From Beroe forskalii (Eukaryota > Ctenophora > Nuda > Beroida > Beroidae), in assembly GCA_011033025.1 (NCBI GenBank), contig WFMF01000015.1:620001-684000 (forward strand): DNA of 64,000 nucleotides, written 5' to 3'. Position numbers and translations under genes: made by a program. A model generated the notes under the pieces. It was not told where the DNA came from. It saw only the letters and a list, made by a program, of their open reading frames with translations, and did not search any database. Position 1 is the stretch's first letter; each line of letters opens with the position of its first letter. Below, piece by piece: positions 1 through 64,000 of the stretch.

Positions 1-720
1 GAGTACCTCAACATGAATATTAATGTCCATGAAAATTTTGTCCGTAATAGGTATAGGAACTAATGTCCGTAATTTTCAAGTCCGTGAAAATGAAGTCCGG
101 TATTTCCTCTTAAAATTTCTAGGGTAGAGACAAAATTTCTGAGTTAATCTCTTTGAACGCCAAATAATCAAATTTTCAAGAAAATTATACTTCTTTTTCA
201 TGCTTGTTACCAGCAATTGGAAATTCATCGTATTAGGTGACAAAAATCTTCAAAATCTTCAATTCAAGTATTCAAATCGTGGAAGAAAATGGGAAACACC
301 GAGCCGATAATTTCGAATTTTTGTTGAAATTTGAAGAGGCAAGATCCAGCGTGAATATTAATGTCCGTGAAGTTTTAGGTCCGTGATAATTTTGGTTGAA
401 AATTGGTGAAACGACGTGAAATTTAGTCCTAGATTTGCCTGATTTTTTGTAGAAATTTTACTGCCTTAATTAGTACACTTCTTAATTAGTACGTCCTTAA
501 TAAATACACATCTTAATTTCTACCACTAAGGTATTTTATTTAGCCTGTGTTTAATATAAAGCGCAGTTGCAAAATTTCTATCGGTATTTGGACATTGAAA
601 AATTGTCAACGACGTGAAAAGTGTAAAAGCATCAGTGCCAGACAAAGTGAATTTTTTTAATAAATACAAATTTTAATTTCTTTCACTAAGGTCATTTAGC
701 CTGATCCAAAACGCAGTTCC
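1..720. other. AT-rich flank without a gene
   Basis: No open frame of note. The stretch contains scattered copies of a short motif like ATGTCCGTGAA (around 24, 66, 83, 358 and 380) and two imperfect direct copies of a ~45 bp segment (about 500-546 and 660-705) that share TTTAATTTC, CACTAAGGT and TTTAGCCTG blocks. This is probably degraded repeat DNA of unknown class. Confidence 0.5.
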
Positions 721-721
721 A

Positions 722-1429
722 ATGGTCAAAATCACATTTCAATGGATCGTCCATTGGACATAACAAATAATATAAGTAAATTATTTATTATGTCCAATAG
801 ACATCCATTGAACATGATGTCCATCGGTAAAATTGTCCAATGGTGTTCAATTGATCCAATGTATCCATTTTTTATGTTCAATGGACATGTTCGATGGATC
901 CAATGGATGTTCAATGGATCCATCTGATTTGATCCAATGGACACAATCACCAAACATCGATCAGTGTGTTTTTTCAATGGATCCATTGTGTACATTGGAT
1001 CCAATGGATCCATTGTGTCCATTGAACACCATTAAACATGTCCATTGGATCCAAGGATACATTGAACATTGTGTCCATTGGATCCTTTTTGTCCAATGGA
1101 TCCAATGGAAACATTGTGCTATGGATCCCAATTGTTTTCAATGGACACAATGGATCCATTGGATTCAATGGACACAATGGATCCATTGAACAAAAATACC
1201 AGACTGATGTCCATCTACCAAACCATGTTTGGTGATTGTGTCCATTGGATCCACTCAGATGGATCCATTGAACATCCATTGGATCCATTGAACATGGCCA
1301 TTGAACATCAAAGATGGATCCAATGATTGAACACCATTGGACAATTTTACCGATGGACATCATGTCCATTGGTTGTCCAATGGACGTCGATTGGACATGT
1401 CCATTGGACATGAGGGATCCACTGGACGG
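722..1429. repeat. GGATCCATTG-rich minisatellite
   Basis: An irregular array of ATGGATCCATTGGA, GTCCATTGGA and AATGGACA modules. The core is nearly its own reverse complement, so both strands look alike and both give long open frames rich in M-D-P-L and W-I-Q repeats, which are artefacts. The array adjoins the outer end of the left inverted arm. The matching outer end of the right arm keeps only one such unit (about 39911-39922), so the array looks expanded on the left side only. Confidence 0.85.
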
Positions 1430-2264
1430 AATTCACAACTCTTGTGACACTTTTACCGCTTTATCGGGTGATTCTATTAGTTAAAAGTGTGAATTAAAAC
1501 TGAGAAACCCACCTCCTAGAGATTACAGAATATAGTGTGGTATTTAGTTGTTTCCATTACTGTTTCTGTTTCCATTCCTATCTGTAGATCTGTAGATCTT
1601 CAGAGCACTGATTCATGCTGAAAACTGAAAAATAACTGCATTGTCATAAAAATTTGAAATTGGTCATGGGTTTAAAATCAAAATGAAGATATAAGCTTAA
1701 GCATGATGCAAATTTCATCAGGATTTATATGAGAATAAGAAAATTGGGTTGTTATAGTTGTAGGTTGTTACAGTGCCCTTGGAGGGATGGCGTCTCAAAC
1801 TTCAGCAAGTAAAGGGTTTGCAGAATTGCAGTGGAAGAGAAAACGAGGAGTTAGAATGATATGGACTACGGGCATGATTATGAGAAAAATACTGATGTTC
1901 CACTGAAGAGCTGAAGGGTGAGAAAATTAGGCTACATTAAATTATTTCAGCCATGAATTTTATCAGATTTTTGACCAATTTTGATGAAAGATGGGATTTT
2001 GGCTCAAATGGCCGGCTTAACTGGGTCAAAGATAATGCAATTTTGGCCTTGTGCCGGTTGAAGAGCCCGATCAGGAACCTCAATAATTACAATAGGGAGC
2101 ATGGCTTGGGATGTGCTATTGTGCTCATGTTTCATTGTTGTCTATCTTAGTGGTACGTATCTTGTGTCTATTCACAATTCACATCACTACAGAATTTCAT
2201 TTCAGTCCATGACACCAGCACACCAGATATCCGATGCAACTAATATCTAGATACGTCAGGTATC

Positions 2265-3270
2265 CCTGACACCACTTGTCCAGGCATCAATAACACCAGT
2301 ATCCAGTGACCACTGACACCAGTACGCCATGTATCCCTGACACCAGTACGCCATGTATCCCTGACACCAGTACGCCATGTATCCCTGACACCAGTACGTC
2401 ATGTATCCCTGGCACCAGTACGTCATCTCGTCATGTATCCCTGACACCAGTACGTCATGCATCCCTGACACCAGTACGTCATGCATCTCTGATACAAGTA
2501 CGCCATGTACCTCTGACACCAGTACGCAATGAATCATTGACACCAGTACGCCATGTATCTCTGACACCAGTACGTCATGTATCCCTGACACCAGTACGCC
2601 ATGTATCCCTGACACCAGTACGTCATGTATCCCTGACACCAGTACGTCATGTATCCCTGACACCAGTACGTCATGTATCCCTAACACCAGTACGCCATGT
2701 ATCCCTGACAGTGACACCAGTACGTCATGTATCCCTGACACCAGTACGTCATGTATCCCTGACACCAGTACGCCATGTATCCCTTACACCAGTACGCCAT
2801 GTATCACTGAAAACAGTACGTCATGTATCCCTGACACCAGTACGCCATGTATCCCTTACAGTGACACCAGTACGCCATGTATCCCTGACACCAGTGTCCA
2901 GTACGCCATGTATCCCTGACACCAGTACGTCATGTATCCCTGACACCAGTACGTCATGCATCCCTGACACCAGTACGTCATGCATCTCTGATACAAGTAC
3001 GCCATGTACCTCTGACACCAGTACGCAATGTATCATTGACACCAGTACGCCATGTATCCCTGACACCAGTACGTCATGTATCCCTGACACCAGTACGTCA
3101 TGTATCCCTGACACCAGTACGTCATGTATCCCTGACACCAGTACGCCATGTATCCCTGACACCATTACGTCATGAATCCCTGACACCAGTACGTCATGTA
3201 TCTCTGACACCGGTACGCCATGTTTTCCTGACACCAGTACGCCATGTATCCCTTACACCAATGCGCCATA
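2265..3270. repeat. 24-bp tandem array in the left arm
   Basis: About 1 kb of a 24-bp unit beginning ACACCAGTACGTCATGTATC and ending CCTG, roughly 40 copies by span divided by period. The commonest variation is CGTCATG versus CGCCATG. Because 24 is a multiple of three, each frame gives an 8-residue periodic peptide (such as TPVRHVSL), which is not evidence of coding. Rare variant units, for example a duplicated CGTCATCTCGTCATG near 2421-2437, also occur in the right-arm array. Confidence 0.95.
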
Positions 3271-4910
3271 TGGGCATGATAAGTTGATTAATATCAATGT
3301 ACATGAGGTGTAAAACTTGCTAATGTTCATGATACCTTGTTTGCCCTTGTTTAACCGGCCCATAATGAGATTTTTGTCCAAAAGGCTCGCTAAAAATGGC
3401 CGGTTTAAGTGGGACCATTAAATTGACAGTTGATTTAGGCCAGATGAAACTTTCGTTGCTTGGCTTGTGTACTGTTAAATTCATTTGACCGTCATTCTTT
3501 TTTATAACACAGAATATGACTTAAATCATGATAATATACCAGGATTTGGGTTTAATTTAATTTTCTTGAGCAAAAATTTCTCGGTGTGGCAACTGCTTGG
3601 AAAATTTTTGTCCAAGGGGCCGGTTAAAATAGTTCAAAAATGATTCGATTTTTTCCATAGGACCGGTTAAAAAAGGGTCGGTTATAAAAAAAGGCCTGTT
3701 AAATAAATGCCAATAAGGTAGTTAAATTATCTGTAATTCATCAAAAAGTCACTGTTCCAGTAAGCAGGTTAGGTTCCATATTATATGGTTAGATACCATA
3801 TCAATTTAACAATTGTACAACAATGTTGTCACGACATGTTCTTACCACATGAATAAGGAAGTCTCTCAATACTTCTTCTCAGTTTGGGTGGAGCATCTCT
3901 CAGATTTTCATGCCATGGAGTATCGTTCTCTTTGCTGATTTATGAAACCATGAAGAGCACTTATGTACATCCGTCGTCCACGAAAGCATTTTCATACTGT
4001 ACCTACAGTAAAAAATGGACAATATTAGAATATTTTGCCTTGAACAAACCAAAAAGACCAAACAATGAAACTTCATAATTTGGAGTAGGTATATAAATGT
4101 GTTGGGAACATTTTGATTCAAATAGGCAAATCTGCAGTCGACACCAACAACTAGATGAAATTTTCGTGTATATAAGAACCTTCATTGAAAATGGCATAAA
4201 TACATGGCACGGCAATTGGCACCAGAGACTAGGTAAAAATTTCAGAGAAAACTTACACTAAACTATAGATAACTATAGATAGAAAATAAGAAGATAATAC
4301 AAAATGTTACAAATGTAGGTTGGTACTAGAAGTGGGCAATATTTTGTCTCAAATAAATAACTAAAAGTAGATGAAATTTTCAATAAACTAGGCTGGAAAC
4401 AAAATAAGTACTAAATAGGTACATAGGTTCTTCATGTTCACAAAGGAAGGCTCAAAGGGAAGTGGGCAAGGGCAATGAAGAAGGAGAAAACAAAAACTAG
4501 TAGAAATTTTCAGGAAAAAAATGTAAGCAAAAGCCTTATTATATATACTGTCAAGTTTTCTGAAAATATAGTCAAGGAATTATCAAATATAATTTATAAC
4601 AAAGGTAATGTTATAGAAATATCACATACTGGCTCAGTATGTTAATGGGGGTGATGGTGATGAGCATGTGATAGGAGGATAGATAGACAAGTAGGTATGG
4701 GCTAGTTATAGGGTGATTGAAGCAAATGACAGGGCCAGTGTGCACTTTCCAATAGTGCGGCATCGAAGCTTCACAGGGGAGTACAAAACGGGGAGAAAAA
4801 TCAATGAAAATTAAAGGAATCCCCCTGGAATCCCTGACTCAGCACGACCCAGCAGCCTCTTACTATATAGAAATCCAAAGAAAGGAGAGACACGGTGTAT
4901 TTAATCAATT

Positions 4911-5056
4911 GTGCTGTAAAATCTTATAATTGAATTGAATTGAATTGACTCGACAAAGCAGGAGTTCTAAAAGACGCTAATGAAGCTGGAAGGGTGGGTA
5001 GAAGTGTGCAGAAACTAGCGGGTTCAATTCAATTCAATTATAATGTTTTACAGCAC
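4911..5056. mobile_element. 146-bp MITE nested in the left arm
   Basis: Begins GTGCTGTAAAATCTTATAAT followed by TTGAATTGAATTGA and ends with the near-complement, TTCAATTCAATTCAATTATA then ATGTTTTACAGCAC. There is no coding capacity. The same element sits at the matching place in the right arm (36291-36453), so it was inserted before the arm was duplicated. Confidence 0.75.
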
Positions 5057-6478
5057 TGAAATTAGAATATATTTTTCTCTTGCTTCATATACCTAGAAGA
5101 AGCTTTAAGGTCGTGCTGAGGGCGAGCACCAAGTCAAATCTAAAATCTGTTAATATAGGGCCACCCATCAAACGACTAAAAAGGAAGTAAAGATGTGAGG
5201 AATGAAGGATTGCATTGAAAACTATATCTAACATAGGAATGAATGAATGAATATAAGAAAGAATATAAGAAATACATGAATAAAAGATACAGGGTCCTAA
5301 TTCTCTAATTGAACTTCGATATAAAATCAAGAAATTAAAAACACTTGGACTTCAACTGAAATTAATAATGACAGACAGCCTTATACCGTTGAACTTTGAA
5401 GCATTTCTAAACAAAGATTTCAATTGACTTGAGAAATATAATTTATATCCAGTTGATATAAAATAATAATTATATCAATTTTTGACAGCTTATATACTTA
5501 AAACATCCTTCCTTCTCCTATACATTAAGAAACAAATTTCTTGTGCTATATATTAAGAAACAAATGTCTTGTGCTGAGGCCTGAAAGCACATGCAGACGA
5601 TAGCTTTTCAGTAAATCTCAAGTAAGTATAGGTAATAAAGAGAACAAATCAACTACTTAATCTAACTGATACATATTCCTCTTGATTGTTCACACTTCAC
5701 AGGGTCATAGAATTGAAAGAAAATTCTAACGGCAATAGATTGAAAGAATTTGAATAATGAATTTGAATAAAATGTTTACAGGTTGTGCTGAGAAATCTCA
5801 CAAGAAACAATGCAAAATCATGATGACAATATACCTTCATTTAAGAACATACCTTAGTACATGAAATTTAGAACTCCGAAAATTAAGAACGCACATTATT
5901 AGGCAACACCAAATTAAGCATTTGTCATAGCTATTTTGCTTATTATTTATCATATCAATTTTTGACGTTACACCAAATTAAGCATATTTTGCGGCCTGAG
6001 TGCTTAATTTTCTGCTTACTTAATTTCATGTACTAAGGTACATGAATGTGAAAAGATAACTAGCAATAAAGTAAAAGCAAAATTGGAAGCAATAAATTAA
6101 AAGCAATCACACGTAAAACACAGACAAATTGCATTTAATTGACGTTTCAGGCGGCATATCTGTGCTCAGTGAAGCAGTGAGTAATGATCGGACAATGTCA
6201 GGTACTATGGGCTCTATGATTGGTCAATATCAATCTTTTACTCCAATGCAATTGGTCGATGTAGCTTTTTATCCAACCCGATTCTTGAAAAAGTCAAAGT
6301 TTAAACGAACAAATCAGCCAAATGAGGCGCAGCGCGCGGCGCCGAACGCTTTAAAATAGCCAAAAAAGTTGACACCGAGATTTACGGTGTCAACTGCCCG
6401 CGCATGGCCCTGGTCCTATAGCCCTGTGCTGGGGAAGCGCGCCGCGCGAGCCACACAGGGATATACGTGTTTAGCAAC

Positions 6479-6816
6479 GCACCCACGTGCCAGTAAGACC
6501 ACTTGCTTTCACCTCATTATGATACATCAGTGTATACGTATTACGTTATCTTGTTTTGGTTTCATGAGTTTTTGTATACCTTGTTTGTCATTATATGAGC
6601 CGCGCACCCACGTGCCAGAAAGACCACTTGCTCTCACTCCATTACGATACATCAGTGTATACGTATTACGTTATCTTGTTTTGGTTTCATGAGTTTATGT
6701 ATACCTTGTTTGTCATTATATGAGCCGCGCACCCACGTGCCAGAAAGACCACTTGCTCACTCCATTACGATACATCAGTGTATACGTATTACGTTATCTT
6801 GTTTTGGTTTCATGAG
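6479..6816 (+). repeat. ~124-bp tandem repeat, three copies
   Basis: Units begin CGCACCCACGTGCCAG at 6479, about 6603 and about 6727, and include GATACATCAGTGTATACG and TCTTGTTTTGGTTTCATGAG. The third copy stops at 6816, and a fourth, more diverged piece resumes at 13773. The LINE lies between them. Confidence 0.85.
6789..6816 (+). repeat. Target-site duplication of the LINE, left copy
   Basis: 28 bases, TTACGTTATCTTG...TTTCATGAG, identical to 13773-13800 on the other side of the LINE. Together with the tandem-repeat sequence that resumes after 13800, this shows that the LINE interrupted a repeat unit. A caveat is that neighbouring repeat units share the same sequence, so the match alone is not proof of duplication. 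Confidence 0.65.
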
Positions 6817-7600
6817 CATTATACCAATAATTGACCAATAAATTTCTCTTAATCTTAGAACAATCAAGGTTCAGATTAGATAATCAATAGGCATATTATG
6901 AACATAGTATAGTGATATAATAATTTAAAAAACAGAACATATAAAAATATAAATAAGGTCAGGATATCCCAACAACTTAATTACCATTAATGAAATACTA
7001 TATAATTAATAACACCTGTTATTAATGATAAAACAAACCATGCAGTAAAATGTTAATGAAATATATTATGATATATCAAGCGAAATTTGATTTTGTTGTG
7101 GCTACAGGAAATACTTGTGGGTACTTGGGTACCACCCTTGGTACAACAACAATAGATTCAATCAAGAATTTAGAACAAAAACTACCTATATGAGTCAAAA
7201 TGTGAGGGAGCTGTCAGAAACATTAAAAAACTAAATTACTTTGAAAACTAAGTTAGGTTTAGTTAATAATACCATGATTAATATTATTGGAATAAATAAG
7301 AATTATAAAATTAATTAATAATCAGTTTTACATAAACTCATTAAGAACACAATTTAGTTTAGTTCTTTTCTCATCAGTGTTGATTAAGCAGGAATGTGAA
7401 GTGTGTTTCCTTTCATTTCATTTTATACAGACATTCCAACACACAACTTTCACCTGTCATTGAATGTTAAAAATTTTGCATCATGCAAATTTCTAAACGT
7501 GTGAGAACTGCTGTAAATAAGAAGATTTAAGTAATTTAAAGCTAACCCAAAATTGAAGCTATTTGCTGTAATATAGCTAAGTTGAACATAATTTCTAAAG
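6817..7600 (-). other. Presumed 3' tail of the LINE, non-coding
   Basis: AT-rich, without an open frame or clear 3' microsatellite. Assigned to the LINE because it lies between the ORF2 end and the 28-bp flanking repeat. It could also contain a separate small insertion; around 7100-7150 there is a GGGTACTTGGGTACCACCC palindrome-like segment. Confidence 0.45.
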
Positions 7601-7625
7601 TTTCATTGAATTGCAATTGCTATGT

Positions 7626-10600
7626 TTAAAAACTGTGATTATGGCATTCCCAGAGTTGGGGATGTCCTGATGACTGAATATCTAACAGAAATTTCTTGAA
7701 CCTGTTTTTCGCCATACACGAAGATGTTGATAAATCAGATAGAAAGTTTGTGTTGAATTGAGCTGTTTTATTGTTAAATTTATTCCAGATGGTAGTGCCA
7801 CAGTACAGAAACTGCTGCCTTGAAGCTTCTAGGTTATAACGGGGAATAGAAATATTATTATTCAAGTAATTTCTCATGGATTCAGGTGACCTTTTAGTAA
7901 TATATACAGGGAATTGGATATCTGTATTTCTTAATTTTGAAGACTTCATTAAGCAAGAAAAGCTTGTGAAGATTGTGCACAGTTAATAGTTTAAATTCTG
8001 TGAACAGAGGCTTAGTATGTTCCAGAACATAGTCCTTTGGAGTCAAATGTTCATCAATTGATCTAGTTCTTGCACAAGTTTTATAGTATTCTGCATGATC
8101 AAAGTTCAGTTTTTTCCCAAAAAGTAAGCGTATACATCTCTTTTGTATGTTGAATATAGGTTTAAGTTTATTATTTGAAACAGAACCCCAAGCTGATATT
8201 CCATAAGTCAAGTGTGAGATGAAGAGTGAGTGGTATAATTTACTGTAGTGTTCAGGAGGGATAAACTTCTTAACTCTTTTGATCGTAACAATAGAGCTGT
8301 TCAGTTTTTGTTCTAAGTGTTGTAGATGACCCTCCCAATTCAAATTTTCATCTATGATAATTCCTAGATACCTAACCATATTTGTTTTCTTAAGCTTATT
8401 ACGATTCAAATACAGATGTTTCTCACTACCTATAACTTTAGCTCTGGCACAAGTTTTCTGTTCATTATGATTGAGCTTTGGTCTGAAGTGCATGTAGACA
8501 CACTTTTCAATATTGATATGAATTTGATTACTCAGCATATATAAATTTATATCTTGAAGAACTATGTTAGCTTTAGAGAACACTTCTGCTTCAGAATTTC
8601 CAGTAACAAAAATATTAGTATCATCAGCAAACAAAACAAAGTGTGCAAGTTGAGAGCAGTTGACTATATCATTTATGTAGAGAATGAAAAGTAGTGGACC
8701 TAGAACAGATCCCTGGGGTACACCATAAATAACAGGCAGCAGTTCTGATTTTTCAGAGTCATAATTAGTGAGTTGCTGTCTATTAGTCATATAGCTTTTT
8801 AATAAGTTAAGTGGTTTGCCTCTTATGCCATAATTTTCTAACTTGATCAAAAGTTTCTCATGACATATAGTATCAAAAGCTTTACTAAGGTCAATAAATA
8901 TACCAAGTACATGGTTTTTATTTTCAATATTAAACGTTATTTTGTCTATAGAATAGTTCACCGCATGGGATGTAGAGTGGTGACTACGGAAACCATATTG
9001 GTTCTCATATAGGATATTCTTGGAGATAACAAATTTATACAGACGAGAATACATAACCTTTTCAAATATTTTCCCAAAGCATGGTAACATAGAGACAGGC
9101 CTGTAGTTCTTGAACAGTTGTTTATTGTCTTTTTTAAAAACAGGAGTTATCTGACCAACTTTGAGGATACGTGGAAAAACACCTAGATCAAGAAATTTGT
9201 TATAAAAAGTTGTCAAGTTTGATATGATAAGAGGTGTGCAACTTTTGAGAACTCTGATTGGTATATCACTTGCCTTACCATTCTCCAGTTCAATGATTAT
9301 TTTTTCTATTTCTGCTTGCGAACATGGCTCAAGGAATAAGCTATCATTTACCCTGCTTTTTAATGAATGTCGCTAGAAAAAATCTGGGACAGGAGATATT
9401 GAAGGTTTTCAGATTTTAGAGCATTTTCATTCAAGTCACGAGCAACTGATGCAAAGTAGTTATTGAATTCATTGGCAATGATTCTTCTATCATTCACCAA
9501 GCTTCCATTTACAAGAAAGGAGCATTTAGACTTTGAAATGCTCTTTCCTCTAAGCTTATTTATTAGCTCCCAAGTTTTCTTACTATTCCCCTGGCAATTA
9601 CTGAACTTTTTGGAATAAAACATGTTTTTGGCAGATTTAATAAGGGCTCGTAACTTTTTACGATAGTTTTTATATTTTTCATAAAGCTCGGAGTCACCTG
9701 TTTGATTTTTCCTATTTTTACTTTTCTTCCATTTTTCATACAGAAAGCCCTGATCGATATCATTGGGAACGAAGGTCTAAATGGGGACGACAAAATCTCA
9801 CAGAATTTTATGTCATTTTGTTTTTGTCATTTAAAGAAGAAATTCTCAAAAAATCAATTTCGCTCTCTAGAAAATTCTTCACTATTCATGTCATTCTATT
9901 TCCTCCCGTTCCCATATCTCATAACATGGTGTTATTTTTAGAGCTTGATGCACTGATTACGGTAAGGCATAATATGCTACTGAATATGATGTAGTCCTCT
10001 AATTTCCTCTCTTGTGTTCTACTTGAGGCTCCCGACAATAAGTCTAGCGTTACCCCGCGGTATCGCGCCGTTCCTAACTTTCCATACGTAAAGCTATGAT
10101 ATCAATGATTTTGGAATCGGAGGATGTCTTAATTAATCGAATTTGATGTTGTCCTCTTCACCTCGTTGCGAAAAAGTGGAGGTTCAACGTCATCAACTCA
10201 ACACATCGTTCTATGATAATTACAACATTTTAACCGCCGACTTTTTGATCTATGGGCATATTAATCCTTGTCAAGCTTGGTGTATCATAATAATGCCCGC
10301 AATGAATAATTTCCTATGGAACTAGAGGGTAAAATGCGAAAGGCTATGATGAGGATCAGCACCTTAAAATAATTGTGATAATTTCATACCATATTCATAA
10401 ATCATATGGCGCATTATGAAATCTAATTTTATCATGATAGGCCACAATTCGTTCATTTCGGCTGAAGTTGACTGTGGAGCCATTGCTACCATTGTACATC
10501 AAAGCTTAAATTTGTTACTTAATTACACGTCGCCTTTTTTCGCTATGTACGGTATTATGCACATAAAAAATTTTGCTAATTAATAAAAGTTAATTCAATT

Positions 10601-11986
10601 AGGACATCCTTTGAAATTTTTGGGGACAACCAATTAACAATGATATCGATCTGGGACAGAAAGTTTTTATAATTAATCGAATTCATGAGACCATTTGTAA
10701 TCCAAGGATTCTCAATTCGATTGCGCTTTGATTTCTTAAGTATTTCAGGACTAACTTGGAAACATTCATCTATTGTTTTGCTTATGCATGAGACAAATTC
10801 TTCAAACCCTGATTCATCAGCACTAAATTTTGTCAACAGAAAGTTTTTGGGAAAGTTTTGCATTGAATTCAATGATATTGGTTTCACAATAGTCATAGTG
10901 TGACTTAGAACTTACAGAATCATCATCCTTACAGTTTTTACCAGTGGTGTCAATTATATCATAAAAACAAACTGTTGGATAGTGATGGGACACCTTAACA
11001 TCAGTTAATAAGCCAGATCCAACCACATAATCTATATCAGAGACAAAGATATTATCAATACAAGATGGATCACATCCTGGCTTTTCATGTAGGAAGAGAA
11101 ACTGTTGGTATGAAGCAGTTACCAAAAAATATATTCTCAAATTTTGACTTATTGCTGTCATTTTTGAGTAAGTTTATATTAAAGTCTCCAGTCACAACAG
11201 AATGATTATTATTTTTTCTGTTAGACAGATTATTGAAAATTTTTTCAAGTAATTGGTAAAAACTTTCAGATTGCCACTTGGGGTCTATATACTACACCAA
11301 AATTGAATTTGTTTCCTTCAGATATTTCTACAAAAAGGGTCTCAATATCAGGACATAACATTGTTAGGTCATTGATAATATTTCCTGTAAAACCTTCATT
11401 GAGATAAATGCCTATTCCACTTCCTTTGTGTTTATTAGGGTACTTAGAACTAAAAATTGAGCTATACCCAGGGATTTTATAAAGGTTTTTATGGTACTCA
11501 TTTATATTTGTTTCAGTAATTGCCAGAAGATCAAATTTATTTTTAACTAAAGATAGCTTGGCAAGCAATGTATCAAAGTTTTGTGACATTCCGTCAATAT
11601 TATTGGAAAAAAACCGCCAGTGGCTTTTTTATCATAACCAAAATTTTGGGCATTTATCAGTTTGTTAGACAAAAGTTTACAATTATTAAGACATCTTTTA
11701 TTTTGTCAATTTCTGCATAAGCTTCTGGATCATCAGGACTATATTTATTGTAGCATATGGAATTAAATGGAGAGTATTTCACTGCTTTCTGTGTTTGACA
11801 GCCGCAACAAAACCATTGGTCAACTGTTTGATCATAATCAAATGATTGTTTGCCACATTTATGGTGAGAAATTATGTTACACAGAGAGCATACTAAGAAT
11901 TTTTGATGGGTATAGATGTCCTTACAGCAGTTCACACAAGGTTCACGATTGGTCAATGTTCTATGGTTGATAGCCATTATTAACAC
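7626..11986 (-). pseudogene. LINE ORF2: PHD finger, endonuclease, reverse transcriptase
   Basis: ORF2 starts at 11986 with a C4HC3 PHD-type zinc finger: Cys17, Cys20, Cys33, Cys36, His41, Cys44, then WFCCGC. The AP-like endonuclease follows in pieces 11589-11266 (AITETNIN with the catalytic Glu, and KGSGIGIYL) and 11161-10823 (SCIDNIF, SHHYP). A linker (10896-10664) reaches NPWITNGLM and is cut by a DNA transposon at 9748-10655. Frame-exact continuation lies below 9740. The reverse transcriptase (about 9600-7950) has FKKDN-KNYRPVS, the first Asp in FIDLSKAFD, YGVPQGSVLGPLLF and the catalytic HFVLFADDT. A last frameshift near 7920 moves to the C-terminal piece (7949-7626). It is inactive as it stands. 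Confidence 0.9.
9748..10655. mobile_element. 908-bp non-autonomous DNA transposon with 8-bp TSD inside the LINE
   Basis: The terminal inverted repeats are CCCTGATCGATATCATTG at 9748 and its complement (17 of 18 matching) ending at 10655. They are flanked by a perfect 8-bp duplication ACAGAAAG (9740-9747 and 10656-10663). Dropping the element and one copy of the duplication rejoins the LINE ORF2 reading frame without a stop, which fixes both ends to the base. It has no transposase ORF. The 8-bp duplication fits hAT-like or other 8-bp-TSD families; the termini do not identify the family. Confidence 0.92.
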
Positions 11987-12249
11987 TATTCAAATTAAAG
12001 CTTTCAAAGCCTCCAGTAGGGAAGCTATCATGGTGGTTTCCTGTCCACGGATAAGGGTGAGCTGGGAGGGGGCGGTTGCTGGCTCTGTATTTAGGATTGG
12101 GATTCCAAAATGAAGATCCTTTTTCAGCTGGTTTCCTATGAGCATGGTTTGGGTTATGACTAGCATTTAGTGCATCTGTTTTTTTAGAATGTTTTTGCTT
12201 GATTACACTATATTTGATATTTGAACAAAAGATAGAGATTCCTTTTGAT

Positions 12250-12754
12250 CCTAGGTGCACAGTGTCAAATACTTTTGCTCCACCATCTTGGTGATGACGC
12301 CCCAAGTCATGACTCAAAAATACCTGAACTGTTTTGCCAGATTGTGATGAGAAATGATTGATATATCTGCATGCTTACTCACAAAGCTCATGATTTTACT
12401 ATATTAAATTCATTAACCAGTGAATTGAGACCAGGATCTTTGGTGGGAAGTAGCAAACTAACAAAGATTTTCATATTGGGGAACTTTGATTGTAATGCAA
12501 CACATTTCTGCTCAAGTTTCTCCAGTAGCACTGGAAGAGGGAGATGGCTCTTGCTCCTCAAATCATTTATACCACTGTGTATTACTAGATTACGATATGG
12601 ATATTCTAAGTCCTCAGGCCCAGGTATGTCATCAATTGTGCCAGCTTTTGACCCGACAACCTGGCATCCAAACACCAAAAGTGTTTCTTCCAGAGCCAAA
12701 TTTAAGGTTCTGGGTGTTTGAATCACCCACAATGAGGGTTGAGTTGAGGTAGTA
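12250..12754 (-). other. SGNH/GDSL hydrolase domain within LINE ORF1
   Basis: Block I is LIVGDSNTQ with the catalytic Ser codon at 12719-12721. It is followed by an R-x-T-FGVWMPG-RV segment, then IHSGINDL (the G-x-N-D block III), and finally DTVHLGSKGIS with Asp at 12264-12266 and His at 12255-12257, the block V dyad. Two frameshifts separate the blocks. Such esterase domains occur in ORF1 of CR1-like LINEs. Here the domain follows an AlkB domain with almost no linker. Confidence 0.8.
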
Positions 12755-13270
12755 GGGTGCCAGCTGCCTGAAGGTGATGCTGAAGGGTTGAGGAGCAATC
12801 ACTTGTAGGGATCTCATGCTTCCAGAACTGCTGTGAGGCACGTGTGAATGCAAGAAGACTATTGTTTGACAGTGTGATAGTCTGTTCATCTCCTGATGAT
12901 GATGTGAATTTCATATTTCTTTCAGTGCCAACAGAAAGTGTGAAAATGTCTGACCATTGTGCAATGAATGTTTCATCATCACTGTGCTTAGGACAGACAT
13001 TAGATCCATTCTTATATCTTGTGATAAGACATGAATTGATGCATGATTTTGGATTATTGGCAGATATTTGCTCCATGATGGGCTTCAAGACCTCTGGTAC
13101 AGGATTAGCTTCATGCTGGATAGCTCCATAACGGTACCTGAACTCACCAAAATATGCAACATCCCTACTACTGCTGCCTGATTTGATTGTCTGGAAGTCT
13201 TGGCATTTTTCCAGAAAGCTTGTGACTTGTAAATGCTGTTCTTTGGAGAGAAAACCTTCTTCATAACTTT
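12755..13270 (-). other. AlkB-like 2OG-Fe(II) dioxygenase domain within LINE ORF1
   Basis: The AlkB family oxidatively removes alkyl groups from nucleic-acid bases using Fe(II) and 2-oxoglutarate. The domain opens with a GFLSKEQ segment, then R-DVAYFGEF-Y-Y, then NSCLITRYKNGSNVCPKHSDDE, the signature that precedes the metal site in ALKBH2/3-like proteins. The iron ligands are visible: His (codon 12984-12986) and Asp (12978-12980) of the HxD motif in KHSDDE, and the distal His of WKHEIP (12816-12818). The 2-oxoglutarate-binding Arg is in SITFRQL (12767-12769), where one frameshift intervenes. Order and spacing match the family. It runs directly into the SGNH domain. A repair or demethylation role on the element's own RNA or cDNA is inference. 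Confidence 0.85.
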
Positions 13271-13772
13271 TTTATTGGCTTACAGGTGTCTGCATTAAAC
13301 TTGTAACTGGGAGATTGATAGCTGAAATACCATTTATATCCTGGGTGAGGGATTAAGACTTGCTGAAGGTATAGATTGCAGCTCAGTTAAAACTTTACCA
13401 ACTTGAGTATTAAAAGTTTGGGCTTGCTCTCTAGATAACTGTTCAAGGGCCTTGATATTACCAAGAATTTCATGATTAAGTTTAGTTAGGTTTGAAAGGT
13501 TATCAAAGCCACCTTCGTGATCAGAGCTATCACCACTCATATTACCAGATATGACAGTTTGAGCTTCTGAACATATAGTAGATTTCAAGAGTGGAAGTGC
13601 TTTAGATGGTGAGGTAAGGTTAACAACATCAATGATTTCATCTTGGTCTGAAGTTGGCAGCAAACCAGGATAATTTACATAACATCTCTGACAAATGAAT
13701 ATAAAATGTCCCCATCTTGATGAATTATGCTTGTAATGAGCAGATAAGGGACCATACATATCAAAAAATGTT

Positions 13773-13840
13773 TTACGTTATCTTGTTTTGGTTTCATGAG
13801 TTTATGTATACCTGGTAGTTGATATAGGAGCCGCGCACCT
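13773..13840 (+). repeat. Right target duplication and resumed 124-bp repeat unit
   Basis: The first 28 bases (13773-13800) equal 6789-6816. The following bases, TTTATGTATACC and then GGAGCCGCGCACC, continue the 124-bp unit in a diverged form before unique sequence begins. Confidence 0.65.
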
Positions 13841-15240
13841 ACTTACCCTCACTACTAGTCTACAATTTGCCTATAAATGTGCATCCGTTACGGCGTTACA
13901 CACTTACACAGAAATGATCTTCAAATTTTTTTGATGTTGCTACACATTTCAATCGACAATCACTTTATAGTACCTAGTTTAATCAAAAGATATGAGCAAA
14001 GTTTATAAAGATTCCGTACTTACGTTTTATGCATGTTTTGAAGGCAAATTTAGATATACATAGCCACTCTTTACCATCTAATCTAAAATTCCTGGCTAAT
14101 CTTGATATTTTCCTAAGTCAATTTCAGGCCCTCTACTCTCTAGCTCAAAGGGTTTTTATATTTGAAAGCTTCTAAATTTGCTTTTTATTGGAAAAACCAG
14201 TGTAGATCTCCGCCCGTTTCTCACGTTATATAATAGATTAATCAAACACCCTAAGGATACGTTTATATCAATTATCACACTCGCCTTCGGCTCGAGTGAT
14301 AATTGGAATTATTGCACTCGCCTTCGGCTCGAGCAATAATTCGAATTATCACACTCGCTTCGCTCGTGTGATAATTCATATAAACGTATCCTAAGGGTGT
14401 TTGATTATCCTATATTTCAAACATACTATAATTTTTATGAATCTAAATGAATCTAAATTCTAAATTCTAAATTCATTGTTAAAATTCTAAATTCATTGTT
14501 AAAATTCTAAATTCATTTTAAAAAATCAACATTTCATTTTTGATTATATGAATGCATTTTTTGTGATCTTGTCTTTAGGTCCTTAAAATGTGTTTGAAGT
14601 TGTTTAATATTTTAGTAATGTTTTCAACTTATTAATCTTGATCATGAGTTGTTATCTTGTTTGTCTGAATTTAATAATCGTAACTATTTTAGAACTAAAG
14701 CTTTCGTTATTGGCTTCACATCTCGGCCATTTTCTTATATGTTGGTAGAGCTGAGCTGTTTTAATTTTGTGAAATTGGGAGTACTGCACCAAGTACCCTC
14801 CATTTTGACTCTCATTCTTCTTTCATGTCATACACCCATAAATGGTAGTTGGGGCCTTATAATATGTATTTATGTTCTTCAGTCAAAAAAGTTTCTGAGC
14901 AGCTGTATATGATTATATCAGTTTGCTTAAATGCTTCTACATGCCATTCAGGTACTTCACTACTATGGGAAAGACATAGAAGCATAGAGACCTAAAGTTT
15001 CAACTGTAGGTCTCAATGACTTCCTTTCTTGTCAATTCAATTAAACAATATTTCAATTTAACAATATTTCAATATTTTACAACAGTACAGACCAGCATTT
15101 GCACAATTGATTTTATTTCAATTCCTTTTCAGTCTTCAGACACTGCATAATATTATGTTGAATAACGACTTGGAATTAGGAAAGTACCAGAAGTCAAAGA
15201 GCTAACCCTTTTCTCCTCTCCTCCTCAATCCTACTGCCAC
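13841..15240. other. Non-coding stretch
   Basis: AT-rich sequence with no supported gene. It includes a 169-bp MITE (listed separately), a short direct repeat of TTCTAAATTCATTGTTAAAA near 14458-14520 and two overlapping ACAATATTTCAAT motifs near 15045-15070. Confidence 0.5.
14239..14407. mobile_element. 169-bp palindromic MITE with three GC hairpins
   Basis: The arms TAATCAAACACCCTAAGGAT...TTATAT at the left and the exact complement at the right enclose three tandem hairpins: CACTCGCCTTCGGCTCGAGTG, a GCACTCG...CGAGC version, and CACACTCGCTTCGCTCGTGTG. The first and last pair with each other as well, so the whole element folds on itself. It has no ORF. The target duplication is unclear, possibly TA within the arms. 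Confidence 0.8.
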
Positions 15241-15244
15241 TTCA

Positions 15245-16140
15245 GTTAGGATGGTCTGGATCTTTCAGAGACAGAGTTCATGCATACACCTAGACCTTCC
15301 TCACCTTCATCAACTCCCTCACTGACGACCTCACCTTCACACTGGAACTTACTTCTCCCAATGGCACTATATCTTTTCTCGACATCCTCATCAACACTGA
15401 CAAGTCTACCTCGGTCTACTACAGTAAACCTACCCACCTTGACCTCTGCACATGCTTCGACTTCTTTACATCAACATCCTCCAAAGACAGTGTCACCAGA
15501 TCCCTGTCAAGATGTGCCTACAAACTCTGCTCTCCTCAACAACTTGATGAAGAACTCCAGAAAGAACAGCACACCCTCCTCCAGAATAGATTTCCTTCCT
15601 CCCACATCAACTGGACATCATGACAAGTATCCAAGAAGTTCATCAACCCCTCAACCTACCAATCTCTTACCTGACAGATCAGACCCCTACCCTCCCTCTA
15701 GCATTCCTACCCTTCCATCCCCCTCTCTCCAAGCCCATCAAGAAGATCCTCAATGACCACGACATCAATGTCACCTCCAATACCTTCCTCTGAAACCATG
15801 ATGAAGACCACCCCTCCCTCCTCCCAGACCCCCAACAGCATCTAAGTTATAAGCTGCTTTGACTGCTCCGTCAAGTACAACAGATAGATATACTGCTCTC
15901 TCCTCGACAGAATGAAGGAACACAAACAATGCTACAGACTGAAAAATACAGTTGAGGGAGTCAACCGAGGGAGTCAAGTCTGTTCCTGCTCTCCACTCTA
16001 TCACTACAGGACACTCCATCGCATGGAATGACATCAAAATTCTCAAATCCCTGCTACACAGATCTCATCTCTCCTTGACAGAACAGGCTGTCATCACAGT
16101 GAGGAAGCCTACTCTCAACAGAACAGACAGTTTTGTTATG
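15245..16140 (+). pseudogene. Penelope-like element remnant (RT end and GIY-YIG endonuclease)
   Basis: Read across frameshifts on the plus strand, 15265-15610 gives a reverse-transcriptase tail with ISFLDILI, VYYSKPTHLD and a following Arg/Cys segment, as in Penelope-like enzymes. From about 15845 a GIY-YIG-like endonuclease follows: CFDCSVKY, RMKEHKQCYRLKN, then in another frame GHSIAWNDIKIL and VRKPTLNRTDS. Spacing and order match the C-terminal half of Penelope-like elements. Internal stops and shifts (near 15617, 15845, 15888 and 15960) make it a pseudogene. The 5' half is absent. Confidence 0.7.
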
Positions 16141-16539
16141 ATTTTTGTATTATTGTCTTATTGTATATTAGATTTTCTCCTCACTGCTGCCCCCTGCCCG
16201 ACACCCTTGACACCAGTCACCGCTCAATCACTCATATTCAAACACCTTTCCATCTTTCACTCTCAGCAGACAACAATAATCACAAGATTTTCAAAAGCTT
16301 CTTATGACAATACTAGCAGGCCCGTTCGGTGCTGCTACGCAACATCACACTCGCAAATTTCGGACCTATACAACTATACAACGTTAAAATTAATGAAAAA
16401 CGTTTTGCCGCATCGAAAAATTCGAATCAGGACCAAAGTTGTTCAGTGGAGTAGCGGATCAAAATCAACAAAGCAAGAAATGAAATTCGCAAACTATACA
16501 TGTTACCATAGCAACGCATTACCGCAAGCACATTCCCCT

Positions 16540-16775
16540 ATCTGCACGTGCATGCCGACACAAACCCATACACACATCGACACAGTGCCCATACACACCG
16601 TTTTATCATTCTAATCTATGATGCCGACAAAATGGTCCATACACACGCCGACACAAAATCCACACACACGCCGACACAGTGTCCATACACACGGTTTTCC
16701 CATTGTAATCTATGATGCCGACACAATAATCCACACACACGCCGACACAAAATCCATACACTCTTACCAAATTAT
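16540..16775 (+). repeat. Imperfect GCCGACACA / CCATACACAC repeat
   Basis: Alternating modules of CCATACACAC, GCCGACACA and a longer TCTAATCTATGATGCCGACA piece occur three or four times. A related stretch is near 22905-22945 (ACACACAATGACACAG). There is no coding potential. Confidence 0.65.
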
Positions 16776-17085
16776 AATTAGAGATATATGATCTTTTAAA
16801 CTTCAATCTCTTGAATGGCTAAACTAATGGCATACGGACCAGCAATTATGTTCCTTGTTTTCAGTCTGATGTGAAGCTCTTGAATAGCTAAAAGTTCATT
16901 GAAACCAAAGGATTTATTGGTTTTAGAAAGGCAGAAAAGTTCCTCCTGGGGCATTATGTCCAAGCAATATATTACTTTCTTACACAATCATAATATCGAT
17001 TATCATGTGTTTCTTTTTTATCAAGTAAATGAATTAAATATCAATAACTATTCAATAATATAGAACTTGTTATCTTTAGATCAGG

Positions 17086-18659
17086 ATGGCTCGTGGTGGT
17101 ATTGGAATTAACGAGCTCAGCAAAGTTAAGTTCTGGCAATTGGTAGCAAGTGAGGGGGTCGGCACCATGTTCATTGTGATACTGAACAATCTCCTCGTCA
17201 GTAGACACGATGGGAATTCGGTTCTTCTCAACGTAAGGTAAGTTATGCTAGTCTTTATGTTAGCCTTGGCCCTTTAAATAGACCAAAATAAGCTTTAAAC
17301 AGTACACTACTTCCTGTTTTGATATTCTAAGCTTGTTATTCTTGTCGGAGCTTTTATGACTCTCTGACAACAGGGGGCTAGGGACGGAAGTCTGTTTACA
17401 GATTTTGTTCTTTCTAGTAAAGGAGAACGCCAGCTTTGATATGTTCTTTTTTCCACAGTTGACAAAGTTTTCAAAGTTGGAATTTGAAATCGTTATTCTG
17501 CCTCTAAGATAGGTAAACCCATGGAAATTGACCTCAGACCTCTTGCCCCCGTAACAAGCTTATGTATTGTTCGGTCCCTATTTCTGTTTGCTAAATTGCA
17601 TTTCAAAAGGAGTAAAGTGTGTCTGATTTCTGCCTATTTCAGCATCACCACTGGACTGCTCTACACACTGCTGCTGTACATGTTTGGTAACCATGGTTAC
17701 TTTAACCCCGCTATCACATTGTCTCTCTACGTGTTTCAAAGGGTAAGTCAAACCGTTGATTGATTCTTATCACTGTTGATTCTTATCTCAAGGTAAATTC
17801 AAGCAAAATTACCGCTTTAATAAATACACTTAAACATCTAAACTTGTTTTCAATTATTCCAGTATATTTGATCTTTTCTCAAGACAAGATGGTAGAAATC
17901 AGTTATACATTCACCCAGCAAACCATCCTCTGATCCCTCCTAAAATCAGCCATACAGTTCGTCATTTAATGTTACTCTGATCCATAAATGTTTCGGGACT
18001 AGAGCAAGACTTTTGATTATCACTTATTATGTCACTCAGGTGCCATTGTTCCGAATGTTGTTCTACAGTCTAAGTCAAGTGATAGGCGCTGTGGCTGGAC
18101 AAGCCCTTGCGAGATTGGTTGTTTTGCCTGGGGAGGGCTACTCTGTCATGGGAAACTGTGCTACCATACCGGCGGAAGGGATCCCTAACTATACGGTAAC
18201 TATCAGAGGATCGACCGAGTCCTCGGCCTTTTTTACAATTACCAACGATATTAACATTAACCGAAACCTTGGCCTCAGAAGATGTGTCTTTTTCAGAAAT
18301 TTATTTGGTCAAATTTGTGTTTATGATTTATTTTGTTATTTTGTCAGATATTCTTCATTGAGATGGTAGGAGTGATGTTGGTTTCCGCTGCTATAAGTTC
18401 CAGATGCAAGTCTTACATTATCGGGGTTGCGGTTACCTTGGCCACCTTTTTCACAGTGAGTTATTCCTGTCGTAAATTATCCTTCGTCATCTTTTCTTTG
18501 AGAGATGTCAGCCGTCGGGGCAAGGAAAAATTCAGCAAGAAGGCGAGCACAATCTAACATTTGTCATTTTCTCAGTTCCCAGTTTCGATGGCAAGTTTGA
18601 ACCCTGCTCGTGCTTTCGCAATGTACGCAGTGTCCGTCGTAATTCCTTCTTACAGCTGG
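17086..18659 (+). CDS. Aquaporin (MIP family), five exons, 3' end not found
   Basis: Membrane channel for water or small solutes. Five exons join in frame with consensus sites: 17086-17237, 17643-17742, 18040-18195, 18348-18455 and 18576-18659, giving exactly 200 codons without a stop. Exon 1 starts at an ATG and holds transmembrane helix 1. Exon 2 has the first NPA box (GYFNPAIT, Asn codon 17704-17706). Exon 3 continues with LSQVIGAVAGQALARL. Exon 5 has the second box, SLNPARAF (Asn 18600-18602), including the arginine of the selectivity filter. A normal protein is about 250-290 residues, so the last helix (one exon or more) is missing; I could not find it downstream before the repeats at 19.9 kb. 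The first box lacks the usual His before it. The gene lies between the two inverted arms. The subfamily is not assigned. Confidence 0.88.
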
Positions 18660-19924
18660 GTAAGTGAGTGTTTTACTGGAGTTTTACAATTATCGCACGG
18701 GAATTTTAAAGAATTGCGAGTTTGGCAAACCGGTCACAGTTTTTGAGCGCTTAGGAACTCACTTTGCGTAAGGCGCGGATACATTCTCTTGATCTCTTCA
18801 TGTTTGATCAAGCGGGGCGCGCGTTTTTGGCGCGCAATACGAAACTATCGATCGCGCAATCCATTTCTCAAACACAAAATACTCAAATGTCCCAATTTCA
18901 CCAATACCAATATCACCCCAGGGCCGTAATTCCCGGGGGGGCTAGGGGGGCTGAAGCCCCCCCAAGATTTTTGAACTGACTCAAAAAAATTCAAACTCCC
19001 TATTAAAATTTCCAACTTAACTGATCTTTCCAGTTCACTCATTAAATGGGGAATGATATTGATGCAACATTCGCAATTGTGAAGGTTTCAACATCATATC
19101 AACACTTCATGTAGGCTAGTTTGTAGGTTCATGATGGTATTTTTTCCTGTTCCCAATCGCGTTTTTGTTTTACAAAAAGGCATTGAGAAAAGGTTAGCAG
19201 AGATCGTGTTTTGTGGGGGTTGTGTGTATACTACCTTTACGCGTACTGTTAAATCTGAAATAGGTGGTGTACCGAATTTGGTCGTATGCGCGTGGTATGT
19301 ATGTCATTTAGCTTCAAGCATCCGACTACTCCTTTATAATATCACTCGCGCCAATATAGCTTGGTGTAGTGGCATTCTGTACTGTTTGTACTGCAGCTAG
19401 CTTGCAGTTATCCGGGTTCAATGCTCTGTTCATCGTAATATTGAAACTTTGAAATTGATTTTCTTGAAATCTTCATGCTAGTTGTTTGTGCGCAGTTTTG
19501 CGAAACGCAGCAATTCTGCAACAATATTGCCCGATTTCATAGGCTAAACTTCAGATAGAGTAATTTTGAAGGTGGCCATTCGATAGAGCACAGCATAGGG
19601 AGTTCAGTGGTGAAGAGATCATTTGAATACGCCTTTCATGTCAGAAGTTATGATCAATAACACCTCGCGGCAGAAAACGAGGTTTTCCAGTAGTGGCGTG
19701 TTCAACGATTCATTGTGAAGCTCAGGAACATGATATCGAAAATCTATGATCAACTAACAATGTAGAATTTTATCCTCTATCGATTCTCGAAGGTCCCAAG
19801 TCTCTATCTTCAAAAATGTGGATTTCTATAAAAAGAAACCATGAGATGGTGTAAAAAAGTACATTACTGTCTACGAATGAGGTACCGCTGCTCTGTAGGT
19901 ACCGCTGCTCCTATGCGCGCGTGA
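18660..19924. other. Non-coding stretch after the aquaporin exons
   Basis: Probably intron or 3' flank. It contains a G-run/C-run palindrome (CCCGGGGGGGCTAGGGGGG...CCCCCCC, about 18930-18964) of the kind found in MITE or SINE tails. No aquaporin terminal exon was recognised. Confidence 0.4.
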
Positions 19925-20175
19925 TTCGACAGCGCAAATCAAGTTCCCAGTGTATTTCTGTATACTTGATCGTGCGTGTGTTTGGCCCGTTACCGATTTT
20001 GCATGGTTTCTCGCTATTCCTCTCCGGTTTAAGGAGGCCTGTTAGCCAGTTTAAATGAGAAAAATTTATAAGGTATGAAATTTGGGGATTTTTTATAAAT
20101 ATCCCCATATTTTCATTCCCCACAAAGTTTTAAAATGACGTCATCATCATACGTTAACATGCGTAATATTCCCAA

Positions 20176-21317
20176 AGACTCACCTCATTGCCGGGCTTCA
20201 CCATACCCGGCTCCACCTAACGTTGGGCTTCACCAATGCGCCGGGATAACCCCGATACAGGGGCTAACCCGGACCAGACTCACCTCATTGCAGGGCTTCA
20301 CCTTACCAGGCTCCACCGAACCTTGGGCTTCACCAATGCCTTGGGATAACCCCGATACAGGGGCTCACCCTCACCAGACTCACCCTTACCTTGGGCTTCA
20401 CCATACCACGCTCCACCGAACCTCGGGCTTCACTGATGTTCTGGGCTCACCCTCAAACATGGCATCACCCATACCAGGCTCCCCCTTAGCTTGGGCTTCC
20501 TCACACTAACATAAGCTCCCCGTAGTACTAACGTGGGCTCCCCGTACTAATTTAGGCTCCCCAATCCCCAACACTATTTGAGATCTCAATACAATTACAA
20601 ACTCGGGCCCATACAAACTCAGGCCTCTATACAAACTCGGGCTCCACCACATTCTTGGGCTCAAATTAGGGCAGACTGGAAAAACACCGATTTTCAAAAC
20701 ATGGAAGCATAAGTGGAAACACTATTCCGAATCATAACCATAACCCTAACCATCGACCAAAACCTAACTGTTTATGGTTAGGATAAGGTTTAGCCACGAA
20801 TGTTAGGGTTGCAGTTGGGATGTAAGACAGAAATAGCGCTTCCACTTCTGTTACCACTTTTTGAAAATCGATGTTCTTCCAATTTGACCAATTTAGTATG
20901 GGGGAATCAATATGGGGGAATTAATATGGGGGATTGGGGAGCCCAATATGGGGGATTGGGGAGCCCAATTTATAGTATTGCATTGGGGATCCGAAGTTTG
21001 TATGGGGAGCCCAAATTAGTATGGGGGAGCCCAAATTAGTATGGGTGAGCCAAAATTAATACGGCTGAGCTCAAGTCGTAATGGGGGATTGGGGAGCCCA
21101 AGTTAATATGTGGAGCCCAAATTAGTTGTATGGAGGACCCCAAATTAGTATGGGGAACCCAAATTAGTATGGGCGAGCCCGAGTTTATATATGGGAAATT
21201 GGGGGAGCCAAGTTAATATGGGGGAGTACGAGTTAATACGGGGGAGCCAAATACAGGGATTATATATAGGTGGAGCCGGGCATGGTGAACTGTAAAGCCC
21301 GGCAATGAGGTGAGTCT
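20176..21317. mobile_element. Fold-back element with minisatellite arms (GGGGAGCCC type)
   Basis: Starts AGACTCACCTCATTGCCGGG and ends with its complement (CCCGGCAATGAGGTGAGTCT) at 21317. The left arm has degenerate units such as GGGCTTCACC and GGCTCCCC; the right arm has the inverted set, GGGGAGCCCAAATTAGTATG and relatives. The centre (about 20660-20880) is also inverted, around CATAACCATAACCCTAACC. Thus about 0.55 kb arms meet almost without a loop. Open frames here are repeat artefacts. Repeated modules inside inverted arms recall fold-back/TU-type elements. Confidence 0.8.
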
Positions 21318-21603
21318 AGTTTGGGCTAGTACCGTGTATACTGTATAATAGAGGTGAGCCCCGGAAAATCAGGCAATACCAAGATTTAGGGAAGCGCTGT
21401 TTTGGGAAGCTCTGGTAAGAGGTAATCCCATGTGTAAGGGAAGCTTGGGTAATGGGTATGATATGGGTGTCGCTGTTAAGATCATATACGTGTTACCAGT
21501 CGATGTTATTCTTGGGTCATAATGTCTCCCCCTATTCCCAGGCTTCCATACTCGCTAACCGCATTGGATTTGAATGCCGGTATATCCCGTATTGTACACT
21601 GTA

Positions 21604-22247
21604 CAGGGTGCGCCAAAAGTCTTGACCCCTTTTACTTTTTTGATCATTCGAAAAATACAGCAGATATTTCGATTCTGTAAAAAGTTTCTTTAAATATAAC
21701 CAAAGAACGGATTCTGAGATTTTTAGGTTGCTATGACAACCATAGCTTCTGTACACGAGTCCCATAGCAATAAACCTAAACATTGAAGATTTTTGGCGTT
21801 TTGACATATGCGTCTGAGTAATCAAAACAGAAATTTGGTCTACAGTAGATCTAAATGTCAAAATGCCAAAAATCTTCAATTTTTAAGTCGATTTTGGCGT
21901 GTGGTTTTGGTTGTCATAGCAAACTAAAAAGTCAGAATCAAAACAGAAATTTGGTTTAAATTTAGAGAAACTTTTTACAGAATCGAAGATCTGCTGTATT
22001 TTTCGAATGATCAAAAAAAAAATTTTTAAGTCATAAGATTGCTATGGAGCTCAAAAAATTGACTGGGTGTGGGAAAATTTGGGGAGTTGTCATCTCAAAC
22101 GAAAATCATTCAAAATTCAGCCTGGGTTCAGCTCAGGTTTTATTTTGTTTTTATTTTTGAATTTAGGTCAGAAGCCATCTGGCCAGTGATAACCTAAAAC
22201 AGAAATATATCTAATATGATCAAAAAAAAAAGATTTGGCGCACCCTG
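21604..22247. mobile_element. 644-bp MITE, TA-flanked, terminal CAGGGTGCGCCAAA
   Basis: CAGGGTGCGCCAAAAGTCTT at the left and TTTGGCGCACCCTG at the right, each preceded or followed by TA, as for Tc1/mariner-type insertions. Subterminal and internal inverted repeats (for example the ATTTCGATTCTG segment near 21670 and its complement near 21980) suggest internal rearrangement. A second, longer copy of the family is at 42463-44059. It has no transposase ORF. Confidence 0.8.
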
Positions 22248-22368
22248 TAAGATTAAGTTAATGTACCAAAATGCCATATGTAGTAGAATTAATTGATAAA
22301 TTGACACATTGGGTTTGGTGCCAATAAATAAATACATTGTCAACAATACTTGCTGTAAATTACGATAC

Positions 22369-22515
22369 TTGGTAGTTGTTGTCAATCATACTTGGCGTCA
22401 ACTATACTTGGTGTCAACTTACTATACTTTGTGTCAACTATTATAGTTCAAGTAAACATTGAACATTTATTCTGGTGTCAACCACACTTTTCGCTGTTGT
22501 CAACTATGCTTACCC
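22369..22515 (+). repeat. Short TACTTGGTGTCAAC repeats
   Basis: Five to seven spaced copies of ATACTTGGTGTCAACTA-like modules with variants (TACTTGGCGTCAAC, TACTTTGTGTCAAC). There is no coding potential. Confidence 0.55.
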
Positions 22516-22774
22516 AATTAGTACTGGCTTACCAAACTTTTACTTTTTTATTTCTTCCGATTGATCATACATCCAATTGACGGGTTTTAATTAATATAAC
22601 ACCTTTTAATTATAATTTAGTAATTGGGTATTGGGTTCGTGTCGGTGTACCTATTTAGTATTTACGCTAGACTTTGTGTCGGTACCTACGTGGTTGGCAT
22701 TCGTATCTGTGTATAGGGTACCTTATTGTGTTCAAATCATCTTTAGATGATTTGCAATACGAGTTGTTCTGCCA

Positions 22775-22865
22775 TCGCTTATGGGTATCAAGAATACCAA
22801 GGCTTAGATAATATAGTCAGAACTGTATTATCGTAGCCTTGGTAATCTCGATACCCATAATCATG
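22775..22865. other. Imperfect ~85-base hairpin
   Basis: TTATGGGTATCAAGAATACC AAGGCT at the left pairs with AGCCTTGGTAATCTCGATACCCATAA at the right across a ~33-base centre that also pairs in part. It could be a small palindromic MITE or a structured RNA. Nothing else supports an RNA gene. Confidence 0.45.
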
Positions 22866-23629
22866 TACCCCTTCACACGTGCCCAATTACAAAACACACA
22901 AAAAGATGCGAATCCTATACACACAATGACACAGCGCCCATAAACACATTTAAAGCATTTCTAGATTGTAATCAAAATATTGAATGAATACTCAAGCTTC
23001 AGCCTTCTTCATTTACTATAGTTAGTCACTATAGTTTAGTCAAAATGTTATTTTGCAGGTACCAAAATAATACATCAGTTAAATGTCTATACTACACAGG
23101 GATTACTGAACTAGTACACAGCATGATTTAATCAAAAAAGTCACGTGTAAAAGTTGAAAGGAAGGCTAAAGCTATGCAAAATAGGTAACGGGAAAAGCTC
23201 ACGCACGAGCTAGTACACAGAAATAAACTGGGAACTTGATTTGCGCTGTCGAAACGTCCACATCCCCACACCGCTTCACTCAAGCGCTTGAGTTATGGGA
23301 ACAGTGTTATTCCTGCATACATCTTTGGATCCAAATAATAATACATCCATCATCAAAACTATGTACACATTACATCTTTGAGTTGTCCCCATGCCAGGTG
23401 TCACGATATCTCAATGGAGCTATGTAAAATATGAAGCACCGATGGGTGTGTCCCGGCCAAAGCATAAGATCACACCCGGCGCTTGTGCACGTATGCACAA
23501 GCGCCCATAGACTCCAGAGATATGGACGGTAGGTTATGAGGAGCAACCTAAGAGTGGGAATAATCACACACTCTCCATAGGTGAATTCCAGGTCTTTGAT
23601 TTCCAGGATTCCATATCTTTGAAAAGTGA

Positions 23630-23885
23630 ACAAGGGTACTCTCCATGAGTACTCTCCATGTGGTACTCTCCATGGGTAATCTCCATGTACACCCTCAATG
23701 GGTACTCTCCATTGGCACCTTCGTGGGTACTTGCAATGGGCACCTTCCCGGGGTGATCTTCATGGGCACCCTCCGTGGGTAGTCTCCATGGGCACCTTTC
23801 GTGGGTACTCTCCATGGGCACCCTCCGTGGGTACTCCCCATGGGCACTCTTCATGGACATACTTCATGGGTCATCTCATTCAATC
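23630..23885. repeat. ~18-bp minisatellite (CATGGGCACCCTCCGTGG)
   Basis: Degenerate tandem units of CTCCATGGGCACC, CTTCGTGGGTACT and related modules, periodic at about 17-18 bases. A minus-strand frame reads EYPRRVPMESTHE-type repeats and runs into the frame of the RLE-domain ORF next to it, but this is repeat-derived. Confidence 0.75.
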
Positions 23886-24858
23886 ACTTACTCTCCGTGG
23901 GTGATGTCCAGATCTTTGTGTTGCGGCATATCCAGATGAAATGGGAACACCGCAATGCTACCCTTGAGAGTCTTTCTGACAGCTTGTTAGCATCCTGGTA
24001 TGACAGCCCAAGCTTCCTCCAGACATAATTTGTCCGTTTGGCAACATAACCTCTGGCCCCGACTTCTACAGTAAGTACCGTAGGCTTCCATGTACCAGCC
24101 TCTCGGATATTTTCGGCTAGCTTTTCATACTTCGATTGCTTGATGCTCCGCCATTTCTCGATGTTTTCTTCTGCTGGCGAAGTTAGTTCTATCATGACGA
24201 CATTCCTGGTGTTGTTGGAGTAAAGGACCAGATCCGGTCTGTCTGACGTTGTCATGATGTGGGGTGGGAAATGGGCTTGATTCCGACGAGTGTCCATGAC
24301 CGTCACCCAGTCCTTGGCGACATCTAATAGACCTGTCGCAAGTTTCTTTTTCTTCTTCTTCTTTGTTCTTTGACCAGATTCAACGAAGTCAACCTTTTGT
24401 ACTCCGCTTGGTAGTGGGACGACTTCTTCAATAGCCTGGATCTTCTTAGTCAGGGCTTCAGCTATCTCCTTTAGGATGCTGTCATGTCGGTAAGAAATTC
24501 GACCCTGCTCCAGGGCGACTTTGCACCCACAAAGAATGTGGACAAGGCCGACGTGTTTCCATCCACACAAGCTGCAAGCGGCCTCAACATCCAGCTTCCA
24601 TCTGCGTAGATTCCTGGGGTGTGGCAGAGTGTCTTGGACTGAGTTCAGTACAAAAGAGAGCATACTCGGGCTTAGTGCATACATCAATTCCTGCCATTTC
24701 ATGTCCAAATTGATGAGGTTATCCCATTCCAGCCATTTGCTTTGCTGTGCAAGGCTCAGTATATGAGGATCTCTCCTCTTCAGTGATGTTGCATACTTCT
24801 TGGGATATCTCTTTCTACCAGGCGAAGGCGGAAAATTGCCTGGGGTTGATCTATTCAT
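23884..24858 (-). pseudogene. C-terminal part of an RLE-type non-LTR retrotransposon
   Basis: A 324-residue open frame with a CCHC zinc motif, Cys95-x2-Cys98-x8-His107-x4-Cys112, followed by GRISYRHDSILKEIAEAL, a seven- to eight-lysine tract (about 165-172) and a restriction-like endonuclease core: RPDLVLY (Asp209), then IELTSP (Glu224) and K-x7-K-Y (Lys235, Lys243). This order (zinc knuckle, basic linker, PD-(D/E)xK fold) is that of the C-terminus of R2-like/RLE non-LTR elements, where the domain nicks target DNA. No reverse transcriptase precedes it: upstream of 24858 there is only AT-rich DNA. It is therefore a 5'-truncated copy or an internally initiated fragment. The frame itself is intact. 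A stand-alone domesticated endonuclease is possible but unproved. Confidence 0.75.
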
Positions 24859-24899
24859 GGAGTAAAGGGAGGCTGAAAGGGGCGCTAGTCAAAAACTAA

Positions 24900-27600
24900 C
24901 GGATTTTTTCTGATCCCCCCCTGTAATTACCCACCGTGGTAGAGAAAGGGAAAAATATTGACATGGGTCAGGAGTGAGATGAGATCTTGGGGGTATGACA
25001 ATCAGAGGATTTATATGATATATTGGAGTGTTTCGTCATGTTCGCAGTAAATGGGGTTAAGGGATGAGGACAGTTATAGACTGTGAGTTAATCATATACA
25101 AGACTGACGTCATTACTATAAATATATTTGAGAATCTGATAAGATAATCGATGCAGACAATCTGCTGGCCCTCTTATTTCACTATTTCAGTGTACTAGCT
25201 ATGGCCTGTGTGCGTACAATAAGCGATTCATATAACGTCATTATCATAACGTCATGCCGTAAGTTTGTGAGGTTTGGCCGCCTATTCTTCGCGCGCGGCC
25301 TGTAGCAGTGGATTTGTCGTACTATACGATGAATAATGAAAATATATATACGTATTATAAATCTAATATATATATATTCCCTATAATTCTGCCTCATAAT
25401 GGCTGTTGGTTTACTTGATTGTCTTGGTTTGTATGTCCGCCATATATTTAAATTTACGATAAATAATTTTAACTTAAAAAAGATTCATTACGATGAATTG
25501 AACGTTAGAACCTTCCTTGAAGTGTCATTAGAGATTTAAAATAGCGATTGTCGGCATAGCAGTATAGCACGAGATAGATTTTAATTGCGTGATAATGCTG
25601 ATCTATTGTCAACTATAAATTATCTAGTACAAATAAGCAACTAGATTGTCTACAATAATAAGCAGCTACGATTCATCCAGTTGTTACAAAGTTACAATGG
25701 TGTACGCGCGTCGAGTCGGCGCATCGCAGATCCCAGCAGCTTTGTTAAATTTGGGAGGGGTTAAATAATCAAGCTCAATTTATCTCTAATCCCATGAATT
25801 ATATTTTATCTCATATTACATCGGGCCGTGTTTACTAATTTATAGAACCCTCTGACGTTTTCATGCGGGTCTATAAAACCTATGCACTTGCCTGATAGGG
25901 TCCGTCCATATTGGTTTAGACCCTCTCCCTACGGGCTCGGACCAAAACCGGATACATCCCTCGGGCTTACGCCCTCTGGAATTATCCCAAAATGGACCCG
26001 AAGGCGCGTGTGTATGTATTTCATACCTACTTTATCGCTTTCTTGGTTGGATAAAACATGCATAGGTAGGTACGTAAGATGTTCCAAAACGGCAACAAGT
26101 AACAACATCTCAACATCAGTTACCTTATTCCCACGTTTTTGTTTTAATATTCAGCATCTCTTAACGTATTCAAAAAGTAGACATCACTCCTAAGTATTGA
26201 CTTTTTGAACAAAGTTAAGCTCCAAAAAAGATCTATTATTAACGTTAAATGACTGTTAACGTTAAATGACTGTTAACTTGTTAAGCAGTTGATAACAATG
26301 ACAAAACGAACGTTTCTTGCTTTCCAACCGACAGCATCGAGCTTCGACATTTTTGGGCTAATCACTGCAAAGTTTAGGAGTTCAAGCATATGACCAGTAC
26401 CGAACTGACCGTAATATATTCCATACAAACAACGGGAGTCATTAACCTCTACTTTTTTGTATTTTGAAGCTCCTATATTGAATTGTATATAACGTATAAA
26501 GATAAATAGATAAATATAGTTATGAAAAGTACCTTTGCAGTATATTGTTTTTATACGTTTATTTCGTCGACCAGTTTAACTCTATTGAGCTATTGATTTG
26601 ACATATCATTTCGTTAAATATTAAGAGCCGCATACTTTCAAGCGAGCACACAGTATATTTCTATTCCTATTTGAACCTGAAGTACCAACTGTACCTGTTA
26701 TACTGTACCACTGTACCTCTGTAGCTGAATACCTATAGCACGGAGTCAAAAGATAATTAATAAATTGATTGTCTAATCACCTGACTGTGTGAAAGAAGTA
26801 GGGGAGGCACGCGTGGTTTGCTATTCCGTCAATCAGTGGCTGACAGAAATGCGTGTTCCGGACGTTAGGCTGGACAGTTGTCTTGTCCATGGACCCTGCG
26901 GACGAGGGTCGTTAGACCCGAGTGGGAAGAAATACTGTTGTTTGGTCGGAGAATAGTCGGTCCCAGCTATTTCTGGTCGGGGTATAATCGGGTTCCACGC
27001 ATTATGCAACCTCAGCTGTGAGTTGTGGCCGTATACCCACTCGGCACGCCTCGTCCATTATCCAACTTACAGAGTCTCGGCTGTCGCCTCGACCGTGTAA
27101 GTTGCGGTATACCGTCACCACTTATGTAACCGCGTATTACATTACTCTATACATTCGTATGTAATCGAGATACGCTACTAATTCTTGGTCGTTCGCTAAA
27201 GTACATGAATCAATATAGTCGCTGTAGTAGCACGCAGTAGTAGCCAATATAAAAGATTCCTTAACTACACGAAATAAATATCAAATATGCAATTGTTTCA
27301 TTTCATGGAATGCATAACATGGAGCCCAACTAGGTGAAACAAAGGAGTGATTCTTTTGTAATTACTTTTGTAATTAGGTCCATCACACTTTTAGCAAAGA
27401 GCAATACAATAACGAAAGTCCATCAACTGTTTTCGTGTGGCAAATATACACAAAACAAAACAAAGTGAACATAGTGAATTCCAGGTATCATAGGAGTTCT
27501 TATACCCGTGTAAAAGAACTGAAGTAATGTTGAATTTGAAATGTAAAGAATAAAGATGCAAGATTACTTTAGAACTAATTATAGCTTCATTTCAATCATA
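24900..27600. other. Non-coding stretch, no MED15 C-terminal exon seen
   Basis: AT-rich. It contains a possible MITE near 25905-25998 in which GGGTCCGTCCATATTGG pairs loosely with CCCAAAATGGACCC across TACGGGCTCGG/GGGCTTACGCCC hairpins, and a palindrome-like GTATACCCACTCGG...GTTGCGGTATACC segment at 27032-27112. I searched by eye for the conserved C-terminal MED15 domain on the minus strand and did not recognise it. Confidence 0.45.
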
Positions 27601-27664
27601 AATACCTATATGAAATATTGAACTATCAATGTATGAAATGATTTAAATCAAGCAATCAACTGAC

Positions 27665-30600
27665 CCTGAGACTGAGCGGATTTTTCCGCTGACGGTGGTG
27701 CTCTTTCCACAGAGGAACCAGGAGCCTCAGTGGAAGAGGCGGGACCTTTGTTGTTGAAGAGCTTGAAGAGCACAGTCTCGATGGTGACCAGGGTTTCCAG
27801 CTTGATTTTCCGGGATGACATTAGAAGGTCCAGCAAGTCATCGATCCGCTTCATCTCCGATGCAGCAGCTCCCGGCTTCTTCTGGGCATTCTTTTCTTTC
27901 AGCTTTTGGAGGGGAACTATGTATTTCTTCTGTAGCTCAGCCAGTTTCATCTGTGAAAAAGAGTTGAGGGTGATTTTTGTATTGATCGGCTAGGAAGATT
28001 CTTAATGATTCCAATTTGCTAGAAAATATGCACGAAATCACGGGACTGTAGTTGAGAATTTACCAAACTCTAGTCACAATGTGAAATACTTATCTATTTC
28101 TTATCAATTTACTCACAGTGTACATCGTATCATCATCTGGCTGCTGCTCATGTGGCCGAGGCGGTCCGCCCTGCGTGGGATTCTGACTCTGCATGTGAGG
28201 TGATCCAACATTCGGTCCCGAATAAATCTGTCTCCTTGGCACCATGCCCATCGGCACATTCCCCGGCGGCATGCCCTGAACCATTGCTGGATCCATCTGC
28301 ATGCCGGGGTTCATGTGAGACGGGTGCATCTGATGGATTTGTGGCTGCATCCCCGTCGGGACACCAGGCGGCATCCCGGAGCCACCTTGTTGTGGCTGCT
28401 GAGGCGACATGTGCTGTGGCATAGTCCCTCCTCCTAGGCTGGAGTGACCTGACTGACTCACCATTGGTCTGTTTTGCATCTGGGCCTTCTTAGTGCTACA
28501 ATGAACTAACACCTGTGGCGGGGTATTCATATATCAAAAACTAGTCCAATATATGCAGTATCATTCAGTTTTATAGTTCTTGAATTACATTCATTCATGT
28601 AGATTTGAGATGGATTATGATATAACCTAATCAATTCGAAATCAATTTAATTACTTTGGCAATAAGGTAAACCATCTATAACATCTACTAACATAATATA
28701 GATTCAAAATAAATCTATATTAGCGTATAGGAAACCACAATGTAGCACTTTGTTAGTGTCGTCGCTTTTGAATTTCGTGTTGCTGTTGCCGTGCTTTAAT
28801 TAATGGTAGTTCAGTTACCGACAGTTTTTCTTGGTTGTCTTCAATTGGTTTTATTTTATTTTAAATGTCATATGTTGACATGTTATTATAATAATCAATA
28901 ACTGGAGCGTATTTGATTTACATTTGAATGAAAGCACTGCTAAAGTGCTAAGGCTTCTCAATCGTGAAATTAGTTTATTATCATTCCATGATATCACCGC
29001 ACATAAATTCAAATGACGTTTAAGATAATTGGATTTGTGGTTATGTGCGTCGTGTGTATTAGATTTGAGTAAGTTGCTATGGCCTGAAGACAACTGCTTT
29101 CTTCTTTTCTTGGCATCTTCTCACCTTAGCACGGTGAGTTTGTGACATTTTTATTTGTTTTGGATTATGAAATTACTGGGGGTGTGGATGAACATTGTGC
29201 TGATTTTGGTTTCTGATTGAACTTCTGATAAGTTGCGGAATAAAGAGGAACCATGACTCAAGCCTTGCCCTTGAAGCTTCGGAGACCATAGTTAATTGCT
29301 TGATTGTGTTCTTTAGTTTAGTAGTGTCTACCATACTGATGCATGCCGTAGTTGATGCTGGCCATGACATCTACACTTTACATGATGTACATGATTAGAA
29401 TGACATGTCCATTGTACAAAAATCTCGCGTAAATTCAAAACCTTTGTGTTGGGCAATTCATAAGGGTGGAAAATTTTGATAATTTTGTCCTGTCATTTCT
29501 CAGTAAGTTTGACGTTTGTACTAGCAAGAGACTAGTCTTGACAAAATTAACAAGGACGAAAAATGGCGAAAAGTAAGAAAATGAATCATTTCCTTTTGAA
29601 GTTAAATGCCACTGCTGTGGGTATGATAGGTATGTGGACTATTGCATGTATATAATATATGTTAGTTTTTTGTTTTAAAAAGTATTGTGCTGTGATTCAC
29701 GAATAAGACCACATTAAGTCGAAGAAGCAATATTATTCCAGTAGCATTGTTATATATAAAACATAGAACAGTTTAGTCATGTTCAATAATTATGGAAGCC
29801 TGTAAATTATCTACCATATCTTAAATGTCATAAAATAGTACTTTATGATCACACCTTATGAAAAAATTAGGGTGTGATAAATAATTTGGAATGTGCTATT
29901 ATATTAATACTTTTTTCTTTTTGAAAAACTACAGTTTGTTTTCTCAAGTCCGAGTTTTGGTTAGGTTTTAGATATTTTATACTAGCTATCTAAACTGATA
30001 ATTTTGATTAACCAATGTCCACTTATGTTTTTATTAGTCATGACAATAACTCTCATGATGTTTATAGGTATTTCATGTAGCAGGATTTTGAAGCCATGCT
30101 ACATCATCGACGACACCATGTTAATCCGTGAGTAAAACCTAAACATTCGATGTAAATATTCTATAATTTTATGATTTCACAATTTAAAGACACCATTATC
30201 TCAGAAAAACAGGTGAAATTGGAGGTATATGTGTCATTTGTAAGCTACTCTAAATATACATATGCCCAATGTAATCTGAAATAAATGAGACAGTATTGCA
30301 GAAAACCAAATTTGGCCAATTGTTGCTTGGTAATGCTTTATGCTTAAATAACTTATGAGTTACACTTCATTGATCAGTCACAAAGGGAGCCATCACATAT
30401 TACATCATCACCTGATGGGAGGAGGGGGTTTCTAAATGATGACAGGGGGAGGGAGGGGTTTGAACAAAGCTGAAATCAGCAAAAATTTTGAAACCTTGGC
30501 ATCCTTAGGATATCATTTCCATAATATTTTGTTTCGAACTACCCTATTGTATTTCTGCAATATGATATCTATATTCAGAAATTTACCAGGCACATGACAG

Positions 30601-31243
30601 GCCATATAATGATTAAATGTGGTTCATCTGAAACAAGAAGAGCCATTTTATCTCAAACAACTCCAACAAGATAAGACATACCACTCCAACCTTTTTGATA
30701 ATTTATTTCCCTGCTTTGATCCAAAATTGTTTTCGATGATTATGAGGGGGGTTTCGTCAATGCTAATGTCAGCAAGGGGGAGGGGGTCAGCCAATGAAGA
30801 CAGATGCTGACAGATGGGGAGGGGGACAAAATGACCAAAAAAATGCTGGCGTAATATGTAACAGCTTCCTAATTGCTTATACTACATATTATGTCATAAT
30901 TATGTCATGGAAACATGCCAAAAATAGGGTGTGCATGTGGAAAAATGGTAATTTGCTTCAGCAGCACATTGTGAAGATTAATTCTTCAGAAAAAACGATG
31001 AATTATTGTTATAAATACTATTATAAAGACTTGGACTAAATATCAGATAAAATACCTTTGCTACATTTTGTAAGTAGTCTTCTAAAGTCCGACTCTTCTC
31101 CATGAGCTGGTTTTCAATGTCTTCAACATTTTCACTTTCTGCATTTCCACAGCTCTGTAGAGCTGCACGAAGTTTCATTATGTTCTGCTGCCTCATCTCC
31201 TTCTTAGCCCAGGGTTTCTTGGAATGCATTCTGTATTCTATTT
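27665..31243 (-). CDS. MED15: Mediator subunit 15, three exons recognised
   Basis: MED15 is a tail subunit of the Mediator complex in the nucleus; its KIX domain binds activators. The exon at 31243-31056 encodes the KIX domain: KPWAKKEMRQQ, KLRAALQS and DIENQLMEKSRTLEDYLQNVAKV match the family's three helices. The exon at about 28488/28495-28117 is Met/Pro/Gln/Gly-rich (MSPQQPQQGG), as in the low-complexity middle, ending DDDTMYT before a GTGAGT donor. The exon at 27950-27665 encodes LAELQKKYIVPLQKLKE and the LLDLLMSSRKIKLETLVTIE helix, matching the family motif that follows the Q-rich region. Exon phases fit between the last two exons. The N-terminal leader, further Q-rich exons and the C-terminal domain are not recognised; the terminal exon ends at CAGG|GTCAGT or at an in-frame stop just beyond. 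It lies between the inverted arms. Confidence 0.82.
28530..31055. other. MED15 intron region
   Basis: AT-rich intronic sequence of the MED15 gene model. It may hide further small exons, which I could not identify. A possible separate gene start lies on the plus strand at 29563-30127. Confidence 0.45.
29563..30127 (+). CDS. Possible 5' exons of a small membrane protein, antisense to MED15
   Basis: Two short exons join in frame: 29563-29629 (starts AAAATGGCG, encoding MAKSKKMNHFLLKLNATAV..., donor ATAG|GTATGT) and 30038-30127 (acceptor TTTTTATTAG, donor CC|GTGAGT). The join gives a basic N-terminus, then a hydrophobic stretch (VGMIVMTITLMMFIGISC) and then SRILKPCYIIDDTMLI. This looks like a signal-anchor or single membrane helix. 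I do not recognise the family, found no third exon, and the open length is short, so chance cannot be excluded. It would be nested in the large MED15 intron on the opposite strand. Confidence 0.33.
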
Positions 31244-31560
31244 CTGATAAGACAATAAGATTAAATGTGAGCAAACATTGGAACGATGTCTATTCAACTT
31301 TGCTGCATAAACCTACTCCATTAAAGCATTTCAATGTTTTATAAAAGTTATGAGAACAAACAGTGGAAGAATTTAAATCTCTTATTTGATGTTAATTAAT
31401 TAATTGACATACTGATTACTGAGGTCTAGCCACCTCTGAGATCAGTGTCTGAAATTTCCACGAAACAGCCATTTGTACATGGGGCAGCATGATTGGAAAT
31501 TCCAGAATGATTCTCATTTCTCTGAAAGGTTGTGACACCTCCTGTATAAGGGGCCATCAG

Positions 31561-32100
31561 TAAAGGGGGGAGTGTCACTGTCCCAAATGTCCCTGTCCCA
31601 ATTTACCTTTTTTGATTTTGGGACTGGTTTTGGGACAATTGGGACAACTGGGACATTTAAGACAATTGGGACAAACAAAAAGTCAAAAAAATCAGTCATT
31701 TATCATTTTTACATTGATCCAAGTTTTTCTATCATTGAAATGAAAGTTGTATAATCAATTGCCACTATGTAACAGCTGTGAGACAAAGAAAACTAAATTG
31801 CCGCTCAAAAACACAATCATTTGAGCCCCAGTTGTCTCTCTACCTTTTGTCCCATTTGTCCCATTTGTCCTAATTTTTCCTGTCCCAATTCACATTTAGA
31901 GTCCCATTTTTCTCTGTCTCATTTGTCTTAATTGTCCCAAATATCCCACTTGTCCCATTTTTCCCAATTGTCCCAATCTGCATTCACTTTTTTGAGTCCC
32001 AATTGTTCCATTTTCTCTGTCCCATTTGTCCCAAATGTCCCTGTCCCAATCCACTTTTTCTTGAGTTTGGGAAAATGGGGACAGTGACACCCCCCCTTAA
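31561..32100. mobile_element. Fold-back element with GTCCCAATT minisatellite
   Basis: TAAAGGGGGGAGTGTCACTG at the left and its near complement CAGTGACACCCCCCCTTAA at the right bound 540 bp. The interior is built of TTGTCCCA, AATGTCCC and CCCAATT modules of 8-10 bases, with a longer block near each end (TTTTTTGATTTTGGGACTGG left, TTTCTTGAGTTTGGGAAAATG right) in partly inverted positions. It has no gene. Confidence 0.7.
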
Positions 32101-32258
32101 GGATCGCCGCAAAATTTTGGCTATATTAGAACCCTCCCTCCCTCCCCCTTGTCTGCAAACACACCTGGGTGCTTTACCCCAGGTGTGTTGCACTGCCACG
32201 CTGAAGATACCTTGCACAGTGTCCATGTTGCAAACTGCGGGAGGGTATCATTACCCAG

Positions 32259-32305
32259 GTGTGCGTGGCATGGTGTGCGTGGCATGGTGTGCGTGGCATG
32301 GTGTG
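32259..32305 (+). repeat. 14-bp tandem repeat GTGTGCGTGGCATG
   Basis: Three full copies and a partial one. Just upstream, CACACCTGGGTGC...CCCAGGTGTG (about 32160-32196) forms a hairpin. Confidence 0.8.
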
Positions 32306-32550
32306 CAGCGCCCCAATGGGCTGGGACAACTGAGTGGAGTTTAATTGTTAAAATTGGGAAATTATAGGGAAAAGGAAAGGAATTATCTTGTTTCGTATTT
32401 TAATTGTGTTGTAATTTTGATAAAAATAAAGTTCTTTCTCTAAACTTTAATGTGATCCTTCATGATATCAAGTGAATGAGATGAATTAAACTCAATGATG
32501 ATAATGAAAGGAATGAATCAAACAATTTCACACAACCACGCAAATTGACT

Positions 32551-32584
32551 GACAGTTTCGGAATTTAAAATTCCATCTTCAGGA
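32551..32584 (-). ncRNA. Hammerhead-ribozyme-like core, candidate
   Basis: On the minus strand the order is CTGAAGA, then a perfect GGAATTT/AAATTCC stem, then GAAAC, then TGTCAGTC. CTGANGA-stem II-GAAA is the conserved hammerhead core, and very short stem III versions are known from the terminal repeats of Penelope-like elements. A stem I is not evident, and no Penelope ORF was seen on the minus strand just upstream, so this may be a decayed terminal-repeat fragment or chance. Confidence 0.35.
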
Positions 32585-32599
32585 TCTTCGAGTGAATGT

Positions 32600-35004
32600 T
32601 AATCATCCTCAGTTAGTTAATTTAATATGTGTTGTGTTGTAAGTTTAAAAAATTTCTTTCTCTAAACATCTGCAACCAGAACTACCCCCTCCTCTGGACG
32701 TCTGCATTTTCATTGAAAATCTTTTGTGTTATCAATTTTATGCCATTTTTTCTCAAATATGGAAAATCTAAGTCAAAATTCTAAAAAACGGACTATTTTC
32801 AAGTGAAAAACTACTCAAATTGCATAAATGCAGACATCTGCATTTGGCCAAACACCCCCTCACCTATGTCCACATTAACATCTGCATTGCCCAGACCCCC
32901 CTCTTTGCAGACTTCCTTTGATGGATGGCCCCTAACATAGTTGTGAGTTGCCATGTGGCCAAACCTCCCATATCAGCCATGTAATTGCTTCTTATAAATC
33001 AAATTGTTTGACTTATAAAGCTTACGAAAGAATAACCAACATCTATGCCAAAAACACGATAATAGTTTGGTTACTAAATTAAGAAGAGTATGACTTCAAC
33101 AAGCACAAAATCAATTAATCTATTTATCAAATACGTTCTTACTTTAATTGCTGCTATATGACCTTCCTACTTGTGATTAATTAATCAATTGCGAGCCCAA
33201 AGGACAAAAATTCCTTAAATAAAGATTGAAAAGCTTGATATCTACAGTACCAATTTGGCAAGGAAAATTTACTAAAAACTAGTCAATGAAAAAAGAAACT
33301 CCAAGAAAAATCTATGGTAAGGTGAGTCTGGTAAGGAGTGTGCAGTTGAAAATATTGGTGATGTCACATGCCTTATCTTTGACTGCTAATTACTTGTGAT
33401 TACTTTGGCTAATTTTGATAGGAAGTAAATGGTGGTGCTAGAATTATGAACAGTAAGAACCAAATTATGGAGTTATGCTCTTGATAGCTAATTAAACAAT
33501 TGACTGATCCAATAACTCCTATTTGAGCCCAAAGTTAAAGTAACCTGCATGATTAAACTAATATCATACTACTCAGCTCTGGTCAATATGACAATATAAT
33601 GACTGTATAGGTCAATGCTATTGCAACAAATGTGATTATAAAATAAAATAAATAAAAAAGAATTTTGCCAATTGTGCAACACAGTTCGATGCATATCATT
33701 CTACAAAACACTTAATTAATCATTTGATTATGTACCTTAACATGGTACTCAGAATTAACAAATTCGATCAACTGTCATCATTGGAAATATAATAGTCTAC
33801 AGGGTAATACATAACATGCTATCACCATCAGCTTAGATAACGATAAAAACATTTGAATAATTTAAATGAAAAATGGTGAGCTACTAACCCATACATGCAT
33901 ATATTATTCGATACATGCTTTAAAAATGCTGTTGTACAATTATAAGAAATGACAATTATAAATAGTTACTGCCATGCTATGTGTGCTGATCAGAAAATAT
34001 CAGATGTAGTAAATAGAGTTTCGTCTCTACAGAGTCGCCTTCAAATGTGCTCATAACACTTTATGTGACAGTTGACTTGATCTTTTGATCTAGTTTGACC
34101 AGATGGAGCTTTGAATTCCCTACACTGGACAAAGACTAATGATGAACTTAAATTCCTGAATGAACTTGAAGCTTATGAGACTAACACACCATCTAGTGGT
34201 TGGGGGAGGCGTTGGGCGCCCGTCAAATGCATTCAACCCCACAACACGGTCGCAAGTCCGTGTGCCACAGTGTTAGCTTTCATTACACCATATCATTTTT
34301 GGTGTCTCATTATCATTTGTTTGGATCTGCCTAGATCTCTGATAAAGGTATCTCACTTGGATCCTGTCAAAGACTAAGGAAAGAGCTGTTGGAAAGTTTT
34401 GTGGCTTGACTGTACAAAGATGATTGTATTTGTATCCCAAACATAAGAGTTGTAGATAAGGTTGTTAAAACCCCAAAATAATGCTTTTCAAGGGATTTCC
34501 TTGGATTTATTGTGGTCCCAGCACTCAGCAAGATATATATGAAAAAGCTTTTCTTGAAATGGAAAATGTTCTAATTCAAATTCAAATTCAATTGTTTTGA
34601 TGAAATACATCAACACTCTTGTCCACAAAATATCTATGTTTCATTAAACAGTACGCTGGATCTTCCAGCCCAAGTCATCTTAACATTAACACTGAAAAAT
34701 AAATACAGTAACAATAAAGCAATAACATAATTTAGTACGGTTAATAAATTAATAAATAATACTTTTGATAGCAATTAACAGCAGCAATCAATTCTACGCC
34801 TAGTTTAAAAATACACATACAGTATAGAGTCAAAGATAATTAAGTATAAACCCATTCCAAAGCTACATATAAACTTATTTGGGAATGCAACATATACATT
34901 TATTTGGTATTGCAATTATCATAGCTGAAAAAGAATTGATTAACTTGGGCTTCAGATTCCTTTTTACTATTCCTTTTAACTACCCTATTGTAGATGGATT
35001 TTAC
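32600..35004. other. Non-coding stretch
   Basis: AT-rich intergenic or intronic DNA up to the inner edge of the right arm. A diverged GC-richer piece at 34190-34265 (GGTTGGGGGAGGCGTTGGGC) stands out but matches nothing I know. The short open frames at 34111-34377 and 34879-35100 have no family features. Confidence 0.45.
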
Positions 35005-36290
35005 TTGCTAAACACGTATATCCCTGTGTGGCTCGCGCGGCGCGCTTCCCCAGCACAGGGCTATAGGACCAGGGCCATGCGCGGGCAGTTGACACCGTAA
35101 ATCTCGGTGTCAACTTTTTGGCTATTTTAAAGCGTTCGGCGCCGCGCGCTGCGCTCATTTGGCTAATTTGTTCGTTTAAACTTTGACTTTTTCAGGAATC
35201 GGGTTGGATAAAAAGCTACATCGACCAATTGCATTGGAGTAAAAGATTGAAATTGACCAATCATAGAGCCCATAGTTCCTGACATTGTCCGATCATTACT
35301 CACTGCTTCACTGAGCACAGATATGCCGCCTGAAACATCAATGCAATTTGTCGGTGTTTTTCATGTGATAGCTTTTAATTTATTGCTTTCAATTTTGCTT
35401 TTACTTTATTGCTAGTTATCTTTAACATTCATGTATTTTCTTAAATGAAGGTATATTGTCATCATGATTTGGCATTGTTTCTTGTGAGATTTCTCAGCAC
35501 AACCTGTAAACATTTTATTCAAATTCATTATTCAAATTCTTTCAATCTATTGCCGTTAGAATTTCTTTCAATTCTATGACCCTGTGAAGTGTGAACAATC
35601 AAGAGGAATATGTATCAGTTAGATTTAGTAGTTGATTTGTTCTCTTTATTACCTATACTTACTTGAGATTTACTGAAAAAGCTAACGTCTACGTGTGCTT
35701 TCAGGCCTCAGCACAAGACATTTGTTTCTTAATATATAGCACAAGAAATTTGTTTCTTAATGTATAGGAGAAGGAAGGATGTTTTAAGTATATAAGCTGT
35801 CAAAAATTGATATAATTATTATTTTATCAAGTCAATTGATCAAGAAATATATCTCGTGGTTTGAACCCATGTCATCTTTGTTTAGAAATGCTTCAACGGT
35901 AGGCTGTCTGTCATTATTAATTTCAGTTGAAGTCCGAGTGTTTTTAATTTCTTGGGGATCTGATCATTTGATATAATTCTGGTCAGGCAAGCTTTGATTT
36001 CAGCCAGCTAGCGAAATGATCTATGATTTTATATCGAAGTTCAATTAGAGAATTAGGACCCCGTATCTTTTATTCATGTATTTCTTATATTCTTTCTTAT
36101 ATTCATTCATTCATTCATATGTTAGATATAGTTTTCAATGCAATCCTTCATTCCTCACATCTTTACTTCCTTTTTAGTCTTTTGATGGGTGGCCCTATTA
36201 ACAGATTTTAGATTTGACTTGGTGCTCGCCCTCAGCACGACCTTAAAGCTTCTTCTATATAAAGCAAGAGAAAAATATATTCTAATTTCA

Positions 36291-36453
36291 GTGCTGTAAA
36301 ACATTATAATTGAATTGAATTGAACAGCTAGTTTCTGCACACTTCTGCACCGCACCCTTCCCAGCTTCATTAGCGTCTTTTAGAACTCCCTGCTTTGTGC
36401 CTTCATCATGTCCGAGTCAATTCAATTCAATTCAATTATAAGATTTTACAGCA
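36291..36453. mobile_element. MITE nested in the right arm
   Basis: GTGCTGTAAAACATTATAAT...TTGAATTGAA at the left and TTCAATTCAATTCAATTATA...GATTTTACAGCAC at the right. It is the counterpart of the 4911-5056 element, a few bases longer in its centre. Confidence 0.75.
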
Positions 36454-38164
36454 CAATTATTGAAATATACTGTGTCTCTCCCTTTCTATTGGATTTCTAT
36501 ATAGTAAGAGGCTGCTGGGTCGTGCTAAGTCAGGGATTCCGGGGGATTCCCTTTAATTTTCATTGATTTTTCTCCCGTTTTGTACTCCCCTTTGAAGCTT
36601 CGATGCCGCACTCTTGGAAAGTGCACACTGGTCCTGTCATTTGCTTCAATCACCCTATAACTAGCCCATACTTGTCTATCTATCCTCCTATCACATGCTC
36701 ATCACCATCACGACTTCACCCCCATTAACATACTGAGCCAGTATGTGATATTTCTATAACATTACCTTTGTTATAAATTATATTTGATAATTCCTTGACT
36801 ATATTTTCAGAAAACTTGACAGTATATATAATAAGGGCTTTTGCTTACAATTTTTTTCCTGAAAATTTCTACTAGTTTTTGTTTTCTCCTTCTTCATTGC
36901 CCTTGCCCACTTCCCTTTGAGCCTTCCTTTGTGAACATGAAGTACCTATGTACCTATTTAGTACTTATTTTGTTTCCAGCCTAGTTTATTGAAAATTTCA
37001 TCTACTTTTAGTTATTTATTTGAGACAAAATATTGCCCACTTCTAGTACCAACCTACATTTGTAACATTTTGTATTATCTTCTTATTTTCTATCTATAGT
37101 TATCTATAGTTTAGTGTAAGTTTTCTCTGAAATTTTTACCTAGTCTCTGGTGCCAATTGCCGTGCCATGTATTTATGCCATTTTCAATGAAAATATAATC
37201 TAGTTTTTGGTGTCGACTGCAGATTTGCCTATTTGAATCAAAATGTTCCCAACACATTTATATACCTACTCCAAATTATGAAGTTTCATTGTTTGGTCTT
37301 CTTGGTTTGTTCAAGGCAAAATATTCTAATATTGTCCATTTTTTACTGTAGGTACAGTATGAAAATGTTTTCGTGGACGACGGATGTACATAAGTGCTCT
37401 TCATGCTTTCATAAATCAGCAAAGACTCAAAGAGAACGATACTCCATGGCATGAAAATCTGAGAGATGCTCCACCCAAACTGAGAAGAAGTATTGAGAGA
37501 CTTCCTTATTCATGTGGTAAGAAGATGTTGTGACAACATTGTTGTACAATTGTTAAATTGATATGGTATCTAACCATATAATATGGAACCTAACCTGCTT
37601 ACTGGAACAGTGACTTTTTGATGAATTACAGATAATTTAACTACCTTATTGGCCTTTATTTAACAGGCCTTTTTATAACCGACCCTTTTTTAACCGGTCC
37701 TATGGAAAAAAATCGAATCATTTTTGAACTATTTTAACCGGCCCCTTGGACAAAAATTTTCCAAGCAGTTGCCACACCGAGAAATTTTTGCTCAAGAAAA
37801 TTAAATTAAACCCAAATCCTGGTATATTATCATGATTTAAGTCATATTCTGTGTTATAAAAAAGAATGACGGTCAAATGAATTTAACAGTACATAAGCCA
37901 AGCAACGAAAGTCTCATCTGGCCTAAATCAACTGTCAATTTAATGGTCCCACTTAAACCGGCCATTTTTAGCGAGCCTTTTGGACAAAAATCTCATTATG
38001 GGCCGGTTAAACAAGGGCAAACAAGGTATCATGAACATTAGCAAGTTTTACACCTCATGTACATTGATATTAATCAACTTATCTTACAAGAGTACAAGAC
38101 AATTGTAGCGGTGTACATAGTATACCTTATGTTGTATGATCCCTATTTCACCACTCACTAAGTG

Positions 38165-39078
38165 ACCACTGGTGTCAGTGATACATGACGTACTAGTGTC
38201 AGGGATACATGACGTACTGGTGTCAGGGATACATGGCGCACTGGTGTAAGGGATACATGGCGTACTGGTGTCAGGGATACATGGCGTACTGGTGTCAGGG
38301 ATACATGACGTACTGGTGTCAGGGATACATGGCGTACTGGTGTCAGGGATACATGACGTACTGGTGTCAGGGATACATGACGTACTGGTGTCAGGGATAC
38401 ATGGCGTACTGGTGTCAATGATACATTGCGTACTGGTGTCAGAGGTACATGACGTACTTGTATCAGAGATGCATGACGTACTGGTGTCAGGGATGCATGA
38501 CGTACTGGTGTCAGGGATACATGACGTAAGGGACATGGCGTACTGGTGTCAGGGATACATGACGTACTGGTGTCAGGGATACATGGCGTACTGGACACTG
38601 GTGTCAGGGATACATGGCGTACTGGTGTCATACATGATACATGGCGATACTGGTGTCAGGGATACATGACGTACTGGTGTCAGGGATACATGACGTACTG
38701 GTGTCAGGGATACATGACGTACTGGTGTCAGGGATACATGGCGTACTGGTGTCAGGGATACATGACGTACTGGTGTCAGGGATACATGGCGTACTGGTGT
38801 CAATGATTCATGACGTACTGGTGTCAGAGGTACATGGCGTACTGGTGTCAGGGATACATGACGTACTGGTGTCAGGGATGCATGACGTACTGGTGTCAGG
38901 GATACATGACGAGATGACGTACTGGTGCCAGGGATACATGGCGTACTGGTGTCAGGGATACATGGCGTACTGGTGTCAGGGATACATGGCGTACTGGTGT
39001 CAGGGATACATGGCGTACTGGTGTCAGTGGTCACTGGATACTGGTGTTATTGATGCCTGGACAAGTGGTGTCAGGGAT
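38165..39078. repeat. 24-bp tandem array in the right arm
   Basis: Same unit as at 2265-3270, on the opposite strand (TACTGGTGTCAGGGATACAT), about 38 copies by span. Variant units found in both arrays (the CGTCATCTCGTCATG duplication, the GTACTGGACACTGGTGTC insertion, and the TACTTGTATCAGAGATGC variant) show the arrays descend from one array. Copy number has since changed. Confidence 0.95.
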
Positions 39079-39924
39079 ACCTGACGTATCTAGATATTAG
39101 ATGCATCGGATATCTGGTGTGCTGGTGTCATGGACTGAAATGAAATTCTGTAGTGATGTGAATAGACACAAGATACGTACTACTAAGATAGACAACAATG
39201 AAACATGAGCACAATAGCACATCCCAAGCCATGCTCCCTATTGTAATTATTGAGGTTCCTGATCGGGCTCTTCAACCGGCACAAGGCCAAAATTGCATTA
39301 TCTTTGACCCAGTTAAGCCGGCCATTTGAGCCAAAATCCCATCTTTCATCAAAATTGGTCAAAAATCTGATAAAATTCATGGCTGAAATAATTTAATGTA
39401 GCCTAATTTTCTCACCCTTCAGCTCTTCAGTGGGACATCAGTATTTTTCTCATAATCATGCCCGTAGCCCATATCATTCTAACTCCTCGTTTTCTCTTCC
39501 ACTGCAATTCTGCAAACCCTTTACTTGCTGAAGTTTGAGACGCCATCCCTCCAAGGGCACTGTAACAACCTACAACTATAACAACCCAATTTTCTTATTC
39601 TCGATCTCATATAAATCCTGATGAAATTTGCATCATGCTTAAGCTTATATCTTCATTTTGATTTTAAACCCATGACCAATTTTAAATTTTTATGACAATG
39701 CCGTTATTTTTCAGTTTTCAGCATGAATCAGTGCTCTGAAGATCTACAGATCTACAGATAGGAATGGAAACAGAAACAGTAATGGAAACAACTAAATACC
39801 ACACTATATTCTGTAATCTCTAGGAGGTGGGTTTCTCAGTTTTAATTCACACTTTTAACTAATCGAATCACCCGATAAAGCGGTAAAAGTGTCACAAGAG
39901 TTGTAATTTTGTCCAATGGATCCA

Positions 39925-40933
39925 TCATATGTCCTTCTTTCCTTTACGCCCTCTTCTTTCTGCAACCGTATTATCCCCAACACCCCGTTGCACCTGCAGC
40001 CGCCATCGCCACACCCACGTTATCAGGCCTTGTATCCCCAGAGAGACCACCACCGCCATAACCCCAGCTACCACGTGGTTCCAAATACTGCCTCCCGCTC
40101 GATATCTCTCTTCTTCCATGTGTCCTATTAATTCCTCCTGGCTTTTGATTGTCGGAAACATTCACCCACTTTAGTTCTTTTGTCTTTTCTTGTATCCTTC
40201 GCCTCCAGTCCGTCCTATTCTCCACATCGAGTTTAATGAACATGGATGTATCTTTGGGCCCCCTAAATAGCTCATCTCCAATTATGACTTCCATACCAGG
40301 TTCAAACTCCAAAAATAAAATGTTATGGTCAGTTTTGTTCATGCTGAGTAACTTCCCATTCGGGTAGGAGCTGGTTGACTTAACCTCCGCCTGGGTTCTT
40401 ATGAACAATCCATTTCTTGTTTGGAGGATTTTGTCATTGCATTCAATCCTTCTCAAGTCACAATCGGATGTATCCTCTGACAGACATGCGGCTTTCTTTC
40501 GGGCCATCTTCTCTTTGCACATGTGAACATTTTCCTTGACCTCACAGTTCAGGCTGTCGTGGGTGTACCAGGATGTATTGTTTTGGTACACTGTATCGGG
40601 AAGAACTAGTTCCCAACATTCCTGCCCTATATACTTGTATCCCAGTCTGATAGATATCATAGAGGGGATACACATCCTGCAAGGTAAGGTTTGGTATTAT
40701 CAAAACCAAGTGAGTAGTAAATGCATCTTCATCAATTGCTACCTCTGATACAAACATTCTACCAAACTGGTATACCAGTGATGGATGGCTTTGGTAGATC
40801 CTACAGTTCGCGCCAGTTGTACACAATTTAAGATCTTGGCCGAGGGTGGCTCTGATTTATCTTCAAGATTGGAGGAGGTAAACTCGGAGCTTACTTTATC
40901 CATCAAGGTGTTACACAGCGATAAACACGTCAT
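39925..40933 (-). pseudogene. Env-like membrane glycoprotein remnant of a retroelement
   Basis: Minus-strand frames interrupted by shifts near 40670 and 40150. The N-proximal part has THLVLIIPNLTLQD and YPLYDIY, then a Cys-containing ectodomain with several N-glycosylation sites (N-N-T, N-K-T, N-R-T) and spaced cysteines (C-E-V near 40545, C-L-S, C-D-L, C-N-D). The last piece has a hydrophobic span, IWNHVVAGVMAVVVSLGIQG, followed by WVWRWR, typical of a membrane anchor near a C-terminus. The topology and the IIPNL / YxLYD blocks recall F-type env proteins of Gypsy- or BEL-like elements. No pol gene was found next to it. The stop codon lies about 15 bases from the outer edge of the right arm. 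Frameshifts make it non-functional. An unrelated host membrane protein is the main alternative. Confidence 0.45.
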
Positions 40934-41085
40934 ACGTCAAACCCAAAACCTACTCACATACTGCTCACTCACACTCACTGACACGCACTCCTCGCTCTCT
41001 CTCTAGCCATAACAAACGTACTAACTCACTCCTCGCATTACCCACTCACACTGATCATTAAGGTGACCGAGATTGGCCAAAAAGT

Positions 41086-42414
41086 GGCAGTCTTGAACTA
41101 TTCCGACACGACCGGCTGGCCGGTCGGCTAGCCGGCCGGCCAGCCGGTGAGCCAACCGGCTAGCCGGCCGGCTAGTCAATCAGCCGGTCGGCTAGCCGCC
41201 CGGCTTGCCAGTTAGCCGGTCGGCTAGCCGGTGAGCCAACCGGCCAGCCGGTGAGCCGGCCGGCTAACCCCTGCTCCAACACTCCTTTGCCTTCCTTCTC
41301 CAAACCTTCGTTTGCCTTCCTTCTCGGGCAGAAATATCCCCAATCAGCGTATCAAATTTTCAGGACTGCCTCTCAATCAGTACATTAGTGGGTTAACGTA
41401 TTCTCGCGGTATACCTACGTATCTCGCGTCAAAATAATGTATCAAGATAAGAACATCGCTCTCCTACTTGGGATCGCATTCACTTCGCCGTGTGTTACGT
41501 GAATATGACTGATTGCAGGGTGAAAATACTTCGTATCTCGCGTCATGTAATGCCTTATCAAGATAAGAACATCGCTCTCTTACTTGGGATCGCATTCACT
41601 TACGTGTGTTACGTGAATATGACTGATTGCAGGGTGAAAATACTTCCAACAGAATAGTAACATCGGTCACTTACGTATCTCTGACTGATTGCAGGGTGAA
41701 AATACTTCCAACAGAATAGTAACATCGGTCACTTACGTATCTCATGTGACACGGACTGATAAGGACTACATTCAATGCAATGCTTCATAGATCGTCTCCT
41801 ACCCTGTTATTGCATGGTCACGTCGGTTCAAGACGAATACTTCCAACAGAATAGTAACATCGTTCACTTACGTATGTTCACTTTTCATATGGCGAGATAT
41901 GGGATCCTTAACGAGATGCGATGGGATATGAGACCTTGCACACGTTCAGTTGGCTACTATTCGGTTCAGATCATGTGATGAGGCATCTTCACGTAAGACA
42001 CGTAAGTAGGAGAGCGATGTTTTATCTTGATAAGGCATTACTTGACGCGAGATACGTAGGTATACCGCGAGAATACGTTAACCCACTAATGTACTGATTG
42101 AGAGGCAGTCCTGAAAATTTGGATACGCTGATTTCGGATATTTCGCCCGAGAAGGAAGGCAAACGAAGGTTTGGAGAAGGAAGGCAAAGGAGTGTTGGAG
42201 CAGGGGTTAGCCGGCCGGCTCACCGGCTGGCCGGTCGGCTAGCCGGTTGGCTCACCGGCTAGCCGACCGGCTAACCGGCCGGCTAGCCGGCCGGCTAACT
42301 GGCAAGCCGGGCGGCTAAGGCCGGACGATTGACTAGCCGGCCGGCTAGCCGGTTGGCTCACCGGCTGGCCGGTCGGCTAGCCGGCCGGTCGTGTCGGAAT
42401 AGTTCAAGACTGCC
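41086..42414. mobile_element. 1329-bp fold-back element with CCGGCCGGCTAG arms and 8-bp TSD
   Basis: Ends are GGCAGTCTTGAACTATTCCG at 41086 and the exact complement ending at 42414, flanked by a perfect 8-bp duplication CAAAAAGT (41078-41085 and 42415-42422). Inside come an irregular array of CCGGC/CGGTTAGC modules (41110-41265 and its inverted partner 42205-42385), a second inverted domain (TCCTTTGCCTTCCTTCTCC and following), and a central segment with near-tandem copies of a ~100 bp unit containing GACTGATTGCAGGGTGAAAA (41500-41840). It has no transposase. The layout (outer repeated domain, inner inverted domain, 8-bp duplication) resembles the TU elements described from sea urchins. Confidence 0.92.
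41500..41880 (+). repeat. Near-tandem units in the centre of the fold-back element
   Basis: TGACTGATTGCAGGGTGAAAA occurs three times (about 41507, 41620, 41680), alternating with CTTCCAACAGAATAGTAACATCGGTCACTTACGTATC-type blocks (41645, 41705, 41840). Copies differ by small deletions. Confidence 0.75.
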
Positions 42415-42462
42415 CAAAAAGTACCCAAAAACTGACTATTTTCTACAATAGTGGGTATAGTA

Positions 42463-44059
42463 CAGGGTGCGCCAAAAGTCTTGACCCCTTTTACTTTTTT
42501 GATCATTCGAAAAATACAGCAGATATTTCGATTCTGTGAGAAGTTTCTTTAAATAAAACCAAAGAATGGCGGATTTCGAGATTTTTAGGTTGCTAGGACG
42601 TCCTTAGCAACCACACGAGTTCCCATAGCAACCGACCTAAAAATTGAGGATTTTTTGCATTTTTGATATTTAGATCTAGGCCGCACTTTCTGTTTTGATT
42701 ACTCATCATAATGGATAGATATTTCGATTCTGTGAAAATTTTCAGTGATCATAACACTGAATTCTGAGATTTTCAATGCATGTACGATGTAGTCTCATTG
42801 GGTGGAATTTGGGGCTTATGTAAGTGGAAATCCTTGAATTCTAAATCTGGTTGCTATGGAAACTCGTGCGGTTGCTATGAAAGTCATAGCAACATGAAAA
42901 TCTCGAAATCCAGCGTTGACTCGTTATGAACACTGAAACTTTTCACAGAATTGAAATATCTATCCTGTATGATGGCCAATCAAGACAATAAATTTGGTCC
43001 AGATTTATATGTCAAGAATACCAAAAATCTTCAATTTTTAGGTCAGTTGCTATGGGAACTCTTGTGGTTGTTATGGACGTCATAGCAACCTAACAAGAAT
43101 TGCGCCTGCCAGCACAATTCTTGTTATCCATTGTTCCCGTATGCAGGCGCTTAATTTCCCTCCCCAACATACAAAAATTATAAATCACGAGGATGAATAA
43201 CAGTTAATTAAAGTTCCTCGCACCGTATACGCATAACTTTGTGGCGGCGCGTAGGTTTCACGTGTGATCATCGCTTCACGAATGCTGCGCGGCGCATGTT
43301 TCGTAGGTTCGTTGTAATTTGAGATTTCGCGCAAAGCCTTTATTTCATTTTATGTAAGTTTTGTTACGTTAGAGTTTTGTAGACTCCTGCGTACGCATTT
43401 GCCTACTTATGATTACGCTGCTTCTTTGAAGCTTTGATATGATTATAATGGTTTTTACTCCGAGATGATCCTTTTGATTTAATGATTCATACTTTTCAAT
43501 TTTCATTGGAATTGGTTCAACATATTTCTTCGAACAGAACTTAGACGATTCAGTAGCCAACTCTGTCAAATGACCTCAATTGTCTTCATGTTGCAGCATC
43601 ATTTTTTCCTGAAATAGTTGTTGCCTACTTTTGTTGTTTAAAATTTCAGTAATAAAGTTAGAAATGAGTTTTTAACTAAATTATTATTAAGTTCACTCCT
43701 CGGCCTTATGTTGTGAAGTTGTGATAGCCGCAGGAGTCAATGACTGATATTCTGTTAATCGCTCTTCAGGCAGCTGATTGCTGCCCAAGTCAGGAATGAC
43801 TTGGGCCGAATTCAGACAAAGGAAGAAATTGGACATAATTTGGCACGGACGCCGGCCGTGGCGCGCGCACGTGCAACGTGAATACTGGCCTCTGATTGGT
43901 TGTTAGCATGGTTACCACAGTTGAGGTAGTATGTACAAATTTCCCCGGGCACTTTCTGAACTTGTCCATTGAAAGAAACTTTTTACAGAATCGAAATATC
44001 TGCTGTATTTTTCGAATGATCAAAAAAGTAAAAGGGGTCAAGACTTTTGGCGCACCCTG
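42463..44059. mobile_element. 1.6-kb MITE-like element, same family as 21604-22247
   Basis: CAGGGTGCGCCAAAAGTCTT at 42463 and its complement ending at 44059, flanked by TA on both sides. The terminal inverted repeat extends about 75 bases (through ATTTCGATTCTGT). The middle contains further inverted segments (for example the AAGAATTG...CAATTCTT hairpin at 43098-43127) and an AT-rich part without ORFs of note, perhaps a nested insertion. No transposase was seen. Confidence 0.8.
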
Positions 44060-44349
44060 TACAAGGTTATTGGACGATTGAATATTGGACATTTCGCAGA
44101 GTTGCAGTAGATTTTCATTTTCAAGAGATGGTGACGTAGTAAAGTAACACAAATCTCTAAATGACAGGGACACCGTGATACCAAGTTCAAAAATTTTCCA
44201 AATTCTCAGAATCACTTTTTAACCGTTCAGATTATAGTCAAACATGATTTTGATTCTAAAATGATCGGTTTGGTCGACAGAAATTTCGATCCTGAAATAG
44301 CCTGAACTAGAATTTGCTCATCTTTGGAACCTACTCGATGAGTTAACAT

Positions 44350-44575
44350 ACATCTACTCCGCAACAGGTCCAGAGCCCTAGGAGAATTCCTTGCTAAAAA
44401 AAGCCCGGATAAGCCACCGGTTCCGGGTTACACACTGACACATCCAAACAGCAACTCCTAACTCGACTGGAGCTGTGAACGATCAGGAGATGGAGTATAC
44501 GTGGACATCAGTATACAGCTTCCCAACTGCTATCCCTGCTGCTCTGCTGAACCCTTCGAATGTAGGTAATTATGT
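44350..44575 (+). pseudogene. Possible LINE endonuclease fragment
   Basis: One plus-strand frame, with a single stop near 44457, reads RNRSRALGEFLAKKSPD, PVPGYTLTHP and then ERSGDGVYVDISIQL. This resembles the start of an AP-type endonuclease in LINE ORF2 (a PGYTLFR-like motif followed by RSGGGVAIYV). The match is short and the catalytic residues are outside it, so the call is tentative. Confidence 0.3.
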
Positions 44576-45249
44576 GGGTACATGAGTGTCACATTATAGC
44601 CAGTAGCCTGTAATTTTTTTTAAATGTGTCGTGACCGACGAAAACCATGATTTTGGTTTGAATGGTGATCGATATGATCCAACTGAGATGTCTGCAAAAT
44701 TTGGTGCGTCTATTCTAGTCCAGAAAGCCAGAAGTAATCCCCAAATGACTGGCACGTGTGCCAGAATTGAATTTCGATTTTTCGCTTATTTCATCGTGTT
44801 TTGGGGATTCATCTGCTGACTGCGCCTTATAACGCCGATAAAATTAGCTGTTCTGTAATTATGCCGTTGAACTAAGTCAAACTGCGGTCTGTGAGAATCT
44901 CCTGTACAAACCATATTAACAAGCTAAGCCGAAGAACACTGAAATTGCCAAATTTTGTAGTACGGTTCCACACAAAACAGTATTTTTGTGTTCCGCCATG
45001 ACATTTGTCGGAAAAAAGTAGATATTGCAGCGCATTTCACTTTTAAATTTTACGCGGCGCGCGCTGCGCGCGCGTTCCTTCTGCTTCGATATGTTTAGAA
45101 GCTTCATTGCTATTTATCAGTTTTCTTGTGTGTGTTGATTTAGCAGCTCTCTTATCAGTAAACTGCAACTTGTTGCATGCACTCAGCTTAGTGTCTTGTA
45201 CACGGCTTAAGCTTTTTGCCTACACTGTAGCGTGTTCAGTGTGCACACG

Positions 45250-46132
45250 ATGAAATTTTCCTTGGGAAAGCTGTTCGGTTTGGAGAAAGGCGTACACGCT
45301 GTGTTGAGTGAAGTGAATGGAGCAAAGTGGATAAAGATCAGCAAGGCAACCGTGATGAAGCGGGATTAGGCTACCCTGGTAAATCTGGTGTTGTCAGCAG
45401 TGGGTGTTTTTACATTATAGCAAGGATAACCTGCGATCAGCGGCTGTACAGTGTGTAGGAGTTGCAACAGGATCAGATAACGAACCAGAAGACACGAATG
45501 AAGCTTCAGGACGACCTTCTGAAGAGCAAGACGGAACAGCTGGAGGCTGTAAAGAGCGAGTTTCGCACCTTCAGCGATGTCGCCAAACAGGGGAACGAGG
45601 CAAGGATCATGACGACGAGGGAAGTGAAAGCTGTCATCAAGTCAATGGTGATGGACTACAGCAGGAAGAAGGCGGTGGTGTTGTTCGGACTTGAAGAAGT
45701 AGAAAATTCAACAGTGCGAGAGATGGAGAACAATGTGATCAAAATCTGTTGCTTAACACTAGGACAACTGATGGTGACCGATTGTAGATGAGGCGAATAC
45801 ATGGGATGTACGTCCTGTGAATGTGGTTTTCAGCAGCAGGGGTATTGCAGAATGCGAAGAATCTGCGATCATCTTTACGATTCAGCAGGATGTACTTGTC
45901 TCCAGATAAGAGCAAAGAAAGAGAGCAGGGGAAAGCACTGGTGACACAAATGAAAGAGAAGATCAGTAGCCCCATCAAGCCATCAGTGGAAAAAGATACC
46001 TTCCTCAAGTTCATCCCTCGAGGCTCAGATTCAGAATTCGCCGTCTTTTCAATTGACCACTTAGGAGGAACACGCAGTACACACCACCTAAGCACCTATT
46101 ACTCAGCCTTGTTCCCAAGGCTTAGACGATGA
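45250..46132 (+). pseudogene. LINE ORF1 remnant (coiled coil and RRM-like region)
   Basis: Pieces in two frames: 45462-45791 starts with a Gln/Lys/Glu-rich probable coiled coil, then RKKAVVLFGLEE, the first strand of an RRM-like fold; 45821-46132 has LQNAKNLRSSLRFSRMYLSPDKSKEREQGKALVTQMKEKI, the pattern at the end of that fold in LINE ORF1 proteins (chaperone proteins binding element RNA). A short frame at 45250-45369 (MKFSLGKLFGLEKG) may be the original N-terminus. A shift around 45790 disrupts it. No ORF2 follows within the next 2 kb. Confidence 0.55.
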
Positions 46133-47148
46133 GTGCGTTATATTTGCGTTTTCTGTTTTTGATTTTTTGAGTGTTGCTTTTGATAATATGTGAACGATCC
46201 CATATGAGCAATGGCAATCAGCCACTATGTACGAAGGGCCGAAGGATTCATGCCTTAATTATCTTATCTCTTCAGGTCAATGCAGTTCCCATTGTTTCGG
46301 AGAAGAGTAGCAGAACACGTATAGTTTTCTCCATCAACCAAATTCGCAAGAAAATCTCAAGAATCCCGTGGTCTCCAGACTCCTCACCGGCTGCCCTCAC
46401 TCTTCTTGCTGCATTCTATTGCGGATCGAGGCTTCAAGCAGGTTATTTATATTTATTAAAAACAATTGTACGTGTGGGAAAAACGACCATTTCTGGGTAA
46501 ATTTTCCACTAAATGGGTGTAAATAGTCAGAATCACTTAAACGGGGAGTTTGCTTTTAAAGAGTACCTGGCCCTGACTTTTTCTTGAATGTTAATATACT
46601 AATATAATCTCTTACCCTCCCCCGCTTTAATCAGCCACTGCAAAGTACCCAACACTCAGTTGTACGGTATAATATGGGAGTAGTAGCACGGCTCTATGCA
46701 AATAGTACTACCCTTTAAATCGTTTTAAACCTGTGGTACTACAACCTGGTAAATTTTCAATTTGTATTTCAGCGTTCCTGACAGTGACACCAAGTTATGG
46801 TCGTTGTCACTGCACTGCTGCTTGCTGTCCTGCAAGCTACTGCATTTCCTTACAAGCTAACACCACTCTGCTCGGTTTCCCTACGCTACTGATGTTATAC
46901 TGACCGCACTGATGCTATACTGACCGCACTCTATTCGGTGTCACTGCTGCTTGCTGTCTTGAATTTCCTGACAACCTGACACAACTTTGTGTCAATTGCA
47001 CTGCTCCTTTTCTCCCAAGCTACTGATGTTATTGAAATAACTCTGTCTGCGTGTCGGGTGCCTCCTATTCATGTCCAGACAAGATTAAGAATAATGTGTA
47101 TGTTATGTATTGAGTTTGTTATAGCGTTGTAGAGAAACTTGTAGTTTC
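46133..47148. other. Non-coding stretch, possible LINE untranslated remnant
   Basis: Contains loosely repeated ACTGCTGCTTGCTGTC, CTACTGATGTTATACTGACC and GTGTCA modules at 46780-47040, including an immediate duplication of ACTGATG(T/C)TATACTGACCGC. No gene recognised. Confidence 0.45.
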
Positions 47149-47223
47149 TGTCAGACGTCGTTTGACCCATTATTTTAAATATTTAATTTAATTTAAGAGA
47201 AGGGGGTCAGACAACGTCTAACA
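47149..47223. mobile_element. 75-bp MITE with TGTCAGACG(T/C)CGT termini
   Basis: TGTCAGACGTCGTTTGACCC and the near complement GGGGGTCAGACAACGTCTAACA enclose an AT-rich core. Its termini match the palindrome at 49712-49797. Confidence 0.6.
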
Positions 47224-47439
47224 ATATGGTTTAATTTTTAAGTTTCTGATCGGACTAAATTACTTTTCACTAAATTACTTTCCAATATAGCAATATATAC
47301 ATTATACATAATGTGGTAATAATCTTGATTCTTGTGAGATTTATTATAAGGTTTTTGCATAGACTTAGGGCGATCAATCAAATTCATAAACTGAAAGCAT
47401 GCAAAAGTGGTCATGCAAGCTCTGCTTTGTGTTAGGCAT

Positions 47440-47803
47440 CTGCATAGAGTTAGGTTGATCGAAAATCAGGTTTAATGTAAAAATGCACGCAAATGTCTCT
47501 ACGAATAATATTTTTTCATGAATTGTTTTGCATCAGTTGAAAAACGAAATTCCTCAGAAACAGATGGAGCCAGATTTTTGATCTAGGCCTCCAAAACTTT
47601 TTAAGCCCATTCGGGCCAAAAATATGTGTAAAATGGGCTCAAAAATTTTTGGAGGTCTAAATCAAAAATCCGGCTCCATTTGTTTCTGAGCAATTTAGTT
47701 TTCTATCTGATGCATAAAGAATTACGAAGAAAAAATAGTCATAGGGACATTGGTGCGTGTTTTTACATTAAACCTGATTTTCGACCAACCTAAGTCTATG
47801 CAG
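47440..47803. mobile_element. 364-bp palindromic MITE, copy A
   Basis: CTGCATAGAGTTAGGTTGAT at the left and its complement (ATC/GACCAACCTAAGTCTATGCAG) at the right. The central part (47565-47690) is a second strong inverted repeat (GGAGCCAGATTTTTGATCTA versus its complement), so almost the whole element forms one long hairpin. Confidence 0.8.
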
Positions 47804-47807
47804 GCGT

Positions 47808-48028
47808 CTGCATAGACTTAGGTTGATCGAAAATCAGGTTTAATGTAAAAACACGCACCAATGTCCCTACGACTATTTTTTCTTCGTAATTCTGTGAAAA
47901 TTCTTTACTGTGTAAATCTTTACTGTGAAAACACTTGCAAACATAATTTCTTCGCATGTGCTCATGTTGAAGCACTTATACATGTTTACAATTTCATAAT
48001 TCATTCGATCAACCTAAGCCTATGCAGG
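47808..48028. mobile_element. 221-bp MITE, copy B of the same family
   Basis: Starts CTGCATAGACTTAGGTTGAT four bases after copy A ends, and closes with ATTCGATCAACCTAAGCCTATGCAG. The first ~85 bases pair with the right half of copy A, giving a second hairpin between the two copies. A solo end lies near 47357 (TGCATAGACTTAGGGCGATC). Confidence 0.75.
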
Positions 48029-48092
48029 CCGCCTTACATGTGCTAGATTATGATTAGATTTCATTTTTTCAATATGATTATATTTTTTATAG

Positions 48093-48820
48093 TTGAATCA
48101 TGAATATGAGATAAAATGTGTGCTCATCAGTCAAAAGCACCTTGTGGAGAGGGTTGTGAAGCACAGCATAGACAGTTTTAAACGTAAGGAACACTGTTTG
48201 CTATCTAATTCTATTTCAAGTGTTTGGACAACTGCAAATCTTACACGTATGTGTGCTCATCAGTCAATAGGACCTCGTCAATAGGGTTAAAAAGGGTTGT
48301 GATGCAAACCTGAGACAGCTTTTCACGTCAGGAAATCTGTTTGTTATCTATTTCGAGTGTTTAGACTACTGCAAATCTAATAAAAGAGTCTTTAATCATG
48401 ATTCTGGGGTTTATACCCTTATAAACCCCCTTTTACCACCCTACCTCGTCATAAGGGTAGTTAAAAGGGGTAGTAAATAGGGATCTGATTTCTGAAGCTC
48501 AAGTTAATAAAGTTTTCCATTTCAGGCAAAACTGTTTTATATATTTCGTGAGTGCTGGGACCACAATAAATCCAAGGAAAGCATTATTTTGGGGTTTAAA
48601 CAACCCTATTTACTATCTCTGTTATTTACTGATGAGCACACATAGCAGCTTTCAACCATTATTTCTTGCCCTTTTAATAACAGCCTCGTCTGAAGACACA
48701 AGCTTAGGAAAGTTTTTTGCCATTTTACTTTCAGGAAAAACTGTTCTATGTCTATCTCGATTCTCGACTGCTAGGACACAAGTTGTAAATCATTATTTTG
48801 GAGTTTTAAGTCCAACATGA
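48093..48820. repeat. Degenerate repeat region with GTGCTCATCAGTCAA modules
   Basis: GTGTGCTCATCAGTCAAAAG (48118) and GTGTGCTCATCAGTCAATAG (48250) begin two ~130-base direct copies containing GAGTGTTTGGACTACTGCAAATCT-like blocks. An inverted partial copy lies near 48625-48645 (TGATGAGCACACAT). No gene seen. Confidence 0.6.
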
Positions 48821-48999
48821 AATATGAACAAAGCTGATATAAACACTCTGCACAACAGTAACTGTTAATGTAAATGATATCACATTTTAATCTTAAAAAG
48901 CAATTTGACTCTGTCTCCTCCACTTAATAAGTGAATTAAAGAACTAATTTATGATTAAATTCCATTGCCGAGTATGGTACAATGTACATGATCACCGTG

Positions 49000-49930
49000 C
49001 CTCGTGTAGTGGTGCTGCGTAATTTCTACACGCCTTCAAACGTGCCCTGTTCGTGCTGCGCGCGTCACCAATGGCACGTACGCATTTAGATAGATTTCAT
49101 CCATCCCTAGCGCGCAATTGCTTTGCTAAACACGTATATCCCTGTCTGCTGTCTGCGTTGCGCGGCGCGCGCTTCCTCAGGGTAGCGCGGCGCGCGTACG
49201 CACACCTATGCGGGCTTAGGAAACAATTGCTAAACGCGTATATCCCTGTTATCGTCGCGCGTGTCCCGTAGGGAAGCGCGCGGCGCGTACAGTACACACC
49301 TATGCAGGCTTAGGAAAGCGCGCAACACTAAGAAATTTGGAGGATTGTGGTGCAAACTCTCCTCCCCCCACCAAGCTGGCGCGCATTCATTCCTAATTGC
49401 TCGACGACCGACCGCGACGCAACGCCCGGCCCCTGGCTAAACTTTAACTTCCTAAGCCCGCATAGGCATATGTGTGTACGCGCCGCATTGTTTGGCGTCG
49501 ACAGACCCTCTCGAGAATCAGCGCCGCGCGCGCGGCTGGCGTCAGCGGGTCATACATCGTACGAAAAGCTTAAGCGCCGCGCAACGCAAACAGGGGTATA
49601 ACTGTACGTGTTTAGCTTGCTAAACACGCGCGCATGCATTTACAATTTAGGATTAGGAATGCAAATGCATGCGCGCGCGTACACACACCTATGCGGGCTT
49701 TTCCTAAGCCTTGTCAGACGTTGTCTGACCCCTTCGCCTTCGGCGGGCGCGCGCGCGAAGCGCGCGCGTCCGGACGTTGGTCAGACAACGTCTGACAACC
49801 TAAGCCCGCATAGGTGTGTGTACGCGCCGCGCGCTTCCCTTCGGGACACTTCCCTGGGGAAGCGCGCCGCGCGAGCCACACAGGGATATACGTGTTTAGC
49901 AATGCGGGCTTAGGAAGTGTTTAGCAAAAC
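49000..49930. mobile_element. GC-rich cluster of mobile-element ends
   Basis: TTGCTAAACACGTATATCCC-type ends occur at about 49121, 49228 (one mismatch) and inverted at 49881-49902. CCTATGCGGGCTTAGGAA ends occur at about 49206 and 49303, inverted at about 49450 and 49798. CGCGCCGCGCG-rich linkers lie between. The segment 49854-49902 is identical to the inner end of the left arm (6429-6477). Open frames here are Arg/Ala-rich artefacts of GC content. The cluster looks like several short elements inserted in one another. Confidence 0.65.
49712..49797. mobile_element. 86-bp palindromic element with TGTCAGACGTTGTCTGACCC termini
   Basis: Perfect 18-20 base inverted termini around a GC hairpin (GCGCGCGCGAAGCGCGCGC). 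The termini are themselves palindromic (GTCAGAC...GTCTGAC). Related to 47149-47223. Confidence 0.7.
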
Positions 49931-52900
49931 TTTAACCAGCGCAGCAAAATACGAAATAATCGTTATAGAGTCAGAAAATAGATAAACTGATATCGGGGGA
50001 ATAAATTTGAAATATTAACCATATGTAATAACAAACAATTGACAATAATGAATGAAATCATAATCAATGTTCAATTCAAAATTTTAACTCAACCAAATGT
50101 GTCATTGTGTCCCCAGGCCCGAATAGAAGATCCAAGATTGTTTCGCTTCTTGATCATAATGAATGTACATAAACTTAAATTTTCAAAGTTCTGATATATG
50201 CTTCAGAAGTTCACTTTAAGTTAAATGGAGGATCCTCATTCCTCATCCATCAATTTTCAATCCATCATCACGTAGGTGTCGCAAAATTAAGATAGAGGAA
50301 TCGAAATCCTTCTGAAATTGCTGTTTAGCGCGGCATCATGATCATGTTAAATCAGTAGATTTAACATTAGCACGCACAAAAACTTATGATGGCCGTCGTG
50401 TGGAAATTTCAGAAGTCTTCATCATAACTCGCGGCAACTAATAGTAATTGACCTGAACCGTGGGACACAATTACCAAATGGGAACCCATAATCCATATTG
50501 TTATCTTATTAAAGTTTATCTTTATCTAGGGACGGGGCGTTAAGAAACACATAAACTTCAGCCTAATTTCTAATCCAGTAATCCCCCTCAGTTATTAATT
50601 TTCAGGTAATACAATTGCCTTCGAAACGATCTCAATTAGAATATTGTAGAGTAATAGCTGCAGCTATGATTGATGCATTGGTGCACTGAAGAATAATGGA
50701 CCTTTCATTTATCAAGTAAATATCATAATCATGTAATTTAAATTTTAGTTTTCTAAAATCATCCAAATCCAAATTAGTAAAGAACACTATATATACGCAC
50801 ACTAAAAACGGTAGAATAATCATATTTGTAAGATGAACTGAAAATATCATGGCACATGCGAGTGCCTGAGGTATTTTAACTTTAAGAAACATATTTAAAT
50901 AGCAAAATTCGATTCATTTCAATGCGGCTTCATCAGAGCACCTAATTAGCATACGTTTAAAGGCCCTGAAGCTGACGGTAGCACCATTCTTGGTTCAAAG
51001 TTGATGATTAAAATGACTCAAAGGCGCCTTGATTTACTGCGTACGACCAGTAAAAGTATGTTTTAAATTCATCACAGTTTCTGACTAGATATAACCAAAC
51101 AATACCATGTCTAATTCTACATATATAATAGATGTATTAAACAACAATCAAAATTGATTTGACAAGATCGGGACACATATATTTTATCAATTTACTTCAG
51201 TTATAAGATAGTTCATAATATATTTATATATAGAGTCGTGTGAAAAATTAATGTGTGTTATTAGACCAAATGAGGGTTATCAGGCCAAAACCGAGGTATT
51301 GTAGGATTTGTAAATACGAAGCCGTATCAGTATATATACTTTTACTATGTTCGAAGTGACATTCGTGAAGTGCACTGAACGCCATGGTTTAGTGATCTGA
51401 CATCTTCCTTTTCTTGCTCGGATTAGATGGTGTTTCTCGAATAATTCATCAATTCCATATTTTAAGATTTTTGGCCTTTTGAAGTGGCTAATTCGCAGCA
51501 AGCTTAACTTATACATGCCATATTACAAGTAACACTAACATGTGCTATATGCATGCCTTTAAGTTTACAAGTTTGCTAGATTTAATTCGTACTTTTTTCT
51601 TCGTGTCACGTTTTTCATGATTATAAGTGTCGTTTTGCTCGTAAATTTTATGTTCTTTTCATATGTTAGAAAATGAATCGGCTTTGAACTGAAGAAAAAA
51701 ATGAGGGGGTCCCAACACACAAACAACACTCACTGGAAAAACAAATGTCGGCTTTTATCATTAGGTAGTATAATATCATTAACACAATATGAAACTATCA
51801 TAGAGTCCCACCAAAACCATACCATGTACAATTGTTACCGCGCGTTACGCTGCACGTGCAAATTGCGATTGCATCACATGACACACGGAAATGCTTTATT
51901 ATCACGTGATCACAACACGTGACATTTATCACGTGGCACATCAGAAACATCTTGTACCACATTATTTGAAGAAAGCTGATAGGAGAGCTAAGTCTTCCCG
52001 GTGGAATGGTCAATTATACAATGTTATTCATTATAACAGATTAATGCCTTCTGGCTTTGAGAGCTGTGCTGATGCCTTCGAGACGAAGTCGAGGCAGTTG
52101 CACAGCTCGAATAGTGAGAAGGTTAAATTATTATAATGCTCGACGGGTTGCGGTCGTTCCATTTTATGTCTGACCAAGGGACTAAGGAAGCCGAGAAATT
52201 TGGTTGAGATTTTATCGGAGAATTGTAATATATTGACCTTGAATACTCTGACTAATAACGCTATGATGGATGAATTGCATTGAAGCAATTGTCATGTACT
52301 GTCATTGAACCAAGGTACCGTGGTGGATGCTGAAGACGCTTCTCTCACAGCAAGAATGATCCATATTTAACTGCCAATTACACGGCAATTACTCACTAGC
52401 TAGTCACGTGTCAAGAAGGAGAGGGCTGTGATTCGTGGAAATTTTCTAACCAATTACACCACACTACTATTACCTTTTTTGCGGTGACTGTAACCTATAA
52501 ACCGAACATTTCAACTTGGTCTGCCATTACTCCACTATTCAGATTCGTGATTTTAAATACATGTATGTCATTCTTCTTCTCAAGCGATGTGAAACAATGG
52601 GTGATGTGAGTTTAAGCAGTTTCATGCTCTTGGAGCAGACATCACGTGATATGAATTGAAAGGGACTGTATTATTATATAGACATGGAGCTTTAATCCAT
52701 GCTGAATAAAAAGTTAAGAGTGACGTCATTATCAGGACCTAAAGTGGGGCGTTGATGGAGAGCATTTGCAACAGCTCAAGCAACCTGTCTCCACATTATT
52801 TAATGGCTTGGTACCACGTGCTAATTTAAATTGAATACCACATAATGGGGTTTAAGCACGTTGAGCGTATGTAAAATTTAAGGTTTCCTAATGAAAGAGG

Positions 52901-54260
52901 AAGTCACAAAAGGAATTAATATATAAAATGTTGCGAGCAGAAAATTTTGGTACTTCCTCAATCCATGGTGACGTAATCATTGGTGCGTTTAGTATAGAAA
53001 GAATTCGCTATTCAGAACACAAAAACTGGAATTATCTGAACTAAAATATATTCGAGTTAAAGACGTAGTTAGGAAAATAGGAAATCTTGTTACGGTTAAA
53101 TGGTATCCATGGAAATATCTTTTCTGACATAAATATGTCTTAGGGAATAACGTTTAACCCAAGGAAAACAGTTTTACTATTCGTAAAACCGTAACTTTAA
53201 TGACTTAAAACACACCACTACTTAAAAGAATTATAAGGGATTCAAAATGACTTAAATAATTAACGAGGTTTTAGGATTATGATATTTTCCTAAAGCACAT
53301 CTTTCGAAGGTTTCAGAATAGAACATTGAGAATTTTGATTTTCTCTCATTTTTTTAATTTATGACCGACCATAAATCCTGATTTTAGGCTTAAAACACCA
53401 TTTCCTAGTGTTGTAATGTACTTCTGCTTAGAAATAGTTTTTATAACTATTTCTATAATTCATGATCCCACTGTAACCATGATATATCCCGGCTTTACCC
53501 TTTGTATCTCCAAATATATCCTATCTTTTGTGAAAACCAGTGTTTAATCACTTCACGATCTTTATGACATGTTTAAGATTTACTGAAAATGTAATCTGCA
53601 AGTTTTTCTTGAGAGTTTCTGCGTGAGTTTCCCTGAACCTGAAAGACCAGCAATTTTTTAAGCCTTGAATAATAGCGATTTATCTGACTGAGTATCTTAG
53701 CCAATAAATTCGATGCATATGCACGATTTTAAGACTTTTGACTGTCCCTATGCATCTTGACCAACTTCTCAGCTTATCTATGTCAACCATGCTCATTAAA
53801 ATTTAAAAGAAATCTTATTCAGTCAAACAGAGTGATTATCCATGTCAGTTATTCAGCATATTGTCTGTAAGCTCCCCCTAACGACATACGTGAAAATAAT
53901 AGCCCATTAAACACTTTTAAATAATCTAAGCAGTCTGGGTGGTTCCTCCAAGAAGATGATAAAAATCGTAAATGTTTTTAAATCTCATAGATACATACAT
54001 ATTATATATGAAATTCATCTCTTGAAACTTTAACCACTTCCTCAAGGTCATTATAATGGGACACGTGTAATATAGGCTTCCTACGATCAGTGGGGCAGAG
54101 GGGTGACGTCATTATCAAGAGTCGAAATGTTCCATTGATGACGGAAATACGGAAGTGTTTACATGTGTCAGATTAGATCAAGTAATGATTATAATAGCGG
54201 GAATTATAAAGTCGCTAGTATCTAAAAGGTAGCTCGGATCCAGACGTTATTATGGCCACT
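49931..54260. other. AT-rich stretch without recognised genes
   Basis: Short open frames (for example 50632-50892 and 51280-51516 minus; 51891-52136 plus) show no family motif or supporting splice pattern. A plus-strand segment at 51970-52280 is unusually open in two frames, with one break near 52135, and has an inverted AGAGCTGTGCTGATGCC / TTGCACAGCTCG hairpin; it may be a diverged exon or repeat. Nothing else stands out. Confidence 0.4.
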
Positions 54261-54269
54261 TTAATAATA

Positions 54270-54480
54270 ACAAGAACCTGTTCAAGGGTTTCATGGTTAA
54301 ATCAGAGGTTCAAGGTTTCATGGTTAAATCAAGGGTTTCATGGTTAAATCAGAGGTTCAAGGTTTCATGGTTAAATCAGTGGTTCAAGGTTTCATGGTTT
54401 AATCACTTGGGTTTCATTCTTCAAGGTTTCATGAAATCAGACATGGTTTCATGGTATTGGGGTTTCTTATGAGCTTCGTT
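54270..54480 (+). repeat. Irregular TTCATGGTTAAATCAG tandem repeat
   Basis: Units of AGGTTTCATGGTTAAATCAG with GTTCA spacers repeat about seven times with decay toward the right (GGGTTTCATTCTTCAAGG, TTTCATGGTATTGGGG). Confidence 0.8.
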
Positions 54481-57470
54481 AAAATGGTTTAAATCAGTGT
54501 TCCATGAATCACTTGTCATTCTTCCAGACAGAGGAATTATTCTATGTCGAATTTTCATGAAGTCCAGTGCATATTTTGAAGGTCATCCTAGTAATTTTCG
54601 ATCATCCAATGTAAACGTCATTCTTACGACTCCACAAATGGTCTATTACGTCAAAAGGTGAGCCGCCCCCAGCAGTAAAATCAGCCCATCACTGAATTAC
54701 GTGGCTCCTATCCTCAAAATATTGGTCAAGACTTGCCAAAAATACCCATATTTAGTCGTTCACATGTGCAACACGTAACACTTTAAAACTCTTGAGCATA
54801 TTATATTTGACTGATTTTATATAATTGGCTGAGGTTTATTGTTTTTACAGAAACTGCCAGTGGTTATATAACCCGACCCAAGTGATTTACGTAGAATTAA
54901 CCCCCGGGTGGATCATGATTCACGACTTAATATGGGTGATCATGAGCTCAATTTAACAAGTATATTCTTCGGGAAGTGGTTTGAGTGGTGGAATCTATTT
55001 CCTTTGTGTCTCGATTATATTACTGAGTAATCGGTTACCACCACGAGTAATTTAAATATGCTTGAACGAAAATTTATATTTCCTTCAGGGCACCATCAAA
55101 TTAACTTAAACGTTACAGGGAGGAATTGAGCTCAGATTTATTTATCACGAAAATCATTTATCGAAAAAAACATTTTGTTTAAAATTCATCGATGAAAATG
55201 TGATCTGATGCTGGGGATCCAGATACTAAAAGGTTTGGTATCACATGAGATTTACGAGCTTGATATTTAGATCTATTCCCGACCATTAACTTGGGATACA
55301 GGTGTTTTAAACTCTCCATTAATAATTAAACCCCCATCAACATGGTTAAACAATAATATCCGGTACTTTGTCACTTCTCACTTCTGAGCCACTCGCGCTT
55401 ATATTTCTAAAAACTTGCTTCAGTTATAATAGACATACATGTTTCAAATATATATCCAATCAAAAACTGGTATATCTCCCACATGACATACATATATGTG
55501 GTCACTGACATATTATTACTTTTATTATTACCCCATAAAATCACCGCATGATCTTACTGCCGTCCAGTCACTTCCAGAATTCATCCACCCCAAGTGTGCG
55601 ACATGATTGTCGTCAGAGATATAAACTCATATCATTTCAAACCATGATGATGATGCTATTCGAAAACGCCTATTTTGTGCACGTGTGATATCATTGGATA
55701 TATTATAATATGTGTTTCAATTTTCATTAGGCTCGTCCTGGCTCAACTTATCAATTTTCTCGGAAGAACCGATATATCGGCGGGCGGTATGATATCCACG
55801 TATCCACGTATAGTTCTGTAGCTGACATGATTATTTCCAGCACACCACTGGTGTTTTTCATCCTGGTGTTTAGATACATATTAAAACCAAATGAAACTCC
55901 AACATGAGGTACATTAGAAGCCTTACCACTTCTTGGGATATTCAAGGCAATGAGTTCTTGTGGTTATGATATGACATGGTTTTTCTATAGTAAAAAAGTA
56001 CAATCATTGTAAGATTTTATTCGGTACAGTGAGTATATATTGAATATGAGCATGGATGTTACTGTGGTATCCATACGTAATTTACGCTGCGTAACGCCCA
56101 AGGGGTCCTTTCCGAAACATACTAAAATCTGACTTAAGTCATAATTGTAGTGTAAATTTACACTTTAATTTTTTGACTTACGTCTTTTTCGGAAAGGATC
56201 GCCTGTAGTAAAAGCGCCATTTTGGAAGCACGTTAAAGCGTAATACGCCGCATAAATCATACCCTCACGTTTCACATTTGAACTCTCGCCGAGTCCCCAT
56301 GTCAGAAGAAATAGACAGGAATGATCACCGAGGAAGTTGTTCAGTTCAGTAAAAACACATAAATCGTGCCTCCTGGCGATCTTATTAATCTTGGCTAGAT
56401 GATCACATGTCCCATTTAGCCAAAGCCATAAAATGAACATTGCACGTGCATTGAGGAACTCAAATCACCACTTATTATCAACTTTGGTTTGATCACGGGG
56501 ACAAATATTGTTCTGTTTTGTGAGGAAGTCGTTAAAAATTTAAAAATCTATTTCAGGAGACAAGGAACCCATAAACCACAGATAAAGGACACATGTGGCA
56601 GGAAGACGTGTTTTTATGTATTTCGTTTAATCAATCCACGTCACTAATTAGATCGGACTTGATTTTACAGCGTGACAGTTGGAATTCAATTTACCATGCA
56701 GTTCCACAAAATTTCTCCATGGCTCATAGGGCATTATTTAGATATTTCAATATTTGCTATTTCAATTGGAGCAAAGTCTTTTCAAAAATGACCATGTTTT
56801 TCTCAGAAACAAAACTCTTGATTAATGATCTATCAAGTTGCTCCTTCTGTACGTACTACAAAAAACAAGTGTGTCCGTTTAAAAATAAGAAGATAACCAG
56901 GGTCGGCTAAGCATGTTATTACATCTCTTTATGTTAACGTTCTTTTATAAGCTATTTTTATATGCATCGGCGAGAACTTATTAGAAATTATGTAGAAATT
57001 AATAGAGAAATGAATTAAATCCTCGACTGGTTGAGCGGTAGAACACTTCCCAACAACCTTTTGGACATGTCGAGGCAAGTCGACACACCCACGAATTAAC
57101 TTATTATTGCTACTATAAATAGTTCGACTGACGACGCCCTGATATTTGGATATTATTAGAGGGAACTGGGATGGCTTGGCTGACGCCAATGAAGTCTTTG
57201 GTTCAAGAATTTGAGAACTGAATAAAAATTCAGGGTCGGAATATAAAGTTTTGTTCTCTTTCACAGATTTTCAATGAATAATTGTCTTTATGATACGAGA
57301 TATTGTTATCTGAATTCAACGGCATAGATATTCTATTAGCACTATCGTGCAATCGTATTTCTCATTGACTTCAGCTTGAATTACAGCTGCCTTTACGGAA
57401 CTATTGAAGAAGACTTCCTATCACGCGAAGTCTCTTCGAGTTCTAAAACAAGTCAAAGACTCTCTTCTGG
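54481..57470. other. AT-rich stretch without recognised genes
   Basis: No supported coding region. It holds one small MITE (56102-56203, listed separately). The open frames at 56165-56440 (minus) and 56593-56910 (plus) lack family features, and the first overlaps the MITE. Confidence 0.4.
56102..56203. mobile_element. ~100-bp MITE with GGGTCCTTTCCGAAA termini
   Basis: GGGGTCCTTTCCGAAA at the left and TTTCGGAAAGGATCGCC at the right, with an inner inverted GACTTAAGTC / GACTTACGTC and a central GTAAATTTAC palindrome. Confidence 0.65.
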
Positions 57471-57474
57471 ATGG

Positions 57475-57655
57475 TATGATGGCTCAACTCAAGGGTAGTG
57501 TGCCTGTGTGACTCAAAAACCTGTTTCGCAAGACCTGGCTCAACTCAAGGGTAGTGTGCCTGTGTGACTCAAAGACCTGTTTCGCAAGACCTGGCTCAAC
57601 TCAAAGGGTAGTGTGCCTGTGTGACTCAAAGACCTGGTTCGCAAATATTTGTTTC
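57475..57655 (+). repeat. Three copies of a ~58-bp tandem repeat
   Basis: Each unit holds GGCTCAACTCAAGGGTAGTG and TGCCTGTGTGACTCAAA(G/A)ACCTG then TTTCGCAAGACCT. Copies are nearly identical, so the array is young. Confidence 0.9.
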
Positions 57656-60600
57656 ACGGATTTATACCATACGAGACTCTGAGGATGGGAATTTTGGGGT
57701 TCGGAAGTCTGGGGATTCTTTCGACTTATACTATTGCTTATGTTAACGTATGATGATGAAGTCATATTGAAATTTTGTGGGGTGTGAAATTATGGAGATA
57801 GAATTAAGGCGGTTAGTAAATAGGGCTGTGAAACCAAATTGCACCAAACCGGCGATCGCTTATTTTTCATGGGACATTAAAATTTGTCTAGACTGCCCAA
57901 ATGATTCGACAGCAATTCCTATAGAGGAATTTTGTGGTTAGAAATTAGCAACAGTGAACCCGCCTTAATAAAACGCATTTTAGCACTTGCGGGAGCTTCG
58001 CCACCAGCAGTTCATCGTAAGATGGGATGGGTCATGGATTACCGCGGGGAGGGGGTTTCAAATGATCAAACCGAAGATTTCTGCCTCTTCTGATGAGAAT
58101 TTGATTCAGTAATCGGCATTTCATTCTTGTCATAGCTATCGGGAATTCATGAATGTACACTGAATATCGATGCTTCAAAATTTCTTAGTGGGTAAGCTAA
58201 TTTATACGATGTCTATACAAATCTTATTTCGCGGTGTGGTTAATTCAGTTTTGACAAAAATCTAGAAAACAGTTCCCGGAATTTATTCATGCTTTCATTA
58301 ATCAAGAACTTATCATACCCAGGAGAGAACGTGAAGTTAGCCTGGTTGGTGTCCCGGCCCTAGGTCCAGTCTACGCAGTGTAGCCCCTCTGGTGTTATGT
58401 CGCGTAAATAGCAAAATAGGGTAAAAGTAAGAAAAAAAGGGGGAAAACTCTAACGCGTAGATTAGGTTGGGACACTACAGTTACGTGCTGAAATTTATAA
58501 AGTCAGTACAAATTAAAAAACCGGACATGGCCAGATTTAAAAATGATCCAAACTTCAATCTTTTTGTTCATCCATTCGTTATTTCCACTGCAATAACATC
58601 TGCACTTCATTTCGAGTAAATATTCAAAAAAATATATTTATTCTCATCAATATCATTAAAATAAATGAATTTTATAAATTGAAGCCATGCCCTGTTACTG
58701 CAACAAGATCTTTGAGATGCATTTAAGCATACAACGCGAGTGCTTGACCTCAAAACTACGCCGTTTATCGAGAGAAAGATGCCGACGGTTAAATAAATGG
58801 TTGTCAGTCAAGATTTTGAAAGTTGTGTGTTACCTGGCCAATCACAAATATCATATTGATCCATAATTTCTGACATTAATCTATTTTGAAAAACAAATTA
58901 CGTTAAACTTCAGACACTCGCGTTGTTATCCAATCACCATCATCAAGCCCTTGGGTTAATAAAGTGGAACTCAATAACCGTTAATCTCGAATTTATATAT
59001 CTTAAAGACCCGTTTAGGATAACGACTTAAAATTAGAAGTTTCGCATGAAAATTAGTAGCCCAGCGTCATAAATTTTCATAAATTTTCGTTAACGTGACT
59101 TCATTCCTGACTTTCTATCGGTCTCGCACAGTCCTCAAAATCGCTGCAAAGTAGTTTGCGGCGTCACGACACTTATAATATTATATATTAACGAAAATGA
59201 TCGTTAAGGAGTACTTAAGATTAAAATCTATTAGAAATTTGTGGCGAATACTTGCAAGTGAGTACAATTATATGATTCACGATATTTTATAGTATTACTT
59301 TTATATATTGATTATGATAAGCATCGTGAGAATCATCCCCACCAGAAAGTTAATTCCACTAGTGAAGTAATGTTTAGTCTGGATCCGGATGATGATTCAT
59401 GTTCCTATCTTAAGTAAAATTACTATTAGAACTGATGCTATGTTCTGAGGTGACCAATTCACGTTTTGATGGAGTTGCGTTAGGTTAGGCATGAGGCTGA
59501 CATTGGGTTGAAGAATGAGGTTTAAGGTTGCGTTAACTTACCACTCAGAGCCTTTGTAAATGGTTAGGTGTGGGGGCTAGTGTTTTGGAGGTTTATTAAA
59601 TTCAACATTAATAACAATTTTGAATTTTTTTCGAAGGGTGAGGTGTAGGGTTTCGGGTTTCATATTAAGATAACCCACCCATTTTGTTGAGGATGTGATG
59701 AAAGGCTAAAATAGTGTGGAGGGTTATGTCTTTACTCTTACTGACAAACCCCAACTCTATAACACCATTTCGAGTCTCTTCTTGAGGGTTTGGTGTATGG
59801 CTAAGACAGGGTTTGGGGTTTAGAATTAACTGGTAATTGTTTATTATAATGCTAATTACCAACATAACTCACCACTTTGAGTCGTCTGTCAAGGGTTAAA
59901 TGTAGGGCTAAGACAGGGTTTGGGGTTTCGAATTACCTGCTAAATATTTATTATCATCAACATTACTCAACACTTTGAGCCGTTTGTCGAGGGTAGGGTT
60001 GGTGACCACGCCTTCAGTGGCGTCAGGTCGAGGCTGCCTCAACAGCATCCGAACCAACGGCGTTATCGTGTACTTTCTGATATCCTGAAATAGGGGAACG
60101 GAATTTTCACCTCACGATAACTTACGGGCTCGAAATATTTCAATTTTGCGGCCTACGCAAAGGTTAAGGTTTGGTTAGGGTCTGGGCTAGAGCTAGGGCA
60201 GTGGGTAGGTTTAGGATTATGATTAGGGAAAGGTCTGGGAGATTAAGTGTCGTGAGGTTCAACGTCGGGCTCCCCTGGAATTGAACAGTTGCATCCCAAA
60301 TACCCTGACTGAATATCCTGACTAAATATCCTGATGTATTATCGCCACATCATATTCTCTCAAAGGCGATAATGAATGGTATCCTGTTTCCTGTCTCTGT
60401 AATTCAAAGATGAATTGGACGATTCAGTATTGTGCTGTGAAATGAATGAGATTGACGCCTTCGTTAAATGTACCCCATGTATCATAACGCCATCCGGACA
60501 AAACACCAACCGGGCATGAAAGGCCCCGAAAACACGATATTTAGTATATTTACACTTCGTGTATCCAATAATTTTTTTTTTTGCAATGTTCACTGACCAC

Positions 60601-61656
60601 CTCCCCCGCCACGCGTGGAGAGGTGGCAGCTCTCCATAGCGAAGAGCTCCACTGGAACCCATCTGGCATGCACTACTAGTTTGACTAGTACCCCTTACCT
60701 GGGATGCCAGATGATAGCATCTTTACAGATGCCAATTGAGTCGGGGGCGCCCCTCCGAAGATTGACTACCTTGTATCCAATAATATGGGACCAATGAAAT
60801 CTTCAACCTTATTGAATTGGCCATTGCTTGACATTTCATTGGATTCCCGCTTGCTTTCAATCGTTACGATCAGATCGTTTAGATTGGAACTGTTTTCGAC
60901 ATCAGCAAAACGCTGCTGTCCTGTTACTATTTACGTAGCGCGCGGAGACTTTGAAGCAATGCTTGCTTCGTCCTTGACAGAATTCTACAAAATCAAATGA
61001 AAATCCATACGTGCGCGCGAAATAAGCACGTTTTGGAATGCTGAAAAAACTTTGCATGAATTTAGGCTACACGCAAATTCCATAAATTCCAATAAATTTG
61101 GCGTTTTCTTCCCGAATTTTCTTTTGTACCATTCGCAGCAGCGATGAACGACTGGCTATGACATCACTAGAAGGTCACCTGAGTAAGAAATTAGTAAGGC
61201 CCTTGAGACAACTCCTGTCCCTGAAAATAGTAAATACTTTAAGTCAAAACTCGACAAATCCCATCTCCCGCCAAAAGCACAGTTTCAAAATTTCCAAGGT
61301 TTCTTCACAATATCTGGGATGGAAGTTAGACTTCGAAGAAATCAAATCTCCCAGAAATAACTAATTTAAAAGGCACTGAAACACTGATTATAATTTTCTG
61401 ATTCGATTTGAACCACGCTGAGGATTTTATGTAGAAGAGAAAGCAAGAGGATTCTTTCACACCGCAATACCTCCACTCATCATGATAACCTGAACGAAAC
61501 ACAGTCCGTTAAAAATCTTTGACTGATTTGAATGAAGTTCCGAATCAGTTTGCACACTCAGTGGAACAGGACTTCAACCGGTCACCAACTCAGCAAACTT
61601 TCAGATGATTCAAAGCAAATTAGCTCTTTATCCAAAGCTAAACTAATTAAACTAAC
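57656..61656. other. Downstream flank or intron of ATAD3, no AAA+ exon recognised
   Basis: The AAA+ ATPase exons of ATAD3 should lie here on the minus strand. I looked for a Walker A (GPPGTGK) and Walker B (VDEADAF) coding pattern and saw none. The stretch holds a degenerate repeat (59480-60000), GGGTTAGGG-like low-complexity DNA (60160-60240) and a GC-rich palindromic piece (60600-60745). Confidence 0.45.
59480..60000 (+). repeat. Degenerate ~110-130-bp tandem repeat
   Basis: Four diverged copies share GGGTTTGGGGTTT, TAACAACATTACTCA-like, CACTTTGAG(T/C)CGT and GTCAAGGGTTAAATGTAGGGCT blocks (starts near 59520, 59640, 59760 and 59880). Confidence 0.6.
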
Positions 61657-64000
61657 CTTATAACTAGCTCTGGACGTCTCCCTGACTAACGTTGGTTTTC
61701 CTATCCTATTCTCAATGTACTGAGCCCCCACGCCAATACCACGTTTAGCTAGGAAATACCCGCCAGCTAGCCCAAATACCGTCATTGCTGTTCCCATGAT
61801 CTTCGTGTTGTTACTGATCAGGGTATCCAGTCCTGTGGTGGTTTGGGGTATGAGGGGGGTCAGAGTGGAGTGGTGTCAGGGCAGAGTGGTGTCAGAGTGG
61901 AGTGGTGTCAGAGTGGTGGTAGAGTGGAGTGGTATCAGAACATCAGAGTGGATTGGTGCCAGAGTGGAGTGGTGTCAGGGTATGAGGGGTGTCAGTGTAG
62001 AGTGGTGTCAGAGAGGCGGTAGAGTGGAGTGGTGTCAGAGTGGAGTGGTGTCAGAGACTCTGACACCACTTCACCCTAACACTCCCCCCCGCCAGGGAAG
62101 AGTGGTGTCAGAGTGGAGGGGTGTCATAGTGGAGTGGTGTCAGAGTAGACTGGTGTCACAGTGGACTGGTGTCAGGAAAGAGTGGTGTCAGAGTGGAGAA
62201 GTGTCATAGTGAGTGGTGTCAGGGAAGAGTGGTGGAAGAGTGGAGTGGTGTTAGAGTGGAGTGGTGTCAGGGTATGATGGGTGTCAGAGATGAGTGGTGT
62301 CAGAGTGGAGTGGTGTCAGAGTGGAGTGGTGTCAGAGTGGAGTGGTGTCAGAGTGGAGTGGTGTCAGAGTGGAGTGGTGTCAGAGTGGTGTCAGAGTGGA
62401 GTGGTGTCAGAGTGGAGTGATGTCAGAGTGGAGTGGTGTCAGAGTGGAGTGGTGTCAGAGTGGAGTGGTGTCGGAGTGGAGTCCTTTCAGGGAAGAGTGG
62501 TGTCAGAGAAATGTGGTGTCAGAGTGGAGTGGTGTCAGAGTGGAGTGATGTCAGAGTGGAGTGGTGTCAGAGTGGAGTGGTGTCAGAGTGGAGTGGTGTC
62601 AGAGTGGAGTGGTGTCAGGGAAGAGTGGTGTCAGAGTGGAGTGGTGTCAGAGTGAAGTGGTGTTAGAGTGGTGTCAGGGCAGACTGGTGTCAGAAAGGAG
62701 TGATGTCAGGGCAGATTGGTGTCAGGGCAGAGTGGTGTCAGAAAGGAGTTGTGTCAGGGCAGAGTGGTGTCAGGGCAGAGTTGTGTTAGGGTGGAGTGGT
62801 GTCGGAGTATAGTGGTGTCTGAGTGGAGGGATGTCAGAGTGGAATAGTGTCAAAGAAGCCAAGTTCAGGACACATAGGTATTAGGTAAGTAAAAATTTAT
62901 CAACTGACCTGTACCAATCATGTTTCCTACAGAGCTGCAAACTTCCATCCACGTCTTCCTTTGTTCAGCTCTATCTAGCTTTATCTTTTCCTTGTTCAAA
63001 TCATGGTTTTCTCGCTCAACTTTCGCCCTGGAATTATATTTTCACTGAAGATTTAATTTAAAATCGACAATACAACGTGGAAGACTCAACATTTCTCTTA
63101 TAGATAGCTCAGGAACACATGAGGCCTCAGTTATAGTGAGACTCTCGAAGTCCTCGATTGAAAAAGTGTGCCTGACCACAGACCACTACTATACATGATT
63201 ATTACATCATCAAGATATTTTGAGATATTTCCCCTACGATTGCGTTACATGAGTTATAACCGTCCACAAACCATAATTTGATATTGAAAATCTCACTTAT
63301 TTAAACCCTTCTTAATTGATAACGGAAAATTGTGAATCTGGTGCCCCCAATCTGTTCCAAGGCCATCTGCCTGGCCCACATCAACCATACTATGCAGTTT
63401 CAGATGTAATTCTTAGTCAAAATATACCGTATCTTGGAGAATGGTATAATTTACTTATTTCCTCTGTCCCCCACCCTTGAACACTTACTTGCCCCTCATC
63501 TTAGCCTCTATACTCTTCATCTCATTCTCGTGTCTCAACCGTTCCTGGTACTCCACTGTCTCACGTCTCATCATTTCCTGTTGTTTCACTGAGTCCTCCT
63601 GGCGACGCAGGATTTCCTCGTTGTTCTTACGGTCCTGTTCTGGGGAGAGTGGGGGATGTTTTAACTCTAGTGATTACAAATAAGGAAACGGGATCAATGA
63701 AAAAGCAAGGGTTTGGAATCAAACATTGAACTAAAATTATAAATGTCACTATGAATAGAAATCAAATTTATGATGTCCATATCAGGATGCTGAGATACTG
63801 AATATTGCATTCCGAGCACATTTTACAGATAAATTCAATTGATTTATGATAATATATGCGAATATATTTGTTTCAAATTACCAAGTTGGTCGTCATGTCG
63901 TCTCCTGGCCAGTCTGTCTTTGTACTGTTCGTTCTGCTGCATGTACTTCTGTTCTTCTTTCTGGGTTTTACGCTTCTCCTCCTCCATCACTCTGGGGATA
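61657..64000 (-). CDS. ATAD3: ATAD3 (mitochondrial AAA-ATPase), coiled-coil and membrane exons, partial
   Basis: ATAD3 spans the mitochondrial inner membrane and helps organise nucleoids and membrane contacts. Four exons on the minus strand join in frame: 64000-63882 (cut by the window edge; KEEQKYMQQNEQYKDRLARRRHDDQL), 63639-63489 (NNEEILRRQEDSVKQQEMMRR, RLRHENEMKSIEAK), 63027-62909 (AKVERENHDLNKEKIKLDRAEQRK) and 61832-61657 (GLAGGYFLAKRGIGVGAQYI then ENRIGKPTLVRETSR). The first three form the family's Glu/Arg/Gln-rich coiled coil. The last holds the membrane segment and the highly conserved GKPTLVRETSR before the AAA+ module. All splice sites are GT/AG. The N-terminus is outside the window, and the AAA+ exons were not found below 61657, so the gene here is incomplete at both ends: at the 5' side by the window, at the 3' side for unknown reasons. 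Confidence 0.92.
61856..62850. repeat. 16-bp minisatellite filling an ATAD3 intron
   Basis: About 60 copies (span over period) of GTGTCAGAGTGGAGTG with variants (GTGTCAGGGAAGAGTG, GTGTCAGGGCAGAGTG, GTGTCAGAAAGGAGTG). A small inverted interruption sits near 62050-62095. It occupies nearly the whole 1,076-bp intron between the exons at 61832 and 62909. Because 16 is not a multiple of three, every frame reads the same 16-residue cycle (SGVVSEWSGVRVEWCQ), which explains the long open frames; they are not genes. Confidence 0.95.

Follow-up and report, generated by a model that had tools for sequence, protein, structure and literature searches.

An AlkB-type dioxygenase domain in ORF1 of LINE elements from the ctenophore Beroe forskalii

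Introduction

The functions of LINE ORF1 proteins are poorly understood. These proteins coat the RNA of their element and act mainly as RNA chaperones. A preliminary description of a stretch of 64,000 nucleotides from Beroe forskalii (contig WFMF01000015.1, positions 620,001 to 684,000 of the forward strand; hereafter the window) had read an AlkB-like dioxygenase domain inside the ORF1 of a LINE, based on an HSDDE motif, a distal His in WKHEIP and an Arg in ITFRQL. This raises the question whether the domain really belongs to the element and, if so, what it might do there.

Results and Discussion

The AlkB domain of the window

The window frame at 12726-13271 on the minus strand was compared with the Pfam profile 2OG-FeII_Oxy_2 (PF13532). 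This search, which the preliminary description had proposed, returned an AlkB match with an E-value of 1.1e-14 and 55.6 bits (cut-off 31.2). The match extends from about 13142 to 12795, and with the Arg motif the AlkB (2OG-Fe(II) dioxygenase) domain reaches to about 12761 (12761-13142, minus strand). HSDDE and the distal His of WKHEIP share the frame from 13271 to 12723; SITFRQL, the motif with the Arg (about 12784-12761), belongs to the frame after it. Since the window copy is broken, joining the conceptual frames was needed and right. In an open sibling of the element, L034, the entire domain is found within one ORF1 frame. This open frame and the matches throughout the genome argue that the window match is not a product of chance.

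The LINE copy that carries the domain

The LINE copy was delimited by blastn against L034 (C192:526200-533200), which is located on the same contig about 95 kb away and is 98-99% identical (98.98% over 3131 and 98.47% over 2937 alignment columns; 99% in the AlkB stretch). The copy occupies 6817-13774 on the minus strand and comprises remnants of ORF1 and ORF2 together with the 3' UTR. Relative to L034 it starts inside ORF1, at 13774, and ends at 6817. Besides this 5' truncation it shows 24 small indels, mostly of one base, some of which may be assembly errors, and about 0.9 kb of inserted sequence.

Through the truncation the first part of ORF1 is gone. The N-terminal remnant (13337-13774, minus strand) consists of the end of a Cys-rich region and a linker, of which L034 has a longer version. 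The AlkB domain is followed by an SGNH/GDSL esterase-like domain (12212-12748, minus strand), a neighbour absent from the preliminary description and recognized by the motifs GDSN, GIND and DTVH spread over three frames; the corresponding part of L034 is a single open frame, but without a Pfam GDSL match. ORF2 begins with a PHD-like zinc finger (11660-11977, minus strand). The window piece gave no Pfam match, and the equivalent ORF of L028 matched PHD (PF00628) with an E-value of 7.1e-5, just below the cut-off. Next comes the endonuclease region (10656-11628, minus strand), which is frame-broken and whose window pieces lack a Pfam match. The reverse transcriptase with its FADD box (7897-9318, minus strand) is an open frame with 92 matches in the genome; its sibling matches RVT_1 with an E-value of 9.2e-36. 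ORF2 is interrupted by the insert (9748-10655), which is missing in L034 and has the inverted ends GATCGATATCATTG and CAATGATATCGATC. The two sibling alignments around it overlap by 8 bp. These features probably mark a small DNA transposon together with a duplication of 8 bp.

An identical 28-mer flanks the LINE copy on the 5' side (13773-13800) and on the 3' side (6789-6816). The 5' flank copy overlaps the start of the element by 2 bp, so that the border is uncertain by this amount. A tandem repeat of 125-bp units (6478-6816) contains the 3' flank copy, and adjacent units carry the 28-mer as well, by which the duplication becomes a little less certain. The 5' truncation and the abutting duplication are the footprint left by target-primed reverse transcription, as is characteristic for a LINE. 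The 125-bp tandem repeat was the target of the insertion. Elsewhere in the window a 37-bp tandem repeat in three copies was found at 14270-14377, and a plus-strand frame at 17944-18366 weakly resembles aquaporin (MIP, PF00230, E 0.0058, below the cut-off).

Open elements and their assignment

Both reading frames of L034 are open. ORF1 (429-2495) encodes 689 and ORF2 (2482-5916) 1145 amino acids, and the start codon of ORF2 overlaps the end of ORF1. The ORF1 protein contains, in this order, a Cys-rich finger, a linker, the AlkB domain (PF13532 E 5.2e-15, 56.6 bits) and the SGNH-like part with GDSN, GIND and DTVH. In ORF2 a PHD-like finger is followed by an endonuclease (Exo_endo_phos E 5.8e-5, just below the cut-off) and the reverse transcriptase.

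The elements fall into two groups. L013 represents group A; its open ORF1 of 522 amino acids consists of AlkB (E 4.8e-22, 79.6 bits) followed by SGNH, and its open ORF2 of 995 amino acids matches Exo_endo_phos (E 1e-8) and RVT_1 (E 7.9e-31). Hence, both L013 and L034 possess an ORF2 with endonuclease and reverse transcriptase, the endonuclease match of L034 being the one below the cut-off. The window copy and L034 belong to group B. The Cys-rich finger pattern is present in all 11 group B ORF1s inspected and in none of the 11 of group A. Between the groups the reverse transcriptases are 28-32% identical (L013 versus L034) and the AlkB domains 34% (window versus C969). Judged by these sequences, the split between the groups is old and the ORF1 layout is common to both.

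The ORF1 is of the esterase type. Lipase_GDSL_2 matched P0062 above the cut-off and L018 (E 2.6e-5) and L028 (E 0.0066) below it, with no match for L034. The group B profile (alignment A2) touches the solved ORF1 protein 4c1b with an E-value of 0.0043; this is the esterase ORF1 protein of ZfL2-1 (PMC3905857). In addition, the SGNH residues are invariant in the alignment described below. No RNase H was found among the Pfam matches of the L013 and L034 ORF2s up to E 0.01, in agreement with CR1/L2 elements of the Jockey superfamily. The architecture fits the CR1/L2/Jockey kind, a putative assignment based on layout.

Abundance in the genome

The genome searched comprises 216 Mb on 1134 contigs. 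Of 189 candidates for PF13532, 150 were scored; all of them exceeded the cut-off, and 140 had no stop inside the match. Some of the 150 are host genes, for example the ALKBH2-like L003 and the ALKBH3-like L001. Two similar host-like AlkB-type genes (L002/L010 and L025, C592) lie about 62 kb apart.

A LINE reverse transcriptase was located 0.5-8 kb downstream on the same strand for at least 45 of the 150 scored matches, and in 31 of these 45 the spacing was 2289-2547 bp. The control arrangements occurred once (upstream, same strand) and twice each for the two on the other strand. This pairing count was obtained with two reverse transcriptase queries (96 and 92 matches) and is a lower bound, as scoring covered 91 of 2968 and 90 of 3375 reverse transcriptase candidates.

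Three LINE copies deviate from this arrangement. L050 and L051, both of group A, have the SGNH part and no AlkB match in the approximately 2.7 kb upstream. Upstream of L052, which shares 95% identity with L013 in its reverse transcriptase, no ORF1 was found except for an 8-residue piece at chance level. Truncation can explain all three, and they may also represent a LINE family that lacks AlkB.

Conservation of catalytic residues and selection

The residues expected of the AlkB family, HxD and the distal His for iron and the two Arg (R(5)R) for 2-oxoglutarate, are invariant in all 44 aligned homologues, as are the Ser, Gly, Asn, Asp and His of the SGNH part, which were assigned by motif. This alignment (A1) holds 44 of the 86 homologues of the L013 ORF1; those omitted include short and lower-ranked ones. 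A second alignment contained the window piece and 21 proteins (20 from a second set of 24 homologues, and P0085). Here, HxD and the distal His again showed no variation and the Arg motif hardly any, as the window piece stops ahead of that motif. Loose patterns applied to all 110 homologues (86 and 24) recovered HxD in 109, the Arg motif in 107, the D..H of SGNH in 95 and GxN[ND] in 102. The stricter joint AlkB pattern, which served for selecting the tree sequences, was passed by 102 of the 110. The remaining eight comprise five with HxD within the first 50 residues, one that begins after HxD, one with a disallowed residue and P0081, which has no Arg motif. From each of 22 LINE loci an ORF containing both ligand motifs was obtained, these motifs having also been used to choose the ORFs.

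Codon tests were performed with 22 ORF1s, 11 per group. The DxVHL pattern is absent in five of the 11 group A ORF1s and the GxN pattern in L041 of group B; consequently, the SGNH end is not intact in every ORF1 used. Most dS values of the 110 pairs were saturated. In the four pairs with an AlkB dS below 1 the dN/dS of AlkB was 0.050, 0.079, 0.126 and 0.082 (Fisher p from 1e-17 to 2e-6), the first pair showing 6 nonsynonymous versus 26 synonymous differences. Five pairs had values below 1.2, and L041/L044 was left out. For the pair L035/L037 the dS is uneven (0.35 in AlkB, 0.09-0.11 elsewhere), so that recombination may distort the ratios.

The median pN/pS over 55 pairs per group was 0.33 in group B and 0.39 in group A for AlkB, 0.37 and 0.44 for SGNH, and 0.57 and 0.69 for the N-terminal part. 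Thus, AlkB has the lowest median of the three ORF1 parts in both groups; in the single pairs L041/L044 and L022/L027 SGNH lies below AlkB. These ratios indicate that the AlkB domain is under purifying selection, and selecting open copies alone cannot create a deficit of nonsynonymous changes. Neither of the two outcomes named in the preliminary description as contradicting it occurred: the profile search returned an AlkB match, and in other copies the domain persists within an open ORF1 that precedes ORF2, with a clear shortage of nonsynonymous changes. One position of the cellular RxNxTxR motif differs. Its Asn is Ser in the transposon AlkBs, by which the specificity may have changed.

Relatives and origin of the domain

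Among solved structures the group A profile scored ALKBH3 best (2.8e-26), ahead of ALKBH2 (5.6e-21), bacterial AlkB (3.3e-7) and, weakly, ALKBH5 (0.0011). The group B profile gave ALKBH2 (8.2e-18), ALKBH8 (4.9e-16), ALKBH3 (6.4e-16) and AlkB (4.9e-6), and ALKBH5 did not appear in its list up to E 0.01. Since ALKBH2/3 are far ahead, the domain is by closeness no ALKBH5-type m6A eraser.

In a tree of 47 domains the 36 transposon-type AlkBs (26 copies from the genome and 10 database proteins) split from the 11 others with 98/99 support. The latter were four host copies, four named animal ALKBH2s, one cyanobacterial AlkB and two phage AlkBs. The tree was midpoint-rooted, and the program warned of long branches. 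The rows of L013, L026, L040, L042 and Aplysia carried extra upstream residues, the pattern having caught an earlier His. With this root the transposon AlkBs stand outside both ALKBH2 and ALKBH3 and are orthologues of neither, the nearest relatives being defined at the level of the class only. According to profiles and tree taken together, the closest class is ALKBH2/3, the relationship that the preliminary description had put up for comparison. The simplest reading of the tree would be a single capture followed by long retention.

Among the viral contigs and phage records compared, no source of the domain emerged. When viral contigs were scanned with A1, 70 pattern matches and no relative were obtained, and the phage AlkBs (9 records) are 27-35% identical, the two included in the tree falling outside the transposon group. 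The named matches of the host ALKBH2 gene are animals. Two of the 86 homologues of the L013 ORF1 are named, both being gene models of Mnemiopsis leidyi. One of these models, P0079, is 38-42% identical to AlkB copies of the genome; its residues 438-693 match 61 places in the genome at 35-45% and probably are another kind of transposon protein fused into the gene model. At L012 (C228:330027-339927) a GDSL-like frame precedes an AlkB frame, which the tree places with the ALKBH3-like proteins of the host. This pair is either a host gene or another element.

Possible function and alternatives

The bases m1A and m3C are substrates of ALKBH2/3, and both stop reverse transcriptases. The ORF1 protein of this LINE clade would combine an AlkB 2OG-Fe(II) dioxygenase with an SGNH esterase-like domain and, in the group of the window, a Cys-rich finger. 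An AlkB of the ALKBH2/ALKBH3 class would oxidatively strip methyl groups from the Watson-Crick face (m1A, m3C) of bound LINE RNA or single-stranded cDNA. Because such lesions block the reverse transcriptase, their removal would raise the yield of full-length copies. Given the RNA coat formed by ORF1 proteins and the removal of m1A and m3C by this class, clearing of the template RNA or of the new single-stranded DNA appears the likeliest role. The sequences show that the domain is genuine, that it is encoded within open ORF1 frames followed by ORF2s with endonuclease and reverse transcriptase, and that it has kept its catalytic residues under purifying selection. That it removes lesions of the m1A/m3C type which stop reverse transcription is a proposal we make with confidence just short of even; it concerns activity, substrate and benefit alike. 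For the esterase partner in ORF1 a role in membrane targeting has been suggested (PMC4120745).

Other explanations have to be weighed against such a clearing role. The AlkB domain might instead erase regulatory marks (m6A on RNA, 6mA on DNA) and so evade host surveillance. The AlkB of an orchid Ty3/gypsy element has in vitro m6A demethylase activity (PMC9289625), and the genome contains seven MT-A70 matches on three contigs. However, the nearest solved relatives are ALKBH2/3, with ALKBH5 trailing ALKBH3 widely in group A and absent from the group B list, and in human L1 m6A promotes retrotransposition whereas ALKBH5 suppresses it (PMC7873242). We therefore consider mark erasure rather unlikely. 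The domain might also be put to an ALKBH2-like use, the repair of alkylation in the DNA of the insertion site or of the hybrid formed by cDNA and target during target-primed reverse transcription. ALKBH2 acts on double-stranded DNA (PMC9921365), so that DNA is also a possible substrate of the LINE AlkB. The best score of the group B profile, ALKBH2, and the AlkB domain of a Helitron (see below), which moves as DNA, would agree with such repair. Against it speak the best score of group A, ALKBH3, and the location of AlkB in ORF1 rather than beside the endonuclease, ORF1 proteins being mainly RNA chaperones; on balance it is unlikely.

That the fold was retained solely as a nucleic-acid-binding module without catalysis is improbable. 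ORF1 proteins do have to bind nucleic acids, and the ORF1s scanned with Pfam yielded no RRM, but mere binding would not need the iron and 2-oxoglutarate ligands that are invariant in the 44-row alignment. Captured fragments of host genes, lying near LINEs and outside the element, can practically be dismissed. Host ALKBH2- and ALKBH3-like genes from which they could derive exist (L003, L001), but AlkB and SGNH share one open ORF1 frame in many families, their distance to the reverse transcriptase is narrow, the tree splits them from host genes, and in the window the 5' truncation and the flanking duplication enclose the whole unit. We reject this explanation.

The genome was also searched for DNA_methylase. 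All six candidates were scored and gave one match, L046 1489-2766 on the minus strand, for whose protein NCBIfam reports only the 'dcm' superfamily and which, by its motif, we take to be DNMT2-like. Repair of 3mC linked to a DNMT is thus without support, with the reservation that split genes might escape the search. Cytosine DNA methylation may be absent in this genome.

Comparison with known systems

AlkB in retrotransposons is already known from plant LTR elements. Ty3/gypsy (Tat/Ogre-like) elements of the orchid Phalaenopsis encode an ALKBH5-like AlkB, described as recent (PMC9289625). They share with the elements of this study a retrotransposon-encoded dioxygenase of the AlkB family with metal and 2-oxoglutarate ligands kept. 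In the orchid elements AlkB is a separate extra ORF and an ALKBH5-like m6A demethylase (PMC9289625). In contrast, the domain reported here is part of a LINE ORF1, fused to SGNH, nearest to ALKBH2/3 and present in groups with reverse transcriptases only about 30% identical.

SGNH esterase, PHD fingers and an ORF2 with endonuclease and reverse transcriptase are features of CR1/L2 LINEs with Type IV (esterase) or PHD-type ORF1 (PMC4120745, PMC3905857), and the words 'AlkB' and 'oxygenase' do not occur in the main text of these two accounts. A survey of 448 elements describes the esterase ORF1 only from two vertebrate subgroups (PMC4120745). Bdelloid LTR and Penelope-like elements likewise have a GDSL module common to unrelated element classes; there the modules are ORF3 genes, and the main text does not contain 'AlkB' (PMC5408684). 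The TRAS LINEs of Lepidoptera also gained an extra nucleic-acid enzyme, in their case an RNA-virus helicase domain in ORF2 (PMC5563155). Among the titles and abstracts listed in searches of the open-access literature, no report of AlkB in a LINE or Helitron was found. Plant flexiviruses carry an AlkB domain in a selfish RNA replicon, where it presumably repairs RNA; the carriers are RNA viruses in that case and LINEs and a Helitron in ours.

A conserved base demethylase in ORF1 would show that damage or modification of template bases limits retrotransposition. It would also provide a natural system for testing whether alkylation of RNA hinders reverse transcription, and an AlkB shaped by evolution to function alongside a reverse transcriptase. 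If the broader reading given below, of GDSL-AlkB as a 'copy-cleaning' module, is true, mobile elements would carry their own alkylation repair, and m1A and m3C on RNA would restrict retrotransposition.

A Helitron with GDSL and AlkB

An open frame of 2026 codons on C847 begins with GDSL (E 3.4e-8) and AlkB (E 4.4e-20), continues through a long Pro/Ala-rich stretch and DUF6570, and ends in Helitron_like_N (E 5.3e-25); behind it lies a frame matching the helicase PIF1 (E 1e-25). Compared with the LINEs, the two enzymes stand in reverse order, GDSL-AlkB. By coordinates, GDSL-AlkB lies upstream on the same strand of two of 20 Helitron_like_N matches, on C847 and C297. The matches on C297 are partial, and this locus may be a second, partial Helitron of the same type. 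L015 (C225) also has a GDSL-AlkB frame, but Helitron_like_N gave no match anywhere on that contig. The AlkBs of Helitron type are placed by the tree among the LINE AlkBs on a long branch (2.35), so that transfer between LINE and Helitron may have run in either direction.

The same enzyme pair in a Helitron suggests that protein modules were exchanged between RNA- and DNA-based elements. As a tentative broader reading, GDSL-AlkB may be a 'copy-cleaning' module, captured once, long kept in several LINE lineages and common to a Helitron, that would remove replication-blocking base methylation from the RNA or single-stranded DNA of its element. The Helitron-type element of C847 is contained in L024 (1766-9900) and L045 (C847:365676 onward).
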